A stretch of DNA of 64,000 nt from Hydrogenophaga sp. (lineage in GTDB: Bacteria; Pseudomonadota; Gammaproteobacteria; Burkholderiales; Burkholderiaceae_C), in the NCBI RefSeq assembly GCF_025699295.1, contig NZ_JAILWB010000006.1, forward strand, positions 62,001 to 126,000, in the 5' to 3' direction. Below are positions 1 through 64,000 of this stretch, piece by piece. How positions within the stretch are numbered: the first letter of the stretch is position 1; the number at the start of each line of letters is the position of its first letter. The translations under genes and the position numbers were made by a program. The notes under the pieces were generated by a model, which saw only the letters and a list, made by a program, of their open reading frames with translations, did not search any database and was not told the DNA's origin.

Positions 1-871
1 GGTGCTCCAGGCGGTCCTCGACCCACTTCACGGGCGCACCGGCCTTGCGCGATGCGAGGCACATCAGCACCACATAGGGGAACACCGCCTGTTTGACCCC
101 GAAGCTGCCGCCCGAATCGCGTGGCACGCGGTGGCGCAGCTTGTTGCCGGGTACCTTCAAGGCCATGGCCATCACGGCGTGCAGCGAGAACGGGCCCATG
201 AAATTGGAGAGCACGTCGTAGCCCTCGTCGCCGGGCAGGTGTTCGGCGATCACCACCCCGCATTCCATGGGTGGGCAGCTGTTGCGCGGGTAGTGCACGG
301 TGGTGCGCACGGTGCGCACGCCGGGTTGGGTGAAGGCCGATTCGGGGTCGCCGTAGCGGAACGCGCGGTCCGACACCACGTTGCTGCCCACCGCCTCGTG
401 CAGCGGCGGGGCACCGTCCTGCAGCGCGCGTTCGATGTCCATCACCACCGGCAGCGGCTCGTAGTCGGCACGCAGCAGATCGAGCGCGTCCTCGGCGATG
501 TAGCGGTCTTCGGCCACCACCACCGCCACCGGTTCGCCCACGTGGCGCACACGGTCCACGGCCAGCGCCCAATGCTGCATGGGCTGCTTGACGCCCACCA
601 CGAAGGGCTGGGCCCAGGCCTGCACGTCGGCGCCGGTGAGCACCGCGCGCACGCCGGGCAGTGCCAGGGCCGCTTGCGTGTGGACACCGAGCAGGCGGGC
701 GTGCGGGTGTGGAGAACGCAGTACCGCCGCGTGCAGCGTGCCGGGGCGTGTGCCCAGGTCATCGGCGTAGGCGCCGCGGCCGTTCAGCAGGGCATCGTCT
801 TCCAGCCGCTCCATGCGCTGGCCGACCCATGCCTGCCGGGCGGCACCCACCAGATTGGGATCTGCGTGCAA
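1..871 (-). CDS. Xanthine dehydrogenase/CoxL-family molybdopterin-binding subunit (3' part cut by window)
   Basis: Partial: about 290 N-terminal residues are present and the rest lies beyond the left edge. The chain opens with the typical 'gQRMERLEDDALLNGRGAYADD' type lead-in followed by the a/b-hammerhead region (about residues 20-125, with SPHPHARL and VGEPVAVVVAEDRY) and the beginning of the Mo-cofactor-binding domain. Members of this family (CO dehydrogenase, aldehyde or xanthine oxidoreductase large subunits) hydroxylate aldehydes, purines or heteroaromatics using molybdopterin cytosine dinucleotide. The start is a TTG at 869-871, preceded by an AGGAGA ribosome site at the usual spacing; no upstream ATG fits. 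The substrate cannot be told because the active-site loop is outside the window. The small FeS and FAD subunits are not upstream, so either they lie downstream or the protein is a stand-alone type. Confidence 0.85.
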   Translation of the reverse strand, partial: MHADPNLVGAARQAWVGQRMERLEDDALLNGRGAYADDLGTRPGTLHAAVLRSPHPHARLLGVHTQAALALPGVRAVLTGADVQAWAQPFVVGVKQPMQHWALAVDRVRHVGEPVAVVVAEDRYIAEDALDLLRADYEPLPVVMDIERALQDGAPPLHEAVGSNVVSDRAFRYGDPESAFTQPGVRTVRTTVHYPRNSCPPMECGVVIAEHLPGDEGYDVLSNFMGPFSLHAVMAMALKVPGNKLRHRVPRDSGGSFGVKQAVFPYVVLMCLASRKAGAPVKWVEDRLEH

Positions 872-1019
872 TCTTGTCTCCTGTGCCGACGTGGCGGCTG
901 CTGTTCTCGTGCAGCGCCAGTGTCGAAGCGCAGGAGGTGCGCGCGTTATCGCCAGCGTCGGACGAATGACCGTCCGATCTGGCGACTATCCAAAAAGTCT
1001 GGTGACTTTGCGGCCGTGC

Positions 1020-1898
1020 TCAGATCACGTCCGAGCCCGGACCGGCCGGAGGCTCGAACAGGTTGACCTTGCGGCGGTAGTCGCTGGGGGTGATGCCCAG
1101 GTGCGCGCGGAAGAAGCGCGAGAAGTGGCTGGGCGCGGAGAAGCCGAGTTCGTGCGAGACATCGCCCACCGATTCCTGGCTGTGGGTGAGCCGCTGCACC
1201 GCATCCTCGAAGCGCAGCACATTGGCATAGACCAGCGGCGTTACGCGGGTGTCGCGCTGGAACAGCGTGAAGAAGTGCGCGCGCGACAGACCCGTGGCAG
1301 CGGCCAGCCCGTCGACGTCGAGCTCACGGGCAACGTCCTTGCGCATGAGCGCGATGGCCTGGCGGATGCGTGGATCCATTGCAACCGGAGGCTTGCTGCG
1401 CAGCAGGCTGGCCAGGTCACGCCAGCCCGAATAGCTCTCGACCACCGCAATGATGAGGTTGAAAAGCAGGTCTTCGAGGCGGCCCGGGGATACCTCGTCG
1501 TCCCACCAGAGTTCGAGCACGAATTCCTCGACCATTTTGCGGGTGGCTTCTGTGAGTCGCACGCAGGGCTCGGGAAAGAAACGCGGATGGCCCGACAGTG
1601 CCAGCGAGCGCTGCAACTCCGCCAGCCATCCGGGTTCGATGTAGAGCGCCAGGATCAGCGTGCGCGCACCGGGAGGCGCCTCGTGCTCATAGGCGTGATG
1701 TTCCCAGGCGTTGACCAGCACCGCGGTGTCGTCCGTGAGCGGCGCACGCTCACCCCGCACGCTGAACGCGCTGTCGGAACCACCGGCCTTGATGAGGATG
1801 TGGCAATGGTGATGGGCGTGCCCGACCAGCGGTGCGTCCATGTCGAGCAGCGCAACCCTGCCGAAGCGGCCCTGGAAGATCTTGATGGCTGAGGACAA
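1020..1898 (-). CDS. AraC-family transcriptional regulator
   Basis: 292 residues. The N-terminal cupin-like sensing domain (about 1-160) has the GHAHHHCHILI stretch typical of AraC_binding domains. The C-terminal double helix-turn-helix (about 190-285) includes LAAATGLSRAHFFTLFQ and the second-HTH signature VSHELGFSAPSHFSRFFRAHLGITPSDYR, given here only as a landmark at about residues 248-276. The start is a TTG at 1896-1898 with a GGAG site 7 nt upstream (1906-1909). It lies 148 nt upstream of the molybdopterin oxidoreductase on the same strand and probably controls it or an adjacent pathway; that role is inference from position. A perfect 12-bp palindrome sits just upstream of its start. 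Confidence 0.85.
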   Translation of the reverse strand: MSSAIKIFQGRFGRVALLDMDAPLVGHAHHHCHILIKAGGSDSAFSVRGERAPLTDDTAVLVNAWEHHAYEHEAPPGARTLILALYIEPGWLAELQRSLALSGHPRFFPEPCVRLTEATRKMVEEFVLELWWDDEVSPGRLEDLLFNLIIAVVESYSGWRDLASLLRSKPPVAMDPRIRQAIALMRKDVARELDVDGLAAATGLSRAHFFTLFQRDTRVTPLVYANVLRFEDAVQRLTHSQESVGDVSHELGFSAPSHFSRFFRAHLGITPSDYRRKVNLFEPPAGPGSDVI

Positions 1899-1920
1899 AT
1901 TCGAACTCCGAAATCAAAAC

Positions 1921-1932
1921 GATACCGGTATC
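1921..1932. promoter_or_regulatory. Perfect palindrome upstream of araC-type gene
   Basis: GATACCGGTATC is a perfect 12-bp palindrome lying 22 nt upstream of the TTG start of the AraC-type regulator. Its position suits an operator or autoregulatory site. No binding protein can be assigned. A related ATACCGGTA string occurs near 13339 in the promoter region of the other AraC/transporter divergon, which may be coincidence. Confidence 0.3.
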
Positions 1933-1987
1933 TGCGGTCACTGGATAGATGCCCTCCAGCCCGGCCACAGACAAACCCAAACAAAAG

Positions 1988-2047
1988 CCCTGGAAGCACC
2001 GCCTCCAGAGCCTTCGCTCTCCTCCCCCTCCTCGCCCACCGGAAACC
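1988..2047. repeat. Intergenic dyad repeat, family A, copy 1
   Basis: About 60 bp containing the imperfect hairpin CCTGGAAGC-ACC-GCCTCCAG followed by a C/T-rich tract and CCGGAAAcc. Nearly the same block recurs at 6653-6711 in the same orientation. Both copies lie in intergenic DNA next to AraC-type regulators. On the minus strand the hairpin is followed by a short T-rich stretch (GGGCTTTTGTTTG), so this copy may also act as a terminator for the methyltransferase gene that ends at 2098. Confidence 0.55.
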
Positions 2048-2097
2048 CGAACACATGGCGCCGCGGCGTCGCCTGTAGCGCGATGCAGCTCGGATGA

Positions 2098-2988
2098 TCA
2101 GCGCGTGCCCGCCCCCACCAGCATCTCGCACGGGCCCACGAAACCCTCCGACGGGGTTTCGAAGCGGAGCAAGGCTGCCTCTATTTCCCTCCACGTGTCG
2201 GTGCGCTCTTCGTCACTCAAGCTGGCCATCATCTGGTGCAGGGCACCGAAGGACTCGCGCTCGAAGCGCACGCACTCGGCAGCCGTGGGAAGACGCACGG
2301 GGGAATCGACCCTGCGCACCTCCACGTTCCGGAAGCCTGCCTGCTCCAGCGTCTTCGCCAGCACGCCTTCAGCCCCCAGCGAGAACGGCCCGGGTTGCCC
2401 AGGCAGGGGCGGCGGCAACTGCGCGCGGCGCCGGATGATGCCGACCGGCACGGCGAAGAAGGCGTTGCGATCCGCGGTGGAATACACCACCGCGGCGAAA
2501 CGCCCGCCCGGCTTCAGCGCATGGCGGATGCCGGCGAGGGCACGCTGCTGGTCGGGAAAGTAGATCAGGCCGACGCGCGACACTGCGGCGTCGAAGGAAG
2601 ACTCAGGCAACTGGTCGTGGCGCTCGCCATCGAGTTCCCGGGTGTCCACGTTCGCCAGCCCGGCCTGCTCGGCCGCTTGCCTCGCATGGCGAAGGATCGT
2701 CGGCGAGATGTCGGTGGCCAGCACGTGACCCGTCGCACCCACGCGGCGCGCGGCGACGAGGGTCTGTTCGCCCGCGCCAGCCGCGATGTCGAGCACGCGC
2801 GAGCCGGGGCCAACAGCGGCCATGTCCAGCATGGTTTCGGTTGCGGGGCCGAGCCAGCGGGCCAGCAAGGGGCCCCATCGGTTCCAGGCTTCGGCGGCGT
2901 TCTCCCACTGCGCGCGCGTGGTCTGGCGGAACTTCTCGGCGTCGAAAACCGCCGGGGCAGCGGGGGCGGCAATGAGGGCTTCGGTCAT
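2098..2988 (-). CDS. Class I SAM-dependent methyltransferase
   Basis: 296 residues. Methyltransferase motif I is clear: SRVLDIAAGAGEQTLVAARR at about residues 70-90, followed by motif II-like LATDISPTILRHARQ and a post-motif acidic stretch with SFDAAVSRVGLIYFPD. This is the UbiE/Methyltransf_11 type; the acceptor is unknown. I chose the ATG at 2986-2988, because an AAGGAG site (plus-strand 2996-3001) lies 7 nt upstream; an in-frame ATG at 3021 has no such site. The gene diverges from an HxlR-type regulator 128 nt away, which is the likely regulator. Such pairs are often inducible by small electrophiles or antibiotics, but nothing in the sequence fixes the inducer. Confidence 0.85.
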   Translation of the reverse strand: MTEALIAAPAAPAVFDAEKFRQTTRAQWENAAEAWNRWGPLLARWLGPATETMLDMAAVGPGSRVLDIAAGAGEQTLVAARRVGATGHVLATDISPTILRHARQAAEQAGLANVDTRELDGERHDQLPESSFDAAVSRVGLIYFPDQQRALAGIRHALKPGGRFAAVVYSTADRNAFFAVPVGIIRRRAQLPPPLPGQPGPFSLGAEGVLAKTLEQAGFRNVEVRRVDSPVRLPTAAECVRFERESFGALHQMMASLSDEERTDTWREIEAALLRFETPSEGFVGPCEMLVGAGTR

Positions 2989-3116
2989 GGCAGTGCTCCT
3001 TGAAAAAGACCGGTGCGACATGCACGGTCGGTCTTCAAGGTAGGCGCGATGCCGAGCGCCCTCAAGTCCAGAATCTGGAGTAGGCAGACCGGCAGCACGC
3101 CGATAGACTGGCCCGC

Positions 3117-3803
3117 ATGATCGACTACATGCAGTTCTGTACCGTCGCCCGGGGCGCCGAGGTGTTGGGCGAGCTGTGGACGCCGCTGGTGGTGCGCGAA
3201 CTGCTCTGCGGCAGCCACCGCTTCAACGACATCCACCGCGGCGTGCCGCGCATGTCGGCCACGCTGCTGACGCAACGCCTGCGCAAGCTCGAAGAGATCG
3301 GCGTCGTCGAGCGGCGGCGCGTCGAGAAAAGCTGGGAGTACCACCTGACGCCCGCGGGCGAAGAGCTGCGACCCATCGTCGTCGGCATCGGCCACTGGGG
3401 TGCGCGCTGGATCGGCAGCCGGCTGCGGCGCGAGCAGCTCGACGCGGGCTTCCTGATGTGGGACATCCGCCGCTTCGCGCGCCTGGACGAATTCCCCGAT
3501 GGCGAGCGCACCGTCGTGCATTTCCGCTTCAGCGATGCGCCGGCGGCCGAGCGGCAATGGTGGCTGGTGGTGGAACACCACGTGGCCGACCTCTGCCGCG
3601 ACGACCCGGGTCACGACGTCAGCGTGCTGGTGGACTCGACGGTGCGCGCGCTCACCGAAATCTGGACGGGTGACAGCGCCCCGGAGCGGGAGATGCAGTC
3701 GGGCGACCTGAAGGTGCAGGGCGCCGGGCGCAACGGCCAGCGGCTCTGGCGCTGGCTGGGGCGCAGCATGTTCGCGCCGACGCGCATGGCACAGCAGCGG
3801 TGA
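3117..3803 (+). CDS. HxlR-family winged-helix transcriptional regulator
   Basis: 228 residues. The N-terminal winged helix is of the HxlR type: VLGELWTPLVVRELLCG (about 17-33), then FNDIHRGVPRMSATLLTQRL and the wing VERRRVEKSWEYHLTPAGEEL. The length is about double the usual 110 to 130 residues. The extra C-terminal part (about 110-228) resembles the SCP2-like extension found on some HxlR proteins and could be a ligand-binding module. It is divergent from the methyltransferase (start 2988) with a 128-nt shared control region, and convergent with the aac(6') gene, whose stop is 30 nt away. Confidence 0.85.
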   Translation: MIDYMQFCTVARGAEVLGELWTPLVVRELLCGSHRFNDIHRGVPRMSATLLTQRLRKLEEIGVVERRRVEKSWEYHLTPAGEELRPIVVGIGHWGARWIGSRLRREQLDAGFLMWDIRRFARLDEFPDGERTVVHFRFSDAPAAERQWWLVVEHHVADLCRDDPGHDVSVLVDSTVRALTEIWTGDSAPEREMQSGDLKVQGAGRNGQRLWRWLGRSMFAPTRMAQQR

Positions 3804-3833
3804 ATAAGGCTGATGCGCGCCGTGGCGGCGGCC

Positions 3834-4415
3834 TCAACGCCTGCGTGCCAGCTCGTAGGCCTCACGGGTCTGAACCATGTACACGGCGGGGCCATCCGGT
3901 GTCGTGATGGTGCCCTTCTGCACAAAACCCGCCTTCTCGTAGCAACGTATCGCGCGGGGATTGTCCGGCGACGGGTCTGTCTGCACCTTGGTGACGGCGG
4001 GGTCGGAGAACAGACGGCTGACCAGCGCCCGCACAAGCGCAGTCCCGAGCCCTTTGTTCAAGTCCACGGCGTTTGCGAGCGATTGGTCAATGCCTCGCAC
4101 ACCGGGATCGGTCTCTTCTTCCCACCAACCATCCCCGCTGCCCATGGCGATGTAGGACTGCGCGTAGCCGATCGGTTCTGTGCCGATCATCGCGATGTAC
4201 GGGGTGACTCCTTCGGCGGCGAGCGCGCTCGGGCGGTAGTGTTGCCGGACTTCCTCAAGACTCGGTCGTGCTTCCTCTCCGCCCCACCATTCGACGATGT
4301 GTGGCCGATTGAGCCACTCGTGGAGCATCCCCAGGTCCGCCTCGGTCATCAAGCGGAGCGTGACGACAGTGCCCATGCTGCGCGGGGCGAGCCCGTCTTT
4401 CTGCGTATCGTTCAT
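3834..4415 (-). CDS. aac(6'): Aminoglycoside 6'-N-acetyltransferase, AAC(6')-Ib/IIa-like
   Basis: 193 residues of the GNAT fold. The protein matches the integron-borne AAC(6')-Ib and AAC(6')-IIa enzymes almost block by block: EWLNRPHIVEWWGGEEARP (33-51), VTPYIAM, EPIGYAQSY (80-88), GSGDGWWEEETDPGVRGIDQ (92-111), KGLGT (121-125, acetyl-CoA loop), QTDPSP, RAIRCYEKAGF and TTPDGPAVYMVQTR (171-184). My alignment from memory gives roughly three quarters identity. Such enzymes acetylate the 6'-amino group of kanamycin- and gentamicin-type drugs. Ser112 sits at the position where Leu or Ser is known to separate amikacin-type from gentamicin-type enzymes. The ATG overlaps the stop of the upstream GNAT gene (ATGA), giving translational coupling. 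No attC site, integrase or insertion sequence flanks it, so it looks chromosomal and resident. Confidence 0.85.
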   Translation of the reverse strand: MNDTQKDGLAPRSMGTVVTLRLMTEADLGMLHEWLNRPHIVEWWGGEEARPSLEEVRQHYRPSALAAEGVTPYIAMIGTEPIGYAQSYIAMGSGDGWWEEETDPGVRGIDQSLANAVDLNKGLGTALVRALVSRLFSDPAVTKVQTDPSPDNPRAIRCYEKAGFVQKGTITTPDGPAVYMVQTREAYELARRR

Positions 4416-4822
4416 CGTTGGCGAGAGTAGAAGAAGACATCGGCCATCCGCGGCATGCCCACCTTCTCGTAGAAGGCCACCGCGTCCGGCATGGACGCCA
4501 GCACCAGCGTCACGCTTGGGCCGAGGTCGGCACGCACAGCCTGCAGGAGCTGCTGGCCCACGCCCCGGCCCTGCGCGCTTCTGGACACCGCCAGTTCGGC
4601 CAGATAGGCCACCCATGCCCCGTCGCTCAGGCAGCGCGCCACACCCAGCAAGCGCCCGTCTGGCGCACGAGCCGACATGATGAGCCCCGCACCGGCCAGC
4701 ATCTGTCGCAATCGCGGCAAGTCGTCGATCGGCCGCGTCGTCCCCAGCCCCGACTCGATCAGCACGCGCCGGAACTCCTCCAACGGCAGGTCTGGTTCGC
4801 GTGCGCAGACGACGGCGCTCAC
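4412..4822 (-). CDS. GNAT-family N-acetyltransferase
   Basis: 136 residues. It has the single GNAT fold: a core beta strand LAELAVSRSAQGRGVGQQLL (about 82-101), where QGRGVG is the acetyl-CoA pyrophosphate loop, and the C-terminal AVAFYEKVGM element. The substrate is unknown. The start is a GTG at 4820-4822 overlapping the stop of the upstream SDR gene (GTGA), and its own stop overlaps the aac(6') start (ATGA). It therefore sits in the middle of a translationally coupled trio. The similarity to the neighbouring aac(6') is limited to the fold, so this is not a recent duplication. Confidence 0.85.
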   Translation of the reverse strand: MSAVVCAREPDLPLEEFRRVLIESGLGTTRPIDDLPRLRQMLAGAGLIMSARAPDGRLLGVARCLSDGAWVAYLAELAVSRSAQGRGVGQQLLQAVRADLGPSVTLVLASMPDAVAFYEKVGMPRMADVFFYSRQR

Positions 4823-5706
4823 GGCGCCTCCAGTTCGAAGGGCGGAACCACGCGGCCATCGATGTCGGTAAAACCGTAAATCCGCGCCAGATCGCCCACG
4901 CGGACCACCTGACCGCTGCGCTCCAGCACCTGGGGATCGCTGGCCAGAGCCACGACCGCACGTCCGATGTAGCGGGGCGACTCCGTCCGGCTCAGCGCCG
5001 GCCGTTCGCGCCAGTGTGCCTCGTCGGTCTGGTGGCCCGCCAGGACGAACTCGGTGCGCATCCAGCCCGGGGACAGGGCCACCGAGGCCACCCCATGGGG
5101 CCTCAACTCCTGCGCCATGCCGAAGGCCAGCCGCGTCATCGCGGCCTTGGCGAGGTCGTAAAACAGGTTGCCCTGCATGTAGCGGTCGCGGTCCCAGAAC
5201 GTCGTGGTCACGATCAATCCCCGGCCCTGGCGCACCAGCATCGGCGCGGCCAGCCTGCTGGCGAGCAGGTGATTGCGAACGCCGCGATCGAACATCGCAT
5301 CCCAATGCACCATCGGGCGTTCCCAGAACGGCGCCTGAAACACGCCATCGAAGGACTCGTGTCCGCCCCAGGCGTTGTTGACGAGGAGATCCAGGCGTCC
5401 CTGTTCGCGCTGGACGCGCTCGAAGAGCGCCTTGACCTGCCCTTCATCCGTATGGTCGCAGGCGACGGCAATGCCCCGTCCACCCGCGCGCGTCACTTCT
5501 TCGGCCGTCTCATCGATGCTGCCCGGCACCCGGTCCAGGTGCGACAACGATTTGATCTGTTCATAACCCGGCGCAGGCTGTTCGCGCCGGCTGCGTCCGG
5601 TCACGTACACGGTGGCGCCGGCTGCGCCCAGTTCTGTCGCGCATCCACGGCCAGCGCCACGGCTGGCGCCCGTTACAACGGCGATGCAATTGGAGAGGCT
5701 CTTCAT
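4819..5706 (-). CDS. Short-chain dehydrogenase/reductase
   Basis: 295 residues. It shows the classical SDR features: a Rossmann nucleotide loop TGASRGAGRG at about 12-21, the NNAWGG motif near residue 110 (variant of NNAG), and the catalytic YDLAK (YxxxK) near 184, followed by LSPGWMRTE. An NAD(P)H-dependent carbonyl reduction or alcohol oxidation is expected; the substrate is unknown. It lies 37 nt downstream of an AraC-type regulator on the same strand and overlaps the following GNAT gene by a GTGA. The four genes probably form one transcription unit ending with aac(6'). Confidence 0.9.
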   Translation of the reverse strand: MKSLSNCIAVVTGASRGAGRGCATELGAAGATVYVTGRSRREQPAPGYEQIKSLSHLDRVPGSIDETAEEVTRAGGRGIAVACDHTDEGQVKALFERVQREQGRLDLLVNNAWGGHESFDGVFQAPFWERPMVHWDAMFDRGVRNHLLASRLAAPMLVRQGRGLIVTTTFWDRDRYMQGNLFYDLAKAAMTRLAFGMAQELRPHGVASVALSPGWMRTEFVLAGHQTDEAHWRERPALSRTESPRYIGRAVVALASDPQVLERSGQVVRVGDLARIYGFTDIDGRVVPPFELEAP

Positions 5707-5743
5707 GGTGTGCTGTGGACGTGGATTCTGGTAGCCCTTGACC

Positions 5744-6601
5744 TTAGGTGATGTTGCCGCTCGTTGTATTGGAAGAATCCGAAACGACGCGCTGAACGAG
5801 CTGTTGCGGCGTCAGGCCGCACAAGGCGCGAAACTCGTTGATCAGGTGTGACTGGTCGTAGTACCCGGCGCACAGCGCAATCTCAGCCCATTGGGGCGTC
5901 TCGGCCGTTCGCAACAAGCGAAGCGTTCCGTGAAGTCGTTGCAGGCGGCGCCAGACGCTGGGCGCCAGACCGATGTGCGAGGCGAACAGCTGCTGCACGC
6001 GCCGTTCGCTGAGGTCCAGTTCGCCAGCAAGTTCCCGCACGGAGATGCCGCCCATCCTGGCGCCAAGGCGTCTTGCCGCGTGCTCCATCAGGTGGCGAGA
6101 GGGGTCCGAGGGGCGCTGCAATGCCTGCAGCGACTGAAGGACGTGCCGAACGCGCGTGACGTCGTCGGCTGCCGCCGCCAGTTGGTCGGGTACGTCGCGA
6201 TGCGCCTTGGGGACGATGTCGTCCCATTGCACGGAGAGCGCCGTCAACTCGTTGGCCGGAACACCGAACAGTCCCAGTGTTGCCCCGGGGTTGAGCGTGA
6301 TCGATAACCCGTGCATGTGGCCACTCATCGTGAGCAAGACGGGATCGGCCCGTGCCCCTGCGACATGGATGGATGCCGCGCCCCCGTGCAGAACAATGAG
6401 GAGACGAGACGCTCCGTCGGGCAGCACGCGCTCGACGGTCTCACGACCGGGCGTGAACCGCTCCTCGTAGGCCATGACATGGGCCACCGCCGATCGCAGG
6501 AAGGCCGGCACTGCGAACTCCGTCAGCGTGCTCGCCGGGACCGTGGTCTCGGAGGCGCATGACGGATCGTCTGGCAGTCGAATGAATAGACGTTCAGGCA
6601 T
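5744..6601 (-). CDS. AraC-family transcriptional regulator (first gene of the SDR-GNAT-aac(6') group)
   Basis: 285 residues from the ATG at 6599-6601. The N-terminal 150 residues form an AraC-type sensing region with MSGHMHGLSITLNPG; the C-terminal HTH pair is ISVRELAGELDLSERRVQQLF (about 190-210) and ALCAGYYDQSHLINEF (about 250-265), a DUF6597-like arrangement. No strong ribosome site precedes the ATG; a GTG at 6616 is an alternative start. It is the promoter-proximal member of a same-strand set with short or overlapping junctions, so it may regulate its own operon. Confidence 0.8.
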   Translation of the reverse strand: MPERLFIRLPDDPSCASETTVPASTLTEFAVPAFLRSAVAHVMAYEERFTPGRETVERVLPDGASRLLIVLHGGAASIHVAGARADPVLLTMSGHMHGLSITLNPGATLGLFGVPANELTALSVQWDDIVPKAHRDVPDQLAAAADDVTRVRHVLQSLQALQRPSDPSRHLMEHAARRLGARMGGISVRELAGELDLSERRVQQLFASHIGLAPSVWRRLQRLHGTLRLLRTAETPQWAEIALCAGYYDQSHLINEFRALCGLTPQQLVQRVVSDSSNTTSGNIT

Positions 6602-6652
6602 CGGCGGCTCGGTCACCGCGCAAAGTATGTCAGATGGGGCGGCTGCCGGCCG

Positions 6653-6711
6653 CCCTGGAAGCACCGCCTCCAGGGCCCCCGCTCTTCTTCCCCTCTTCAC
6701 CCTCCGGAAAT
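6653..6711. repeat. Intergenic dyad repeat, family A, copy 2
   Basis: Second copy of the element at 1988-2047, in the same orientation: CCCTGGAAGCACCGCCTCCA, then GGGCC and a C/T-rich tract ending CCGGAAAtc. It separates the aldehyde dehydrogenase stop from the AraC start. The two copies are about 4.7 kb apart and share a core of about 20 identical bases plus the flanking pattern. Confidence 0.55.
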
Positions 6712-8165
6712 CAGAACGGGTAGTGCCGCGGCGTGGTCTGCAGCGTGATCCAGCGCAGTTCGGTGAACTCGGCGATGCCGGCCTTGCCGCCGAAGCGGCC
6801 GATGCCCGAGCCCTTGACGCCGCCGAAGGGCATCTGTGCTTCATCGTGCACGGTGGGGCCGTTCACATGGCAGATGCCGGAATCGATCTTGCGCGCCACG
6901 TTGAAGGCGCGCGCGATGTCGCCGCCGAAGACGGCGGCGCTCAGGCCGTATTCGTTGTCGTTGGCGCAGGCAATGGCTTCCTCCACGCCCTTGACGCGCA
7001 CCACGCATTTCACCGGGCCGAAGGTTTCTTCGTGATAGATGCGCATGGCCGGCGTGACGTGGTCGAGCACGGTGGCGGGCATGAGCGTGCTGTCGGCCTT
7101 GCCGCCGCACAGCAGCTTGGCGCCCTTGGCCAGCGCGTCGTCGATGAGGGCATTGCAGTGGTCCACCGTGCCCTGGCCGATGACGGAGCCGAGCACCACG
7201 GGCTCGGGCTTGCGCGGGTCACCCAGGGGCAGGTTCTTCGCCTTGTCACTGAACTTCTTCACGAACTCGTCGGCGATCTTCTGGTCCACGATGATGCGTT
7301 CGGTGCTCATGCAGATCTGGCCGCTGTTGGCGAAGGCGCCGAAGGCCGCGCCGTTGACGGCGTCTTCGATGTTGGCGTCGTCCAGGATCACCATGGGTGC
7401 CTTGCCGCCGAGTTCGAGCACCACCGGCTTCAAGTACTTCGCGCAGGTCATGGCGATGATCTTGCCGACCTTGGTGGAGCCGGTAAAGTTCACGCGCCGC
7501 ACGGCCGGGTGCGCGACCATGGCCTCCACCACGGCGCCGGCGTCGGCCGGGGCGTTGGTGATGTAGTTCACCACGCCGGGCGGGAAGCCCGCGTCCTGGA
7601 AGGCCTCGGCGATGAGCTGGTGGGTGCGCGGGCAGTTCTCGCTGCCCTTGAAGATGACCGTGTTGCCGCAGGCCAGCGGCACGCAGATGGCGCGCACGCC
7701 CAGGATGATGGGTGCGTTCCACGGCGCGATGCCGAGCACCACGCCGGCGGGCTGGCGCACGCCCATGGCGAGCGAGCCGGGCACGTCCGACGGGATCACC
7801 TCGCCCGCCACCTGGGTGGTGAGCGAGGCGGCCTCGCGGATCATGCTGGCGGCGAGCATGGTGTTGAAGCCAGCCCACATGCCGGTGGCGCCGGTCTCTG
7901 CCGCCACGGCCTCGACGAACTTCGGCAGCTTGGCTTCGAGCGCGTCGGCGGCTTTGAGCAACAGCGCGCGGCGTTCGTTGGGGCCGGTTTCGCTCCAGGT
8001 CTTGAAGGCTTCGGCGGCGGATTCCACCGCCATCACCGCGTCTGCCGGGCTTGCGGCGGGCGCGCGCGTGGCCACGCTGCCGTCGAGCGGGTTGCGGCGT
8101 TCGAAGGTGGCGCCCTTCTCAGCCGTGACTTTCAGGCCGTTGATGAGCATGGACAGGTCGGACAT
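6711..8165 (-). CDS. NAD(P)-dependent aldehyde dehydrogenase, benzaldehyde/vanillin type
   Basis: 484 residues, the usual ALDH length. Visible features are the cofactor region VLGIAPWNAPIILGVRAI (about 143-160), NFTGSTKVGK (about 225-234), the general-base Glu in LELGGKAPM (about 250-258), the catalytic Cys in FANSGQICMSTERI (about 277-290) and ETFGPV near 385. The PWNAPIIL and SGQICMSTER forms are typical of the aromatic aldehyde (salicylaldehyde, vanillin, benzaldehyde) branch. The start has an AAGGAG site. It is the last gene of the run starting with the substrate-binding protein at 13236, so it likely oxidises an aldehyde derived from the imported compound. Confidence 0.88.
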   Translation of the reverse strand: MSDLSMLINGLKVTAEKGATFERRNPLDGSVATRAPAASPADAVMAVESAAEAFKTWSETGPNERRALLLKAADALEAKLPKFVEAVAAETGATGMWAGFNTMLAASMIREAASLTTQVAGEVIPSDVPGSLAMGVRQPAGVVLGIAPWNAPIILGVRAICVPLACGNTVIFKGSENCPRTHQLIAEAFQDAGFPPGVVNYITNAPADAGAVVEAMVAHPAVRRVNFTGSTKVGKIIAMTCAKYLKPVVLELGGKAPMVILDDANIEDAVNGAAFGAFANSGQICMSTERIIVDQKIADEFVKKFSDKAKNLPLGDPRKPEPVVLGSVIGQGTVDHCNALIDDALAKGAKLLCGGKADSTLMPATVLDHVTPAMRIYHEETFGPVKCVVRVKGVEEAIACANDNEYGLSAAVFGGDIARAFNVARKIDSGICHVNGPTVHDEAQMPFGGVKGSGIGRFGGKAGIAEFTELRWITLQTTPRHYPF

Positions 8166-8193
8166 GGTGGTTTCTCCTTGTGTGTGTGGGTGT

Positions 8194-9012
8194 TCAGGCG
8201 GTCGTGGCCACGGCCTTGCGGCGCTGCACGGCGTCGGCTGCGCTGGTGGTGCCGGTGGCGGGGTCCTTGTCGGCGCCGAGGTAGGCCTCGCGGATGACGC
8301 TGGAGCGCGCGAGCAGCGGGGCCGGCCCGCTGGCCACGAGCGTGCCGCGCTCCATGACGTAGCCCCGGTCGGCCACGGCCAGCGCCTTCTTCACGTTCTG
8401 CTCGACCATGAGCACGGTGGTGCCTGCGTCGGCAATGCGGCGCACGATGGTGAGCAGTTCGTCCACCATCTTCGGCGCCAGGCCGAGCGAGGGTTCGTCG
8501 AGCATGAGCAGGCGCGGCGCGCACATCATGGCGCGCGCCACCGCCACCATCTGCTGTTCGCCGCCGCTCATGGTGCCAGCCAGCTGCGTGGCGCGCTCCT
8601 TGAGCTTGGGAAAATCCACGAAGGCCTGGGCCAGCCGCTCGGCACGCAACGCCTTGGGCACCAGCCAGCCGCCGAGCTCGAGGTTCTCCGCGACGGTGAG
8701 CTGCGGGAACAGCTGCCGGCCCTCGGGCACCAGGGCCACGCCGGCCTGCACGATCTCGTGCGTCTTCTCGGCGAGTTCCTGTCCGTCGAGCAGCACGGTG
8801 CCGCTGCGCGGGATGAGGCCGTTGAGCGCCTTGAGCAGCGTGGTCTTGCCCGCGCCGTTGGGGCCGAGCACCACGGTCAGGCCGGGCGGGATGTCGAGCG
8901 CGATGTCGCGCAACACCAGGAAGGCGCCGTAGCCCGCGGACAGGCCGCTGACCTTGAGGCGCGCGCGCGCGCCGCCGCCGAGCTCGAAGGGGTTGGGGCG
9001 GTACCACATCAT
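8194..9012 (-). CDS. livF: ABC transporter ATP-binding protein LivF type
   Basis: 272 residues. Walker A GPNGAGKTTLLKAL (about 53-66), the LivF-type insert QLFPQLTVAENLELGG, the ABC signature MSGGEQQMVAVARAM (about 148-162) and Walker B LLMLDEPSLGL are all intact. It energises uptake with LivG on the cytoplasmic side of the LivHM permease. The N-terminal 25 residues and the C-terminal 30 (alanine- and arginine-rich) exceed the usual 235-residue family length. The start overlaps the livG stop (ATGA). Confidence 0.92.
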   Translation of the reverse strand: MMWYRPNPFELGGGARARLKVSGLSAGYGAFLVLRDIALDIPPGLTVVLGPNGAGKTTLLKALNGLIPRSGTVLLDGQELAEKTHEIVQAGVALVPEGRQLFPQLTVAENLELGGWLVPKALRAERLAQAFVDFPKLKERATQLAGTMSGGEQQMVAVARAMMCAPRLLMLDEPSLGLAPKMVDELLTIVRRIADAGTTVLMVEQNVKKALAVADRGYVMERGTLVASGPAPLLARSSVIREAYLGADKDPATGTTSAADAVQRRKAVATTA

Positions 9013-9806
9013 GCGGTGGCCTCCGCGTTCTCATCGTTCATCTCGTCACCCAGGTAGGCCTCGATCACCTCGGCGTTGCGCACCACCTCGCGCGGCGTGC
9101 CGTCGGCGATCTTGCGACCCTGGTGCAGCACGATCACGCGCTCGACGTGGCGCAGCAGCGTGGTCACGGCGTGTTCGATCCACACCACGGTGAGGTCGAG
9201 CTCGTCGCGCAGGCGGCGGATCAGGCGCGCCATCTCCTCCACCTCGTTCTCGGTCAGGCCGGCGGCCACTTCGTCGAGCAGCAGCATGCGCGGGCGCGTG
9301 GCCAGCGCCATGCCGATCTCCAGCAGGCGCTGCTGCGAAGGCGTGATGGCCGCGGCCGGCAGATCGGCCTGCGCCGACAGGCCGATGAGCGCGAGGATGC
9401 TCTCGGGCGTGCGCAGCACCCAGGGCACCGAAGCCTCTTCGCCCCACAGGATGTACTTGCGCGGGCGGCGGCCGGCGAACTTCAGGCCGAAGGCGATGTT
9501 GTCGCGCACCGCCATGTCGCCGAAGACGCGCGGGGTCTGGAAGGTGCGCGCAAGCCCGTGCGCGGCAAAGCGGTGCGGGCCCTTGCCGCCCAGCTCGCGC
9601 CCGCGCACCGAGAGCGCGCCGCTGGTGGGCTTGGTGACGCCCGAGATGGCGTTGAAGAAGGTCGTCTTGCCCGCACCATTGGGGCCGATGATGCCGACCA
9701 GTTCACCGGGCATGAAGCGCGCGCTGACCGCGTCGACCGCCGTGAGGCCGCCGAAGCGCACGGTGACCTCGCGGGCGTCGAGCAAAGGTTTCTCCCTATC
9801 GGTCAT
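9009..9806 (-). CDS. livG: ABC transporter ATP-binding protein LivG type
   Basis: 265 residues. Walker A is GPNGAGKTTFFNAISG (about 39-54). The LivG hallmark GLARTFQTPRVF and the long insert PRKYILWGEEASVPWVLRTP follow. The signature region ITPSQQRLLEIGMALAT lacks the perfect LSGG and reads TPSQQ, a common variant in LivG proteins. Walker B is LLLDEVAAGL. It pairs with LivF. The 3' end overlaps livF; the 5' side is separated from livM by 129 nt that carry a family B repeat. Confidence 0.92.
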   Translation of the reverse strand: MTDREKPLLDAREVTVRFGGLTAVDAVSARFMPGELVGIIGPNGAGKTTFFNAISGVTKPTSGALSVRGRELGGKGPHRFAAHGLARTFQTPRVFGDMAVRDNIAFGLKFAGRRPRKYILWGEEASVPWVLRTPESILALIGLSAQADLPAAAITPSQQRLLEIGMALATRPRMLLLDEVAAGLTENEVEEMARLIRRLRDELDLTVVWIEHAVTTLLRHVERVIVLHQGRKIADGTPREVVRNAEVIEAYLGDEMNDENAEATA

Positions 9807-9856
9807 GTGTGCTCCCCGACGCGCGCAATGCCACGCGCGCGGCCACCGAGCCCAGA

Positions 9857-9930
9857 GGTGCCACGGAACCGGCTTTGCCGGGCCGTAGGCGCCGCCCCCT
9901 TGAGGGGGTCGCGCGGAGCGTGGCGGGGGT
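9857..9930. repeat. Intergenic GC-rich dyad repeat, family B, copy 1
   Basis: Element with the pattern CCGGCTTTGCCGGGCC, a short spacer, GCCCCCTTGAGGGGG and a GCGGGGG tail. It contains two nested hairpins (CCGGC-TTT-GCCGG and CCCCCTTGAGGGGG). The same design recurs in inverted orientation at 28638-28712 and in degenerate form at 22010-22064. Here it interrupts the livM-livG junction inside an otherwise tight transporter gene run and could cause partial termination or protect the 3' end of upstream mRNA. Confidence 0.6.
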
Positions 9931-9935
9931 GTTTC

Positions 9936-10964
9936 TCAAAACACATCGCGACGCTCCCGCAGATCTTTCTCGCGCTGCTTGCGGCGCTTCGTCTCGCCAC
10001 TCAGGTCGTCCTTCGTCTCCGTCCACCAGGCCCTGGCGCCATCGCGCCAGCCCCGGAAGGTCTCGGCGCGCAGCGAGGCCAGGCCACCCGGCAGGTACAG
10101 CACCGAGAGGATCAGCAGCAGGCCGAGCGACATCATGTAGATCTGCGGCACCTGAAGGCGCAGCGTCTCGGCCAGCACACTGAAGACGATGGCCGCGATC
10201 AGCGGGCCCCACAGCGTGGCCGCGCCGCCGATGAGCGCGATCAGCACGGTCTGGAAGCCGATGAAGGGGTTGAAGACGGTGTGCGGGTCGATGTAGGTCC
10301 AGCGCACCGACATGGCCGCGCCCACCGCGCCGGCCACCGCCGCCGTGAGCGCAAAGCCCGCCGTCTTGACCCAGCGCGTGTTCACGCCCAGGGTCTGCGC
10401 GCGCTGCTCGTCCGCGCCGATGCCGAGCATGGCCAGGCCGAAGCGCGTGCGACGGATGGCAATGGACAGCGCCACCGTGATCACCGCCAGCGCCAGCACG
10501 GTGAAGTAGATCGTGTCGCGCTCGGGCACGACCATGAGCACGCGGCCCACGGTGCCGGTGACGGTCTTCTCGAAGTAGCTGATGGCGTGGCGGATCAGCT
10601 CGGTCATGCCGAAGGTGAGCACCGCGAAGTAGGTGCCACGCAGGTGCAGCACGGCCGCGCCCATGAGCACCGCCACGCCGGCGGCGATGAGCGCTCCCAG
10701 CGCGATGGCCTGCGGCCACGACACCTGTTCGAGCAGCACGGCGCTGGTGTAGGCACCGATGCCGAAGAAGGCCGAGGTGGCCAGCGAGAGGTAGCGCGTG
10801 GTGCCGCAGAACAGCGCCCAGCTCGACGAGAGCGCGATGTACATCAGGCAGGTCAGCGCCATGGAGACGGCGAACTCGCTGGCGAAGCCGGGCAGGGCCA
10901 GAGCCCAGCCGGTCAGGCCGAAGAGCACGAGCAGGTCGCGGATGAGGAACTGTCTTGAAGTCAT
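9936..10964 (-). CDS. livM: Branched-chain amino acid-type ABC transporter permease LivM
   Basis: 342 residues with about eight hydrophobic segments, starting LLVLFGLTGWALALPG. The LivM signature FGIGAYTSAVL (about 66-76) and GGAATLWGPLIAAIVFSVL (about 275-293) are present. The charged C-terminal tail (about 310-342, rich in K, R and E) is longer than usual. It forms the membrane channel with LivH; the two genes overlap by ATGA. Confidence 0.92.
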   Translation of the reverse strand: MTSRQFLIRDLLVLFGLTGWALALPGFASEFAVSMALTCLMYIALSSSWALFCGTTRYLSLATSAFFGIGAYTSAVLLEQVSWPQAIALGALIAAGVAVLMGAAVLHLRGTYFAVLTFGMTELIRHAISYFEKTVTGTVGRVLMVVPERDTIYFTVLALAVITVALSIAIRRTRFGLAMLGIGADEQRAQTLGVNTRWVKTAGFALTAAVAGAVGAAMSVRWTYIDPHTVFNPFIGFQTVLIALIGGAATLWGPLIAAIVFSVLAETLRLQVPQIYMMSLGLLLILSVLYLPGGLASLRAETFRGWRDGARAWWTETKDDLSGETKRRKQREKDLRERRDVF

Positions 10965-11863
10965 GCCTTGCGGCTCTTTCGGGAGAAGAGTCCCTCGGGC
11001 CGCAGCAGCAGCACGCTGATGAAGACCACGTAGCTCAACAAGGCCTTGAGCGAGGGGTTGGTGAAGTGCATGCCCAGGGCTTCGATCACGCCCAGCAGCA
11101 GGCCGCCGGCGAGCGCGCCGCCCATGCTGCCGAAGCCACCGAGCGTGATGACGATGAGCGCGGTGATGGTGTACGGCTCACCCATGGACGGGCTGATGGT
11201 ATAGGCCATCGAGATCAGGCAACCCGCCACACCAGAGAGCCCCAGGCCGATGCCGAACATGAGCGGGTGCAGCCGCCGGGTGTTGATGCCCATGAGCTGC
11301 GCGCCGGTGGGCGACTGCATCAACGCGCGCACGCCCTTGCCCAGCAGCGTGGTGCGCAGCAGCACGATGAGCGCGCCCGAGAACAGCAGCGCCAGGCCGA
11401 ACACCAGCAGCTTGTTGCCGGCGAACTGGGCGTTGCCATCGGGCAGCGGGATCTGCACCGGTTCGGTCAGGAAGTCGTAGCCGCGCAGGTCGCCGCCCCA
11501 CATCCAGGAGGCGAAGTTCTGCACCAGGAACATGAGGCCGAAGGCCACCATGAGCCCGCGCGCCTCGAACACGTCCAGGTTGGGTGAGGTGGCAGTAAGA
11601 CGGCGAAAACACAGCCGGTGCACGACCCAGCCCAGTGCGAACAGCATGCCGAAGGACACCGGCACCATGAACAGCGGGTTCAGGCCGAGCGAGGTCTGCG
11701 CCATCCAGGTCAGGTAGGCGCCGACCATGAGGAACTCGCCGTGCGCGATGTTGAGGATGCGCATCAGCCCGTACTGCAGGTTCAGCCCGAGCGCGACGAG
11801 CGCGTAGATGCCCCCGGTGATGAGACCGGAGGCGAGGAGTTCGAGCCAGGCGGAGAAAGACAT
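10961..11863 (-). CDS. livH: Branched-chain amino acid-type ABC transporter permease LivH
   Basis: 300 residues with the typical LivH opening SGLITGGIYALVALGLNLQYGLMRILNIAHGEF (landmark at about 12-44), ending with GLLLGVIEALGMHF and RPEGLFSRK. Multiple membrane segments are visible. LivH and LivM dimerise to form the translocation pathway. The stop overlaps the livM start. The upstream 170 nt hold a pair of REP dyads between this gene and the substrate-binding protein gene. Confidence 0.92.
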   Translation of the reverse strand: MSFSAWLELLASGLITGGIYALVALGLNLQYGLMRILNIAHGEFLMVGAYLTWMAQTSLGLNPLFMVPVSFGMLFALGWVVHRLCFRRLTATSPNLDVFEARGLMVAFGLMFLVQNFASWMWGGDLRGYDFLTEPVQIPLPDGNAQFAGNKLLVFGLALLFSGALIVLLRTTLLGKGVRALMQSPTGAQLMGINTRRLHPLMFGIGLGLSGVAGCLISMAYTISPSMGEPYTITALIVITLGGFGSMGGALAGGLLLGVIEALGMHFTNPSLKALLSYVVFISVLLLRPEGLFSRKSRKA

Positions 11864-11891
11864 GAGAGTTCAGTGGGCCGGAAACAAACCT

Positions 11892-11966
11892 CCGTTCGCC
11901 CTGAGCTTGTCGAAGGTTTCACCAGCCACGGGGCCAGCAAGGCTTCGACAAGCTCAGCCCGAACGG
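11892..11966. repeat. REP dyad, family C, copy 1
   Basis: Two facing arms, CCGTTCGCCCTGAGCTTGTC-GAAG (11892-11915) and its near-complement CTTCGACAAGCTCAGCCCGA-ACGG (11943-11966), with two mismatches and a 27-nt loop. It belongs to the REP type common in Comamonadaceae. It lies between the substrate-binding protein gene and livH. Confidence 0.75.
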
Positions 11967-11990
11967 CTGGAATGCAAGGGAATTTCCGAT

Positions 11991-12030
11991 CATCCTGAGC
12001 TTGTCGACGGACAGGCTCAGGACAAACGGC
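11991..12030. repeat. REP dyad, family C, short copy 2
   Basis: A compact hairpin CCTGAGCTTGTCGACGGACA-GGCTCAGG in which the two REP arms are almost fused. It lies 24 nt from copy 1 and just after the stop codon of the substrate-binding protein gene, where it can act as an mRNA 3' stabiliser or attenuator setting a high binding-protein to permease ratio (inference). Confidence 0.6.
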
Positions 12031-12033
12031 GTG

Positions 12034-13236
12034 TCACTTCCAGGCGGGTTTGTTCGGGTTCAACGGCGCCGTCGCCACGTTCTTCGGCCACACCACTTCG
12101 AACTCGCCGTTCTGCCACTGGCTCACGGTGCCCGGCGTGCCCACGTTCTCGCTGCCGTTGAACTTGATGTCGCCAATGATGGTCTTGTGCGTGGTACCTG
12201 CCACGTAGTCGCGGATCGCCTTGCGGTCCAGCCCCTGCGCCTTGACGGCGTTGGTGAGGATCTCCAAGCCTGCCCAGCAGGCGCCGCTGGCCCAGCGGTC
12301 CGGTTCCTTGCCGGCGAACTTCTTCGTGTGGGCGTCGAAGTAGGCCTTGGCGCCCGGGCTGGTCTTGCTGTTCCACGAGCCCATGCCCAGCACGCCCTCG
12401 GCGCCGGCGGGGGTCATGACGTTGCGGTACAGCTGGAAGGCCGTGCCCACCGAGGCGTAGAAGAACTTCGGGTTGAAGCCGATTTCCTTGGCCTGGCGGC
12501 TGGCCAGGATGGTGTCGGGCGGGTAGGTGAAGCCGACGAAGGCATCGGGGTTCTTGTCCTTCATGGAACGCAGCACGGGCGAGAGGTCCTTCACGCCACC
12601 GGGGTAGCTCTTGTCCTCCACCAGGGTGATGCCGCTGCCCTGCAGCGCGACCTTGAAGGCGGCGAAGTTCTCCAGGCCGAACAGGTCGTCCACGTAGATC
12701 AGCGCCACGGTCTTCACGCCGTTGGCCTTGAACATGTCGACCAGCGCGTTGGTCATGGGCGCAGGCTGCTGCAGCAGCAGGAAGAAGTAGGGCAGCTTCA
12801 TCTCCACCAGGCGCTTGCTCAATGCGGTCGGTGCGAGAAAGGGGTACTGGAAACGGTTGGCCAGCGGCGCGACGGCGAAGTTGGCGTTGCTGCCCCAGGG
12901 CGGCAGTACCAGGTCGACCTTGTCGCTGCCCATGAGCTTTTCGTAGGTGCGCACCACGGTCTCGGTGTCGCTGCGGTCGTCGCTGCTGATGAGCTCGATC
13001 GGGCGCTTGACGCCCTTCACGTCCAGGCCGCCGGCGGCGTTCTGCTGCTCGGCCCACAACAGGTAGTTGGGCTCCTGGCTGACCTGCGCGCCACCCGTCC
13101 ACGGGCCGGTGCGCGACATCGAATAGCCGATGCGCACGGGCGCTGCCTGCGCGAGCAGCTGCGGCGCGAACGACAGGGCGCCCACCGTGGCGGCGGCGCT
13201 TTGAATGACCAGACGTCGATTGGGATGATGGGCCAT
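12034..13236 (-). CDS. ABC transporter periplasmic substrate-binding protein (LivK/Peripla_BP_6 type)
   Basis: 400 residues from the ATG at 13234-13236, which has a GGAG site 8 nt upstream; the in-frame ATG at 13275 would give a useless N-terminal extension. The N terminus has a twin-arginine-like signal (NRRLVIQSAAATVGALSFA, cleavage after LLAQA near 32). The mature part starts PVRIGYSMSRTGPWTGG as in Peripla_BP_6 proteins that bind amino acids, amides or aromatic acids. Its neighbours (LivHMGF, an aromatic-type aldehyde dehydrogenase and an AraC activator) suggest an aromatic or related ligand rather than leucine; this is inference. Confidence 0.88.
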   Translation of the reverse strand: MAHHPNRRLVIQSAAATVGALSFAPQLLAQAAPVRIGYSMSRTGPWTGGAQVSQEPNYLLWAEQQNAAGGLDVKGVKRPIELISSDDRSDTETVVRTYEKLMGSDKVDLVLPPWGSNANFAVAPLANRFQYPFLAPTALSKRLVEMKLPYFFLLLQQPAPMTNALVDMFKANGVKTVALIYVDDLFGLENFAAFKVALQGSGITLVEDKSYPGGVKDLSPVLRSMKDKNPDAFVGFTYPPDTILASRQAKEIGFNPKFFYASVGTAFQLYRNVMTPAGAEGVLGMGSWNSKTSPGAKAYFDAHTKKFAGKEPDRWASGACWAGLEILTNAVKAQGLDRKAIRDYVAGTTHKTIIGDIKFNGSENVGTPGTVSQWQNGEFEVVWPKNVATAPLNPNKPAWK

Positions 13237-13431
13237 GGCTGTGTCTCCTGGAGTTGTGGTTGACCGGGTGCCCATCGTAGGCAGAAGCGGCCCGCACCGC
13301 TATGCTGAAGACGCACGGACTGCTTGCCGGAACGTGCATACCGGTACGGGTTAACCCTTGACCTTGCGCCGCGCGGGCCCGGACACCCCGGCCGATAATT
13401 TCTCCCCATCTGCCAGCCCCGGAGCCCCGTC
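13237..13431. promoter_or_regulatory. Divergent control region between the transporter operon and its AraC activator
   Basis: 195 nt between two divergent starts. It holds the palindrome GGGTTAACCC at 13348-13357 preceded by CATACCGGTACG, the only less GC-rich patch here. Such a place is where an AraC/XylS activator and sigma-70 polymerase would bind. No repeat half-sites typical of AraC proteins could be fixed by eye. Confidence 0.35.
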
Positions 13432-14400
13432 ATGCCATCCACGTCCGAAATGAGCACCGACATCGTCGCGCCCGGCGAGCGCGCGGCGATCTGGCGCGAC
13501 TGGGTGTGGACGCATTTCGGCGGCCTGGAATCCGACCTGTATGGCGACACGGTGTTCGACGGCCACATGCACGCCTCGCACGCGGGCGAGGTGGTACTGA
13601 CCAAGCTGGAGGCCAACCGCCACCGCGTGCTGCGCAGCCCGAAGCTGGCGCGTGGCAGCGAGCGCGCCTACCTGAAGATCGTCGCGCCCTGGCAGGGCAG
13701 TGCGGGCGTGCAGCAGCACGACCGCCAAGCGTGGGTGCGCCCCGGCGGCTGGGCGATCTACGACACCACCGGCAGCTACGAGATCGCCAACCCCGAGCGG
13801 GTCGAGCACCTGATCGTGATGCTGCCCAAGGAGCAGCTCACCGAGCGCGGCATCAAGCTGGAGCCGCTGATGGCGCGGCACGTGGGCGGTGTCAGCGGCA
13901 TCGCGCGCGTGGCGCTGGAGACCATGCGCACCACCTACCAGGAGCTGCCCGGCATGAGCGAAGCGGCCGCGCGCGGCGCGGGCGAACTCATCGTGGAGCT
14001 GGTGCGCCTGTCCTTGCAGGAGCTCGCGGGGCGTGAGAACAGCACCACCCAGCTGGAGGCGTTTCGCGACCGCATCCGCGAGCACATCGGCCAGCACCTG
14101 CGCGACCCTTCGCTCACGCTCGACCACATCGCGCAGGCGCTCAACTGCAGCAAGCGCCACCTGCACAACGCCTTCAGCGCCGAGGACGACACGCCGGCCC
14201 ACTACATCCAGCGCCAGCGCATCCAGGCCTGCATGCGCGAACTGGCCCACCCGGCGCGCGCGCACCGCACGATCACCGAGATCGCGTTCTCCTGGGGCTT
14301 CAACAACGGCGCGCACTTCAGCCGCGTGTTCCGCGAGCACACGGGGCAGTCGCCGAGCGACTACCGGGAAGCGGCTTTGCGGTCTCGCGCGGCTGCCTGA
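13432..14400 (+). CDS. AraC/XylS-family activator, FeaR/NphR-like
   Basis: 322 residues. The N-terminal AraC_binding_2 domain (about 20-190) shows WRDWVWTHFGGLESD and the RPGGWAIYDTTGSYEI pattern typical of activators of aromatic catabolism such as FeaR and NphR. The C-terminal HTH pair spans about 215-318, with LDHIAQALNCSKRHLHNAF and IAFSWGFNNGAHFSRVFREH. It is divergent from the transporter/aldehyde dehydrogenase run and most likely activates it when the aromatic inducer is present. It is convergent with holA, the stops being 25 nt apart. Confidence 0.88.
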   Translation: MPSTSEMSTDIVAPGERAAIWRDWVWTHFGGLESDLYGDTVFDGHMHASHAGEVVLTKLEANRHRVLRSPKLARGSERAYLKIVAPWQGSAGVQQHDRQAWVRPGGWAIYDTTGSYEIANPERVEHLIVMLPKEQLTERGIKLEPLMARHVGGVSGIARVALETMRTTYQELPGMSEAAARGAGELIVELVRLSLQELAGRENSTTQLEAFRDRIREHIGQHLRDPSLTLDHIAQALNCSKRHLHNAFSAEDDTPAHYIQRQRIQACMRELAHPARAHRTITEIAFSWGFNNGAHFSRVFREHTGQSPSDYREAALRSRAAA

Positions 14401-14425
14401 GTTTTTTGGGCGCGGGGGTGCTTCC

Positions 14426-15478
14426 CTACCTCACCGAGCAGGCCAGAGACACCTTCATCGCCATCTGCTGCAGCGCCTGCCAGGGATCGGCCGGCCACGA
14501 AGGCACCTTCAGACCCTTGACGATACCGTCCACCGTGTGCGCGTCGTCGAGCCAGCGCGAGAGAGTGGCCAGGTTCAGCAGTGGCAGCGCGCGCTCCATG
14601 AGCTTTTCCTTCACGCCCCACACCCGGTTCTCGCGCAAAGCCATGGGCAGCGGGCGGCCCGCGTCCATCGCGGTGCGGATGCGGTGCAGCGTGCGGATGT
14701 CTTCCGACAGCGCCCAGTGCACCAGCACCGGGGCCTCGCCCTCGGCCTGCAGGCCGTCGAGCATGCGCTGCACGCGCTGCACCTGGCCGCCCAGCACCGC
14801 CTCTGCGAGCTTGAAGGCGTCGTAGCGCGCCACGTTGAGCACGGCGGCTTCCACCTGCTCGAAGGACAGCTCGCCCGCCGGGTGCAGCAACGCGAGCTTC
14901 TGGATTTCCTGGTGCGCGGCGAGCAGGTTGCCCTCGACGCGGTCGGCGAAGAACTGCAGCGTGCGCTGGCCTTCCTCGCCTGAGACCACGCGCTGGCCCT
15001 GCTGCTGCAGGCGCTGCGCGATCCACTGCGGCAGGGCCTTGCGATCCACCGGGTCGAGCTTGATGGTGGCGCCGAAGTTCTCCAGCGCCGCGAACCAGGC
15101 GCCCTTCTGCGTTGCCATGTCCAGGCGCGGCAGCAGCACCAGCGTGAGCGTGCTGTCGTTGTCCTGCGCGGCCTGGGCGATCTGCTGCAAGGCCTGCGAG
15201 CCGTCCTTGCCCGGCTTGCCCGAGGGGATGCGGATTTCGATGAGCTGCCGGTCAGCGAACAGGCTCATCGAGCCGCCGCTGGCGAGCACCTCGCCCCAGT
15301 CGAAATGGGCGCCGGCCACGGTGTGCACCGTGCGCTCGGTGTAGCCCTGTTCGCGCGCCGCGGCGCGGATCGCGTCGGCCGCTTCCTGCACCAGCAACGG
15401 CTCGTCCCCGTGCAGCGTGTACAGGCTCCTGAGGCCGCGCTGCAGCTGGGCGGCAAGTTGGGGTGCTGCGATCTGCAT
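14426..15478 (-). CDS. holA: DNA polymerase III delta subunit
   Basis: 350 residues, the normal family length. N-terminal LYTLHGDEPLLVQEAADAIR (about 19-38), FADRVEGNLLAAHQEIQKLALL (about 177-198) and the C-terminal AQxN-like domain identify HolA, the clamp-loader wrench subunit that opens the beta clamp. It follows lptE by 14 nt and leuS-lptE by another 12 nt. The order leuS-lptE-holA is conserved in many proteobacteria, which supports the call. Confidence 0.93.
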   Translation of the reverse strand: MQIAAPQLAAQLQRGLRSLYTLHGDEPLLVQEAADAIRAAAREQGYTERTVHTVAGAHFDWGEVLASGGSMSLFADRQLIEIRIPSGKPGKDGSQALQQIAQAAQDNDSTLTLVLLPRLDMATQKGAWFAALENFGATIKLDPVDRKALPQWIAQRLQQQGQRVVSGEEGQRTLQFFADRVEGNLLAAHQEIQKLALLHPAGELSFEQVEAAVLNVARYDAFKLAEAVLGGQVQRVQRMLDGLQAEGEAPVLVHWALSEDIRTLHRIRTAMDAGRPLPMALRENRVWGVKEKLMERALPLLNLATLSRWLDDAHTVDGIVKGLKVPSWPADPWQALQQMAMKVSLACSVR

Positions 15479-15492
15479 CAGGCGCCTGCCTG

Positions 15493-16038
15493 TCAGAGCG
15501 ACTTCACCGCCGCCAGCCGGCGCACCACCTGCTGCACCACGTCGGAGGCCATGTCGCGGTAAAGCAGCGCTTCTTCGGCGTCCTTGGAGAGCACCGCCGT
15601 CTCGCTGAAGCTCAGGTCGCGTTCGAGCAGCAGCTCGGTGTCGCCGATCAGTTCCTTTTCGTTCGGCGTGCGCAGCCGGAAAGTGAAGCGTGTGCGCAGT
15701 TGCAGTTCACGCACCTGGCCGGCTGCGGTCTGGCCGACGGCAAGGCGCTCGCGCTGGTCGGTGATCACGGTCAGCACCACCTGCGCAGGTGCGGCGCCTT
15801 CCGGCGGTGTCGGCGTGGCCGAAGTCACCACCTGCAGGCCGTTGACCCGCAGCGCCGAGCCCAGCGCGCTGGCCACCGGCGTGTTCTCGCTGCCGGCGAT
15901 GCGCACCGACTCGAAAGCGAACGTGGGCGCCTGGCGCAGCGCGAAGCCGCAGCCCGACACACCCAGCACCGCCGTGCCCGCCATCAGGTGTTGCAGCGCA
16001 CGGCGCCGCGCCAGGGATGTGGGCTGCAGGGGTCTCAT
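15493..16038 (-). CDS. lptE: LPS-assembly lipoprotein LptE
   Basis: 181 residues. A signal region with LMAGTAVLGVSGCGFALRQ gives the lipobox VSGC at about 27-30, so the mature lipoprotein starts at Cys30. The GCGFALR(Q) start is the LptE hallmark. It acts in the outer membrane as the plug of the LptD barrel in LPS export. The C terminus ends with RDMASDVVQQVVRRLAAV, again as in the family. Spacing to leuS (12 nt) and holA (14 nt) indicates one operon. Confidence 0.92.
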   Translation of the reverse strand: MRPLQPTSLARRRALQHLMAGTAVLGVSGCGFALRQAPTFAFESVRIAGSENTPVASALGSALRVNGLQVVTSATPTPPEGAAPAQVVLTVITDQRERLAVGQTAAGQVRELQLRTRFTFRLRTPNEKELIGDTELLLERDLSFSETAVLSKDAEEALLYRDMASDVVQQVVRRLAAVKSL

Positions 16039-16050
16039 GCGGGGGATTCC

Positions 16051-18732
16051 TCAGACGACGATGTTGACCAGGCGGCCGGGCACGACCACCACCTTCTTCG
16101 GCGCTGCGCCCGCCGCCTGCTTGATGAAGGCCTCGCTGGCCAGCGCCGCCGCTTCGATCGCGGCCTTGTCGGCGCTGGCGGCCACGGTGACGCTGCCGCG
16201 CAGTTTGCCGTTGATCTGCAGCACGAGTTCGAGTTCGTCGCGCTTGAGCGCGCCCTCGTCGGCCTCGGGCCAGGGTGCGTCGAGCAGTTCGCCCGCGTAA
16301 CCCAGTTCGGTCCAGAGCGTGTGCGCAATGTGCGGCGTGGCCGGGTAGATCGCGCGCAGCAGGATGCCGAAACCCTCGGCCAGCGCGGCGTTGTCGGCGG
16401 CGGAGCCATCGGGCTTGAAGTCCTCCAGTGCGTTGAGCATCTTCATCGCCCCCGAGACCACGGTGTTGTACTGCATGCGCTGGTAGTCGTAGTCCACCTG
16501 TTTGAGCACGGTGTGGATCTCCAGGCGCAGCGCTTTTGCGGCCTTGGACAGCGACTGGCCGGACACACCGGCAGCGAGCGCACCCAGGCCACCAAGGGTC
16601 GAGAGCTTCACCCCGAACGCCCACACACGGCGCAGGAAACGGTAGCTGCCCTCCACGGCCGCATCGTTCCACTCCAGCGTGGCCTCGGGCGGCGCGGTGA
16701 ACATGGTGTACAGGCGCGCGGTGTCGGCGCCGTACTTTTCAATGAGGTCCTGCGGGTCGACGCCGTTGTTCTTGGACTTGGACATCGTGCCCACGCCCTC
16801 GTAGTCGATCGGCGTACCCACGGGCAGCAGGCCGTCGCCGCTGGTGGCCGGGTTCTTCAGCTTCGCGCCCACGACCTTGCCGGCTTCGTCGAGCACGTGC
16901 TCGACATCGTGCGGCCAGAAGTAGTCCTTGCCACCCTTGGCGGTGCGCCGGCTGTAGATGTGGTTGAGCACCATGCCCTGCGTGAGCAGGTGGGTGAAGG
17001 GCTCGTCGACCTTGACCAGACCGAGGTCGCGCATGACCTTGGTCCAGAAGCGCGCGTAGAGCAGGTGCAGGATCGCGTGTTCGATGCCGCCGATGTACTG
17101 GTCCATCGGCATCCAGTAGTCCGCGCCTTCGGCGACCATCTTTTCCGAGTTGCTCGGGTCGCAGTAGCGCATGAAGTACCACGACGAGTCCACGAAGGTG
17201 TCCATGGTGTCGGTCTCGCGCCGCGCGGGCTTGCCGCAGACCGGACAGACCACGCCGGCGTGAAAGCCTTCGTGCTTGTGCAGCGGGTTGCCCGAGCCGT
17301 CGGGAATGCAGTCCTGCGGCAGCACCACCGGCAGGTCCTTTTCGGGCACTGGCACCGCGCCGTGTTCTTCGCAATGAATGATGGGGATGGGTGTGCCCCA
17401 GTAGCGCTGGCGGCTCACGCCCCAGTCGCGCAGGCGGAAGGTGGTCTTCTTCTCGCCCAGGCCTTTTTCAGCGAGCAGCGCGGCAACCTTGCCCACCGCG
17501 ACCTTGTAGGCCAGTCCGTCGAGCACGCCGGAATTCACGCACACGCCGTGCTGCTTGTCGCCGTACCAGTCGGCCCAGGCATCCAGGCTGAAGGTCTCGC
17601 CTTCGACCGCCACCACCGGCTGGATATTCAGGCCGTACTTCTTCGCGAACGCGAAATCGCGCTCGTCGTGCGCCGGCACACCCATCACGGCGCCGTCGCC
17701 ATAGCCCATCAACACGTAGTTGCCAACCCAGACGGCCACCGACTCGCCGGTCAGCGGGTGCGTCACGGTCAGGCCCGTGGCCATGCCCTTCTTCTCCTGC
17801 GTGGCCAGCTCGGCCTCGGTCGTGCCGCCGGTCTTGCATTCCTCGATGAAAGCGGCCAATGCCTTGTTGCCCTCGGCCGCGTGGGTAGCCAGCGGGTGCT
17901 CCGGCGCGACGGCGCAGAAGGTCACGCCCATGATGGTGTCGGCGCGCGTGGTGAACACGTACATCTTGCCGTCACCGATCAGCGCACCGTCTTCGCCTTT
18001 GATGGAGTGCGGGAACGCGAAGCGCACGCCTTCGCTCTTGCCGATCCAGTTCTCCTGCATCAGCCGCACCTTGTCGGGCCAACCGTTGAGCGTGGCCCTG
18101 GGGTTGCCGATCTGCACGTGGTCGAGCAGCTCGTCGGCGTAGGCCGTGATGTTGAGGTAATAGCCTGGTATCTCGCGCTTCTCGACCACGGCGCCGGTGC
18201 GCCAGCCCTTGCCGTCGATCACCTGCTCGTTGGCCAGCACGGTCTGGTCCACCGGGTCCCAGTTCACGACCTGCGTCTTGCGGTAGGCGATGCCTTTTTC
18301 CAGCATCTTGAGGAACAGCCACTGGTTCCACTTGTAATAGCTCGGGTCACAGGTGGCCACTTCGCGCGACCAGTCGATGGCCAGGCCCATGGCCTGCATC
18401 TGCTGCTTCATGTAGGCGATGTTCTCGTAGGTCCACTTCGCCGGCGGCACACCGTTCTTGATCGCCGCGTTCTCGGCCGGCAGGCCGAAGGCGTCCCAGC
18501 CCATGGGCATCAGCACGTTGTGGCCGTTCATGCGCAGGTAGCGCGCGAGCATGTCGTTGATGGTGTAGTTGCGCACGTGGCCCATGTGCAGCTTGCCGCT
18601 GGGGTAGGGCAGCATCGAGCAGGCGTAGAACTTCTTCTTGCCCGCGTCTTCGGTCACCCGGTAGGCGTCGGCGGCGTTCCAGTGGGCGTGCGCGGCGCGC
18701 TCGACTTCCTTGTGGGCGTATTTGTCTTGCAT
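16051..18732 (-). CDS. leuS: Leucyl-tRNA synthetase
   Basis: 893 residues. The class I signature appears as [19 protein letters not shown] (HIGH variant HMGH, about 36-54) and the KMSKS loop as [11 protein letters not shown] near residue 650. The editing CP1 domain lies between (about 230-430). A Cys-rich zinc module, [18 protein letters not shown], is at about 495-512. It charges tRNA-Leu. The upstream 113 nt (18733-18845) hold a G/C-rich stretch with no leader ORF, T-box or clear terminator visible to me. Confidence 0.96.
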
Positions 18733-18845
18733 GAACCAGGGTCCGGGCCTTGCCGGGGACGGGGTGGAAAGAGGGCTGCGCGCTCTGGCGCGGGGAGATG
18801 CGGGATTTTAGGCCTTGGCCCGATCCACAGGCCCGCGCCCCACAT

Positions 18846-19280
18846 TCAGCGAACCGCCGCTGGCGCGGTCTCGGCCACGAAACCGATGCGCGAGAGCCCG
18901 ATGGCCTGCACCAGGCCGATGAGCTGCACCACGCGGCCATAGGGCACGGAGGTGTCGGCGCGCAGCTGCACTTCGGTGGCCGGGTTGTTCCTTGCGGCAC
19001 GTTCCAGGTGCTGGCGCAGCACGTCCAGGTCCACGGGCTGGCCGTCCCAGTGCACCTGGCCCTGCGCATTCACCTCGATCGACACGACGGCCTCGGGCGA
19101 CGCCGGAGCCACCGCTTCCGCCCCGGCCTGCGGCAGCTCCAGCGCCAGCCGGCTGGCCATGAAGGGCGCGGCGATGATGAAGATCACCAGCAGCACCAGC
19201 ATCACGTCCACCAGCGGCGTGACGTTGATCTCGCTCATGGGCCTGTCGACCGCGGAGCGCTCGAGACGGCCGAAACTCAT
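18846..19280 (-). CDS. exbD: ExbD/TolR biopolymer transport protein
   Basis: 144 residues from the ATG at 19278-19280, which overlaps the exbB stop (ATGA). Single N-terminal membrane anchor VDVMLVLLVIFIIAAPFM (about 24-41) with the proton-path Asp25 in the family pattern EINVTPLVDVMLVLL, and a C-terminal periplasmic domain. It couples the inner-membrane proton gradient to an outer-membrane partner (TonB or the Tol system). No tonB or tolA gene is adjacent, so the ExbD/TolR distinction is open. Confidence 0.88.
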   Translation of the reverse strand: MSFGRLERSAVDRPMSEINVTPLVDVMLVLLVIFIIAAPFMASRLALELPQAGAEAVAPASPEAVVSIEVNAQGQVHWDGQPVDLDVLRQHLERAARNNPATEVQLRADTSVPYGRVVQLIGLVQAIGLSRIGFVAETAPAAVR

Positions 19281-19945
19281 ACCTTGTGCGCGAGCAGCTC
19301 GCGCAGGTCGCGCGCGAAGCCTTCGAGATCGGCCTCGATGCGCGAGATCTGCCGGCCCAGCACGTTGTAGGCCAGCACGGCGGGGATCGCCACCGCCAGG
19401 CCGGCGGCGGTCATCACCAGCGCCTCGCCCACGGGGCCGGAAACCTGCTCGATGCGGAACGCACCGTCCAGGCCGATGCCGGTGAGCGCGTGGTAGATGC
19501 CCCAGACGGTGCCGAGAAGACCGACGAAGGGCGCGGTGGACCCGACCGTGGCCAGCAGCACCTGGCCATACTGAAGGCGGTGCAGCACACGGTGCAGGGC
19601 GTCGCGCAGCACCCGCGTGAGCTGCTGCGCGCGGTCGCCGGCGGCGGCCAGGGTGTGCGGCGCGGCGCCATCCAGGCTGCGCGCGGCCTGCAGCAGCGGC
19701 AATACGAGCCGATGCGGATCGAAGCCGTGCAGGCGGCGCTGGGCGTCGTCCAGATCGGCGGCCTGCCAGAACGCGGCGGTGCTCAGGTGCAGGTCGGTGC
19801 GGGCACGGCGCAGCAGCCAGGCCTTCCAGACGATCACGACCCAGCTCGCGACCGACATGGCCAGCAGCAGCAGGGCGACAGCGCGGCCCAGCGCATCGGC
19901 CTGGGCGAAGGTCTGCAGGATGCCCGTCGTGGCGCTGGCGTCCAT
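19277..19945 (-). CDS. exbB: ExbB/TolQ/MotA-family proton channel protein
   Basis: 222 residues with three hydrophobic segments: about 19-43 (AVALLLLAMSVASWVVIVW), about 132-155 (LLATVGSTAPFVGLLGTVWG, the family signature) and about 172-195 (ALVMTAAGLAVAIPAVLAY). It forms the stator channel with the downstream ExbD. It begins 24 nt after dapB ends and is part of the bamE-dapB-exbB-exbD run. Confidence 0.9.
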   Translation of the reverse strand: MDASATTGILQTFAQADALGRAVALLLLAMSVASWVVIVWKAWLLRRARTDLHLSTAAFWQAADLDDAQRRLHGFDPHRLVLPLLQAARSLDGAAPHTLAAAGDRAQQLTRVLRDALHRVLHRLQYGQVLLATVGSTAPFVGLLGTVWGIYHALTGIGLDGAFRIEQVSGPVGEALVMTAAGLAVAIPAVLAYNVLGRQISRIEADLEGFARDLRELLAHKV

Positions 19946-19969
19946 GGCGCTCGAGCCGGGGCCGCGTGC

Positions 19970-20791
19970 TCAGCGCAAGCCGAGCACGTCGAACATGTCG
20001 TACAGACCAGCGGGTTTGCCGGCGAGGAAACGCACCGCGCGCAGGCTGCCCTGCGCGTAGGTGGCGCGGCTGCTGGACTTGTGGGTGATTTCGATGCGTT
20101 CGCCGGTTCCGGCGAACAGCACCGTGTGGTCGCCCACGATGTCGCCGCCGCGGATGGTGGCGAAACCGATGGAGGACGGGTCGCGCTCGCCGGTCACGCC
20201 TTCGCGCGCGTAGACCGCACAGTCCTTCAGGTCGCGGCCCAGCGCGCCGGCGATCACCTCGCCCATCTTGAGCGCGGTGCCGCTGGGCGCATCCACCTTG
20301 TGGCGGTGATGGGCTTCGATGATCTCGATGTCGTAGCCAGTGGCCATGGCTGTGGCGGCCATCTCGAGCAGCTTGAGTGTGACGTTGACGCCCACGCTCA
20401 TGTTGGGCGCCATGACGATGGGAATCTGCCGCGCGATCTGCGCGATCTCGGCCTTCTGGGCATCCGAGAAACCGGTGGTGCCGATGACCACGGCCACACC
20501 AAGCTTTTCGCAAGCGCGCAGATGCGCCATCGTGCCCTCGGGCCGGGTGAAGTCGATCAGGAACTGGCTGCCCGCCAGGCCGGTGGCCAGGTCGGTGGTG
20601 ATGGACACGCCGCTGGTCTGGCCGGCGAAACCGGCCGCATCCTGCCCGATGGATGGGCTCCCCGCCACATCGAGTGCGCCCGAGAGCGTGCAGTCGCCGC
20701 TGGCGAGCACGGCCTCCACCAGCATCTGACCCATGCGACCGCTGGCACCGGCCACGCACACGCGCAGCGCCGCATCTGCTGCGGTGCTCAA
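19970..20791 (-). CDS. dapB: 4-hydroxy-tetrahydrodipicolinate reductase
   Basis: 273 residues. The Rossmann loop [14 protein letters not shown] is near the N terminus (about 10-23), then DFTRPEG, VIGTTGF, the substrate motif [16 protein letters not shown] (about 158-173) and [13 protein letters not shown]. It makes tetrahydrodipicolinate for lysine and peptidoglycan. The start is a TTG at 20789-20791 that overlaps the bamE stop (TTGA); a GGAG site lies 8 nt upstream, and the first ATG is inside the Rossmann fold. A GTG ten codons downstream is the only alternative. Confidence 0.92.
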
Positions 20792-21345
20792 CGCGTTCTC
20801 TCCAGCGGCGGGTAGTTCGTGCCGGGCACGGGCGAGGGCGGCGTCGGCGCCGTGGGCGCGCCGGCATTCTTTTCCTGGAACGCCTTGAGCTGGGCCTCTG
20901 TGGCCTCCAGCGGCGGCACCTTGCCGAACGTGCGGCGCGTGTCCAGCGACGCCACGAATTCGGCCTCGCTGGGCAGCTCGTCGGCTTCGAACCGCTCCAG
21001 CACGTCGCCCTTGAAGAACAGCGCCACCTTGCGCTGCTGAGGTGCCAGGCCCTGGCGCCTGAAGGTGAAGACGTAGTCCCAGCGGTCGGCGTGGAACACG
21101 CTGCTCAGCAGGGGCGAACCGAGCACGTCGCGCACCTCCGCGCGCACCATGCCGGCCTTGAGCGCCTGAAACTGCTCGCGGGTGACCACGTTGCCCTGCA
21201 CGATGTCGATCTTGTACGGCGTGACCATGTTCGCCACGCTGGAGCAGGCCGGCAGGGCCATCGCGACCACCAGCGCGCACAGGACACGCACCGTGCTCAG
21301 GCTGGGCGGCTGGGAATGGACGCGGCGGGGGGTGAGGTGGTGCAT
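20788..21345 (-). CDS. bamE: Outer membrane protein assembly factor BamE (SmpA)
   Basis: 185 residues, a lipoprotein: hydrophobic segment [16 protein letters not shown] with lipobox LPAC (Cys34). The SmpA/OmlA domain follows: [20 protein letters not shown] (about 43-62), [21 protein letters not shown] and [11 protein letters not shown]. It is a BAM-complex accessory lipoprotein. The proline-rich tail (about 160-185) is longer than in enterobacteria. It is divergent from fur, an arrangement typical of beta- and gammaproteobacteria, and translationally coupled to dapB. Confidence 0.93.
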
Positions 21346-21416
21346 GTGACGGACCAGGAATGCGAAACGCCGCGCGAGACACAGGGAGAAACGCCCACCG
21401 CGGCGACCGCTGACGA

Positions 21417-21431
21417 TATGATCCGATCATT
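21417..21431. promoter_or_regulatory. Candidate Fur box in the bamE/fur divergent promoter
   Basis: TATGATC-C-GATCATT: a 7-1-7 inverted repeat whose inner 13 bp (ATGATCCGATCAT) is a perfect palindrome. It fits the TGATnATnATnATCA layout of Fur sites and lies midway between the two divergent starts (69 nt from fur, 72 nt from bamE). Autoregulation by Fur is a known feature of the family; binding here is inference. Confidence 0.4.
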
Positions 21432-21499
21432 GTAGCCCCGGGGGTTCGCGGCCCAGCGTGTCCCGGCCCGCGCAGCTCCAACCTCTCGCACCTGCCGCC

Positions 21500-21961
21500 A
21501 TGACCAACATCGAAGAACTCAAGAGCACCGGACTCAAGGCCACCTTGCCCCGGCTGAAGATTCTGGAGGTGTTCCAGAGCGCCAAGCAGCGCCACATGAC
21601 GGCCGAGGACGTGTTCCGCGTGCTGCTTGAGGAGCGCTCCGACATCGGCCTGGCCACGGTCTACCGGGTGCTGATGCAATTCGAGCAGGCCGGCCTGCTC
21701 ACGCGCAGCAACTTCGAGTCAGGCAAGTCGGTGTTCGAGCTCAACGAAGGCCAGCACCATGACCACCTGGTGTGCCTGGACTGCGGCCGGGTCGAAGAGT
21801 TTTTTGATGCCGAGATCGAGAAACGTCAGCAGATGGTGGCCAAGAGCCGCGGCTTCGTGCTGCAGGAACACGCGCTCTCGCTCTACGCAAACTGCAGCAA
21901 GACCGACTGCCCGCACAGGGGCCAGGGTCACGGCCACGGCCACACACACCGCGTGTCATAA
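21500..21961 (+). CDS. fur: Ferric uptake regulator Fur
   Basis: 153 residues from the ATG at 21500 (the in-frame non-ATG frame upstream adds an unlikely proline-rich lead). Winged helix [19 protein letters not shown] (8-26) and [15 protein letters not shown]; metal sites [16 protein letters not shown] (about 87-102) and CSKTDCPH near 135. The tail [10 protein letters not shown] is His-rich, as in several Burkholderiales Fur proteins. It represses iron-uptake genes when Fe(II) is bound. It is followed by a family B repeat and is convergent with hprK. Confidence 0.95.
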
Positions 21962-22009
21962 GCACGCACTGCGATCGCATCCGGAAACATCGCGGAAGCG
22001 GATCCGTCA

Positions 22010-22064
22010 GGCCGCGTGTGTTGTCCCCTGACGGGGGTTGACGCCGAAGGCAACGCGGGGGTGC
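22010..22064. repeat. Intergenic GC-rich dyad repeat, family B, degenerate copy
   Basis: GTCCCCTGACGGGGGTTGAC followed by GCCGAAGGC and GCGGGGGTG. It has the same succession of C-run/G-run hairpin and GCGGGGG tail as the copies at 9857-9930 and 28638-28712, but the CCGGCTTTGCCGG arm is missing. It occupies the fur/hprK convergent gap and could terminate either gene. Confidence 0.4.
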
Positions 22065-22070
22065 GCTTCT

Positions 22071-23021
22071 TTACTCACCGCGTGCCATGGCCGCGCGGTG
22101 GCGCGAGACGAATTCCTGATAGGTGTCGATGCCGCGCAGCTGGAGAATGGTGTTGCGCACGGCGGCCTCCACCAGCACGGCGATGTTGCGCCCCGCCACC
22201 ACCTGGATCACCGCCTTGCGCACCGGAACGCCGAGCACGTCCTGGTACAGCGGCTCATGCGGCATGCGCTCGTAGTCGCGCTCCATGGTCTCGCGGCGCA
22301 CCAGATGCACGATGAGCGAGAGCCGCATCTTGCGGCGCACCGCGGTTTCGCCAAAGATGGCCTTGATGTCGAGCAGGCCGATGCCACGCACTTCCAGCAG
22401 GTTCTGCAGCAGCTCGGGGCAACGGCCCTCGATGCTGGTCTGGTTGATGCGGTAGAGGTCGACCGCGTCGTCGGCCACCAGGCCGTGCCCGCGTGAAATC
22501 AGCTCCAGCCCCAGTTCGCTCTTGCCCAGGCCGGACTCGCCGGTGATGAGCACGCCCATGCCCAGGATGTCCATGAACACGCCATGCATGGAGGCACGGT
22601 CCGCGAAATGGCGCGAGAGATAGGCGCGCAGCACGTCGATGACGAAAGCCGCCGACTCCTGCGTGGCGAACATCGGAATCTGCGCGCGCTCGCACATGGC
22701 CGTGAGCGCATCGGGTGCGGTCTGGCCGTCGGCCACCACCAGCACCGGTGGCTCCAGCGTGACGATGCGAGCCACGCGGCGGCGGTTGTCGTCTTCGTTC
22801 GGGCTGGTGAGGTAGGCGACTTCGCGCTCGCCGAACACCTGCACGCGGTAAGGGTGGATGTAGTTCAGGTAACCGACGAGGTCGGCACCCGAGCGTGCGG
22901 CCCGTATCGCGACTTCGTCAAAACGGCGCTCGGAAGCCCCGAGGCCCGCGATCCATTGCCATTTCAGGGCGTCCCGATGGTCCTCGAACAGGACATCGGC
23001 ACTGACCACGGTGGGTTTCAA
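22071..23021 (-). CDS. hprK: HPr kinase/phosphorylase
   Basis: 316 residues if it starts at the TTG at 23019-23021 (product [14 protein letters not shown], the usual family N terminus); a TTG at 23051 would add ten residues. Walker [15 protein letters not shown] lies near residue 155 and the family signature [16 protein letters not shown] near 205; catalytic [13 protein letters not shown] between. It phosphorylates and dephosphorylates the Ser site of HPr-like proteins. In proteobacteria it is part of the regulatory PTS with PtsN, encoded just upstream (91 nt). No ptsH or rapZ is in the neighbourhood shown. Confidence 0.9.
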
Positions 23022-23112
23022 AGCGGGCGACCGGCCGCCGGGCCGCTCCAAGGCTGGTCAGCCCCTCCGACGGACAGCGACCCATGAAACGGTAGAGCCT
23101 GGGGGTTCAACG

Positions 23113-23583
23113 CTATGCCGCCGCGTGGGCCGATTGCCAGGAGGTGATGAGCAGGTGCAGGGCGGCGGCGTCACCGGACGCCTTCATCTGCTCGCGCAAG
23201 GCACTGTCGCTGAGCAGTTCGGCGATTTCCGACAGGATTTCCAGATGCTTCTGCGTGGCCGCCTCGGGCACCAGCAGGAAGATCATGAGTTGCACGGGCT
23301 GTTCGTCGGGCGCATCGAAACCGATCGGGCTGGCGAGCTGGAACACGGCGGCCAGCGGCTGCTTGAGGCCCTTGATGCGGCCGTGAGGGATGGCCACGCC
23401 ATGGCCAAGGCCGGTGGAGCCCAGGCGTTCGCGGGCGAACAGGCTGTCGGTGATGAGTGCACGGTTGAGTCCGTGCAAGGTCTCGAAGAGCAGGCCCGCT
23501 TCTTCGAACGCGCGTTTCTTGCTGGAGGCGTCGACACTGACGAGCACCTGCGCGGCGGGCAATATGGCGGAGAGTCGGTTCAT
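23113..23583 (-). CDS. ptsN: PTS IIA-like nitrogen regulatory protein PtsN (EIIA-Ntr)
   Basis: 156 residues from ATG 23581-23583. The phosphorylated histidine lies in GLGHGVAIPHGRI (about 60-72; His in IPHGR). LMIFLLVPEAATQKHLEILSEIA follows, as in PtsN. It takes phosphate from NPr and regulates potassium transport, sigma-54 functions and carbon/nitrogen balance. The gene lies downstream of hpf in the usual order, but an intrinsic terminator separates the two, so it probably has its own promoter in 23584-23644. Confidence 0.92.
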   Translation of the reverse strand: MNRLSAILPAAQVLVSVDASSKKRAFEEAGLLFETLHGLNRALITDSLFARERLGSTGLGHGVAIPHGRIKGLKQPLAAVFQLASPIGFDAPDEQPVQLMIFLLVPEAATQKHLEILSEIAELLSDSALREQMKASGDAAALHLLITSWQSAHAAA

Positions 23584-23644
23584 GGGGGCCCTTTCGGACC
23601 GCAAATTATGCCGAGTTGGCATCCCTTGGCTAGACTGCGGGCAC

Positions 23645-23674
23645 AAAAAAGCCGCTTGACATATCGAGCGGCTT
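23645..23674 (-). terminator. Intrinsic terminator after hpf
   Basis: On the minus strand an 8-bp perfect stem AAGCCGCT/AGCGGCTT (23649-23656 with 23667-23674), a 10-nt loop and a run of six T (complement of AAAAAA at 23645-23650). It sits about 50 nt after the hpf stop and ahead of ptsN. Confidence 0.8.
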
Positions 23675-23726
23675 GTTGCAATGCAACATTTATCACGCTC
23701 CCTTTGGACAAGGGTAGCGGCATTCG

Positions 23727-24056
23727 TCACATCAGGCGTTTGACCGTGCCGTGATGATGGTCTTGCGTCTTGTCCTTGTAGCGCAGCACCTGACGGTCCA
23801 GCTTGTCGGCGAGTTCGTCCACGGCGGCATACAGGTCGGCATGCACGCTTTCGGCGAACAGGTCGCGACCTTTGACGTGGACATTACATTCGGCCTTCTG
23901 TCGCAGGTCCTTTTCCTTGAGGTTGTCCACCGTCAACAGCACCTTGATGTCGACCACCTGGTCGAAATGCCGGGAAATGCGCTCCAGCTTGGTGGTGACG
24001 TAGCCACGCAAGGCGGGCGTGACCTCGAGGTGATGACCGCTGATCGTCAAGTTCAT
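23727..24056 (-). CDS. hpf: Short-form ribosome hibernation promoting factor
   Basis: 109 residues, the short HPF/YfiA class. [20 protein letters not shown] at the N terminus, then the strand-helix with [19 protein letters not shown] and the C-terminal [23 protein letters not shown] are diagnostic. It binds the 30S subunit and promotes 100S dimers in stationary phase. The start has a strong AGGAGG site 7 nt upstream. In most proteobacteria it follows rpoN; here rpoN is absent and the upstream neighbour is a divergent sensor kinase. Confidence 0.93.
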
Positions 24057-24273
24057 ACATGAACCTCCTGTTTGCTCCGGGTTGACACAAGCCGCCTGGG
24101 GCAAGACCTCCCGACGGCCACGGGGATGTCTTGAGCCCACTATGCCCACGAACGTCCACTGGCGCAAGCCTGCGCAGCGCAACAAGACGTGAAAAGCAAA
24201 CCTTGTCATTCAACCGCCCGGACGGACGGGCGCGGCACTGGGCAGTTTGTCACAGCGTGGTTAAGCTACGGCG

Positions 24274-26064
24274 ATGCATCCGGACCCTTCGCTGTCTTCG
24301 CGCCTGCTTCACGAACAGGTCCGGCTGCTGGCCCGCAACGTGCCGGCGCTGATCGTCGGCACACTCCTGCTGGCGGCGGGTACCGCTGGTCTGCTGCTCC
24401 TGAACGACCACCCGGCGCATCTGGTCGGGGCCTGGCTGGCGGCCATGACGCTCCTGTGCGCCGGTCGCTGGCAACTCGCGCGCCACTATGTGCGCGCTGC
24501 GCCCGGCGTGCAGCAGACGCCCCCGTGGGCAAGGCGGTTCGTGGCGGCGTCGGGGCTGGCGGGCGTGGTCTGGGGCTCGCTGGCCTGGTGGTTCTTCACA
24601 CCCGATGCGCCGTTTTCGCTGGCGGTCGTGGCCATCGTGCTGATGGGCATCCTGTCGAGTGCCACCCAGTCGCTCGGGCCGTACTTCCCGGCCCATCTGG
24701 CGTTCGGCCTGCCCTGCGTGCTGCCGTTTGCGCTGCGGTGCTTCCTGGCGGGCGGATCGCCTCTGGTGACGCTCGGTGTGCTCAGCCTGCTCTTCCTGCT
24801 CATGGCCGAGTTGTTTGCGCGCCGCATTGCGGGGGCGATCGCAGACGCACTGCGGCTGCGCTTCGAGAACGAGGCGCTGATCGAACAGGTCATGGCCGAA
24901 AAGGAAAGGGCGGAGGCGGCCAACCGGGCCAAGACAGGCTTTCTGGCCGCCGCCAGCCACGACCTGCGCCAGCCGATCCACGCAATAGGGCTATTTGTGC
25001 CGGCCCTCAAACGCATGGCTCAGGAGAACCGCGTGTCCACCGGCGCGCTGACCGTGGTCGCCGACCGGATGCAGTCGGCGCTGGACGCCATGGGGGAACT
25101 GCTGAGCCGTCTGCTGGACCTGTCCAGGCTGGACGCGGGCGCGGTGCAGGTGCACGCGCAGGACATGCCACTCGCGCCCCTGCTGGCTTCACTGTCAGAC
25201 GAAGTGGCCGAGCCGTGCGAAGCCAAAGGCCTGAGACTGCGGGTGCGCGACAGCGGGCTGTGGGTGCGCAGCGATCCGGCGGTGCTGCGCACCATCCTGA
25301 GCAACCTCATGGGCAACGCCGCACGCTACACGAACCGCGGTGGCCTGCTGGTAGCGGCGCGCGCTCGTGGTGACTGCGTGGAGATTCAGGTGTGGGACAC
25401 CGGCATCGGCATCGCGCCCGACGAATCCGCGCGCATCACGGAGGAGTTCTTCCAGGGCAGGAACAGCCGGGCAGACGCCCGCCAGTCACGCGGCTTCGGC
25501 TTGGGCATGTCGATCGTGAACCGATCGGCCGAACTGCTGGGCGCCGAGTTGCGCTGGCGCTCCGAACTCGGGCGGGGATCGATGTTCGCCGTGCGCCTGG
25601 CGCGCGCAGCGCCGCCCGACAAGCGCCCGACGCAGCAGGGCGAAGCCACCGCCACCGACGCTTCCCAGCCGGCCCTCATGCCGCCGCCGGCGCAGCCCCG
25701 TGCGCTCACGGTGCTGGTCGTCGATGAGGACGAGGACATCCTGACGGCCATGTCCTTCCTGCTGCGCAGCTGGGGGCACATCCCGCTGCTCGCGGCCGAC
25801 CTCGCGCAAGCCGTGCAACTGGCCGCCTCACACAAGAACACCCTGGACGCTGCGCTGGTGGACTTCCACCTCGCCCGCAACGAGAGCGGCCTCGCGGTGG
25901 CCGAGCAATTGCGCGCCTGCGTACGGCCCGACCTGCCGTTGGCCATCGTCACCGGAGACACCACGGCCGATGTGATGGCTGCGGTGCGGGCGGCGGGGGC
26001 GACGATGATGCACAAGCCACTGGAGCCATCGGTCCTGCAGCTGTTCATCACGGGCCAGCGCTGA
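24274..26064 (+). CDS. Hybrid sensor histidine kinase/response regulator
   Basis: 596 residues. Five or six hydrophobic segments (about 23-180) form an integral membrane sensor region of unknown ligand; a short coiled coil (195-220) leads to the H box AASHDLRQPIHAIGL (His229). The HATPase domain has NLMGNAARYTNRG (N box, 344-356), WDTGIGIAPDES (374-385) and GFGLGMSIV (407-415). A proline/alanine linker joins a C-terminal receiver (about 478-590) with acidic pocket VVDEDED and phospho-Asp530 in ALVDFHLARN. The SHDLRQP-type hybrids often act without a separate output domain. No cognate regulator gene follows; the next gene is a patatin. Confidence 0.88.
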   Translation: MHPDPSLSSRLLHEQVRLLARNVPALIVGTLLLAAGTAGLLLLNDHPAHLVGAWLAAMTLLCAGRWQLARHYVRAAPGVQQTPPWARRFVAASGLAGVVWGSLAWWFFTPDAPFSLAVVAIVLMGILSSATQSLGPYFPAHLAFGLPCVLPFALRCFLAGGSPLVTLGVLSLLFLLMAELFARRIAGAIADALRLRFENEALIEQVMAEKERAEAANRAKTGFLAAASHDLRQPIHAIGLFVPALKRMAQENRVSTGALTVVADRMQSALDAMGELLSRLLDLSRLDAGAVQVHAQDMPLAPLLASLSDEVAEPCEAKGLRLRVRDSGLWVRSDPAVLRTILSNLMGNAARYTNRGGLLVAARARGDCVEIQVWDTGIGIAPDESARITEEFFQGRNSRADARQSRGFGLGMSIVNRSAELLGAELRWRSELGRGSMFAVRLARAAPPDKRPTQQGEATATDASQPALMPPPAQPRALTVLVVDEDEDILTAMSFLLRSWGHIPLLAADLAQAVQLAASHKNTLDAALVDFHLARNESGLAVAEQLRACVRPDLPLAIVTGDTTADVMAAVRAAGATMMHKPLEPSVLQLFITGQR

Positions 26065-26182
26065 CCGCCGCGCCGATGTGTCGCAGGCCGATCGGCCAAA
26101 ACGCCCGCCTGTTCCGGTGGACAACCCACGGGCCCGCCCTGCCGGCACACTGTGAAGCCATCGTTGCGAATCCGGAAGACCC

Positions 26183-27433
26183 ATGTCGCTCGACACCCTG
26201 ATCACCCACAACACCTTGCTGCCCCACCCGGAAGCCGCGCAGCAGGATGCCTGTGCGCTGGTGCTGATGGGCGGCGGCGCGCGAACCGCCTACCAGGCCG
26301 GCGTGCTCAAGGCCTTGGCCGCCATGCAGCCAGCGGGTGCCACGGCCTTCCCGTTTCTGTGGCTGTTCGGCACCTCGGCAGGCGCGCTCAACGCAGCCTA
26401 TCTCGCCAGCCTGGCGCGCCAGGGCCTCTCGGCACTCCCGCAGCTCGCGCAGTTCTGGAGCAGCCTGCGCTCGGAACAGGTGTACCGCATCGAGGCGCCC
26501 GGGTGGGTGCGCGCCAACCGCCTGGTGGCAGGCTGGACGCTGGCGCGCCAGGTCAAGCGCCACCGCGCGCTGCTCGATACCCTGCCGCTGGTGGACACAC
26601 TGCACCGCGCCATCGACCTGCAAGGCCTGGAGATGGGTCTGGCACTGGGTGCGATCCGTGCGCTGGGCGTCACGGCCTCCAGCTACACCTCGGGTGAACA
26701 CTGGACCTTCTGCCAGACGGCGGCGGACGACACGGCGCAGCCCTGGCACCGGCCGGGCCGGCGCTCGGAGTTCCAGCCCATCACCATCGAGCACCTGATG
26801 GCGTCCAGCGCCATCCCCTTCCTGTTCCCCTCTGTGCCCCTGTGGGTGGACGGGCACAAGGAGTACTTTGGCGACGGTTCGATGCGCCAGCTCTCGCCGC
26901 TGTCGCCCGCCATCCACTTCGGTGCGCGCCGGGTGCTGGTGATCGGTGTGGCCCAGCCACAGCGCTCGGGCATGGGCGCGAAGGCTCAAGGCGACCCCAC
27001 GGCGGGCACGATCGCTGGTCATGCCATGGCCAGCGTGTTCCACGACACCCTGCAGGCCGATGTGGAACAGGCGCAGCGGGTGAGCCAGACCCTGCTGCGG
27101 CTGCCTCCCGCCCTGGCCGGCGTGCTGCCCTACCGCCCGGTCGACGTGCTGGCCATCCAGCCGAGCTTTTCGCTCGACGAGCTCGCGCACAAGCACATCC
27201 GCGAACTGCCCGCGCCCACCCGCAACACGCTGGCGGGGCTGGGCGCGCTCGACACCGCGCGCGGCGCCGCCGGCAGTGCGGCCGCGCTGGCCAGCTACCT
27301 GCTGTTCGAACCGGGCTTCGTGCACGCGCTGATCGAGCTCGGCGAACATGACGCCTGGCGCCGAAAGGACGAGTTGATGCGCTTCATGGCGCCCCTTGCG
27401 CCAGAACATCCAGCTGCAGTGGCAGTGCCATAA
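26183..27433 (+). CDS. Patatin-like phospholipase family protein
   Basis: 416 residues. It has the full patatin set: the oxyanion loop GGGARTAYQAGVLKAL (30-45), the nucleophile motif GTSAG (63-67, Ser65) and the dyad aspartate in FGDGSMRQ (Asp231), followed by SPAIHFGARRVLVIGV. It is likely a cytoplasmic or peripheral acyl hydrolase; no signal peptide is seen. The C-terminal extension (about 290-416) is of the DUF3734-like kind. It begins 118 nt after the kinase gene on the same strand. Confidence 0.88.
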   Translation: MSLDTLITHNTLLPHPEAAQQDACALVLMGGGARTAYQAGVLKALAAMQPAGATAFPFLWLFGTSAGALNAAYLASLARQGLSALPQLAQFWSSLRSEQVYRIEAPGWVRANRLVAGWTLARQVKRHRALLDTLPLVDTLHRAIDLQGLEMGLALGAIRALGVTASSYTSGEHWTFCQTAADDTAQPWHRPGRRSEFQPITIEHLMASSAIPFLFPSVPLWVDGHKEYFGDGSMRQLSPLSPAIHFGARRVLVIGVAQPQRSGMGAKAQGDPTAGTIAGHAMASVFHDTLQADVEQAQRVSQTLLRLPPALAGVLPYRPVDVLAIQPSFSLDELAHKHIRELPAPTRNTLAGLGALDTARGAAGSAAALASYLLFEPGFVHALIELGEHDAWRRKDELMRFMAPLAPEHPAAVAVP

Positions 27434-27648
27434 TCCCCCGGTTGAACAAGTCTTCGGAGATCACCATGGAAAGCACGCCCCCCAGTTGCGTGCTTTCAGC
27501 CGCTCCCCTGACCGCTTTCTGATCGCCATGCCGGGCGCGGCTGGCCGGGCAAGCGGGCGGCAAGCCGGCTGGAAGCACCCCGCTCCGCCCCCCGGGCCCG
27601 CCATGGCAGCCCGGCCTTTCAGACTGCAGTTTTCGCCGGGAGCGCCGC
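27434..27648 (+). promoter_or_regulatory. corA 5' leader with a short peptide ORF
   Basis: 215 nt between the patatin stop and corA. It contains a complete 18-codon ORF at 27466-27522 (MESTPPSCVLSAAPLTAF) preceded by GGAG 6 nt upstream of its ATG, and a second proline-rich open stretch that runs from 27529 into corA in another frame. Leader peptides control several Mg2+ transporter genes (mgtL, mgtP, corL in Salmonella); that this one does is only a suggestion. Confidence 0.3.
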
Positions 27649-28635
27649 ATGCTCAACGTATTCACCCTGGCCAATGGCCGCCTGTTCCAGGAAGAGATCG
27701 AGTCGCTCGAAGAGCTGGCACGCTTCAAGCCGATCTGGGTCGACCTGGAAGACCCCACCCCCGAAGAGCGCCGCTGGGTCAAGGAGCACTTCGAGCTCTC
27801 GATCCCGGCCGACGCGATGGACGAGGACATCGAGGAGTCGGCCCGCTTCTTCGAGGAAGACAACGGCGAGCTGCATGTGCGCAGCGACTTCCTGATCGAC
27901 GACGACGAAGATCCGCGCGCGGTGCGCGTGGCCTTCATACTCAATGAGCACAACGACACGCTCAAGAGCCAGGGCGTGCTGTTCTCCATCCACGACGAGG
28001 ACGTGCCGGTGTTTCGCCTGCTGCGCATGCGCGCGCGCCGCATGCCGGGACTGATCGAGGACGCCAAGGACGTGCTGCTGATGCTGTTCGACGCCGACGC
28101 CGAGTACTGTGCCGACACACTGGAGGACATCTACGACGAGATCGAGACGGTGAGCCAGAAGGTGCTCAACAGCAACGCCTCGGACAACCTGCTGAGCGAG
28201 GCGCTGTCAGCGATCGCGCGGCACGAGGACATGTCGGGCCGCATCCGTCGCAATGTGATGGACACGCGACGCGCGGTCAGTTTCATGATGCGCAGCCGCC
28301 TGCTCAGCGCCGAGCAGTTCGAGGACGCACGCCAGATCCTGCGCGACCTGGACTCGCTTGACGGACACACCGCCTTCCTGTTCGACAAGATCAACTTCCT
28401 GATGGACGCGACCGTCGGTTTCATCAACATCAACCAGAACAAGATCATCAAGATCTTCTCGGTGGCCAGCGTCTCGCTGCTGCCCCCGACGCTGGTGGCC
28501 AGCAGCTACGGCATGAACTTCGCCTTCATGCCCGAACTGCAATGGCAGTACGGCTATCCGCTGGCGCTACTGCTGATGGTGCTCTCTGCCGCGCTGCCGA
28601 TGCTGTACTTCCGCAAACGCGGGTGGTTGAGATAA
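27649..28635 (+). CDS. corA: Magnesium/cobalt transporter CorA
   Basis: 328 residues. The long acidic cytoplasmic funnel domain (1-265, with repeated EE/DE pairs) precedes two C-terminal membrane helices; the selectivity signature YGMNF is at about 288-292 and the short basic tail RKRGWLR ends the protein, as in CorA. It forms a pentameric Mg2+ channel in the inner membrane. The start ATG has a GGGAG site. A family B dyad follows the stop and separates it from the convergent mtnN. Confidence 0.93.
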   Translation: MLNVFTLANGRLFQEEIESLEELARFKPIWVDLEDPTPEERRWVKEHFELSIPADAMDEDIEESARFFEEDNGELHVRSDFLIDDDEDPRAVRVAFILNEHNDTLKSQGVLFSIHDEDVPVFRLLRMRARRMPGLIEDAKDVLLMLFDADAEYCADTLEDIYDEIETVSQKVLNSNASDNLLSEALSAIARHEDMSGRIRRNVMDTRRAVSFMMRSRLLSAEQFEDARQILRDLDSLDGHTAFLFDKINFLMDATVGFININQNKIIKIFSVASVSLLPPTLVASSYGMNFAFMPELQWQYGYPLALLLMVLSAALPMLYFRKRGWLR

Positions 28636-28637
28636 GC

Positions 28638-28712
28638 CCTCCCGCGCCGGGCTTCGCCCGTCACCCCCTCAAGGGGGCAATGCCTGCGGCCCGGCAAAGC
28701 CGGCACCGCGGC
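28638..28712. repeat. Intergenic GC-rich dyad repeat, family B, copy 2 (inverted)
   Basis: In reverse complement it reads GCCGGCTTTGCCGGGCCGCA, a spacer, then GCCCCCTTGAGGGGGT and GGGCGAAGCCCGGC. It matches the element at 9857-9930. It fills the gap between the convergent corA and mtnN genes, a good place for a bidirectional terminator. Confidence 0.6.
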
Positions 28713-28725
28713 ATCCTGGATGGCA

Positions 28726-29478
28726 TCACTTCTTTCTCAGCAGCGTTTCGATGATCGCACTGCTGTAGCGTCTCGCGACCTCGCGCAGGAAGCGTGGAAA
28801 GTCCACGTGCGCGGCATCGTCGGCGCGATCGGAGATGGTGCGCACCACGGCGAGCGGTACGCCGTAATCGTGGCACACCTGTGCGAAGGCCGCACCCTCC
28901 ATCTCCACCGCGAGCGCATCGGGCAGCACGTCGCGCAGCGCCTGGCTCTCGGCGGTGGTCGCGACAAAACGGTCGCCACTGATCAACAGCCCCTGGTGGC
29001 AGCGAGGCGCCTGCAGACCAAACGTTGTCAACACATCGGCACCGAGTTGCGAGGGCAACGCACTCAGCACGAGCGCGCTCGCGCTCGCCAGTCGCGCGGT
29101 CTGCACGGCGTCGGCCTCGAATGTGGCGCGCCCGTAGCCGGGCACCTCATGGCGCGGAAAGATCGGCGAGGCGTCCATGTCGTGCTGCAGGAAGCGCTGC
29201 GCCACGACCACATCACCAACGTTGACGCCATCCCCCAGACCACCGGCCACGCCAGTGAACACGATGCTCTGCACGCCGAACCGTTCGATCAAGGACGTGG
29301 CTGTGGTGGCCGCGGCAACCTTGCCGATGCCCGAGAGCACAGCGACCACGTCATGCCCATGCAGGTGTCCGCGCCAGAAGCTGCGCCCACCGACGACCTG
29401 CTGCCGCTCGTCCGGCATGAGCTCGAGCACGGCGGCCAATTCCTCGTGCAGGGCGCTGACGATGGCGGTGGTGGTCAC
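28726..29478 (-). CDS. mtnN: 5'-methylthioadenosine/S-adenosylhomocysteine nucleosidase
   Basis: 250 residues from the GTG at 29476-29478, which has AAGGAG 6 nt upstream (29485-29490). FTGVAGGLGDGVNVGDVVVA (about 75-94), the catalytic region LAVEMEGAAFAQVC (about 192-205) and TISDRADD (Asp near 219) are those of the MTAN family. It cleaves the glycosidic bond of MTA and SAH to adenine plus the thio-sugar, feeding methyl-cycle recycling. It stands alone between corA (convergent) and fadD. Confidence 0.93.
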   Translation of the reverse strand: MTTTAIVSALHEELAAVLELMPDERQQVVGGRSFWRGHLHGHDVVAVLSGIGKVAAATTATSLIERFGVQSIVFTGVAGGLGDGVNVGDVVVAQRFLQHDMDASPIFPRHEVPGYGRATFEADAVQTARLASASALVLSALPSQLGADVLTTFGLQAPRCHQGLLISGDRFVATTAESQALRDVLPDALAVEMEGAAFAQVCHDYGVPLAVVRTISDRADDAAHVDFPRFLREVARRYSSAIIETLLRKK

Positions 29479-29502
29479 AAGGGGCTCCTTCGGCAATGCA
29501 AC

Positions 29503-29526
29503 AAAAAAGGCGGCCGAGGCCGCCTT
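29503..29526 (-). terminator. Intrinsic terminator after fadD
   Basis: A perfect 10-bp stem AAAGGCGGCC/GGCCGCCTTT with a 2-nt loop. On the minus strand the right arm runs into TTTTTTG. It sits 22 nt after the fadD stop and just upstream of the mtnN start, so it ends the fadD transcript. Confidence 0.85.
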
Positions 29527-29547
29527 TCATTGTCGCGCAGCGACGAC

Positions 29548-31236
29548 CTACTTCTTGTCCCTCAGCTCGCGCCGCAGGATCTTGCCGACCGGCGTCTTGG
29601 GCAGTTCGGTGCGGAACTCCACCACCTTGGGCTGCTTGTAGCCCGTGAGGTGGGCCTTGCAGTAGTCGCGCACCTGGGCCTCTGTCAGACTCTCGTCCTT
29701 CTTCACGATCACCAGCTTGACGGCCTCGCCCGACTTGTCGTCGGGCACGCCGACGACGGCGCACTCCAGCACACCTGCGAGCTGGGCCACCACGTCCTCC
29801 ACCTCGTTCGGATAGACGTTGAAACCGCTGACCAGCACCATGTCCTTCTTGCGGTCCACGATCCTGAAGTAGCCACGTTCGTCCATCACGCCCACGTCGC
29901 CACTCTTGAAGAAGCCGTCAGCCGTCATGACCTTGGCCGTTTCGTCAGGACGCTGCCAGTAACCGGCCATGACCTGCGGGCCCTTGATCGCGATCTCGCC
30001 AGGCTCGCCTACGGGCACTTCGTTGCCGTCATCGTCCAGGCACTTCATATACGTGTTGGGCAGGGGCACCCCGATGGTGCCGCTGTATTCGGCGCTGGTG
30101 GTCGGGTTGCAGCTGGCCGAGGGACTGGTCTCGCTCAGGCCATAGCCTTCGCAGATCGGGCAGCCCGTCTTCTCCAGCCAGAGCCTGGCCACCGCGCTCT
30201 GCACCGCCATGCCGCCACCCACCGAGACCTTGAGGTTGCTCCAGTTGACGGTGTTGAAGTCAGGGTGATTGGCCAGGCCGTTGAACAGCGTGTTGACGGC
30301 CGGGAAGCTGTGGAAGGTGTGCTTGCTCAGCTCCTTGAGCACCGCGGGCAGATCGCGCGGATTGGGGATCAGGATGGTCTTGCCGCCGGTGCGCATCGCC
30401 AGCATCATGTTCACGGTGAACGCAAAGATGTGATACAGCGGCAGTGCGCACACGCTGGTGGGCTGCTCACCTGCGGGCACCTGCTTCATCACCGGGTCGT
30501 TCCAGGCTTCGGACTGCAGCAGGTTCGCGATCACATTGCGGTGTTGCAGCACGGCGCCCTTGCTCACGCCCGTGGTGCCACCGGTGTATTGCAGCACGGC
30601 CATGTCGTCGGGCTTGATGTCCGGGCGCTTGAGCGTGCCGCGCGTGCCCTTGGCGATCGCGTCGTTGAAGCGCACGGCCTGCGGCAGGTTGAAGGCCGGC
30701 ACCATCTTCTTGACGCTGCGCACCACGTAGTTCACCAGCGCGCCCTTGAGCAGGCCCAGCCGATCACCCATGGCTGCGAGCACGACATGCTTTGTCGGCG
30801 TGTTGGCGATGCACTGCTCCAGCGTGTGGGCGAAGTTCTCGATGATGACGATGGCCTTGGCGCCCGAGTCCTTGAGCTGGTGCTCCAGTTCGCGCGGCGT
30901 GTACAGCGGGTTGACGTTGACCACCACGAAACCGGCGCGCAGGATCCCGGCCACCGCCACCGGGTACTGCGGCACATTGGGCATCATGATCGCGACACGG
31001 TCGCCCTTGACCAGTCCCAGGCCCTGCAGATAGGCAGCGAACGCCTGCGAAAGGCTGTCGGTCTGAGCGAAGCTGACGTCCTTGCCCATGAAGCTGTAGG
31101 CGGTGCGGCCTGCATGCTTCTGGAAACTCTCCTCCATCAGGTGCACCAGCGAAGGGTACTGCGCCACGTCGATATCGGCCGGTACCCCGGCAGGGTAGGC
31201 ACTCAGCCAGGGACGGTTGGCCGTCGGTTCGGTCAT
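29548..31236 (-). CDS. fadD: Long-chain fatty acid-CoA ligase
   Basis: 562 residues, the usual FadD size. P-loop YTGGTTGVSKGAVLQHRN (about 216-233), GYGLSETSP (about 370-378), the AMP-binding FFKSGDVGVMDERGYFRIVDR stretch (landmark near 445-465) and the catalytic Lys in PKTPVGKILRREL at the C terminus. It activates exogenous fatty acids at the inner membrane for beta-oxidation. The start has a GAGGAG site. It is separated from pntB by 177 nt in which I see no gene. Confidence 0.93.
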   Translation of the reverse strand: MTEPTANRPWLSAYPAGVPADIDVAQYPSLVHLMEESFQKHAGRTAYSFMGKDVSFAQTDSLSQAFAAYLQGLGLVKGDRVAIMMPNVPQYPVAVAGILRAGFVVVNVNPLYTPRELEHQLKDSGAKAIVIIENFAHTLEQCIANTPTKHVVLAAMGDRLGLLKGALVNYVVRSVKKMVPAFNLPQAVRFNDAIAKGTRGTLKRPDIKPDDMAVLQYTGGTTGVSKGAVLQHRNVIANLLQSEAWNDPVMKQVPAGEQPTSVCALPLYHIFAFTVNMMLAMRTGGKTILIPNPRDLPAVLKELSKHTFHSFPAVNTLFNGLANHPDFNTVNWSNLKVSVGGGMAVQSAVARLWLEKTGCPICEGYGLSETSPSASCNPTTSAEYSGTIGVPLPNTYMKCLDDDGNEVPVGEPGEIAIKGPQVMAGYWQRPDETAKVMTADGFFKSGDVGVMDERGYFRIVDRKKDMVLVSGFNVYPNEVEDVVAQLAGVLECAVVGVPDDKSGEAVKLVIVKKDESLTEAQVRDYCKAHLTGYKQPKVVEFRTELPKTPVGKILRRELRDKK

Positions 31237-31413
31237 TCGGAATCTCCTCGTTCTTGTGAATACGGCAGCCGCGCATTGTCCGTGGGAAGCGAGGCGCGGG
31301 GCCTCGTGTTTTTCCCTTACGCGGGTCTGACAGACTACCCCAAAAACGCCCGCCAGGACGCCGCGCCAGTCTCACCAAGCATGCGAACTGACATGGGTTG
31401 TGAGGCTTTCGGG

Positions 31414-32838
31414 CTACTCGATCGCCTTGGTCATGTCCTCGACGACCTTCTTGGCATCGCCAAAGACCATCATGGTCTTGTCCATGTAGAACAGCTCGTT
31501 GTCCAGGCCGGCATAGCCCGCGGCCATGGAGCGCTTGTTCACGATCACCGTCTTGGCCTTGTAGGCCTCCAGGATGGGCATGCCGTAGATCGTGCTGCCC
31601 TTCTGCAAGGCTGCCGGGTTCACCACATCGTTGGCGCCAAGGATGATGGCCACGTCGGCCTGGCCGAATTCGCCGTTGATGTCCTCCATCTCGAACACCT
31701 GGTCGTACGGCACCTCGGCCTCGGCCAGCAGCACGTTCATGTGGCCCGGCATGCGCCCGGCCACAGGGTGGATCGCGTACTTCACCGTGATGCCTTTTTC
31801 GGTGAGCTTGTGGGCCAGTTCCTTCACCGCGTGCTGCGCGCGCGCCACGGCCAGGCCGTAACCTGGCACGATCACCACCGTCTCGGCATTGCCCAGCACG
31901 AAAGCCGCGTCGTCGGCGCTGCCGCTCTTGACGTTGCGCTGCACCGCGCCGCCTGCCGCCGCCGCACCGGCCTCGCCGCCGAAGCCACCCAGGATCACGT
32001 TGAAGAACGAGCGGTTCATCGCCTTGCACATGATGTAGGAGAGGATCGCACCCGACGAGCCCACCAGCGAACCGGCGATGATCAGCATCGAGTTGTTCAG
32101 GCTGAAGCCGATGCCGGCCGCAGCCCAGCCCGAGTAGCTGTTGAGCATGGACACCACCACCGGCATGTCCGCGCCGCCGATGGGGATGATGATCAGCACG
32201 CCCAGGATGAAGCCCAGCGCGATCACGAGCACGATGTCGATCCAGCTCTGCGAATGCCAGAAGCCGAAGATGAAGAAGACCGTGGCCAGGCCCAGCAGCA
32301 GGTTGAGCTTGTGCTGGCCCGCGAACTGCACCGGCGCGCCCTGGAACAGGCGGAACTTGTACTTGCCCGAGAGCTTGCCGAAGGCGATCACCGAGCCACT
32401 GAAGGTGACCGCGCCGATGAAGGCGCCCAGCGCGAGCTCGATGCGGTTGCCGCCCGGAATGGGATCGCCCTGGGCCACGATGCCGAAAGCCCAGGGTTCG
32501 GCCACCACGGCCACCGCGATGCAGACCGCAGCCAGTCCGATCATGCTGTGCATGAAGGCCACCAGCTCGGGCATCTTGGTCATCTCGACCCGCTTGGCCA
32601 TGATGGCGCCGATGGTGCCGCCCACCAGCAGGCCGCCGAGCACCCACACCATGCCCTCGGCCTTGCCGCCGGCGAGTTCGACGATGAGCGCGGCGGTGGT
32701 GAGGATGGCAATCGCCATGCCGCTCATGCCGAAGAGGTTGCCGCGGATGGATGTGGTGGGGTGGGACAGGCCCTTCAAGGCCTGGATGAAGCAGACGCTG
32801 GCAACGAGGTACAGCAGCGTGACGAGGTTCATGCTCAT
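31414..32838 (-). CDS. pntB: NAD(P) transhydrogenase subunit beta
   Basis: 474 residues with about nine hydrophobic segments (1-270) and the soluble NADP-binding domain III (about 290-474): VIVPGYGLAVARAQHAV, HPVAGRMPGHMNVLLAEA and the C-terminal DAKKVVEDMTKAI. Together with the alpha subunits it uses the proton gradient to make NADPH from NADH. The start ATG (32836-32838) overlaps the upstream pntA2 stop (ATGA). A second ATG two codons later is possible. Confidence 0.95.
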   Translation of the reverse strand: MSMNLVTLLYLVASVCFIQALKGLSHPTTSIRGNLFGMSGMAIAILTTAALIVELAGGKAEGMVWVLGGLLVGGTIGAIMAKRVEMTKMPELVAFMHSMIGLAAVCIAVAVVAEPWAFGIVAQGDPIPGGNRIELALGAFIGAVTFSGSVIAFGKLSGKYKFRLFQGAPVQFAGQHKLNLLLGLATVFFIFGFWHSQSWIDIVLVIALGFILGVLIIIPIGGADMPVVVSMLNSYSGWAAAGIGFSLNNSMLIIAGSLVGSSGAILSYIMCKAMNRSFFNVILGGFGGEAGAAAAGGAVQRNVKSGSADDAAFVLGNAETVVIVPGYGLAVARAQHAVKELAHKLTEKGITVKYAIHPVAGRMPGHMNVLLAEAEVPYDQVFEMEDINGEFGQADVAIILGANDVVNPAALQKGSTIYGMPILEAYKAKTVIVNKRSMAAGYAGLDNELFYMDKTMMVFGDAKKVVEDMTKAIE

Positions 32839-33158
32839 TGGGCAGCCCCTTCAGCGGCGGGCGCCTTGCGCTCTTTCTTCTTGAACATCTCCAGCATGCG
32901 CCGCGTGACCAGGAAGCCGCCGAAGACGTTGACCGCCGCCAGCGCCACCGCCAGCACACCCATGGCCTTGCCCAGGTTGGTCTCGGTGAGTGCCGCGGCC
33001 AGCATGGCGCCGACGATGACGATGGCCGAGATCGCGTTGGTCACGGCCATCAGCGGTGTGTGCAGCGCCGGCGTGACGTTCCACACCACGTGGTAGCCCA
33101 CGTAAATGGCCAGCACGAAGATGATGAGGTTGAGCACGGTGGGGGATACGGCTTCCAT
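32835..33158 (-). CDS. pntAb: NAD(P) transhydrogenase alpha subunit, membrane part (alpha-2)
   Basis: 107 residues with three hydrophobic helices: LNLIIFVLAIYVGYHVVW, AVTNAISAIVIVGAMLAAAL (TPLMAVTNAIS is the signature) and VLAVALAAVNVFGGFLVT. It matches the C-terminal membrane segment of E. coli PntA, here encoded separately as in Rhodospirillum and many Burkholderiales. It starts 14 nt after panD ends. Confidence 0.93.
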   Translation of the reverse strand: MEAVSPTVLNLIIFVLAIYVGYHVVWNVTPALHTPLMAVTNAISAIVIVGAMLAAALTETNLGKAMGVLAVALAAVNVFGGFLVTRRMLEMFKKKERKAPAAEGAAQ

Positions 33159-33172
33159 GGGATCTCCTCGGT

Positions 33173-33531
33173 TCAGGTTTTCTTGATCTCGTTGATGCGG
33201 TTGCCATCACCGAGCAGCACGACGCGCGGCTTCCAGCCGTCCACGGCCGCGTCGTCCACCGGCGCGTAGGTGCAGATGATCAGCAGGTCACCCACATGCG
33301 CCTTGCGCGCGGCGGCGCCGTTGAGCGAGATGGCGCCCGAGCCGCGCGCGGCCTTGATGATGTAGGTGGAGAAGCGCTCGCCGTTGTTGACGTTGTAGAG
33401 CTCGATCTTCTCGTACTCGCGCATGTCGGCGGCATCGAGCAGGTCCTCGTCGATGCCGCAGGAGCCTTCGTAGTGCAGGTCGGCCTCGGTCACGGTGGCG
33501 CGGTGCAGCTTCGCGCGCAGCATCACGCGGC

Positions 33532-33535
<4 letters not shown>
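33173..33535 (-). CDS. panD: Aspartate 1-decarboxylase precursor
   Basis: 120 residues. The proenzyme cleavage site is HYEGSCGID with Gly24-Ser25 at exactly the expected place; Ser25 becomes the pyruvoyl group. [20 protein letters not shown] (about 40-59) and [21 protein letters not shown] complete the fold. It makes beta-alanine for pantothenate. Unusually it lies between the two transhydrogenase alpha genes: its start overlaps the pntAa stop (ATGA) and its stop is 14 nt before pntAb. Confidence 0.94.
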
Positions 33536-34662
<1,127 letters not shown>

Positions 34663-34755
34663 GAAGGTCTCCTCACTCGCGGGTTGGATGAAACTTCGGG
34701 CGAGCTTACCTGAAAGCCATTGGGCGGCCCATGGGGCAGCACCATAATGCGCGCC

Positions 34756-35259
34756 ATGGAACCCCGATGGAAACCGAGCGTCACCGTGGCCGCCGTGATC
34801 GAGTGTGATGGCCGATACCTGCTGGTGGAAGAGCACACTGCAGAGGGCCTGCGCCTGAACAACCCGGCGGGCCACCTGGACCCGGGCGAGAGTCTGCTGG
34901 ATGGCGTGGCGCGCGAGACACTGGAAGAAACCACGCACCGCTTCACCCCCACGGCCCTGGTGGGCGTCTACCTCTCGCGCTTCCAGCGCGAGGGCCGCCA
35001 CGGCGCACCTGATGAAGACATCACCTACCTGCGCTTTGCCTACTGCGGCGAACTGGGCGAAGCGGTGGCCGGGCGCGCGCTGGACACCGGCATCGTGCGC
35101 ACGCTCTGGATGACGCCTGACGAGGTCCGCGCGAGCGCCGCGCGCCATCGCAGCCCGTTGGTGCTGCGCTGCATGGAAGACCATCTGGCGGGCCAGCGCC
35201 ACCCGCTGTCGATGGTGTTCACCGACCCATCGGTCACCGCCGATCCCTCGCCTCGCTGA
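34756..35259 (+). CDS. Nudix hydrolase, NudJ-like
   Basis: 167 residues from the ATG at 34756 (KPSVTVAAVIECDGRYLLVE is the NudJ-type opening); an ATG three codons upstream is possible. The Nudix box GHLDPGESLLDGVARETLEE (about 37-56) fits GX5EX7REUXEE. NudJ proteins hydrolyse HMP-pyrophosphate or nucleoside di- and triphosphates; the exact substrate is not evident. In many Burkholderiales nudJ precedes mnmA; here mnmA is 5 kb away on the other strand. It is divergent from pntAa with a 93-nt gap. Confidence 0.88.
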   Translation: MEPRWKPSVTVAAVIECDGRYLLVEEHTAEGLRLNNPAGHLDPGESLLDGVARETLEETTHRFTPTALVGVYLSRFQREGRHGAPDEDITYLRFAYCGELGEAVAGRALDTGIVRTLWMTPDEVRASAARHRSPLVLRCMEDHLAGQRHPLSMVFTDPSVTADPSPR

Positions 35260-35821
35260 GGACCGAGCCTGGGTGTCAGGCGTCCGCCGACGGCGACGCG
35301 CCACGAGGCGCACCCCTGACCAGAGGCGCGCGCAACAGGAAGCACGGACCGCGACCCGGCACGAGGCCGCCAGGGTGGCCGGCCAGTTCAATGACGCCGT
35401 CGGGGACACCTGTGTGCGCATGGTGCACGGCACTCCAATTCCTGGCGGCGACGGCGGCCCCGGCTGCGGGTTCCACAAGACCTCGGGCTGAATCGCGACC
35501 AAGCCAGCCACCGCGAAACGCGGCTTTGTTCAAAACGTGTGGTCCGCGCCATACCACCACTGCAGTATTTTCAATGCCCCCCTGACGTGCAATGCCTGAT
35601 TGCACCCCGGACAGAGAAATTCCGCACAACTTCATTTGCTGCCTGCGGCTGCCAGCATTCGCTGAAGGAATGCGGCGGAAAAATACTGCCCATGTGGTAT
35701 GTGCTCTGCTTTCCAGCAAAACTAACATCCCGCCCCGCGTCCGTAGTTCATTGAATTTCATGGTTTTTCTCAAGAATATGTCGGAAATCGCGCCGACAAC
35801 CATGAACAAGAAGATCTCAAT
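35260..35821. other. 562-nt noncoding gap with an AT-richer right half
   Basis: No protein I can support. The left part (35260-35500) has normal GC and only chance open frames. From about 35500 to 35950 GC drops to roughly half, clearly below the surroundings, and this continues into the first codons of the following kinase gene. A weak promoter candidate, TTGAAT (35751-35756), 18 nt, AATATG (35775-35780), lies 41 nt before the kinase ATG. Confidence 0.5.
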
Positions 35822-37615
35822 ATGCCCCCCCGCTTCAGCTTGACCCACCATTTCACCATTGCAAGTCTCATTGCATTTGCACTGGTTGCAATCACACTGA
35901 TTTATTTCCAGATTCGCCAATCCGGTTTCTTCCACCACATCCAGCAGAAAGAAATTCAATTGGCGCAGGAAATGCAGGATGAGCTGATTGCCCGCGTGGA
36001 ATTGACCGCTCGCCAGAACCTGCTGGACAGCCAGGAGCATGGTCAGACCAACCTGGCGCGGATGTTCTCCAACGCACTCTGGAACAGCGATTTCGCCCCG
36101 TTCATGGAACAGGTCCGGGGCGTTGATTTCAACCATTGCCGCTTCCTGCGAGACAGCGCGGGCGGCGCAACCATGCCGCCTCCGGGCGAAGGTGCCAGGG
36201 CGTGCTTCGCAGCCCAGGGGGACCTGATCCGTGCGATGCCGCGCTTTGCCTCGCTGGACGCGAAGGTACGCGCTGCCATGCGGGGCACTTCGGTCTTCAG
36301 GATCGCGGTGTACGACCTCCAGGGCGTCACGGTCTATTCCTCGGAACATGCCCGGATCGGAGACGACAGATCCACCAGCCCGGGCTGGCTCGGCGCCGCA
36401 CGCGACGGCAGGGTGATCAGCACGCTGACGCACGGCGAGAGACCCAGCGCCTCGCAGGGCGGGGTGGAAAGCCGCGATCTGATTGCCAGCTACCTGCCGC
36501 TCAAGGCACCGGGTTCCGACAGCCCCGTGGGCGTCATCAAGGTCGAGACGGACATCACGCCGTTCCTGCGACAGATTCAGGCCACGTCCCTGGCCTTGCG
36601 GCACACCGCCGACAACCGCCAGGAACGCGCCGCGCGGAAGGCGCTGGACATCCGCGAGCAGGTCGACCAGGGCGCGCGCACCCAGCTCGTGGTGCTCGCG
36701 ACGCTGCTGGCCATGTTGTATCTGGTGCTGCTGGCCATCGTTCGGCGGGCACAGAGGTTGATCGAAAAACAGGCGCAGGAGAGCGACGCGACCAAGCAGC
36801 GCATGGCCCAGACCGAGAAGATGACCTCGCTGGGGCGCATGGTGGCAGGCGTGGCCCACCAACTCAACACGCCGCTGGCGTTCTCGAAAAGCAACGTGTT
36901 CATGACCATCCAGGCGCTTGACAACATGGTGCCCGCCATCGAAAGCAGCGCCCGCATGCTCGAGAAGGAGGTTGCGGGAGACCCGGACGCAACGCAGCCG
37001 CATGATCTGGACGGGCTCGGCATCGGTTCGTCGCTGGGCCAGATTCCCGACGAATTGCGCACGGCACAGGAGATGCTGGGTGATGTGCTGATGGGCATGG
37101 ACCAGATGCACGAACTGGTCGACAACCTGCGCGCCTTCACACGCGTGGACCGCACCAGAACCACCCAGGTTGATCTCAATCGCACGCTCTCCGCCGTGGT
37201 GTGCGTCGCCCGCTCGGTGGTGTCCACCAAGGTCCGCGTGGCCGAGGCGTTCCAGGACGTGCCGCTGATCGACTGCAACGTGTCGCAGCTCAACCAGGCG
37301 TTCCTGAATCTGATCATCAATGCCGCTCAGGCCATTCGAGGCGCCGGCACCGTCACCGTGGCCACCAGCGTCGAGCAGGGCGAGGTGTGTGTCGAGGTCG
37401 TGGACACCGGCTGCGGCATTCCAGACCGCATACTGCCTCATATCTTCGACGCCTACTTCACCACCAAGCCCGCGGACGAAGGCACAGGCCTTGGGCTGGC
37501 CATCACCAAGGATGTCGTGGACCAGCACGGTGGCAGGATCGAGGTGGACACCCAGGAAGGCGTGGGCACGCGCTTCCGGGTCTTCCTGCCCCTGTCTGCA
37601 AGGGGGACAGCGTGA
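35822..37615 (+). CDS. Membrane sensor histidine kinase with periplasmic domain
   Basis: 597 residues. TM1 is about 12-30 and TM2 about 288-308; the 255 residues between form a periplasmic sensor with a Cys pair (106 and 128). A short coiled coil leads to the H box GVAHQLNTPLAFSK (His346), the NtrB/ZraS-like 'HxLNTPL' class. HATPase motifs are LINAAQAIRGAG (N box), VVDTGCGIPDRI and GTGLGLAITKDVV. The first codons are AT-rich compared with the rest. Its stop overlaps the response regulator start (GTGA), so the two form a two-component pair. Confidence 0.9.
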   Translation: MPPRFSLTHHFTIASLIAFALVAITLIYFQIRQSGFFHHIQQKEIQLAQEMQDELIARVELTARQNLLDSQEHGQTNLARMFSNALWNSDFAPFMEQVRGVDFNHCRFLRDSAGGATMPPPGEGARACFAAQGDLIRAMPRFASLDAKVRAAMRGTSVFRIAVYDLQGVTVYSSEHARIGDDRSTSPGWLGAARDGRVISTLTHGERPSASQGGVESRDLIASYLPLKAPGSDSPVGVIKVETDITPFLRQIQATSLALRHTADNRQERAARKALDIREQVDQGARTQLVVLATLLAMLYLVLLAIVRRAQRLIEKQAQESDATKQRMAQTEKMTSLGRMVAGVAHQLNTPLAFSKSNVFMTIQALDNMVPAIESSARMLEKEVAGDPDATQPHDLDGLGIGSSLGQIPDELRTAQEMLGDVLMGMDQMHELVDNLRAFTRVDRTRTTQVDLNRTLSAVVCVARSVVSTKVRVAEAFQDVPLIDCNVSQLNQAFLNLIINAAQAIRGAGTVTVATSVEQGEVCVEVVDTGCGIPDRILPHIFDAYFTTKPADEGTGLGLAITKDVVDQHGGRIEVDTQEGVGTRFRVFLPLSARGTA

Positions 37616-38529
37616 ACGTCGGCGTCACCAAGCCCCATGTGCTCTGCGTGGACGACGATCCCAACGTGCTGCGCGCGCTGCAGTGGTTGCTCCGGAGCCA
37701 GTTCACGGTGTCCACCACAACCGATCCGCAGGAAGGTCTTGCGCGCCTGCGCGGGCTGCCGTTTGAAGTCGTCATCAGCGACCATCGCATGCCCGGAATG
37801 CCCGGCACCGAATTCCTGCAGCAGGCCCGGATCGAGTCGCCCAACACCATGCGCCTGTTGCTCACCGGCTTCTCGGACTTCACCGACGTCATGGACTCGG
37901 TCAACGCCAGCGAGGTGTTCCGCTTCATCCAGAAGCCCTGGGACAACCAGGTGCTGCTGGACACCATCGCCTATGCCGCGCTGGTGGCTCGGCACCTGCC
38001 CCTGGACGGTTCGGCCGGGGTGTTCAGGACGAAAAAGGGCAGCGACATCCAGGTCACCGGAGACGAAATTGTTCTGTTGCTCGACCCCGACCCCCTCTCC
38101 GAGCAGCAACTGCGCAAGGCACTGGGCGAAGACATGGTGATGTGCTGGGCCAGGGACATGGCCGAGGCGGCCGACTTGCTCACGCACCATCGAGTGGCCG
38201 TGCTGCTGCTGGAAACCCACGTCGGCCCGGCGCCCACCCTCGACCTGATCCGCGCGGTCAAGCGCAGCCAGCCCGAGATCGTTCCCATGGTGCTCAGCGC
38301 CGAACGCGACAGCCACGCGATCCGCAGACTGATCAACGAGGGCCAGATCTATCGCTTCCTGGGCAAACCGGTCGGTCCCCGCTACGCCCGGCGGATGGTC
38401 CGCGCGGCACTCGCGAAGCACCGCGAGCTGCTCGCGCACCCGCTGCGCGCCGCCCGCCATGCGGTGCAGGACCCACTGCCGCCAGGCCACGGGCGCGCCG
38501 GCGCACCAGCATCCCCGGCGCAACGGTAG
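37612..38529 (+). CDS. Response regulator with an active and a degenerate receiver domain
   Basis: 305 residues from the GTG at 37612, which overlaps the kinase stop. Receiver 1 (about 8-125) is intact: VDDDPNVL pocket, phospho-Asp57 in VVISDHRMPGMPGTEF, Thr84/Lys108 (LLLTGF, IQKPW), in the RpfG/FrzZ style. Receiver 2 (about 152-270) keeps the fold and Lys252 (FLGKPVG) but has Glu201 where the phospho-Asp should be (LLLETHVGP). No DNA-binding, HD-GYP or GGDEF output domain is present, so it must act by protein contact. The last 35 residues are a disordered Pro/Ala/Arg tail. Confidence 0.88.
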   Translation: MNVGVTKPHVLCVDDDPNVLRALQWLLRSQFTVSTTTDPQEGLARLRGLPFEVVISDHRMPGMPGTEFLQQARIESPNTMRLLLTGFSDFTDVMDSVNASEVFRFIQKPWDNQVLLDTIAYAALVARHLPLDGSAGVFRTKKGSDIQVTGDEIVLLLDPDPLSEQQLRKALGEDMVMCWARDMAEAADLLTHHRVAVLLLETHVGPAPTLDLIRAVKRSQPEIVPMVLSAERDSHAIRRLINEGQIYRFLGKPVGPRYARRMVRAALAKHRELLAHPLRAARHAVQDPLPPGHGRAGAPASPAQR

Positions 38530-38625
38530 CGAACTTGCGGCCACTGCGTGGCCGCTCCCGCCGTCGGGGCCTCATGCACTTTGGTGGCCATGGCATACAG
38601 TTGCAGCCTGAGCCCGCCCATTTCC

Positions 38626-40017
38626 ATGAACGCCACCACCGCACCAGCCGACCCACCGCCGGGTGTTGCCCGCAGCCCTGCGGCGATCCGCCTGCTGCCG
38701 CCCGACGACGCGCTGCGCACGGAGTTGCACAACGAGGTGCACGCCCGGCCCTCGGCGCGCATCCGCCTGCCCGCACTGATCGTGTTCGTGGCCGTGCTCA
38801 ACGAGGGTGTCAGCCGCGAGCAGGAATGCGAACATCTGCGCCGCCTGCCCGGCCAGCAGGGGCTTTTGCCCGAACAACTGCGCGGCAACTTCCTGCGCCT
38901 GCGTTTCGACGAACACACGCTCAAGTGGGAACGCCACACGGAGTTCACCCGCTATTCCATCGTGCAACCCCTGCCGGCGGGTGCCGGTCTGGGTGCCAGC
39001 GACCCGGCGCTGCTGGACGCGATCGTCGCCCCGCCCGGGTGGCTGGCCGACATCCCCGGGCGCACGGTAGCGGCGATCAAGCTGGTGATGCTGCAGGCCG
39101 ATCTGCCGGGTGCCAGCGCCGACGCCCAGGCCGCTCTCATGGCCCCTGCCCAGCACTGGTTCGGCGGGCGTGCCGTGCTCGCCTCCCAGCTGGGCGGCGG
39201 CCATTCCTGGGCGGTCACCGACTTCCGCCTGCATCCCTCGGGTTTCGAGCGCATGCTGGTGATCGCACCCACCGGCACCAGCGACTCGAGGGCCGGACGC
39301 ATCTCGCAGCGCCTGCTTGAACTCGAAACCTACCGGTTGATGGCGCTGCGTGGCCTGCCAGTGGCCAAGGCGCTGGGGTCCATGCTGGCGCAAGCCGAAG
39401 CCCAACTCGCCGGCATCACCGCGCGGCTGGAGGGCAAGTCCACCTCCGAGCAGGAACTGCTGGACCAGCTGGTCTCGCTGGCCGCACGGGTCGAACGCGC
39501 CATCGCGGAGAACACCTACCGCTTCGCGGCCACGCGCGCGTACGACACGCTGGTGGCGCAGCGCATCGCCGAGCTGCGCGAGATGCCCATTCCCGGCACA
39601 CAGACCATTGGCGAATTCATGCAGCGGCGCCTGTCACCGGCCATGGCCACGGTCGCGGCGAGCGCGCAACGCCTGGCCTCCCTGTCCGAACGCATCTCGC
39701 GCGCCAGCGCGCTGCTGCGCACGCGGGTGGACATCGTCACAGAGGCGCAGAACCAGCAGTTGCTGGAGAAACTCACGCGCGGCCAGGCCATGCAGCTGCA
39801 TCTGCAGACCACGGTGGAAGGCCTGTCGATCGCCGCCATCTCGTACTACGTGGTCAGCCTGCTGCTCTATGTGGCCAAGGGTGCCAAAGCCGCCGGCCTG
39901 CCGCTGCAGCCCGAGGTGGCCGTGGGTGCGCTGATTCCCCTGGTGCTGTGGGCCGTGTGGCGCACCACGCGGCGCATACATGCGCGCCTGGGCTCGCCCG
40001 GCGATTCCGGGCACTGA
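38626..40017 (+). CDS. DUF3422 family membrane protein
   Basis: 463 residues from the ATG at 38626; an in-frame ATG at 38590 would add 12 residues. It has the DUF3422 pattern: ELHNEVHARPSARIRLPA near the N terminus, FDEHTLKWERHTEFTRY (about 95-111), GGGHSWAVTDFRLHPSGFER and a C-terminal coiled part followed by two hydrophobic segments (GLSIAAISYYVVSLLLYVA and VAVGALIPLVLWAVW). Function is unknown; the architecture suggests an inner-membrane protein with a large cytoplasmic head. Confidence 0.88.
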   Translation: MNATTAPADPPPGVARSPAAIRLLPPDDALRTELHNEVHARPSARIRLPALIVFVAVLNEGVSREQECEHLRRLPGQQGLLPEQLRGNFLRLRFDEHTLKWERHTEFTRYSIVQPLPAGAGLGASDPALLDAIVAPPGWLADIPGRTVAAIKLVMLQADLPGASADAQAALMAPAQHWFGGRAVLASQLGGGHSWAVTDFRLHPSGFERMLVIAPTGTSDSRAGRISQRLLELETYRLMALRGLPVAKALGSMLAQAEAQLAGITARLEGKSTSEQELLDQLVSLAARVERAIAENTYRFAATRAYDTLVAQRIAELREMPIPGTQTIGEFMQRRLSPAMATVAASAQRLASLSERISRASALLRTRVDIVTEAQNQQLLEKLTRGQAMQLHLQTTVEGLSIAAISYYVVSLLLYVAKGAKAAGLPLQPEVAVGALIPLVLWAVWRTTRRIHARLGSPGDSGH

Positions 40018-40037
40018 GCCGCGGCGGGCGGCACGGG

Positions 40038-41192
40038 TCAGGCGACGACGGATCTCGAACGCTCGGTCTGCTCAGCCGCGATCGAGGCCGCATCGCTGGT
40101 GATCACGCCGCCCCCCAGACACACCTCACCGTCGTAGATCACCGCGCTCTGCCCGGGCGTCACGGCCCACTGCGATTCGGTGAACGCAAGCGCGAAGCCG
40201 GCGCCGCCATCGGCCTCGAACCGGCAGGTCGCGTCGGCCTGGCGGTAGCGCGTCTTGGCGGCCAGCTCGCCATCGGCGGGCGCGTGGCCCGACACCCAGC
40301 TCGCGTCCTGCGCACGCAGGCGCGGTGTGAGCAGCCAGGGGTGGTCGTGCCCCTGCACCACCCAGAGCGTGTTGGTCTGCACGTCCTTGCGTGCAACGAA
40401 CCAGGGCGCGTGATCATTGCCGCCCTTTTGCGCGCCCTTCTCGCGCACGCCACCAATCCCGAGACCCTGGCGCTGGCCCAGCGTGTAGAAGCTCAGGCCC
40501 ACATGCTGGCCGAGCACGCGGCCTTTTGCGTCCCTGATCGGGCCCGCCTCTTTCGCGATGTAGCGGTTGAGGAAATCGCGGAACGGCCGCTCGCCGATGA
40601 AGCAGATGCCGGTGCTGTCCTTCTTCTTCGCGTTGGGCAGGCGGATCTCGGCGGCGATGCGGCGCACCTCGGTCTTGGGCAGCTCGCCCACGGGGAACAG
40701 CGTCTTCGACAGCTGCGCCTGGTTCAGGCGGTGCAGGAAGTAGCTCTGGTCCTTCAGCGGGTCCAGGCCCTTGAGCAGTTCGAACGCCCCGTGGCGTTCG
40801 CGCACGCGGGCGTAGTGGCCGGTGGCGATCTTCTCCGCGCCCAGGCGCATGGCGTGGTCGAGGAAGGCCTTGAACTTGATCTCGGCATTGCACAGGATGT
40901 CCGGGTTGGGTGTGCGCCCCGCCTGGTACTCGCGCAGGAATTCGGCGAACACGCGGTCCTTGTACTCGGCCGCGAAGTTCACGTGCTCGATCTCGATGCC
41001 CAGCACGTCCGCCACGCTGGCGGCGTCCAGGAAGTCCTGCCGCGTCGAGCAGTACTCGTCGTCGTCATCGTCTTCCCAGTTCTTCATGAAGATGCCGATG
41101 ACCTCGTGCCCCTGCTGCTTGAGCAGGTGCGCACTCACCGCGGAGTCCACGCCTCCGCTCAGTCCCACCACCACGCGCTGTTTGCTTGCCAT
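40038..41192 (-). CDS. mnmA: tRNA-specific 2-thiouridylase MnmA
   Basis: 384 residues from the ATG at 41190-41192. PP-loop [19 protein letters not shown] (8-26), [16 protein letters not shown], first catalytic Cys in [12 protein letters not shown] (about 97-108) and second in [12 protein letters not shown] (about 198-209) are all present. It thiolates U34 of Glu, Gln and Lys tRNAs. The stop lies 21 nt from the convergent DUF3422 gene, and the start is divergent from arfB with an 84-nt gap. Confidence 0.95.
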
Positions 41193-41276
41193 GGCGCGAT
41201 TATCCCAGCGGGGCCATGGCCCCGCATGGCGCGGGGCCGCCGCTGGCGCACGCGCACCCCATGGCACACTGCGCCG

Positions 41277-41684
41277 ATGCCGACGATCACCATCGATCCC
41301 GCCGAGGTCGAGTTCACCGCCATCCGCGCCCAGGGCGCTGGCGGGCAGAACGTGAACAAGGTCTCCAACGCGGTGCACCTGCGCTTTGCCATCCACGCGT
41401 CCTCGCTGCCCGAGGCAGTCAGGGCACGCCTGCTCGCGCTGAGCGACCAGCGCATCACCACCGAAGGCGTGGTGGTCATCAAGGCGCAGACCAGCCGCAG
41501 CCTGGAGCAGAACAAGGCCGAGGCACTGCAGCGCCTGCAGGCGCTGGTGGACAGCGTGGCCACCGTGCCCAAGGCGCGCAAGGCCACCCGGCCGACCTAC
41601 GGCTCCATGCAACGCCGGCTCGAAGGCAAGGCCACGCGCTCGACGGTGAAGCAATTGCGCGGCAAGGTGCGCGGCGTCGACTGA
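41277..41684 (+). CDS. arfB: Alternative ribosome-rescue factor/peptidyl-tRNA hydrolase ArfB
   Basis: 135 residues. The release-factor GGQ loop is [20 protein letters not shown] (about 17-36), and the C-terminal tail ends with basic [20 protein letters not shown]..., the ribosome mRNA-channel tail of ArfB/YaeJ. It hydrolyses peptidyl-tRNA on stalled non-stop ribosomes. The single GGQ domain and short length exclude RF1 and RF2. Confidence 0.93.
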
Positions 41685-41701
41685 ACGCCATCGACTCGGT
41701 T

Positions 41702-41747
41702 CGCTTAAGGTTTTTTTAGGGTTCCTTTAAGCGCTATTTAGCAGCGC
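41702..41747. promoter_or_regulatory. AT-rich double dyad upstream of the hemerythrin-like gene
   Basis: Two adjacent hairpins: CGCTTAAGG/CCTTTAAGCG (41702-41710 with 41724-41733, one bulge, T-rich loop) and GCGCT-ATTTAGC-AGCGC (41731-41747). They lie 18 nt after the arfB stop and about 100 nt before the next ATG, so they may be the arfB terminator (the first loop supplies the T run) or an operator of the downstream gene. Confidence 0.4.
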
Positions 41748-41849
41748 GGCGCGCCACCGGTTCCTAGACTGCCTTCCCATGACACGTGGCGCATGGGGCG
41801 CCCCGGTCAACACGAGACGATCCGGGCCCGGCCCGCACAAGGAACCCAC

Positions 41850-42593
41850 ATGCAACACCACGCAATCGAGATGGCGCACGTCGTCGCCACCACCCGCACC
41901 GGCGAAGGCCGCTTCAACCTGTACGCCGGCATCCACAAGGCCCTGCGCGCCTTCATGGCCGACACTCTCATGCGGGTTGGCCGCACCGACCCGTTCGACG
42001 ACCTGGAGGTGGCTGCCACCGCCGCGCAGGTGGTGGAGCTGATGGACCTCTGCGCTGGCCACGTCGAACACGAGAACGGTTTCGTGCATCCCGCCCTGGA
42101 GGCGCGCTGCCCGGGCGTGGCCGGCCCCGTGGCGCAGGAGCATGAGGGCCACCGCCACCACATCGCCCACCTGCGCGGCGTGGCCCGGGCGCTGGCTGAC
42201 GCCGACGGCGCGCAGCGCGGCTCGGCGCTGCACGCGCTCTACCTGGGCCTGGGCCTGTTCCTCGCGGAGAACCTGCAGCACATGCACGCCGAGGAAACAG
42301 TGCACAACCCGGCGCTGTGGTCGGCTTATAGCGACGCAGAACTCATCGCCATCCACGACGCCCTGCTGGCCACCGTGCCGCCGGCCGAGATGATGCTGGT
42401 GATGCGCTGGATGCTGCCCCAGCTCAACGCACCCGAGCGGCTGGAAACCCTGAAGGGCATGCGCGCCGGTGCACCGGCGCCGGTGTTCGAGGGCATGCTG
42501 GACGCGCTGCGTGGGCTGCTGCCCACGGGCGACTGGGCCAAGCTGGCCCGCGGCCTGGGCGTGCCGGTCGTTCCCGCCCTGATGAGCGCCTAA
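41850..42593 (+). CDS. Hemerythrin-like domain protein
   Basis: 247 residues from the ATG at 41850 (AAGGA site upstream). Candidate di-iron ligands follow the hemerythrin order: His in YAGIHKALRAFM (about 30), HVEHENGFVHPAL (about 71-83, HxxxE), QEHEGHRHHI (about 97-106) and NLQHMHAEETVH (about 143-154). A four-helix bundle with a C-terminal helical extension is expected. It could bind O2 or NO, or shuttle iron; the reaction is unknown. Its TAA overlaps the stop of the convergent GAF protein. Confidence 0.75.
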   Translation: MQHHAIEMAHVVATTRTGEGRFNLYAGIHKALRAFMADTLMRVGRTDPFDDLEVAATAAQVVELMDLCAGHVEHENGFVHPALEARCPGVAGPVAQEHEGHRHHIAHLRGVARALADADGAQRGSALHALYLGLGLFLAENLQHMHAEETVHNPALWSAYSDAELIAIHDALLATVPPAEMMLVMRWMLPQLNAPERLETLKGMRAGAPAPVFEGMLDALRGLLPTGDWAKLARGLGVPVVPALMSA

Positions 42594-43954
42594 GCCGCCA
42601 CCTCTTCCAGCTCGACCGGGCCGAAGACGTCGAAACGGAAACAGCCGCGCCCGGTCTTCTGGATGCGCAGTTGCGGGCACTGCTCGGCCAGCCGGCGGTG
42701 CAGCAGCCACAGGCGGGCCTCGAGGTTGTCGGCCACGTCGGGCAGGCGCAGCGAGGCGTCCAGCCGCAGCTCGCGGTTGGTGAACTCGCTGCGGCCATGG
42801 CGCTGCCTGTCCTGCAGCAGTTTCCAGAGGATGGCGCCGGCCACGCCCTTGATCAGGTAGGTGTGGTTGACGAACACGCTGTCGTTGCTGCGATAGTGGC
42901 GCACGTGCAGCGGCGGCCCGCCAGGCACGGGCGCCTGCGCTGCCGCGCCTTGCGCGGGCTGGGCTTCGTCGCAGGGCGCCTCGGCCTCGTGCATCAGGTC
43001 GATCGCCGCGCCGAGCTGGCCGCCCAGCGCCACCAGCAGGTCCTCGTCTTCGTAGCTGAACTGCATGTCCAGGTGACCTTCGACGAACAGCACGCCGAGG
43101 ACGCGATCGGCAGAGAGCAGGGGCACGGCCAGCTGGCTGTGCGGCTCGGCCAGTCCGGGGTAGGGAATGTCGGTGCCGGGCGGGCCGCTGCCCTCGTCCA
43201 CCAGGCTGTCGCGCATGGCACGGCTGTAAAGATAGGCGCTGGCCATGTGCATGATGCGCACCGGCGTGCGCTCGCGCGCGGCCACCCCGATCACGCCGTC
43301 ACCCAGCGCGATCTCCGAGCCCACGCCCGAGGTGGCATAGCCGCGGCTGGCGATGGTGTACAGGCCCTGCGTTGCGGTGTCCAGGATCAGCACCATGGCG
43401 TGGCGCATGGCGAGCTCGGTTTCCAGCGTATCCAGCGCCGCCTCCAGCAGCTCGCCCAGGCTGCGCGCCGCCGACAGGCGGGTGCTGGCGCGGCGCAGCA
43501 CGCCCAGCGGATGGGGCCGCTCCCGCGGCGGCGGCAGTGCCTCGGCCAGGGGCACCTGCGGCAGGCGTTCGACCTGGAGCACCTCGTGGATGTCGGAGCC
43601 GAGCAGGCGAAACACATCGGCCATGCCGGTGTGCGAGGCGATCCCCGCCAGCTGCGCCTTCATGCTCTCGAACACCGGCCCCTGCGTCTCGGTGCGCAGG
43701 TAGCGCAGGTGCAGGCGGTAGAACACCGCGTTCAGCGGGTTGAGCACCAGCAGCGTCGAACGCGGGTGGGCCAGCAGGTTCTGGCGCGTCTTGTTGAAGA
43801 ACTGGAACGACAGCGCCACGTGACGCGCATCCACGTAATGGACCTGCGAGAGATAGGCCACGTTGGGCGTGCCGTCCGGCGCGGCGGTGGCCATCATGGC
43901 CGGAATCGCGCCTTCCAGGCAGGGGCGCACCTCTTCCAGGTCCGCGCCGGTCAT
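42590..43954 (-). CDS. Flavin split-barrel + GAF + winged-helix protein
   Basis: 454 residues in three parts. The N-terminal part (about 1-130; AMMATAAPDGTPNVAYLSQV and ALSFQFFNKTRQNLLAHPRS) is a pyridoxamine-phosphate-oxidase-like FMN barrel. The middle (about 165-320) is a GAF domain with VIGVAARERTPVRI and SQLAVPLLSADRVLGVLFVE. The C-terminal 90 residues (LIKGVAGAILWKLLQDRQ to GRGCFRFDV) look like a winged helix. It may therefore be a redox- or ligand-sensing regulator. It overlaps the upstream split-barrel gene (ATGA) and shares stop bases with the convergent hemerythrin gene. Confidence 0.7.
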   Translation of the reverse strand: MTGADLEEVRPCLEGAIPAMMATAAPDGTPNVAYLSQVHYVDARHVALSFQFFNKTRQNLLAHPRSTLLVLNPLNAVFYRLHLRYLRTETQGPVFESMKAQLAGIASHTGMADVFRLLGSDIHEVLQVERLPQVPLAEALPPPRERPHPLGVLRRASTRLSAARSLGELLEAALDTLETELAMRHAMVLILDTATQGLYTIASRGYATSGVGSEIALGDGVIGVAARERTPVRIMHMASAYLYSRAMRDSLVDEGSGPPGTDIPYPGLAEPHSQLAVPLLSADRVLGVLFVEGHLDMQFSYEDEDLLVALGGQLGAAIDLMHEAEAPCDEAQPAQGAAAQAPVPGGPPLHVRHYRSNDSVFVNHTYLIKGVAGAILWKLLQDRQRHGRSEFTNRELRLDASLRLPDVADNLEARLWLLHRRLAEQCPQLRIQKTGRGCFRFDVFGPVELEEVAA

Positions 43955-44490
43955 GTCCCGCCCTCGATGGCGCGACCGGCCTTGGGGCCGGGGGTCTGGT
44001 CGAAGGCCTGATCGGGCTCGAACTCGATCGCCACCACGTCGTCGAGGTTGTGGGCCAGCATGGCGCGCGCATACACCGGTCCGAAGCCGATGAGCGTGAG
44101 CTCGCGCTCCATGCCCTTGAGGTAGTGCTGCAGCACCGGCGCGTCGTCCTCGCGCGCCTCGCGCAGGCGCGCGCCACGGGTCTTGAGCTGCACCGTGCGG
44201 TGGCTGCTGGGCTGGCTGAACACCGCCGCCAGCCGTCCGCTGCGGGCCACGTCGCGCAGCAGCTGGTCCGACTGGCTGCGGCACAGGTACACCGTGACCA
44301 GGCGACCCTGCGCGCTCACCTGGCTGCCCACGGCGCGCATGACGCTGGGGACCAGCTCCGCGTCGCAGCTGCTCACGATGACCGATGCCCCGCCCTCCAT
44401 CATGGCCAGGTGTTCGGGCGACAGCAGGGAAGGTGCGTTGGGTTCCACTGGGGACACGGCGAAGGGGAGAGCGCAGGACGGTCGGATCAT
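43951..44490 (-). CDS. Pyridoxamine 5'-phosphate oxidase-like flavin-binding protein
   Basis: 179 residues with the pattern LSPEHLAMMEGGASVIVSSCDAELVPS (landmark about 22-48), LVTVYLCRSQSDQLLRDVARSGRLAAVFSQP and SHRTVQLKTRGARL, i.e. a split-barrel FMN fold resembling HugZ/PNPOx-like proteins. The C terminus is acidic and proline-rich. It is the first gene of a two-gene unit with the GAF protein and diverges from the TetR gene; a palindromic operator lies in the 82-nt gap, 54 nt from this start. The substrate is unknown. Confidence 0.7.
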   Translation of the reverse strand: MIRPSCALPFAVSPVEPNAPSLLSPEHLAMMEGGASVIVSSCDAELVPSVMRAVGSQVSAQGRLVTVYLCRSQSDQLLRDVARSGRLAAVFSQPSSHRTVQLKTRGARLREAREDDAPVLQHYLKGMERELTLIGFGPVYARAMLAHNLDDVVAIEFEPDQAFDQTPGPKAGRAIEGGT

Positions 44491-44543
44491 AGCGAGCGCC
44501 TCTCTGACCGCCTAGGTGGGGCTGTTTCCAGGTCGGCTTGCAA

Positions 44544-44563
44544 TTTCGCACAAGTGTGCCAAA
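44544..44563. promoter_or_regulatory. TetR-type operator, site 1
   Basis: TTTCGCACAAGTGTGCCAAA, with the dyad GCACA-AG-TGTGC, lies 10 nt upstream of the tetR ATG. Site 2 at 45195-45214 has the same consensus, TTTCGCACnn(g/t)TGTGCnAA. The two sites bracket the regulator gene, the usual sign of autorepression together with control of the downstream hydrolase. Confidence 0.7.
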
Positions 44564-44572
44564 ATCCGCCGC

Positions 44573-45175
44573 ATGGACGCCCGGACCCAGAAAAGTGAAA
44601 TGACGCGCGCCGCCATCGTCGGCGCCGCGCTGGATCTGGCCGCGTCCGACGGGCTGGAGGCCATCACCCTGCAGGCGGTGGCCGACCGGATCGGCCTGTC
44701 CAAGAGCGGCGTGTTCTCGCGCGTCGGCTCGCGCGAGGCCTTGCAGAAGGCGGTGATCGAGGAGTTCGGCCACCGCTTCCTGGCCGACGTGTTCGTGCCT
44801 GCCATGCAGTCCCCCAAGGGCCTGCCCCGGTTGAGCGAGATCGTGCGGCGCTGGTTCATCCGCCTGCGTGACGTCGAAGCGCACACCGGCTGCCTGTACA
44901 CCTCGGGAGCCTTCGAACTGGACGACCGCGAGGGCGAGCTGCGCGACCTGCTGCTGGGCGAGGTGACGCGCTGGCGCGCGGCGCTGCGGCGCACCGTGCT
45001 GCAGGCGGTCGAGGCCGGTCACCTCCGGCCGGACACGGACGCCGAACAGCTGGTGGGCGAGATTTGCAGCCTGTCGATCGGGCTGGTACACGACGTTCGC
45101 TTCCTGCGCGACCCGAGGGCCACCGAGCGCGCCCAGGCTACCTGGGCGCGGCTGGTGGGTACCTACCAGATCTGA
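44573..45175 (+). CDS. TetR-family transcriptional repressor
   Basis: 200 residues from the ATG at 44573. TetR HTH: TRAAIVGAALDLAASDGLEA then ITLQAVADRIGLSKSGVFSR (about 29-58), with the C-terminal ligand domain (TetR_C_16/YsiA-like) containing GCLYTSGAFELDDREGELR. It is followed 74 nt later by an alpha/beta hydrolase; near-identical palindromes precede both genes, so it probably represses itself and the hydrolase until a lipophilic ligand binds. Confidence 0.88.
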   Translation: MDARTQKSEMTRAAIVGAALDLAASDGLEAITLQAVADRIGLSKSGVFSRVGSREALQKAVIEEFGHRFLADVFVPAMQSPKGLPRLSEIVRRWFIRLRDVEAHTGCLYTSGAFELDDREGELRDLLLGEVTRWRAALRRTVLQAVEAGHLRPDTDAEQLVGEICSLSIGLVHDVRFLRDPRATERAQATWARLVGTYQI

Positions 45176-45194
45176 GTTCCTTTTTTTCCCCTTG

Positions 45195-45214
45195 TTTCGC
45201 ACGGTTGTGCGAAT
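45195..45214. promoter_or_regulatory. TetR-type operator, site 2
   Basis: TTTCGCACGGTTGTGCGAAT holds the perfect inverted repeat TTCGCAC-GGTT-GTGCGAA, 36 nt before the hydrolase ATG. It matches site 1 (44544-44563) at 15 of the first 19 positions. It lies after a T-run that could end the tetR transcript. Confidence 0.7.
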
Positions 45215-45249
45215 TTTTTGGATTCACCCCTTTGCCACAGGAGCACCCC

Positions 45250-46137
45250 ATGAGCACCTCGCCCCAACAAACCGCATCGGCCTACTACGACGCCAACCCC
45301 GGCACGCGCTGGTTGCGCTGGGCACTGGGCCTGTCCGAACGGGTCTGGCCCGCGCTGGCCGTGCGCGGCGCGCTGCGCCTGTTCGGCACGCCGCTGCCAC
45401 CCAAATGGCTCTATCGGCGCCAGCCCGCGCTAGGCACCTGGCGGGTCATGGCCTGGGCCTTCGAGGACGCCAGCCTCACGCTGTACCAGCCCCCGCCCGG
45501 ACCGCACGGGCCGGTGGTGGTGCTGCTGCACGGCTGGGGCGGCCATGCGGCGCAGATGCTGCCGCTGGCCGACGCCCTGGCACAGCGCGGCCTGCGCCCC
45601 CTGCTGGTGGACCTGCCCGCCCATGGCCGTAGCCAGGGCCGCACCAGCAACCTGCCGCAGTTCGCCCGCGCCATCGAGTACCTGACCGCGCGCCTGCAGC
45701 AGCAGGGGCATGAGGTGCGCGGGGTGGTGGCGCACTCGCTGGCGGCCAACGCCCTGGCCTACGCCGCCGCGCGCGGCCTGCCGGTGGCGCGCATCGCGCT
45801 GCTGGCGCCGCCGGCCTCCCCCTACGAGTACACGCGCCTGTTCGCCAAGGTCTTTGGGCTGAGCGAGCGCACGCGTGCCGGCCTGCAGCAGCGGGTGGAG
45901 GCCCGCGAAGGCATCCTCATGCGCCAGTTCGAGCCGGCCGCGGTCGGCCCGCGCGTGGCCAGCCCCACGCTGATCGTGCACGACCGCGAGGACCGCATCA
46001 ACCGCTTCGCCGACGCCGAGGCCTACCGCGACGCGATCCCCGGTGCGCGGCTGATCGAAACCAGCGGGCTGGGGCACACCCGGCTGTTGCGCGAGGCGGC
46101 CGTCACCGCCGCGGTCGTCGAGCACATGCAGGGCTGA
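45250..46137 (+). CDS. Alpha/beta hydrolase
   Basis: 295 residues. After a basic N-terminal 75 residues the a/b-hydrolase core begins with VVVLLHGWGGHAAQ (oxyanion HGWGG, about 91-102). The nucleophile is in VVAHSLAANALAY: Ser163 in A-H-S-L-A instead of the usual GxSxG. The acid is in VHDREDRINRF and the base in SGLGHTRLL (about 277-285). The substrate, probably an ester or thioester, is unknown. The paired TetR with a shared operator implies induction by the substrate or a related lipid. Confidence 0.82.
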   Translation: MSTSPQQTASAYYDANPGTRWLRWALGLSERVWPALAVRGALRLFGTPLPPKWLYRRQPALGTWRVMAWAFEDASLTLYQPPPGPHGPVVVLLHGWGGHAAQMLPLADALAQRGLRPLLVDLPAHGRSQGRTSNLPQFARAIEYLTARLQQQGHEVRGVVAHSLAANALAYAAARGLPVARIALLAPPASPYEYTRLFAKVFGLSERTRAGLQQRVEAREGILMRQFEPAAVGPRVASPTLIVHDREDRINRFADAEAYRDAIPGARLIETSGLGHTRLLREAAVTAAVVEHMQG

Positions 46138-46152
46138 GCACCCGCACCGGCT

Positions 46153-46629
46153 TCACCTCAGCGCGTCGCTGGGCGCGCGGCTGTGCTCGTTGTTGGTGTG
46201 CACCAGCAGGCGCAGCAGCTTCATGAATTCGGCGCGCTGGCGTTCGGTCAGCGGCGCCAGGATGTGGTCCTGTGCCTGCAGCATGGCCGGCACGGCCGCG
46301 GCCAGCACGGCCTGGCCGGCGGTGGTCAGCGTGAGCTGGCGCGCGCGCCGGTCCTCGGGCGCGGTGCGGCGCTCGACCCAGCCACGCGACTCCATGCGGT
46401 CGACCACGCCGCCGGTGGTGGACGCGTCCAGCGCCACCGTGCGCGCCAGCGTGCGCTGGTCGATGCCGGGATTGTTGGCCACGGTCTGCAGCACGCCGTA
46501 CTGCACCGGCGTCAGGCCCAGCTCACCCATTTCCTGCAGGAAGATGCCCACCGAGATCTGGTGCAGGCGCCGGATGTTGTGACCCGGCAGGTGGTCGATG
46601 TCGATGGCCTGCGGCGCGCGGTGTTTCAT
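46153..46629 (-). CDS. MarR-family regulator of the gentisate genes
   Basis: 158 residues. MarR winged helix: LTPVQYGVLQTVANNPGIDQ (about 37-56), RTVALDASTTGGVVDRMESR and the wing VERRTAPEDRRARQLTLT. It is divergent from the 3-hydroxybenzoate hydroxylase gene by 121 nt, an arrangement common for gentisate-pathway MarR repressors, so it most likely represses that operon and is released by an aromatic acid. Convergent with the hydrolase; only 15 nt separate the stops. Confidence 0.88.
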   Translation of the reverse strand: MKHRAPQAIDIDHLPGHNIRRLHQISVGIFLQEMGELGLTPVQYGVLQTVANNPGIDQRTLARTVALDASTTGGVVDRMESRGWVERRTAPEDRRARQLTLTTAGQAVLAAAVPAMLQAQDHILAPLTERQRAEFMKLLRLLVHTNNEHSRAPSDALR

Positions 46630-46675
46630 GGCGGAGAACGGGAAGGGGCGGAAGCGTCCGGGTGACGGACGGGGC

Positions 46676-46705
46676 TTGCCGGCATGCTAGCACCGCGCCT
46701 ACAAT
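46676..46705 (+). promoter_or_regulatory. Sigma-70-like promoter for the gentisate operon
   Basis: TTGCCG (46676-46681), 18 nt, TACAAT (46700-46705), on the plus strand 45 nt before the hydroxylase ATG. The bases just after it (AAGTACACATATCATCAG) are the only AT-rich patch in the divergent region and would suit a MarR operator. Confidence 0.45.
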
Positions 46706-46750
46706 AAGTACACATATCATCAGTATGCGGCACAATTGCAGGAGACAGGC

Positions 46751-47956
46751 ATGAACCCGGAATCCCTGGAACACCCCGTGCTCGTCGCCGGTGGCGGCAT
46801 CGGCGGCCTGGCGGCGGCCCTGGCCCTGGTGCGGCAGGGCTTTCGCGTCAAGGTGCTGGAGCAGGCGCCCGAAGTGGGCGAGATCGGCGCCGGCATGCAG
46901 CTGGGGCCGAACGCCTTTCACGCCTTCGACGCACTGGGCGTGGGCGAGCAGGCGCGCGGCAAGGCGGTCTACACCGACTTCATGGTCATGCACGACGCGC
47001 TCGACGAGTACCAGGTGGGCAAGATCCCCACCGGCGAGGCCTTCCGCCAGCGTTTCGGCAACCCGTATGCGGTGATCCACCGCGCCGACGCGCACGGCGC
47101 CTTGCTCGATGGCGTGCAGGCCAGCGGCCAGATCGAATTCCTCACCTCCACGCGCGTCGAGCGCATCGATCAGGACGCGCAGGGTGTGACGGTGCACGAC
47201 CAGCACGGCAACACCCACCGCGGACTGGCCCTGGTCGGCGCCGACGGGGTGAAGTCGGTGGTGCGCCAGCAGTTCGTGGGCGATGAGGCGCGCGTGACCG
47301 GGCACGTGGTTTACCGCGCGGTGGTCGACAAGGCCGACTTCCCCGAGGAACTGCGCTGGAACGCGGCCAGCATCTGGGTCGGCCCCAACTGCCATCTGGT
47401 GCACTACCCGCTGCGCGGCGGTGAGCAGTACAACGTGGTCGTGACCTTCCACAGCCGCGAGCCCGAGCAGTGGGGCGTGACCGAAGGCAGCAAGGCAGAA
47501 GTGCAGAGCTACTTCCAGGGCATCTGCCCCAGGGCGCGCCAGCTCATCGACCTGCCAAAGAGCTGGAAGCGCTGGGCCACGGCCGACCGCGAGCCGATCG
47601 GCCAGTGGAGCTTTGGCCGCGTCACGCTGCTGGGCGACGCCGCCCACCCGACCACGCAGTACATGGCGCAGGGCGCATGCATGGCGATCGAGGACGCTGT
47701 GACACTGGGCGAAGCCTTGCGTGTCCACAACAACCATTTCGAGCAGGCTTTCGACCTCTACCAGCGCTCGCGCGTGGCGCGCACGGCGCGCATCGTGCTC
47801 AGTTCGCGCGAGATGGGTCGCATCTACCACGCCAGCGGCGTCGAGCGCCTGGTGCGCAACGACCTCTGGAAGGGCCGCACACCTGAGCGTTTTTACGATG
47901 CCATGGAGTGGCTGTACGGCTGGAACGTGCAGAACTGCCTCGCCTCTCCCCACTGA
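46751..47956 (+). CDS. FAD-dependent 3-hydroxybenzoate 6-monooxygenase
   Basis: 401 residues. FAD dinucleotide loop VLVAGGGIGGLAAALALV (about 10-27), the DG motif ALVGADGVKSVVR (about 158-170) and the GD motif VTLLGDAAHPTTQYMAQGAC (about 295-314) place it in the aromatic hydroxylase group A. EIGAGMQLGPNAFHAFDALG matches the 3HB6H/salicylate hydroxylase subgroup. The gentisate dioxygenase downstream favours 3-hydroxybenzoate to gentisate as the reaction. The ribosome site is GGAG. A REP dyad separates it from the next gene by 123 nt. Confidence 0.87.
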   Translation: MNPESLEHPVLVAGGGIGGLAAALALVRQGFRVKVLEQAPEVGEIGAGMQLGPNAFHAFDALGVGEQARGKAVYTDFMVMHDALDEYQVGKIPTGEAFRQRFGNPYAVIHRADAHGALLDGVQASGQIEFLTSTRVERIDQDAQGVTVHDQHGNTHRGLALVGADGVKSVVRQQFVGDEARVTGHVVYRAVVDKADFPEELRWNAASIWVGPNCHLVHYPLRGGEQYNVVVTFHSREPEQWGVTEGSKAEVQSYFQGICPRARQLIDLPKSWKRWATADREPIGQWSFGRVTLLGDAAHPTTQYMAQGACMAIEDAVTLGEALRVHNNHFEQAFDLYQRSRVARTARIVLSSREMGRIYHASGVERLVRNDLWKGRTPERFYDAMEWLYGWNVQNCLASPH

Positions 47957-47970
47957 CACCTGCAGCTTTT

Positions 47971-48032
47971 CCCGTTCGGACTGAGCCTGTCGAAGTCCTC
48001 GCGAGCCCTTCGGCAGGCTCAGGGCGAACGGG
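47971..48032. repeat. REP dyad, family C, copy 3
   Basis: Arms CCCGTTCGGACTGAGCCTGT-CGAAG (47971-47995) and CTTCGGCAGGCTCAGGGCGA-ACGGG (48008-48032) face each other over a 12-nt loop. It is the same REP type as 11892-11966 and 62364-62424, here between the hydroxylase and dioxygenase genes. Confidence 0.75.
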
Positions 48033-48079
48033 ATCAGAGGTCTGCGAAAAAGCCATCGAAGCCCCACCCCGGAGACACC

Positions 48080-49138
48080 ATGAACGACCTCGGACGACTC
48101 GAAGACCTGCCCGCCGACTACGTGGCCGATTTGCGCGCGCTCAACCTGGTGCCGCTGTGGCCCAGCCTGCGCGGCGTGCTGCCCCCCACCATCCCCACGC
48201 GCCAGACGCAGGCCACGCACTGGCCCTACAAGACCATCAAGCCGCTGCTGCTCAAGGCGGGTGAGCTCACGCCCATCGAGAAGGCCGAGCGCCGCGTGCT
48301 GGTGCTGGCCAACCCGGGCCACACGCTGGAGAAGATGCAGGCCAGCGCCGCCATGTACCTCGGCATGCAGCTGCTGCTGCCCGGCGAGTGGGCGCCCAGC
48401 CACCGCCACACACCCAACGCGGTGCGCATGGTGGTCGAAGGCGAGGGCGCCTGGACCACGGTGGACGGCGAGAAATGCCCCATGAGCCGTGGCGACCTGA
48501 TCCTCACGCCCACCGGCCTGTGGCACGAACACGGCCACGACGGCAGCGAGCCGGTGATCTGGCTCGACGTGCTGGACCTGCCGCTGGCCTACTACCTGGA
48601 AGTGAGCTACCACCTCAACGGCGCGCGCCAGGCCGTGAAGCCCGGCCAGGGCGAGCGCGCCTATGCGCGCGGCGGCGTGGTGCCCACACCGGTCTTCGGC
48701 CGCAGCGGCCGCCGCTACCCGATGCTGCGCTACCCCTGGGCCGACGCGAAGGCCGCGCTGGAGTCGCTCGCAGCCGACCGACCCGACGTGGACGCGGTGC
48801 AGGTGACCTATGTCAACCCCGAGACCGGCGAAGACGTGGAGAACATCCTGGGCTTTCACGCGCTGATGCTGCGCCCGGGCCAGACGCTGCAGCTGCCCGC
48901 GCGTTCACCCGCCGTGGTCTACCACGTGATCGAAGGCGCGGCGCGCGTGGCCACTGCAGCGCAAGGCTTCGACCTGGTGGAAGCGGATACCTGCTGCATT
49001 CCGGGCTACACCGCCACCACGCTCACCAATGCCTCGGCCGCCGCGCCGGCCTTCCTCTTCATCGCCGACGAATCGCCGCTGCACCGCAAGCTCGGCGTGT
49101 ACGAAGTGCGCCCCGACAACCAACCCTCCATGCCCTGA
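48080..49138 (+). CDS. gtdA: Gentisate 1,2-dioxygenase
   Basis: 352 residues, a bicupin. The iron-binding histidines are in the N-terminal cupin: [19 protein letters not shown] (about 112-130; HRH) and [10 protein letters not shown] (about 151-160). The second cupin (about 240-340) has [20 protein letters not shown] and [11 protein letters not shown]. It opens the gentisate ring to maleylpyruvate using Fe(II) and O2. It lies between the hydroxylase and the fumarylpyruvate hydrolase (14 nt downstream). Confidence 0.93.
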
Positions 49139-49152
49139 GCGGCCACCACCCG

Positions 49153-49854
49153 ATGACCACCTACCTCTTCCCCCCACCTCCCGTCGCGTCCCTGCCCGTG
49201 CGCGGCAAGACCGAGCACTTCCCCGTCAACCGCCTGTTCTTCGTCGGCCGCAACTACCACGCGCACGCGGTGGAAATGGGCAAGCCGGTGGACAAATCGG
49301 TCGAGCGGCCGTTCTACTTCACCAAGGCACCGCAGACGCTCACGCTCTCGGGCGCGACCACGCCCTACCCGAGCGAGACCGCCAACTACCACTTCGAGAT
49401 GGAACTCGTGCTGGCGATCGGCAAGCCGGGTTTCCGCGTGAAGGCCGACGACGCACACGAGATCATTTACGGCTACGCCGCCGGCCTGGACATGACGCGG
49501 CGCGACCTGCAACTGGTGGCGCGCGACAAGGGCCGGCCCTGGGACCTGGGCAAGGACGTGGAGCACTCGTCCGTGTGCAGCGAGATCGTGCCCATGCCGG
49601 GCGTGGTGATCGAGCACGGCGCGATCCAACTCTCGGTCAACGGCGCGGTGAAGCAGCAATCCGACGTGGACAAGCTGATCTGGAACATCCGCGAAATCAT
49701 TGCCGACCTCTCGCTTTTCTACCACCTGCAACCCGGCGACCTGATCTACACCGGCACACCCGAAGGCGTGGGCGCGGTGCAGCCGGGTGACCGCATCGCC
49801 GGCTCGGTGGAAGGTGTTGGCGGCGTCGAACTGACGGTGGGTCCTGAGGCCTGA
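49153..49854 (+). CDS. nagK: Fumarylpyruvate hydrolase (FAA hydrolase family)
   Basis: 233 residues. FAH fold: [15 protein letters not shown] (about 29-43), the metal ligands in [14 protein letters not shown] (ExE, about 78-91), [14 protein letters not shown] (Asp) and [16 protein letters not shown] (about 198-213). It cleaves fumarylpyruvate to fumarate and pyruvate, the last gentisate step. No maleylpyruvate isomerase gene is adjacent. Its stop is only 6 nt from the convergent hemerythrin gene. Confidence 0.9.
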
Positions 49855-49860
49855 ACGTCC

Positions 49861-50436
49861 TCAGCCGGGCTCCAGCCCCCGCCGCCGCATCATGTCGGCG
49901 CTCATGGCCTGCAGCGCCTCGGGTGTCAGGCAGGTCCGCGCCGCCGGGTACACCAGACCGTCCTCCTCGTGCAGGTGGCGGTCGTAAAGGCGCGTGAAGT
50001 CGGTGAGCGCGGCGGTTTCCAACGGGCTGAAGTGCGCCCATCCGGACGGTGGCGCCTGCGCCACGGACGCCAGCACCTTGCGCGCCGCCACCCAGGCCGC
50101 ATCCATGTCGCGGTGGTCCTGCTGCAGCCTCAGCACCACCTTGCGCATCACGGCGTCGCCTCCTGCCAGCAGGGGTGCAAACACGTGGCGCTCCTCGTCT
50201 TCGTGGTGCAGCGGCGCGGCCACATCGAAGTAACGCATCACGTCGCGCGCCGCGCTGGCCACGCTCTCGTCCCAGCCGCGCACCAGCACGTGTTGCTGCA
50301 GTCTGGCCAGCAGACCCAGCATGCGTTCAACGCGTTCGTGGCAGGCCTCCAGCATCTCGAACGGCGCCTCGAAACCGGCGGCGGGCGCTCGGTGCCCGGG
50401 CAGGCCGATGGATGACAGCGGGATCGAGCTGGCCAT
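49861..50436 (-). CDS. Hemerythrin HHE-domain protein (last gene of the nar run)
   Basis: 191 residues. Ligand-type residues in order: MLEACHERVERML (about 27-39), APLHHEDEERHVFAPLL (about 74-90), LQQDHRDMDAAW (about 104-115) and LYDRHLHEEDGLVYPAAR (about 149-166), i.e. the H...HxxxE...H...HxxxE arrangement of a di-iron bundle. Such proteins in denitrifiers are linked to NO and O2 handling and iron-sulfur repair (DnrN/YtfE group). The ATG is 1 nt after the upstream stop, so it is coupled to the small conserved protein and to the ribonucleotide reductase group. Confidence 0.85.
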   Translation of the reverse strand: MASSIPLSSIGLPGHRAPAAGFEAPFEMLEACHERVERMLGLLARLQQHVLVRGWDESVASAARDVMRYFDVAAPLHHEDEERHVFAPLLAGGDAVMRKVVLRLQQDHRDMDAAWVAARKVLASVAQAPPSGWAHFSPLETAALTDFTRLYDRHLHEEDGLVYPAARTCLTPEALQAMSADMMRRRGLEPG

Positions 50437-50437
50437 C

Positions 50438-50842
50438 TCAGCCCAGGGCCACGGCCTGGCCTTGCGGATCGAACGGGATGAAGGCGTGCAGCTGGCCCTG
50501 GCGGATCGCCTCGACCATGTCCTGCAGCGGCTGCTCGGCCTCGACTCTGCCGGGCGGGCGGCCGGGTGCGCCCGCAAGCGCGGCGGCGAACACCATGCCC
50601 CAGGGTTGACCGAAGGCCTCGGCCTCGCGCACCAGCTGGTCGAACGAGGCGAGTTCGTCCAGCCCCTTGTCCACACACATCCGCGGCACCAGTGCGCCGC
50701 CTTCGCCGCGTTCGAATCCGAGCCGCTGGGCTGGCGTGGCGTCGTCGGGCAGTTCCACACCGGCAAACACGAACAGCAGGCGCTGCGGCAGCGGCTGGCT
50801 GCGCGCGGCGCTCAGCAGGTCATCGAAGGTCTGTATGTTCAC
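50438..50842 (-). CDS. Conserved small protein of unknown function
   Basis: 134 residues from the GTG at 50840-50842 with GGAG 5 nt upstream. Visible sequence: QRLLFVFAGVELPDDATPAQ (about 20-39), GALVPRMCVDKGLDELASFD (about 48-67), PWGMVFAAALAG and a C-terminal AFIPFDPQGQAVAL. I recall relatives in Comamonadaceae next to B12-dependent ribonucleotide reductases, sometimes named after that enzyme, but I see no catalytic motif. It has one Cys and no signal peptide. It sits between the nitroreductase (13 nt) and the hemerythrin (1 nt). Confidence 0.75.
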   Translation of the reverse strand: MNIQTFDDLLSAARSQPLPQRLLFVFAGVELPDDATPAQRLGFERGEGGALVPRMCVDKGLDELASFDQLVREAEAFGQPWGMVFAAALAGAPGRPPGRVEAEQPLQDMVEAIRQGQLHAFIPFDPQGQAVALG

Positions 50843-50855
50843 GGGGTCTCCAGGT

Positions 50856-51527
50856 TCATGGGGCGTTGTCGGGCGCGGGGCCCAGCGTGCGGCAGTAGTC
50901 GGCCACGGCCGGGCGCGCGCGCGCGGGCCGGCGCGCTGCCACCGTGCCCACACTCAGGAAGCACAGGGCCTGTTCGCCCGCATGCAGACCGAAGCGCTGG
51001 CGCAGGGCGGTGGAGCCGAGCGCCTTGCCGCTGGTGAGCGCCGAGCCGTATCCCATGGCGGTGGCCATGAGCAGCATGTTCTGCACCGCGCACCCGGCCG
51101 AGAGGATGCGCTCGGACAGGTCCACCGCCGGGTCGCCGCGCTGGCCATCGACCACCACCAGCAGCAGCAAGGGCGCGCGGTGCGCCTTCTCTCGCGCCTG
51201 GTCCAGTTGCACGGGCGTGGCACCGGCATCGCGCTCGCGCAGGGCCTGGGCGAACACCTCGGCCAGCGAGCCGCGTTCGCTGCGGGGCACGATGACGAAG
51301 CGCCAGGGCAGCAGCTGCCCGTGATCGGGCGCGGCGGCGGCCGCGCCCAGCAAGACCTGCAGCTGGTCGGCGTCGGGCCCGGGCGCCAGCAGGCGTTTGG
51401 GCAGCACGGTCTGGCGCGCGTGGATCAGGTCGGCGGCCATGCGCGCGCATTCGCGTTCGACGGCATGGCCCCCCGTCTCACCCAGGTCGTCGGCGCGCGG
51501 TGGTCGGGCGTGCAGCGCCGTGTTCAT
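50856..51527 (-). CDS. Nitroreductase family protein
   Basis: 223 residues. FMN-dependent nitroreductase fold: ARQTVLPKRLLAPGPDADQL (about 37-56), AAAAPDHGQLLPWRFVIVP (about 62-80), the region ILSAGCAVQNMLLMATAMGY (about 141-160) and C-terminal FLSVGTVAARRPARARP. It resembles YdjA-type small nitroreductases using NAD(P)H. Its ATG overlaps the stop of the ribonucleotide reductase (ATGA), so the two are translationally coupled. Confidence 0.87.
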   Translation of the reverse strand: MNTALHARPPRADDLGETGGHAVERECARMAADLIHARQTVLPKRLLAPGPDADQLQVLLGAAAAAPDHGQLLPWRFVIVPRSERGSLAEVFAQALRERDAGATPVQLDQAREKAHRAPLLLLVVVDGQRGDPAVDLSERILSAGCAVQNMLLMATAMGYGSALTSGKALGSTALRQRFGLHAGEQALCFLSVGTVAARRPARARPAVADYCRTLGPAPDNAP

Positions 51528-54500
51528 CCGCAGACCCCGAGGTGGCCGCACTGCGTGCAGTAGTCGCAGCCGTCCTTGCGGATCACCGCGTGCGCGCCGC
51601 ACTCGCCGCACTTCTTGCCCGGCATCACGCCCGGCGTGAGCGCCACCGCCACGGGTGGCGCGGGCAGGGTTGTGGGCGTGACACCGGCACGCTGCGCGAT
51701 CAGGGTCTGCACCGCGTAGGCGATGGCGGCCACCACCGAGTCGTGCCACATCGGCACGTGCGTGCCGTCGGCCTTCTGGTGCGTGCCCATGCGCACCGGC
51801 CCCCGGTCCCACACCACCTTGCGCATGTCGCGCAGGGCGCGCTCCAGGAAACCACCGCGCGCGGCCAGCGAGAGCAACCGCATGCTGGACGACACCCACT
51901 GCTGCGACTCGCCGCTCTGCCCCACCGGCATGAAGAACTCGATCGCGCGTTCGACCGTGCCCGATCCATCCGCCGTGGGCACCGGCAAAAAGGACACCAG
52001 CAGGTACAGGGTCTGGTGGCCCTCCTGCGTCCAGTACTCGATCTTGTCGGCCACCGCCGGCAGCGCGCCGGGCGGGCGGCTCTCGATCACCGTGCGCATC
52101 GGGTCCACGGTGGCCACGCTCGCGGTCGTCTCGGGCGTGGGACCGGTGTCGAGCACCGAGCCCAGGACGGCGTTGGGCCGGTAGGTCGCCAGGCCCTTGA
52201 GCTGCGCGCGCCAGGCCTGACGGTACAGGTCCTTGAAGTCGTCGTAGGGGTAGTCGGCCGGCACGTTCACCGTCTTGGAGATCGCCGTGTCCACGAAGGG
52301 CTGCACCGCCTCCATCATGGCCAGGTGGTCGGCGGCCGGCATGGACAGCGCGCTCACGAAGTACTCGGGCAACTGCGCCATGTCGCCGCCAAGCTCGCGG
52401 TAGAGCCGCCAGGCGTGGTCTTCCACCGCGTAGTCGGTGGTGCTGCCGTCGGCCTCGCGCTTCTTGCGCCGGTACATCCAGGAGAACGGTGGCTCGATGC
52501 CGTTGGAGGCGTTGTCGGCAAACGCCAGGCTGACAGTGCCGGTGGGCGCGATCGACAGCAGGTGGCTGTTGCGGATACCGTGCGCGCGGATCGCGATGCG
52601 CAGCGCCTCGGGCAGGCGGCTGGCGAAAGTGCCTTCGGCCAGGTAGCCCTCGGCGTCGAACTTCGGGAACGCGCCCTTCTCCTGCGCCAGCGCCACCGAG
52701 GCCGCGTAGGCCGCGTCGCGCATGCGCTCGGCGATCCGCGCCGCCAGGGCGCGGCCCTCGGCGCGGTCGTAGCGCACGCACAGCATGGCCAGCGCATTGC
52801 CCATGCCGGTGAAGCCCACGCCGATGCGGCGCTTGGCCATGGCCTCCTCGCGCTGCTGCGGCAGCGGCCAGAAGGTCAGGTCCAGCACGTTGTCCAGCGC
52901 GCGCACCTGCAGCGCCACCACCTGTTCGAAGGCCTCGAAGTCGAAGCTGGGCAGGCCACCGAAGCCGAAGGGGTGGCGCACGAAACGCGGCAGGATCACC
53001 GGCCCGAGGTCGCAGCAGCCGTAGGGCGGCAATGGCTGCTCGCCACAGTTGTGCACCACGAGTCCGTTGGCGTCGAAGGCATGCACGTCGTCCACCGTCA
53101 CGTCGTACACGGTCTCTTCGCCATCGGGCTGCAAGCGATCGACAGTGGCCACGAAACGCTCACGGTTGGGCGTGCGCCGATAGTCGCTGAGTACCTGATC
53201 CAGACGAGCCGCCTTGTCGGAGTCCCTGAAGCCGATGCGCTCGGCGAACACTTGCAGGTTGTCGCCACTGATCACCAGTTCGTGCTGGGCCTGCGTCGGG
53301 TAGTCGGCCTCGCCGCCGCGACCGTTGGGCAGGTTGCGCAAGCCGGCGGGCCGCCGTTCCCGATACACCGTCGAGACAATGCCCAGGCGCAGCAACATGC
53401 GCTGCGCCGCCTGGAGCAGTGCGTCGTCGCTCTGCGAAAGACGCACACTCACCCCTTTTTCCTGCGCACCCTGCACGCTGCCGTCAGCATCGAACAGTCC
53501 TCCCAGCAAACCTTCGGCAAAGTCGGAAGAACGTTGTTCCATCGCGGGCGTGATGCCCTTCGCCCCGGGCGCCATGCCCAGTGAAAAAGCAAGATCGCGC
53601 AGCGGCGCGCTGGACAGGCGGGTCTCGCCCCGCCCAGCCAGTGGACGCTGAAATCCCCGAAAGTCGGCACGGTGCGCGAGGCTGGCCGCTGCCGCCTCCG
53701 CCGCTTCCACGATGCCTGCGGCACCCGTCGCGGCGAACGCCACAGTCTCCCGGCCCACGACGCGCAACTCGGGCGCCCAGACCGACAACACAGCCTTGTC
53801 GGCCTTGAGCGTGCCGTCGCCGATGAGCAATCCCAGCAGATAGCCTTCGTCGCGGGTTCCTGCACCGCCCCACCCTCGCAATGCCCGGTGATTGTTCAGC
53901 ACGATCTCGTCACCCGGCTTGAGACGGTTCGCCTCGGTCCAGTCCAGCTCCATGCTGTATCGGGTTTTCCGGGCCACACGCCGCACCCTATGGTCTGCGG
54001 TCAGGCGCAGAGTTTGGCCTTCGCGAGTCGTCAGGCGCCACACGGGCTTGTGTCCGGTGGCAAAAAACCCTTTGCTTCGCACCGCATGGCTGCGGCCATC
54101 AACGACGGCGTGGAACGGCTGTCCGACGAGTTCGCTCACGGTGCGGGGACCATGCTCGGTCAGAACCCAGGTGTCGGCCGTCACACACGGATTCGTCGCC
54201 TCGATGGTCTCGCAGTAGCGCAGGTTGTTGTCCTGCTGGATGGGGTCGAGGAACAGGATGCCGGGTTCGGCGAAGTCGTAGGTGGAGCGCATCACCGTGT
54301 CCCACAGCTCGCGCGCCGGCAGACTGCGGTAGACCCACAGGCCGTCGGCCCGCTGGTGCGCGCCCTGGGCCAGCAGCGCGGCGCCGGGGCGCGCGCGGTG
54401 CACCAGCTCCCAGGGCTGGTCGTCGGCCAGGGCCCGCATGAAGGCGTCGCTCACGCCCACCGAGACGTTGAAGTTGTTCCAGCGCCCGGGCGTGCGCTTG

Positions 54501-55078
54501 GCGGTGATGAACTCGAGCACGTCCGGGTGGTCGATGCGCAGCACGCCCATCTGCGCGCCGCGGCGCGCGCCCGCGCTCTCCACCGTGGCGCAGGACTGGT
54601 CGAACACGTTGATGTAGCTGCACGGACCCGAGGCCAGCGAGGCGGTGGCCTTCACCTGCGCGCCGCGCGGGCGGATGCGCGAGAAGTCGTAGCCCACGCC
54701 GCCGCCCCGGCGCATGGTCTCGGCGGCTTCGCGCAGGGCTTCGTAGATGCCGGGGTAGCCGCCGTCGTCCACGCCCTGGATGCAGTCGCCCACGGGCTGC
54801 ACGAAACAGTTGATCAGCGTGGCCTGTATCGCCGTGCCGGCCGCGCTCATGATGCGGCCGGCCCCGATGGCGCCGGCCTGCAGGTTGTCGAAGAAGCGCT
54901 GCTCCCACCGGGCGCGGTCGGCCTCGGGCTCCACCGAGGCCAGGACGCGCGCCACTCGGCGGTAGATGTCGGGCGCGCCGGTCTCGCCTTCCTTGAGGTA
55001 CTTCTCCTGCAGCACGTCCAGCGTGATGGGTTGCTGGCCGATGGCGGTGCTGGCGTTCTTGATCGCGTCGCGTTTCAT
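51524..55078 (-). CDS. nrdJ: Adenosylcobalamin-dependent (class II) ribonucleotide reductase interrupted by an intein
   Basis: 1184 codons: an 804-residue reductase split by a 380-residue intein (residues 298-677). Extein features: LINCFVQPVGDCIQGVDDG (redox Cys, about 88-106), GGGVGYDFSRIRPRG (125-139), the NPCGEQ motif reassembled by splicing with Cys678 as the thiyl-radical cysteine, SIAPTGTVSLAFADNASNGI (landmark), and a C-terminal zinc/redox tail with CGECGAH and CDYCTQCGHLGVCG. It makes dNTPs independently of oxygen using vitamin B12. The start is the ATG at 55076-55078; an upstream in-frame codon at 55132 overlaps the previous gene. It is 14 nt downstream of the nitronate monooxygenase gene. 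Confidence 0.93.
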   Translation of the reverse strand: MKRDAIKNASTAIGQQPITLDVLQEKYLKEGETGAPDIYRRVARVLASVEPEADRARWEQRFFDNLQAGAIGAGRIMSAAGTAIQATLINCFVQPVGDCIQGVDDGGYPGIYEALREAAETMRRGGGVGYDFSRIRPRGAQVKATASLASGPCSYINVFDQSCATVESAGARRGAQMGVLRIDHPDVLEFITAKRTPGRWNNFNVSVGVSDAFMRALADDQPWELVHRARPGAALLAQGAHQRADGLWVYRSLPARELWDTVMRSTYDFAEPGILFLDPIQQDNNLRYCETIEATNPCVTADTWVLTEHGPRTVSELVGQPFHAVVDGRSHAVRSKGFFATGHKPVWRLTTREGQTLRLTADHRVRRVARKTRYSMELDWTEANRLKPGDEIVLNNHRALRGWGGAGTRDEGYLLGLLIGDGTLKADKAVLSVWAPELRVVGRETVAFAATGAAGIVEAAEAAAASLAHRADFRGFQRPLAGRGETRLSSAPLRDLAFSLGMAPGAKGITPAMEQRSSDFAEGLLGGLFDADGSVQGAQEKGVSVRLSQSDDALLQAAQRMLLRLGIVSTVYRERRPAGLRNLPNGRGGEADYPTQAQHELVISGDNLQVFAERIGFRDSDKAARLDQVLSDYRRTPNRERFVATVDRLQPDGEETVYDVTVDDVHAFDANGLVVHNCGEQPLPPYGCCDLGPVILPRFVRHPFGFGGLPSFDFEAFEQVVALQVRALDNVLDLTFWPLPQQREEAMAKRRIGVGFTGMGNALAMLCVRYDRAEGRALAARIAERMRDAAYAASVALAQEKGAFPKFDAEGYLAEGTFASRLPEALRIAIRAHGIRNSHLLSIAPTGTVSLAFADNASNGIEPPFSWMYRRKKREADGSTTDYAVEDHAWRLYRELGGDMAQLPEYFVSALSMPAADHLAMMEAVQPFVDTAISKTVNVPADYPYDDFKDLYRQAWRAQLKGLATYRPNAVLGSVLDTGPTPETTASVATVDPMRTVIESRPPGALPAVADKIEYWTQEGHQTLYLLVSFLPVPTADGSGTVERAIEFFMPVGQSGESQQWVSSSMRLLSLAARGGFLERALRDMRKVVWDRGPVRMGTHQKADGTHVPMWHDSVVAAIAYAVQTLIAQRAGVTPTTLPAPPVAVALTPGVMPGKKCGECGAHAVIRKDGCDYCTQCGHLGVCG
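53048..54187 (-). other. LAGLIDADG-containing intein in nrdJ
   Basis: 380 codons read in frame. It begins CVTADTWVLTEHGPRTVSEL (block A, Cys1), has block B near LRLTADHRV (60-68), two LAGLIDADG-type motifs, GYLLGLLIGDGTL (115-127) and GLLGGLFDADGSV (226-238), block F YDVTVDDVHAFDANG (361-375) and ends GLVVHN before Cys+1 (class 1 Cys/His-Asn/Cys chemistry). It is inserted between NP and CGE of the active-site NPCGE motif, a known insertion site for inteins of this enzyme. Both endonuclease motifs keep their acidic residue, so homing activity is possible. Its GC content looks only slightly lower than that of the exteins. Confidence 0.93.
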
Positions 55079-55092
55079 GTTCGAGGATTCCT

Positions 55093-56325
55093 TCAGACGG
55101 CCAGGGCGGGCCGCACGCCGCCCAGAAGCCACATCATGAGGTCCTGCACCGGGCGGATCTGCTGGCCAAAGGGCAGCACACCCGCACCCCGGAAGAACAG
55201 GCCCTTCTGCGCGTCACCGTCGAGCGCATGGCCGAGTTGCTGGTCGATGCAGAACTGGCCCATCTCGCCCTTGCCGTCGCGCAGGCCGCAATGGGCCAGG
55301 CAGTCAAACGCCATGTTGCACTTTTTCTTCACATGCGCAACCGCCTTCAGTCGCGGCTCCAGGCGCAGGTATTTGTCCAGCCAGGGCGTGCGCACGGCCC
55401 GCGCGGGCAGGCCGGCCACGCTGACGAACTCCACCAGGTCTTCAGGTCCGGCCTCGGCCAGCACGCGCTTGAACCCGGCATCGGCGTCGCACTCCAGGGT
55501 GACGGCAAATGCCGTGCCCAGTTGCACGGCGCTGGCGCCCAGGCCCTGCAGGCGCAGGATGTCGTCGCGGCTGCCGATGCCGCCGGCGGCGATCAGCGGG
55601 ATCTCGCGCTCGATGCCGGCGGCCCGGAAGAATTCGAGCACCTGCGGGATCACGACCTCGAAGTCGAAGCGGGTGTCCCGCAGGTCGTCCACCTTCGCCG
55701 CCCCGAGATGGCCACCGGCCAGCCGCGGGTGCTCGATCACGATGGCATCGGGCAGGCGACCCTTCTTCTCCCACTTGCGCACCAGCAGTTGCACGCCACG
55801 CGCGTCCGACAGGATGGGGATGAGCGCGGCGTCCGGGTGGTCGCGCGCGAGCTCGGGCAGGTCCAGCGGCAGGCCGGCGCCCACCACCACCGCGTCGGCG
55901 CCGCTTTGCAGCGCCTGGCGCACGTACATCTCGTAGGCACTGAGCGCCTTCATCACGTTGACGGCGACCAGGCCACGCCCGTGCGCGATCGCCTTCGCGC
56001 CCCGGATCTCGCGGTCCAGCGCGATCAGGTTGGCCGCGTCGATGCGCTCCCGCGCGTCGGCTTCCTTGTCCAGGTGGCCGGTGCGCGCCATGAGGTCCGG
56101 GTGCAGGCGGCGCAGGTCGACCGAGGAGACCGTGCCCACGCCGCCCAGGCCGGCCACCGTGCCCGCCAGCGAGGCCGCCGATACCCCCACGCCCATGCCG
56201 CCCTGCACCACCGGCAGCAGCTCGCGGCCGCGCAGCCGCCAGGTGCGCAGGCCGCCCTGGCTCGCCAGGGCCCGCAGTTCGGCCGCCCGTGCCACCGCGT
56301 CGTCAGTCGCTGATGATTTGTCCAT
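55093..56325 (-). CDS. Nitronate monooxygenase (2-nitropropane dioxygenase-like)
   Basis: 410 residues from the ATG at 56323-56325 (GGAG 4 nt upstream); an in-frame ATG at 56337 is possible. FMN barrel: LPVVQGGMGVGVSAASLAG (about 37-55), GADAVVVGAGLP (about 145-156), PLIAAGGIGSRDDILRLQG (about 250-268) and ASAVQLGTAF (phosphate site). The C-terminal part has a Cys group, KKKCNMAFDCLAHCGLRDGK (about 340-360), not found in short NMOs, perhaps for a metal or cluster. Proposed role: oxidative removal of nitronates. The start lies inside the 3' end of the carbonic anhydrase gene (about 23-nt overlap). Confidence 0.85.
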   Translation of the reverse strand: MDKSSATDDAVARAAELRALASQGGLRTWRLRGRELLPVVQGGMGVGVSAASLAGTVAGLGGVGTVSSVDLRRLHPDLMARTGHLDKEADARERIDAANLIALDREIRGAKAIAHGRGLVAVNVMKALSAYEMYVRQALQSGADAVVVGAGLPLDLPELARDHPDAALIPILSDARGVQLLVRKWEKKGRLPDAIVIEHPRLAGGHLGAAKVDDLRDTRFDFEVVIPQVLEFFRAAGIEREIPLIAAGGIGSRDDILRLQGLGASAVQLGTAFAVTLECDADAGFKRVLAEAGPEDLVEFVSVAGLPARAVRTPWLDKYLRLEPRLKAVAHVKKKCNMAFDCLAHCGLRDGKGEMGQFCIDQQLGHALDGDAQKGLFFRGAGVLPFGQQIRPVQDLMMWLLGGVRPALAV

Positions 56326-57004
56326 CGTGCTCCACATAAGGTTGGTACGGCCCGGTGCCGCTGTTGGAGGCTAACGAGGCCGCGATGAAATCGCCTTGCT
56401 GTGCATCAAACACATGCACTTCCCCGTCCTCGATCACGTAGTGCCAGCCGTGCAGGGTGAGCGCGCCGGCCTCGACCTGGCGGCGCACCATGGGGTAACC
56501 CATCAGGCGCTCGAGCTGCAGCACCACCGCGCGCTGTTCGGTGCGGCGCAGGGATTCCGCACACGCCTGCACCGGCAACAGGGCTTCGTCCACCAGCTTG
56601 AGCCAGGCCGTGAGCGCCACCGCCTCTGCGGGTGCGCCGTCGTAGGCGGCGCGGATCGCGCCGCAGTGGCTGTGGCCACAGACCACGATGCGCTCCACCT
56701 GCAGGCTGAGCACGGCGAACTCGATCGCTGCCATCGTTCCGTGGAGCCCGTGCGACCGGTCATGAGGCGGCACCAGTGCACCGACGTTGCGCACGATGAA
56801 GAGTTCGCCCGGGCCGGCGCCGGTGAGCAGGTAGGGCACGAGGCGCGAGTCGGAACAGCCGATGAACAGCGTCTTGGGGTGCTGGCCCTCGGCCACCAGG
56901 TCCTGGAAGCGCTGCTGGTGGCGCGGGAAGTAGTCGGAGCGGAAATGCCGCAGGCGCAACAGCAGCTCGTCCGCTGCTGCTGCGTCGGCGGCCGGTCCGC
57001 TCAT
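56303..57004 (-). CDS. Beta-class carbonic anhydrase
   Basis: 233 residues. Zinc ligands and the dyad are in TLFIGCSDSRLVPYL (Cys about 50, Asp-Arg pair) and IVVCGHSHCGAIRAAYDG (His and Cys, about 106-123). FIVRNVGALVPP (about 69-80) is also typical. It interconverts CO2 and bicarbonate. Its ATG overlaps the prolyl isomerase stop (ATGA). A role in supplying bicarbonate or buffering the cytoplasm during nitrate respiration is inference from the operon. Confidence 0.92.
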   Translation of the reverse strand: MSGPAADAAAADELLLRLRHFRSDYFPRHQQRFQDLVAEGQHPKTLFIGCSDSRLVPYLLTGAGPGELFIVRNVGALVPPHDRSHGLHGTMAAIEFAVLSLQVERIVVCGHSHCGAIRAAYDGAPAEAVALTAWLKLVDEALLPVQACAESLRRTEQRAVVLQLERLMGYPMVRRQVEAGALTLHGWHYVIEDGEVHVFDAQQGDFIAASLASNSGTGPYQPYVEHDGQIISD

Positions 57005-57858
57005 TGAACGAGAGGCGTGTCGGCCCCCTCCAGCTCCACACCCTCCAGTTGTGCCTGGCCCACCAGCAGCTGCAGGTACTGGCGCAGCGCCGTGGCCTGC
57101 GACTGCAGGGCCAGCCGCGCACCGATCTGTGCCTGCAGTTCGGCGAAATCGGGCAGGCGGCCTTCCTGGCGCTCCAGCACCTCGACGATGTGCAGGCCGA
57201 AGCGGCTGTGCACCAGGCGCGGGTGCAGGCCCACAGCCTGGATGGCGTCGTTCTGCAGGAACAGGGCCCTGGCCAGCTCGGGCGCGCAGTCTTGCGGCGT
57301 GATCCAGCCGAGGTCGCCGCCCTGGGCGCTCGACGGGCAGTTGGAGAGTTCGGCCGCGAGCTGCGCGAAACGATCGGCCGGCACGCCCTGGCGCGAGAGT
57401 TCCAGCAGCGCGGCCTCGGCGCGCTGGGCCAGCGCGTTCACCGGCACGCCCGGCGTGACCGCGAACAGGATGTGCCGCACATGCAGCGCCTGGCCGACCA
57501 CGAAGCGCGGCTTGTGGGCCTCGTAGTGGCGCCGGCATTCCTCCGCGCCCGGCTCGGGCGAGTGCACCTCGGCTTCGAGCAAGGCCTCGATGGCCGCGCG
57601 CGTGTCGGCATCGGGCTCGGGCGCGCTCAGGCCGGTGAAGCGCGGCAGCAGGCCGGCGCGCACCGCCTGCTGGCGCAGCAGCTCGGCACAGGCGCGTTCG
57701 CGCAAGGTCTGCGCGTCCAGCATCTCGCCAGCTTCGTGCAGGGCGATGCCGTTGACGCTGGCGATCGCGGCCGGGGCCGCAGCGGCCTCTGTGCCTTTGC
57801 AGGCGCAGGCGCTGCTGCCGCAACCGGTGGAAGCAGAGGCGGAAAGGTCGTGATTCAT
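57001..57858 (-). CDS. Parvulin-type peptidyl-prolyl isomerase of the nar operon
   Basis: 285 residues. The parvulin domain is about 122-222: LHVRHILFAVTPG, then ELSNCPSSAQGGDLGWITPQD and HSRFGLHIVEVLERQEG. The N terminus is unusual, SASTGCGSSACACKGTEA, with three cysteines within eight residues (13, 18, 20) and no signal peptide. Similar PpiC/NifM-like proteins follow narI in several betaproteobacteria and pseudomonads and probably assist maturation of the nitrate reductase. It starts 27 nt after narI and overlaps the carbonic anhydrase gene. Confidence 0.87.
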   Translation of the reverse strand: MNHDLSASASTGCGSSACACKGTEAAAAPAAIASVNGIALHEAGEMLDAQTLRERACAELLRQQAVRAGLLPRFTGLSAPEPDADTRAAIEALLEAEVHSPEPGAEECRRHYEAHKPRFVVGQALHVRHILFAVTPGVPVNALAQRAEAALLELSRQGVPADRFAQLAAELSNCPSSAQGGDLGWITPQDCAPELARALFLQNDAIQAVGLHPRLVHSRFGLHIVEVLERQEGRLPDFAELQAQIGARLALQSQATALRQYLQLLVGQAQLEGVELEGADTPLVQ

Positions 57859-57885
57859 GGCGGACTCCCTTCTGGGTGACTGGTA

Positions 57886-58599
57886 TCAGCGGGGCTTGTT
57901 CGGGCTTTGCGGCACACCCAGGCGGCGGCTGCGCACGACCTGGTAGGGCCGCACCAGGTAGGCCACGCTGGCGAAGCCGCTCCACACATGGACCAGGCGC
58001 GAAAACGGGAACAGCAGGAAGATCGTCATGCCCAGCACCAGGTGCACCTTGTAGGGCCAGTCCATGTCGACCAGTGCGGCCGCGTCGGGGCGGAAGGTGA
58101 CGATGCGCTGCGCCCACTCGGCCAGCACCAGCATGGCGCTGCCGTCGGCGTGCGCATACGAATACGGCAGGGTGATCAGGCCCAGCACCAGCTGCACCCA
58201 CAGGATGACGAGGATGGCGAGGTCGGTGCGGTGGCTGGTCAGGCGGATGCGCGGGTCGAAGATGCGCCGGTGCAGCAGCAAGGACAGGCCCACGAAGCAG
58301 ATCACGCCGGCGGTGCCGCCCGCATAGATGGCCAGGCGCTGCTTGACCGCGGCATCCATGAAGCCTTCGTAGAAGAAGTGCGGCGTGAGCAGGCCCACGA
58401 AATGGCCGAAGAACAGGAACAGGATGCCGATGTGGAACAGGTTGCTGCCCCAGCGCAGCTGGCCCCGGCGCAGCAGCTGCGAGGAATCGCTTTTCCAGGT
58501 GTACTGGTCGCGGTCGAAGCGGGCCAGGCTGCCCATGAGGAACACGGCCAGGCAGATGTAGGGATAGACGCCGAAGAGGAAGTGGTGCAGAGAGGTCAT
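57886..58599 (-). CDS. narI: Respiratory nitrate reductase gamma subunit
   Basis: 237 residues with five hydrophobic helices, starting LHHFLFGVYPYICLAVFLMG. Haem-ligand histidines are in LFHIGILFLFFGHFVGLLTPH (about 55-75; the NarI signature) and in VHLVLGMTIFLLFPFSRLVHVWSG (about 190-213). It takes electrons from quinol to NarH through two b haems. The ATG overlaps the narJ stop (ATGA). Confidence 0.95.
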   Translation of the reverse strand: MTSLHHFLFGVYPYICLAVFLMGSLARFDRDQYTWKSDSSQLLRRGQLRWGSNLFHIGILFLFFGHFVGLLTPHFFYEGFMDAAVKQRLAIYAGGTAGVICFVGLSLLLHRRIFDPRIRLTSHRTDLAILVILWVQLVLGLITLPYSYAHADGSAMLVLAEWAQRIVTFRPDAAALVDMDWPYKVHLVLGMTIFLLFPFSRLVHVWSGFASVAYLVRPYQVVRSRRLGVPQSPNKPR

Positions 58600-59309
58600 G
58601 CCTGCGCTCCTGGTGAAGGGGTAGGGTGGCGGCCGGGGGCCGCCTTCAGGATGCGGATCGGTTGTGGCTGACCGGGTTTGGCCTGGCCGTCGGTGGAACA
58701 GCCGCCGAACACCTCGGGCTCGGCCCAGCTCTCGTCGATGCCGGGGTCGGCGGCCACCGGCACGGGCTCGGCCTTCTCGCCCGCGAGCTCGAGCACCGCG
58801 GCCAGTGCGCTGGCATACGGACTCTGGCGCTTGAGCAGCGCGCTGAAGATGGCGCGCACGATGTGCGCGCTCTCGGCCAGGAATTCACGCGCCACGGGGG
58901 CGGGCTGGGTGGAGGCGAACTCCAGCAGCACGCTGAGGTGGTCGGGCAGCTCGGCCGCATCGAGGCAGAGGCCCGCCTTCTCGTAGGTCTGGATCAGGTC
59001 GATCATGGCCGGACCCCGGTCGCGCGAATCGCCGAGCACGTGCTCGAACAGGTGCAGCGCGGTGCTGCGCCCGCGGTCGAACAGCTCGACGTAGTCGGCT
59101 TCGACGTCCAGCGCCGGCTGCTGGCTCAGATGCACCAGCAGCGCATCGAGCTCGACCAGGCGTGCGGGCGCCAAGGCGGCCTCGGCGCGCAGCGCGTCGC
59201 GCAGTTCGGCGGCGTGCTCGCGCAACGCGGTGGTGGGGTAGCGCAGCAGGTGGGCGAGCACACGCAGCGTGTGCACGGCGGGCTTTTGAGCGGATGAGAA
59301 GAACGCCAT
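58596..59309 (-). CDS. narJ: Nitrate reductase molybdenum cofactor assembly chaperone
   Basis: 237 residues from the ATG at 59307-59309, 1 nt after the narH stop. VLAHLLRYPTTALREHAAEL (about 18-37), YVELFDRGRSTALHLFEHVLG (about 72-92; the NarJ hallmark) and GLCLDAAELPDHLSVLLEF (about 115-133). The tail after 180 is proline/alanine-rich. It binds the NarG N terminus and allows cofactor insertion before membrane anchoring. Confidence 0.93.
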   Translation of the reverse strand: MAFFSSAQKPAVHTLRVLAHLLRYPTTALREHAAELRDALRAEAALAPARLVELDALLVHLSQQPALDVEADYVELFDRGRSTALHLFEHVLGDSRDRGPAMIDLIQTYEKAGLCLDAAELPDHLSVLLEFASTQPAPVAREFLAESAHIVRAIFSALLKRQSPYASALAAVLELAGEKAEPVPVAADPGIDESWAEPEVFGGCSTDGQAKPGQPQPIRILKAAPGRHPTPSPGAQA

Positions 59310-59310
59310 G

Positions 59311-60843
59311 TCAGACCCCCGCCTTGATCGGGATGGTGCGCTTCTTCTCGCTGCCGAACAGACTCGTTTCCGTTTGTCCTTCCGAGCAGCCGTTGCCGAA
59401 GCTGAAGCCGCAGCCACCCTTGATGTTGAAGGTGTTCTCGGCGTACTCGCGGTGGGTGGTGGGAATCACGAAGCGGTCCTCGTAGTTGGCGATCGCCATG
59501 GTGCGGTACATGTCCTCGACCTCGCGCACGCTCAGGCTCACCTGGTCAAGCACGTCCTGGTTGACCACGCCGTCCACGTGCTTGGCGCGCTGGTAGCTGC
59601 GCATGGCCAGCATGCGTTCGAGCGCGCGCACCACGGGGATCGTGTCGCCCGCGGTCAGCAGGTTGGCGAGGTACTTCACCGGGATGCGCAGCTGGCTCAC
59701 GTCCGGGATCTCGCCGTTGCTGCCCACCTGCCCGGCATTGGCCGCGGCGGTGATGGGCGAGAGCGGCGGCACGTACCAGACCATGGGCAGCGTGCGGTAC
59801 TCGGGGTGCAGCGGCAGCGCCACCTTCCAGTCCACCGCCATCTTGTAGACCGGGCTGTGGCGCGCGGCCTCCAGCCAGTTGTCGGGGATGCCGTCGGCGC
59901 GCGCCTGTGCGATCACCGCCGGGTCGTGCGGATCCAGGAAGAGGTCGATCTGCGCCTTGTAGAGGTCGATCTCGTTGGGCACGCTGGCGGCCTCCTGGAT
60001 GCGGTCGGCGTCGTACAGCAGCACGCCCAGGTAGCGGATGCGGCCCACGCAGGTTTCGCTGCACACCGTGGGCTGGCCGGCCTCGATGCGCGGGTAGCAG
60101 AAGATGCACTTCTCGGCCTTGCCGCTTTTCCAGTTGTAGTAGATCTTCTTGTACGGGCAGCCGCTCACGCACATGCGCCAGCCGCGGCACTTGTCCTGGT
60201 CGATCAGCACGATGCCGTCTTCCTCGCGCTTGTAGATCGATCCCGAGGGGCAACTCGCCACGCAGGCAGGGTTGAGGCAGTGCTCGCACAGGCGAGGCAG
60301 GTACATCATGAAGGTGTTCTCGAACTCCCCCACCATGGCCTTCTGCGCGGCCTCGAAGCCGTCGAAGTTGGCGTCCTTGCTGCGCTTGGAAAACTCGCCG
60401 CCCAGGATCTCCTCCCAGTTCGGGCCCCACTCGATCTTCTCCATGCGCTGGCCGGTGATGAGGCTGCGCGGGCGCGCGGTGGGCGCGTGCTTCATCTCCG
60501 GGGCCGACTGCAGGTGGTCGTAGTCGAAGGTGAAGGGCTCGTAGTAGTCGTCGATCTCCGGCAGGTGCGGGTTGGCGAAGATCTTCATCAGCAGCTGCCA
60601 CTTGCCGCCCTGCCGGGGCACGATGCTGCCATCGGCCTTGCGGGTCCAGCCGCCGTGCCACTTCTCCTGGTTCTCCCATTCCTTGGGGTAGCCGATGCCG
60701 GGCTTGGTCTCGACGTTGTTGAACCAGGCGTATTCCACGCCGGGCCGGCTGGTCCAGACGTTCTTGCAGGTGACGGAACAGGTGTGGCAGCCGATGCACT
60801 TGTCCAGGTTGAGCACCATGCCGATTTGCGCGCGGATCTTCAT
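59311..60843 (-). CDS. narH: Respiratory nitrate reductase beta subunit
   Basis: 510 residues. Four cluster motifs: CIGCHTCSVTCKNVW (about 17-31), CEHCLNPACVASCPSG (about 187-202), CRGWRMCVSGCPYKKIY (about 217-233, with Trp in place of a cysteine as expected for the 3Fe-4S site) and CIFCYPRIEAGQPTVCSETC (about 244-263). It relays electrons from NarI to NarG. The ATG overlaps the narG stop (ATGA). Confidence 0.97.
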   Translation of the reverse strand: MKIRAQIGMVLNLDKCIGCHTCSVTCKNVWTSRPGVEYAWFNNVETKPGIGYPKEWENQEKWHGGWTRKADGSIVPRQGGKWQLLMKIFANPHLPEIDDYYEPFTFDYDHLQSAPEMKHAPTARPRSLITGQRMEKIEWGPNWEEILGGEFSKRSKDANFDGFEAAQKAMVGEFENTFMMYLPRLCEHCLNPACVASCPSGSIYKREEDGIVLIDQDKCRGWRMCVSGCPYKKIYYNWKSGKAEKCIFCYPRIEAGQPTVCSETCVGRIRYLGVLLYDADRIQEAASVPNEIDLYKAQIDLFLDPHDPAVIAQARADGIPDNWLEAARHSPVYKMAVDWKVALPLHPEYRTLPMVWYVPPLSPITAAANAGQVGSNGEIPDVSQLRIPVKYLANLLTAGDTIPVVRALERMLAMRSYQRAKHVDGVVNQDVLDQVSLSVREVEDMYRTMAIANYEDRFVIPTTHREYAENTFNIKGGCGFSFGNGCSEGQTETSLFGSEKKRTIPIKAGV

Positions 60844-63800
60844 GGGTTTTCTCCCTGGGATTGATAGGCTCGAATGAGGTGGTCGTCGGCCGGTGTGTCG
60901 AGCCAGTCCACCTTGTCCATCTTGCGCACCACGACAAACTCGTCGCGGTTGGTGCCGATGGTTCCGTAGTAGTTGAAGCCGTAGCTGAGCTGCGCGTAGC
61001 CGCCGATCATGTGGGTCGGCTTGAGCACGATGCGCGTGACCGAGTTGTGGATGCCGCCGCGCACGCCGGTGATCTCCGAGCCCGGGGTGTTGATGATCTT
61101 TTCCTGTGAGTGGTACATCATCACCATGCCCGGGTTGACGCGCTGGCTGACCACCGCGCGCGCGGCCACCGCGCCGTTGATGTTGAACAGCTCGACCCAG
61201 TCGTTGTCCTGGATGCCCGCGCTTTTCGCGTCGTCTTCGCTGAGCCAGACCACGGTGCCGCCGCGGTTAAGCGTGAGCATCATCAGGTTGTCGCTGTACG
61301 TCGAGTGGATGCCCCACTTCTGGTGCGGCGTGATGAAGTTCAGCTGGATCTCTTTGTGGCCGTTGGGCTTGATGTTGTGGATGCCCTCGGTGGTCTTCAG
61401 GTCCACCGGCGGTCGGTAGCTGCCCAGGCCTTCACCGAAGGCGATCATCCAGGGGTGGTCCTGGTAGAACTGCTGGCGCCCGGTGAGGGTGCGCCACGGA
61501 ATCAGTTCGTGCACGTTGGTGTAGCCGGCGTTGTAGCTCACCGTCTCGCTCTCGATGCCGCTCCAGGTCGGGCTGCTGATGATCTTGCGCGGCTGCGCCT
61601 GGATGTCGCGGAAGCGGATCTTCTCGTCCTCGCGGTACAAGGCCAGGTGGGTGTGGTCGCGCCCGGTCTGCTTGCCCAGCGCCTGCCAGGCCTTCACCGC
61701 CACGTGGCCGTTGGTCTCGGGCGCGAGCTGCAGGATCACCTCGCAGGCGTCGATGTCGCTCACGATCTTCGGCATGCCCTTGCTCACGCCTTCGTCCTGC
61801 GTGGTGCCGTTGAGCTGGCCGAGCTGCTCGACCTCGGTGCCGGTCTTCCACGCGATGCCCTTGCCGCCGTTGCCGATCCTGTCCATCAGCGGGCCCAGCG
61901 CGGTGAAGCGCTTGAACACATTGGGGTAGTCGCGCTCGACCACGGTGATCTGCGGCGCGGTCTTTCCCGGGATGAGTTCGCAGTGGCCTTTGCGCCACTC
62001 CTTCACGTCGAAAGGCTGCGCGAGTTCCCCCGGCGTGTCGTGCATGATGGGCGTGAGCACCACCTCCTTCTCCACCCCCAGGTGGCCCACGCAGACCTCA
62101 CTGAAGGCCTGGGCGAATCCCTTGTAGATCTCCCAGTCGCTGCGGCTCTGCCACACCGGGTCCACCGCCGCCGACAGCGGGTGGATGAAGGGGTGCATGT
62201 CGCTGGTGTTGAGGTCGTTCTTCTCGTACCAGCTCGCGGTGGGCAGCACGATGTCCGAGTACAGGCAGGTGGTGCTCATGCGGAAGTCGAGCGTGACCAG
62301 CAGATCGAGCTTGCCCTGCGGCGCGTGCTCGTGCCAGACCACCTCTTCGGGAAACACCCCCGATCGGGCTGAGCTTGTCGAAGCCCCTTCTCGCGCATGC
62401 CCTTCGACAGGCTCAGGGCGAACGGAGTCCGAGCCCAGGTCCTTGCCCTGCACGCCGTTCTCGGTGCCCAGCAGGTGCTTGCAGAAGTACTCGTGGCCCT
62501 TGCCGCTGGAGCCCAGCAGGTTGCTGCGCCACACGAACATGTTGCGCGGCCAGTTCTGCGGCGCGTCGGGGTCCTCGCAGCTCATGGCCAGCGTGCCGTC
62601 CTTGAGCGCGCGCACCACGTAGTCTTTCGTGTCCAGGCCGGCCGCAGTGGCGTCCTGCACCACCTGCAGCGGGTTGGTCTTGAGCTGCGGCGCGCTGGGC
62701 AGCCAGCCCATGCGCTCGGCGCGCACGTTGAAGTCGATCATGCTGCCGCCGAACGCGGCCTTGTCGGCCAGCGGGCTCACGATCTCTTCCATGCCGAGCT
62801 TTTCGTAGCGCCACTGGTCGGTATGGGCGTAGAAGAAGCTGGTGCTGTTCATCTGGCGCGGTGGGCGGATCCAGTCGAGCGCGAAGGCCAGCGCGGTCCA
62901 GCCCGTTTGCGGGCGCAGTTTTTCCTGGCCCACGTAGTGCGCCCAGCCGCCACCGCTCTGGCCGATGCAGCCGCACATCATCAGCAGGTTGATCACACCA
63001 CGGTAGTTCATGTCGGCGTGGTACCAGTGATTCATGGCGGCACCGATGATCACCATGGACTTGCCGTGCGTCTTGTCGGCGTTGTCGGCGAACTGCTGCG
63101 CCACGGTGATGACCTGGTCGCGCGGCACGCCGGTGATGCTCTCCTGCCAGGCGGGCGTGTAGGCGGCGTTGTCGTCGAAGTCCTTCGCGCCACTGCCCAA
63201 CCCGCGGTCGATCCCGTACTGCGCGACCTGCAGGTCGAACACGGTGGCCACCAGGGCGTGGCGTTCCTCGCCGGCCTTGCCCAGGCGCAGGCGCACGGCC
63301 GGCACGCGGGCGTGGTTGATGGCGCCGTTCTGCGCATTGGCGGTGAAGTGCGGCGCGGCGTTGCCACCGAAGTACGGGAAGGCCACGTCCACCACCTGGT
63401 GGTCCTGCTCCCCGTCCTCGATTACCGAGAGCTTGAGCCTGACCTCGGTGTCGCTGCGGGCCTCCCTGGCCTCCAGGTTCCACTTGCCTTCGTCGGCGCG
63501 TCCGGCCTCGCCCCAGCGAAAGCCGATGGATCCGTTGGGCAGCACGGCCCGTCCGCCGGTGTCGAAGGCCACGGTCTTCCACTCGGGGTTGTTCTTCTGG
63601 CCGAGCTGGCCGTTGAAGTCGCTGGCGCGCAGGTAGCGGTCGGGCACCAGGGTCTTCGTGCCGTCGGCGAGCACATGCTCTTTCAGCATCACCAGCAACG
63701 GCAGGTCGGTGTAGCGGCGCGCGTAGTCGTCGAAGTAGCTGCTTCTGGGCTTTCCGCCATCGGGGAAATAGAAGTTCTTCAGCACCACATGGCCCATGGC

Positions 63801-64000
63801 CATGGCGAGCGCGGCGTCGGTGCCCTGCTTGGGGTGCAGCCAGAGGTCGGAGAGCTTGGCGACCTCGGAGTAGTCGGGCGTGACGGCCACTGTCTTGGCA
63901 CCCTTGTAGCGCACCTCGGTGAAGAAGTGCGCGTCGGGCGTGCGCGTCTGCGGCACGTTGGAGCCCCAGGCGATGATGTACGAGCTGTTGTACCAGTCGG
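60840..64000 (-). CDS. narG: Respiratory nitrate reductase alpha subunit (5' part cut by window)
   Basis: 1052 C-terminal residues are present; about 190 to 200 N-terminal residues, including the FeS0 site, lie beyond the right edge. The frame continues to base 64000 with WYNSSYIIAWGSNVPQTRTP. Further NarG blocks: SDLWLHPKQGTDAALAMAMG, MMCGCIGQSGGGWAHYVGQE, KLDLLVTLDFRMSTTCLYSD and the molybdopterin region GVRGGIHNSVTRIVLKPTH near the end. It reduces nitrate to nitrite in the cytoplasm. A REP element is inserted in frame (62364-62424), giving an extra segment with SVRPEPVEG and STSSARSG. Confidence 0.96.
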   Translation of the reverse strand, partial: DWYNSSYIIAWGSNVPQTRTPDAHFFTEVRYKGAKTVAVTPDYSEVAKLSDLWLHPKQGTDAALAMAMGHVVLKNFYFPDGGKPRSSYFDDYARRYTDLPLLVMLKEHVLADGTKTLVPDRYLRASDFNGQLGQKNNPEWKTVAFDTGGRAVLPNGSIGFRWGEAGRADEGKWNLEAREARSDTEVRLKLSVIEDGEQDHQVVDVAFPYFGGNAAPHFTANAQNGAINHARVPAVRLRLGKAGEERHALVATVFDLQVAQYGIDRGLGSGAKDFDDNAAYTPAWQESITGVPRDQVITVAQQFADNADKTHGKSMVIIGAAMNHWYHADMNYRGVINLLMMCGCIGQSGGGWAHYVGQEKLRPQTGWTALAFALDWIRPPRQMNSTSFFYAHTDQWRYEKLGMEEIVSPLADKAAFGGSMIDFNVRAERMGWLPSAPQLKTNPLQVVQDATAAGLDTKDYVVRALKDGTLAMSCEDPDAPQNWPRNMFVWRSNLLGSSGKGHEYFCKHLLGTENGVQGKDLGSDSVRPEPVEGHAREGASTSSARSGVFPEEVVWHEHAPQGKLDLLVTLDFRMSTTCLYSDIVLPTASWYEKNDLNTSDMHPFIHPLSAAVDPVWQSRSDWEIYKGFAQAFSEVCVGHLGVEKEVVLTPIMHDTPGELAQPFDVKEWRKGHCELIPGKTAPQITVVERDYPNVFKRFTALGPLMDRIGNGGKGIAWKTGTEVEQLGQLNGTTQDEGVSKGMPKIVSDIDACEVILQLAPETNGHVAVKAWQALGKQTGRDHTHLALYREDEKIRFRDIQAQPRKIISSPTWSGIESETVSYNAGYTNVHELIPWRTLTGRQQFYQDHPWMIAFGEGLGSYRPPVDLKTTEGIHNIKPNGHKEIQLNFITPHQKWGIHSTYSDNLMMLTLNRGGTVVWLSEDDAKSAGIQDNDWVELFNINGAVAARAVVSQRVNPGMVMMYHSQEKIINTPGSEITGVRGGIHNSVTRIVLKPTHMIGGYAQLSYGFNYYGTIGTNRDEFVVVRKMDKVDWLDTPADDHLIRAYQSQGENP
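62364..62424. repeat. REP dyad, family C, copy inside narG
   Basis: Arms TCGGGCTGAGCTTGTCGAAG (62364-62383) and CTTCGACAGGCTCAGGGCGA-ACG (62402-62424) face each other over 18 nt. The element matches the intergenic copies at 11892-11966 and 47971-48032 but lies within the narG coding sequence without breaking the frame. The RPEPVEG/STSSARSG peptide is the well-known translation of this REP type. Confidence 0.85.

Follow-up and report, generated by a model that had tools for sequence, protein, structure and literature searches.

A LAGLIDADG intein at the thiyl-radical cysteine of a class II ribonucleotide reductase in Hydrogenophaga

Inteins of ribonucleotide reductases

Inteins of the kind considered here are already in print. 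The rir1-b allele of ribonucleotide reductase (RNR) is represented by 55 bacterial sequences in Table 2 of PMC4071816, and Table 3 of the same paper names Acidovorax sp. CF316 and A. avenae. The second published case is NrdJa of Azotobacter chroococcum, in which a LAGLIDADG_3 intein occupies residues 321–690; it is not in the A. vinelandii orthologue, and a few beta- and gammaproteobacteria are considered potential hosts of it (PMC4465626). An RNR intein is noted in Methylococcus (PMC517821), and the RNR inteins of phages are treated in PMC3653736. In Aquifex aeolicus, an intein with a LAGLIDADG endonuclease separates active-site residues of the R2 protein and splices when expressed (PMC8772380). 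No paper joining an intein and Hydrogenophaga was found in the literature searched.

The element described here lies in nrdJ of a Hydrogenophaga sp., within a window of 64,000 nucleotides (the whole stretch of DNA that was analysed). The element is real and probably active; it belongs, as an ordinary case, to a documented intein family whose insertion site is a known hot spot. The possible link to rir1-b runs through L047, a locus of Acidovorax sp. CF316 tied to PMC4071816 by organism name, whose intein occupies the same NP^C site in a different host species and is 73% identical to the window's. The A. chroococcum element is likened by its published description, being also a LAGLIDADG_3 intein in a class II RNR (PMC4465626). 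The A. aeolicus intein, unlike the window's, belongs to a class I R2 subunit and sits between two metal ligands (PMC8772380). The original prediction had called the insertion site known from other inteins, and both the family and its patchy distribution are indeed published (PMC4071816, PMC4465626).

Anatomy of the intein and its insertion site

The nrdJ frame extends from 51524 to 55132 on the minus strand, and its residues 316–695 (window 53048–54187) form an open insert of 380 codons. Around the insert Pfam places RNR domains, among them the Ribonuc_red_lgC barrel (3e-114). NCBIfam gives NrdJ_Z at 1e-159, above its cut-off, and the NrdJ profile TIGR02504 scores 532.9 bits against a cut-off of 399.95, which assigns the enzyme to the class II RNRs. 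Within the insert Pfam finds LAGLIDADG_3 (E 1.2e-23) and Intein_splicing (1.4e-11), and intein_Cterm of NCBIfam also scores. The insert begins with CVTADTW and ends with VVHN, between ATNP and CGEQPLPP (junctions NP^C...HN^CGEQ). It has the Cys1 nucleophile, the block B TxxH (T63, H66) and the terminal Asn followed by Cys at +1 that characterize class 1 inteins. Two motifs with catalytic acidic residues, GLLIGDGT and GLFDADGS, mark a LAGLIDADG homing endonuclease. The intein has a GC3 of 0.76, and each of the two exteins one of 0.94.

The likely nrdJ start is ATG 55078, with GAAGGAAT upstream, and the exteins counted from there sum to 804 residues, in agreement with the spliced length originally predicted. 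The same prediction had placed a 380-residue block with splicing motifs at both ends in the reductase frame, and its coordinates, 53048–54187, prove exact. Its reading as a full-length LAGLIDADG intein is upheld jointly by the Pfam domains, the two LAGLIDADG motifs and the predicted fold; the frame is unbroken in this interval, as the whole-genome copy of nrdJ has no stop inside.

Table 1. Features of the nrdJ locus and its surroundings (window coordinates).
Feature	Position	Strand	Basis
narG, narH, narJ, narI, upstream of nrdJ	57886..63956	-	gene list, NCBIfam; context only
NifM/PpiC-like, carbonic-anhydrase-like and FabK-like genes, between nar and nrdJ	55093..57858	-	below NCBIfam cut-offs; context only
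N-extein of NrdJ (297 residues, start at ATG 55078), last residues ...EATNP	54188..55078	-	frame reading, Pfam
Full-length class 1 intein of 380 residues (Cys1 through His379-Asn380)	53048..54187	-	junctions, Pfam, alignment, predicted fold
Cys1, first splicing nucleophile	54185..54187	-	kept in 84/84 HN-type inteins, window included
Block B TADH	53990..54001	-	T63 and H66 kept in 84/84
First LAGLIDADG motif GLLIGDGT	53810..53833	-	D124 kept in 84/84
Pfam LAGLIDADG_3 stretch	53231..53518	-	precursor residues 539–634
Second LAGLIDADG motif GLFDADGS	53477..53500	-	D233 and D235 kept in 84/84
Terminal His379-Asn380, Asn cyclisation site	53048..53053	-	junction reading, alignment
NrdJ C-extein, starts CGEQPLPPYGCC, cysteine-rich CxxC...CxxC end; 507 residues and stop	51524..53047	-	frame reading
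Cys+1, second splicing nucleophile; thiyl-radical cysteine once spliced	53045..53047	-	aligns with C322 of 1xje

A phmmer comparison with the PDB pairs the residue that follows the intein with Cys322 of T. maritima NrdJ (1xje), within a PCGE motif. We take C322 to be the thiyl-radical residue of that enzyme. The conserved finger-loop cysteine is the site of the thiyl radical in all characterised RNRs (PMC9531940). Since the +1 residue is by alignment this finger-loop cysteine, splicing has to rebuild the catalytic cysteine. The intein thus lies where it had been predicted, directly before the thiyl-radical cysteine of NPCGE, and the further expectation that no active reductase would form without splicing follows from the insertion site and class II RNR chemistry. 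If the intein were lost imprecisely, the enzyme would be ruined, and the site would therefore act as a safe harbour.

Very probably the element is a class 1 intein of the RIR1/NrdJ thiyl-cysteine site, full-length and bifunctional in being capable of both homing and self-splicing. Intein splicing proceeds through an N–S shift, transesterification, Asn cyclisation and an S–N shift. The life cycle of the window's intein would comprise the following steps. (i) The LAGLIDADG endonuclease would cut intein-free nrdJ alleles at the codons of the active-site finger loop. (ii) The cut gene would be repaired from an intein-bearing copy, completing homing. (iii) In the precursor protein, an N–S shift at Cys1 would be followed by transesterification to Cys+1. 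(iv) Asn380 would cyclise with the assistance of His379, and an S–N shift would follow. (v) The product would be an 804-residue NrdJ, in which the restored NPCGE cysteine would carry the thiyl radical. We infer that splicing and cleavage are active in the host, and that splicing is constitutive rather than regulatory.

Conservation was read from a search of genome contigs that yielded 237 stretches encoding a relative, of which the best 80 were kept. Among 119 loci examined, 90 match the intein. Removal of four that end in Gly-Gln (GQ type) and of two repeats (L008, L013) leaves 84 that share the His-Asn end (HN type), the window's included. In all 84, drawn from the best 80 of 237 relatives and others, Cys1, T63, H66, D124, D233, D235, H379 and N380 are kept, and every locus has TNP before the intein and Cys after it (Pro at −1, Cys at +1). 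A proline at −1 slows the first splicing step in model inteins. Against 13 relatives, dN/dS over the whole intein is 0.087–0.22, which indicates purifying selection on the window's intein; the exteins are likewise under purifying selection.

These data bear on two alternatives. HN-type inteins range from 352 to 417 residues, and the 352-residue version in one relative (L050) would suit a decaying element in which splicing is kept and the endonuclease is dead. Such decay is unlikely in the window's copy, where both catalytic motifs are intact and conserved, selection acts over the whole intein and horizontal moves are evident from the phylogeny. Nothing found speaks for an assembly error or a non-splicing pseudogene frame; the probability of either is close to nil, as the same element is found at the same codon in scores of other assemblies and the frame is open, with exteins and intein both under purifying selection.

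The structure predicted for the bifunctional intein is in keeping with its motifs. An AlphaFold model, made with an alignment of 39 of the 84 inteins, has a pLDDT of 91.2 and a pTM of 0.91. Its best Foldseek matches in the PDB are the TliVMA, PI-SceI, PhoVMA and PI-PfuI inteins, the five best reaching TM-scores of 0.57–0.62 of the query at an rmsd of at least 6; I-DmoI is matched as well. The predicted fold matches that of inteins with homing endonucleases. In the model, the intein shares with TliVMA, PI-SceI and PI-PfuI (PDB 7qsu, 1vde and 1dq3) a splicing domain and a LAGLIDADG endonuclease fold, but those inteins reside in other host proteins and are only 14–18% identical to it.

Distribution and mobility

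Three states of the insertion site are found within the genus. Of 35 same-genus genomes, three have an HN intein (G018, G029, G030), four a GQ intein (G001, G008, G024, G033) and 16 an empty site. Two of the remainder are fragmentary at nrdJ (G019, G020), and the other ten, which include incomplete assemblies, have class I-like matches only or none. Over 270 residues before and 250 after the insertion site, the window's exteins are 93–96% identical to those of three of the four GQ hosts and of the four nearest empty hosts; the fourth GQ host (L014) stands at 82–83%. The same nrdJ codon is empty, HN-filled or GQ-filled among same-genus hosts with 93–96% identical NrdJ exteins, so that gain, loss and replacement can be counted directly. 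The locus offers a clean, well-sampled case of intein homing, and knowledge of inteins is unchanged by it.

The GQ-type inteins (L010, L011, L012 and L014 in the same genus; L152–L159) fill the identical NP^C codon of nrdJ, a case of allele replacement or competition at one site. They share the site NP^C(G/A)E, and the four read fully have two LAGLIDADG motifs. They differ from the window's intein in ending with Gly-Gln instead of His-Asn and are about 30% identical to it, although three of them reside in hosts whose exteins share 93–95% identity with those of the window.

Wider draws show how far each type extends. Across the phylum an intein match occurs in 21 of 398 genomes, with at least 53% identity in 18, the window's own included. 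At the level of the order a GQ-type match occurs in 40 of 399 genomes, with at least 59% identity in nine. Of the 29 loci that the two draws supplied, among them the window and some genes already met above, a junction pattern reads 28, an agreement that on the flanks holds by construction because the pattern demands NP^C and C.E. One of these loci (L165) ends in Ser-Asn; the others whose junctions were read end in His-Asn or Gly-Gln.

Movement was assessed on an extein tree of 44 rows. These comprise 22 HN hosts (of 84, taken from those nearest the window), four GQ hosts and 18 empty ones, with five paralogue rows and two duplicates left out. Resolution of the tree is only partial, 11 of its 41 inner branches being starred. 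It needs 13 state changes, against a mean of 17.4 after shuffling; a value as low arose in 1 of 200 shuffles. In the tree of the 22 HN inteins, the window groups with L037, L038 and L039 (100/99). A single acquisition followed by vertical descent in these four hosts is rejected on the extein tree with a p-AU of 5.2e-6, a value weakened by the choice of the group after the trees were seen. A single acquisition by the window and L037 alone is not rejected (p-AU 0.48). Between the window and L037 (Hydrogenophaga sp. IBVHS1), dS is 0.33–0.34 in the exteins and 1.28 in the intein, a comparison that is indicative rather than strict because codon composition differs. Between the window and L039, the exteins are 77% identical and the inteins 85%. 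The conflict between the intein tree and the host-gene tree shows that the element moves horizontally.

A phage or plasmid carrier was considered. Each collection gave one weak match: among the phages a stretch of 26% identity in an unannotated record, among the plasmids an intein of 32% identity from Miltoncostaea. The two collections thus show no carrier of the window's intein. The plasmid locus (L171:764-4642, Miltoncostaea oceani plasmid NZ_CP064357.1) is a class Ib large-subunit gene flanked by nrdI and nrdF; its intein sits at the equivalent cysteine (NL^C...TGN^CSEI). A candidate third allele, L160 (G764), was dropped, as it looks like the large subunit of a class I RNR interrupted by two inteins. 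Of these, one lies just after the catalytic cysteine, one residue further on (NLC^...N^TEI).

Other reductases, nitrate-respiration genes and the proposed conditional splicing

NrdB is present in the host genome, with a putative class I large subunit beside it. NrdD gave no match in this genome (0/1); the same search matches in 6 of 14 control genomes. A second, intein-free class II reductase (L117, G000:C41:161000-180999) is split into two pieces separated by about 15 kb (G000:C41:162589-163722 and 178904-179530), which could be an assembly fault. By eye, the genes between the pieces look like a CoA-ligase/thiolase/acyl-CoA-dehydrogenase cluster. Since no NrdD was found and the second NrdJ is split, it is probable that dNTP synthesis independent of oxygen relies on splicing, and maturation of the window's NrdJ is probably needed for growth without oxygen. 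This need is a dependence, not regulation.

The original prediction had placed nrdJ inside a nitrate-respiration operon. The genes narG-narH-narJ-narI do lie upstream on the same strand (table 1), but nrdJ is not between nar genes. Twenty gene contexts were fetched for comparison, the empty same-genus ones covering 14 of the 16 empty genomes. nar linkage of nrdJ is found in the one HN context (1/1), in all four GQ contexts and in 8 of the 14 empty ones; it is absent in the one context from another family (L139). Among 80 HN loci, at least two nar genes occur in the flank of four (L037, L038, L041, L083), the flank being at most 5 kb and sometimes cut. Linkage in eight of 14 empty contexts and in few intein-bearing loci means that it does not follow the intein.

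It had also been proposed that splicing could act as a switch on anaerobic dNTP synthesis, sensitive to redox state or metals and tied to nitrate respiration. In such a switch, Cys1 and Cys+1 would be the targets of oxygen, oxidants or metals that hold splicing back, anoxia would release it, and NrdJ would mature only during nitrate respiration. Inhibition by oxidants or zinc is known for other Cys inteins (PMC7360933), the nar genes do lie upstream, and the spliced NrdJ is the only intact oxygen-independent RNR seen in the genome. The switch is nevertheless very improbable. The same linkage occurs where there is no intein, class II RNRs function irrespective of oxygen (PMC5704485), and a selfish element accounts well for the gain, absence and replacement at the site. 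The sole cysteine of the window's intein is Cys1, 71 of the 84 HN-type inteins having more, and position −3 holds Thr, so that the CPC-type disulfide trap is absent. No sequence feature specific to redox- or metal-conditional splicing was seen in the window's intein, and a regulatory role as a switch is unsupported. Equally little credence attaches to the related notion that splicing at the thiyl cysteine gates all oxygen-independent dNTP synthesis and is delayed by oxidation of Cys1/Cys+1 or by NO from denitrification.

Two minor observations concern narG. The gene is listed from a GTG at 63956, and since the profile match begins at position 256, its N-terminal part lies outside the listed frame. 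A dispersed repeat stands in frame inside narG (window ~62360–62433), with a similar copy, 85% identical, at 48000–48039. It adds about 22 residues and is not in four of five relatives read; the fifth (L125) carries another insert at this point.
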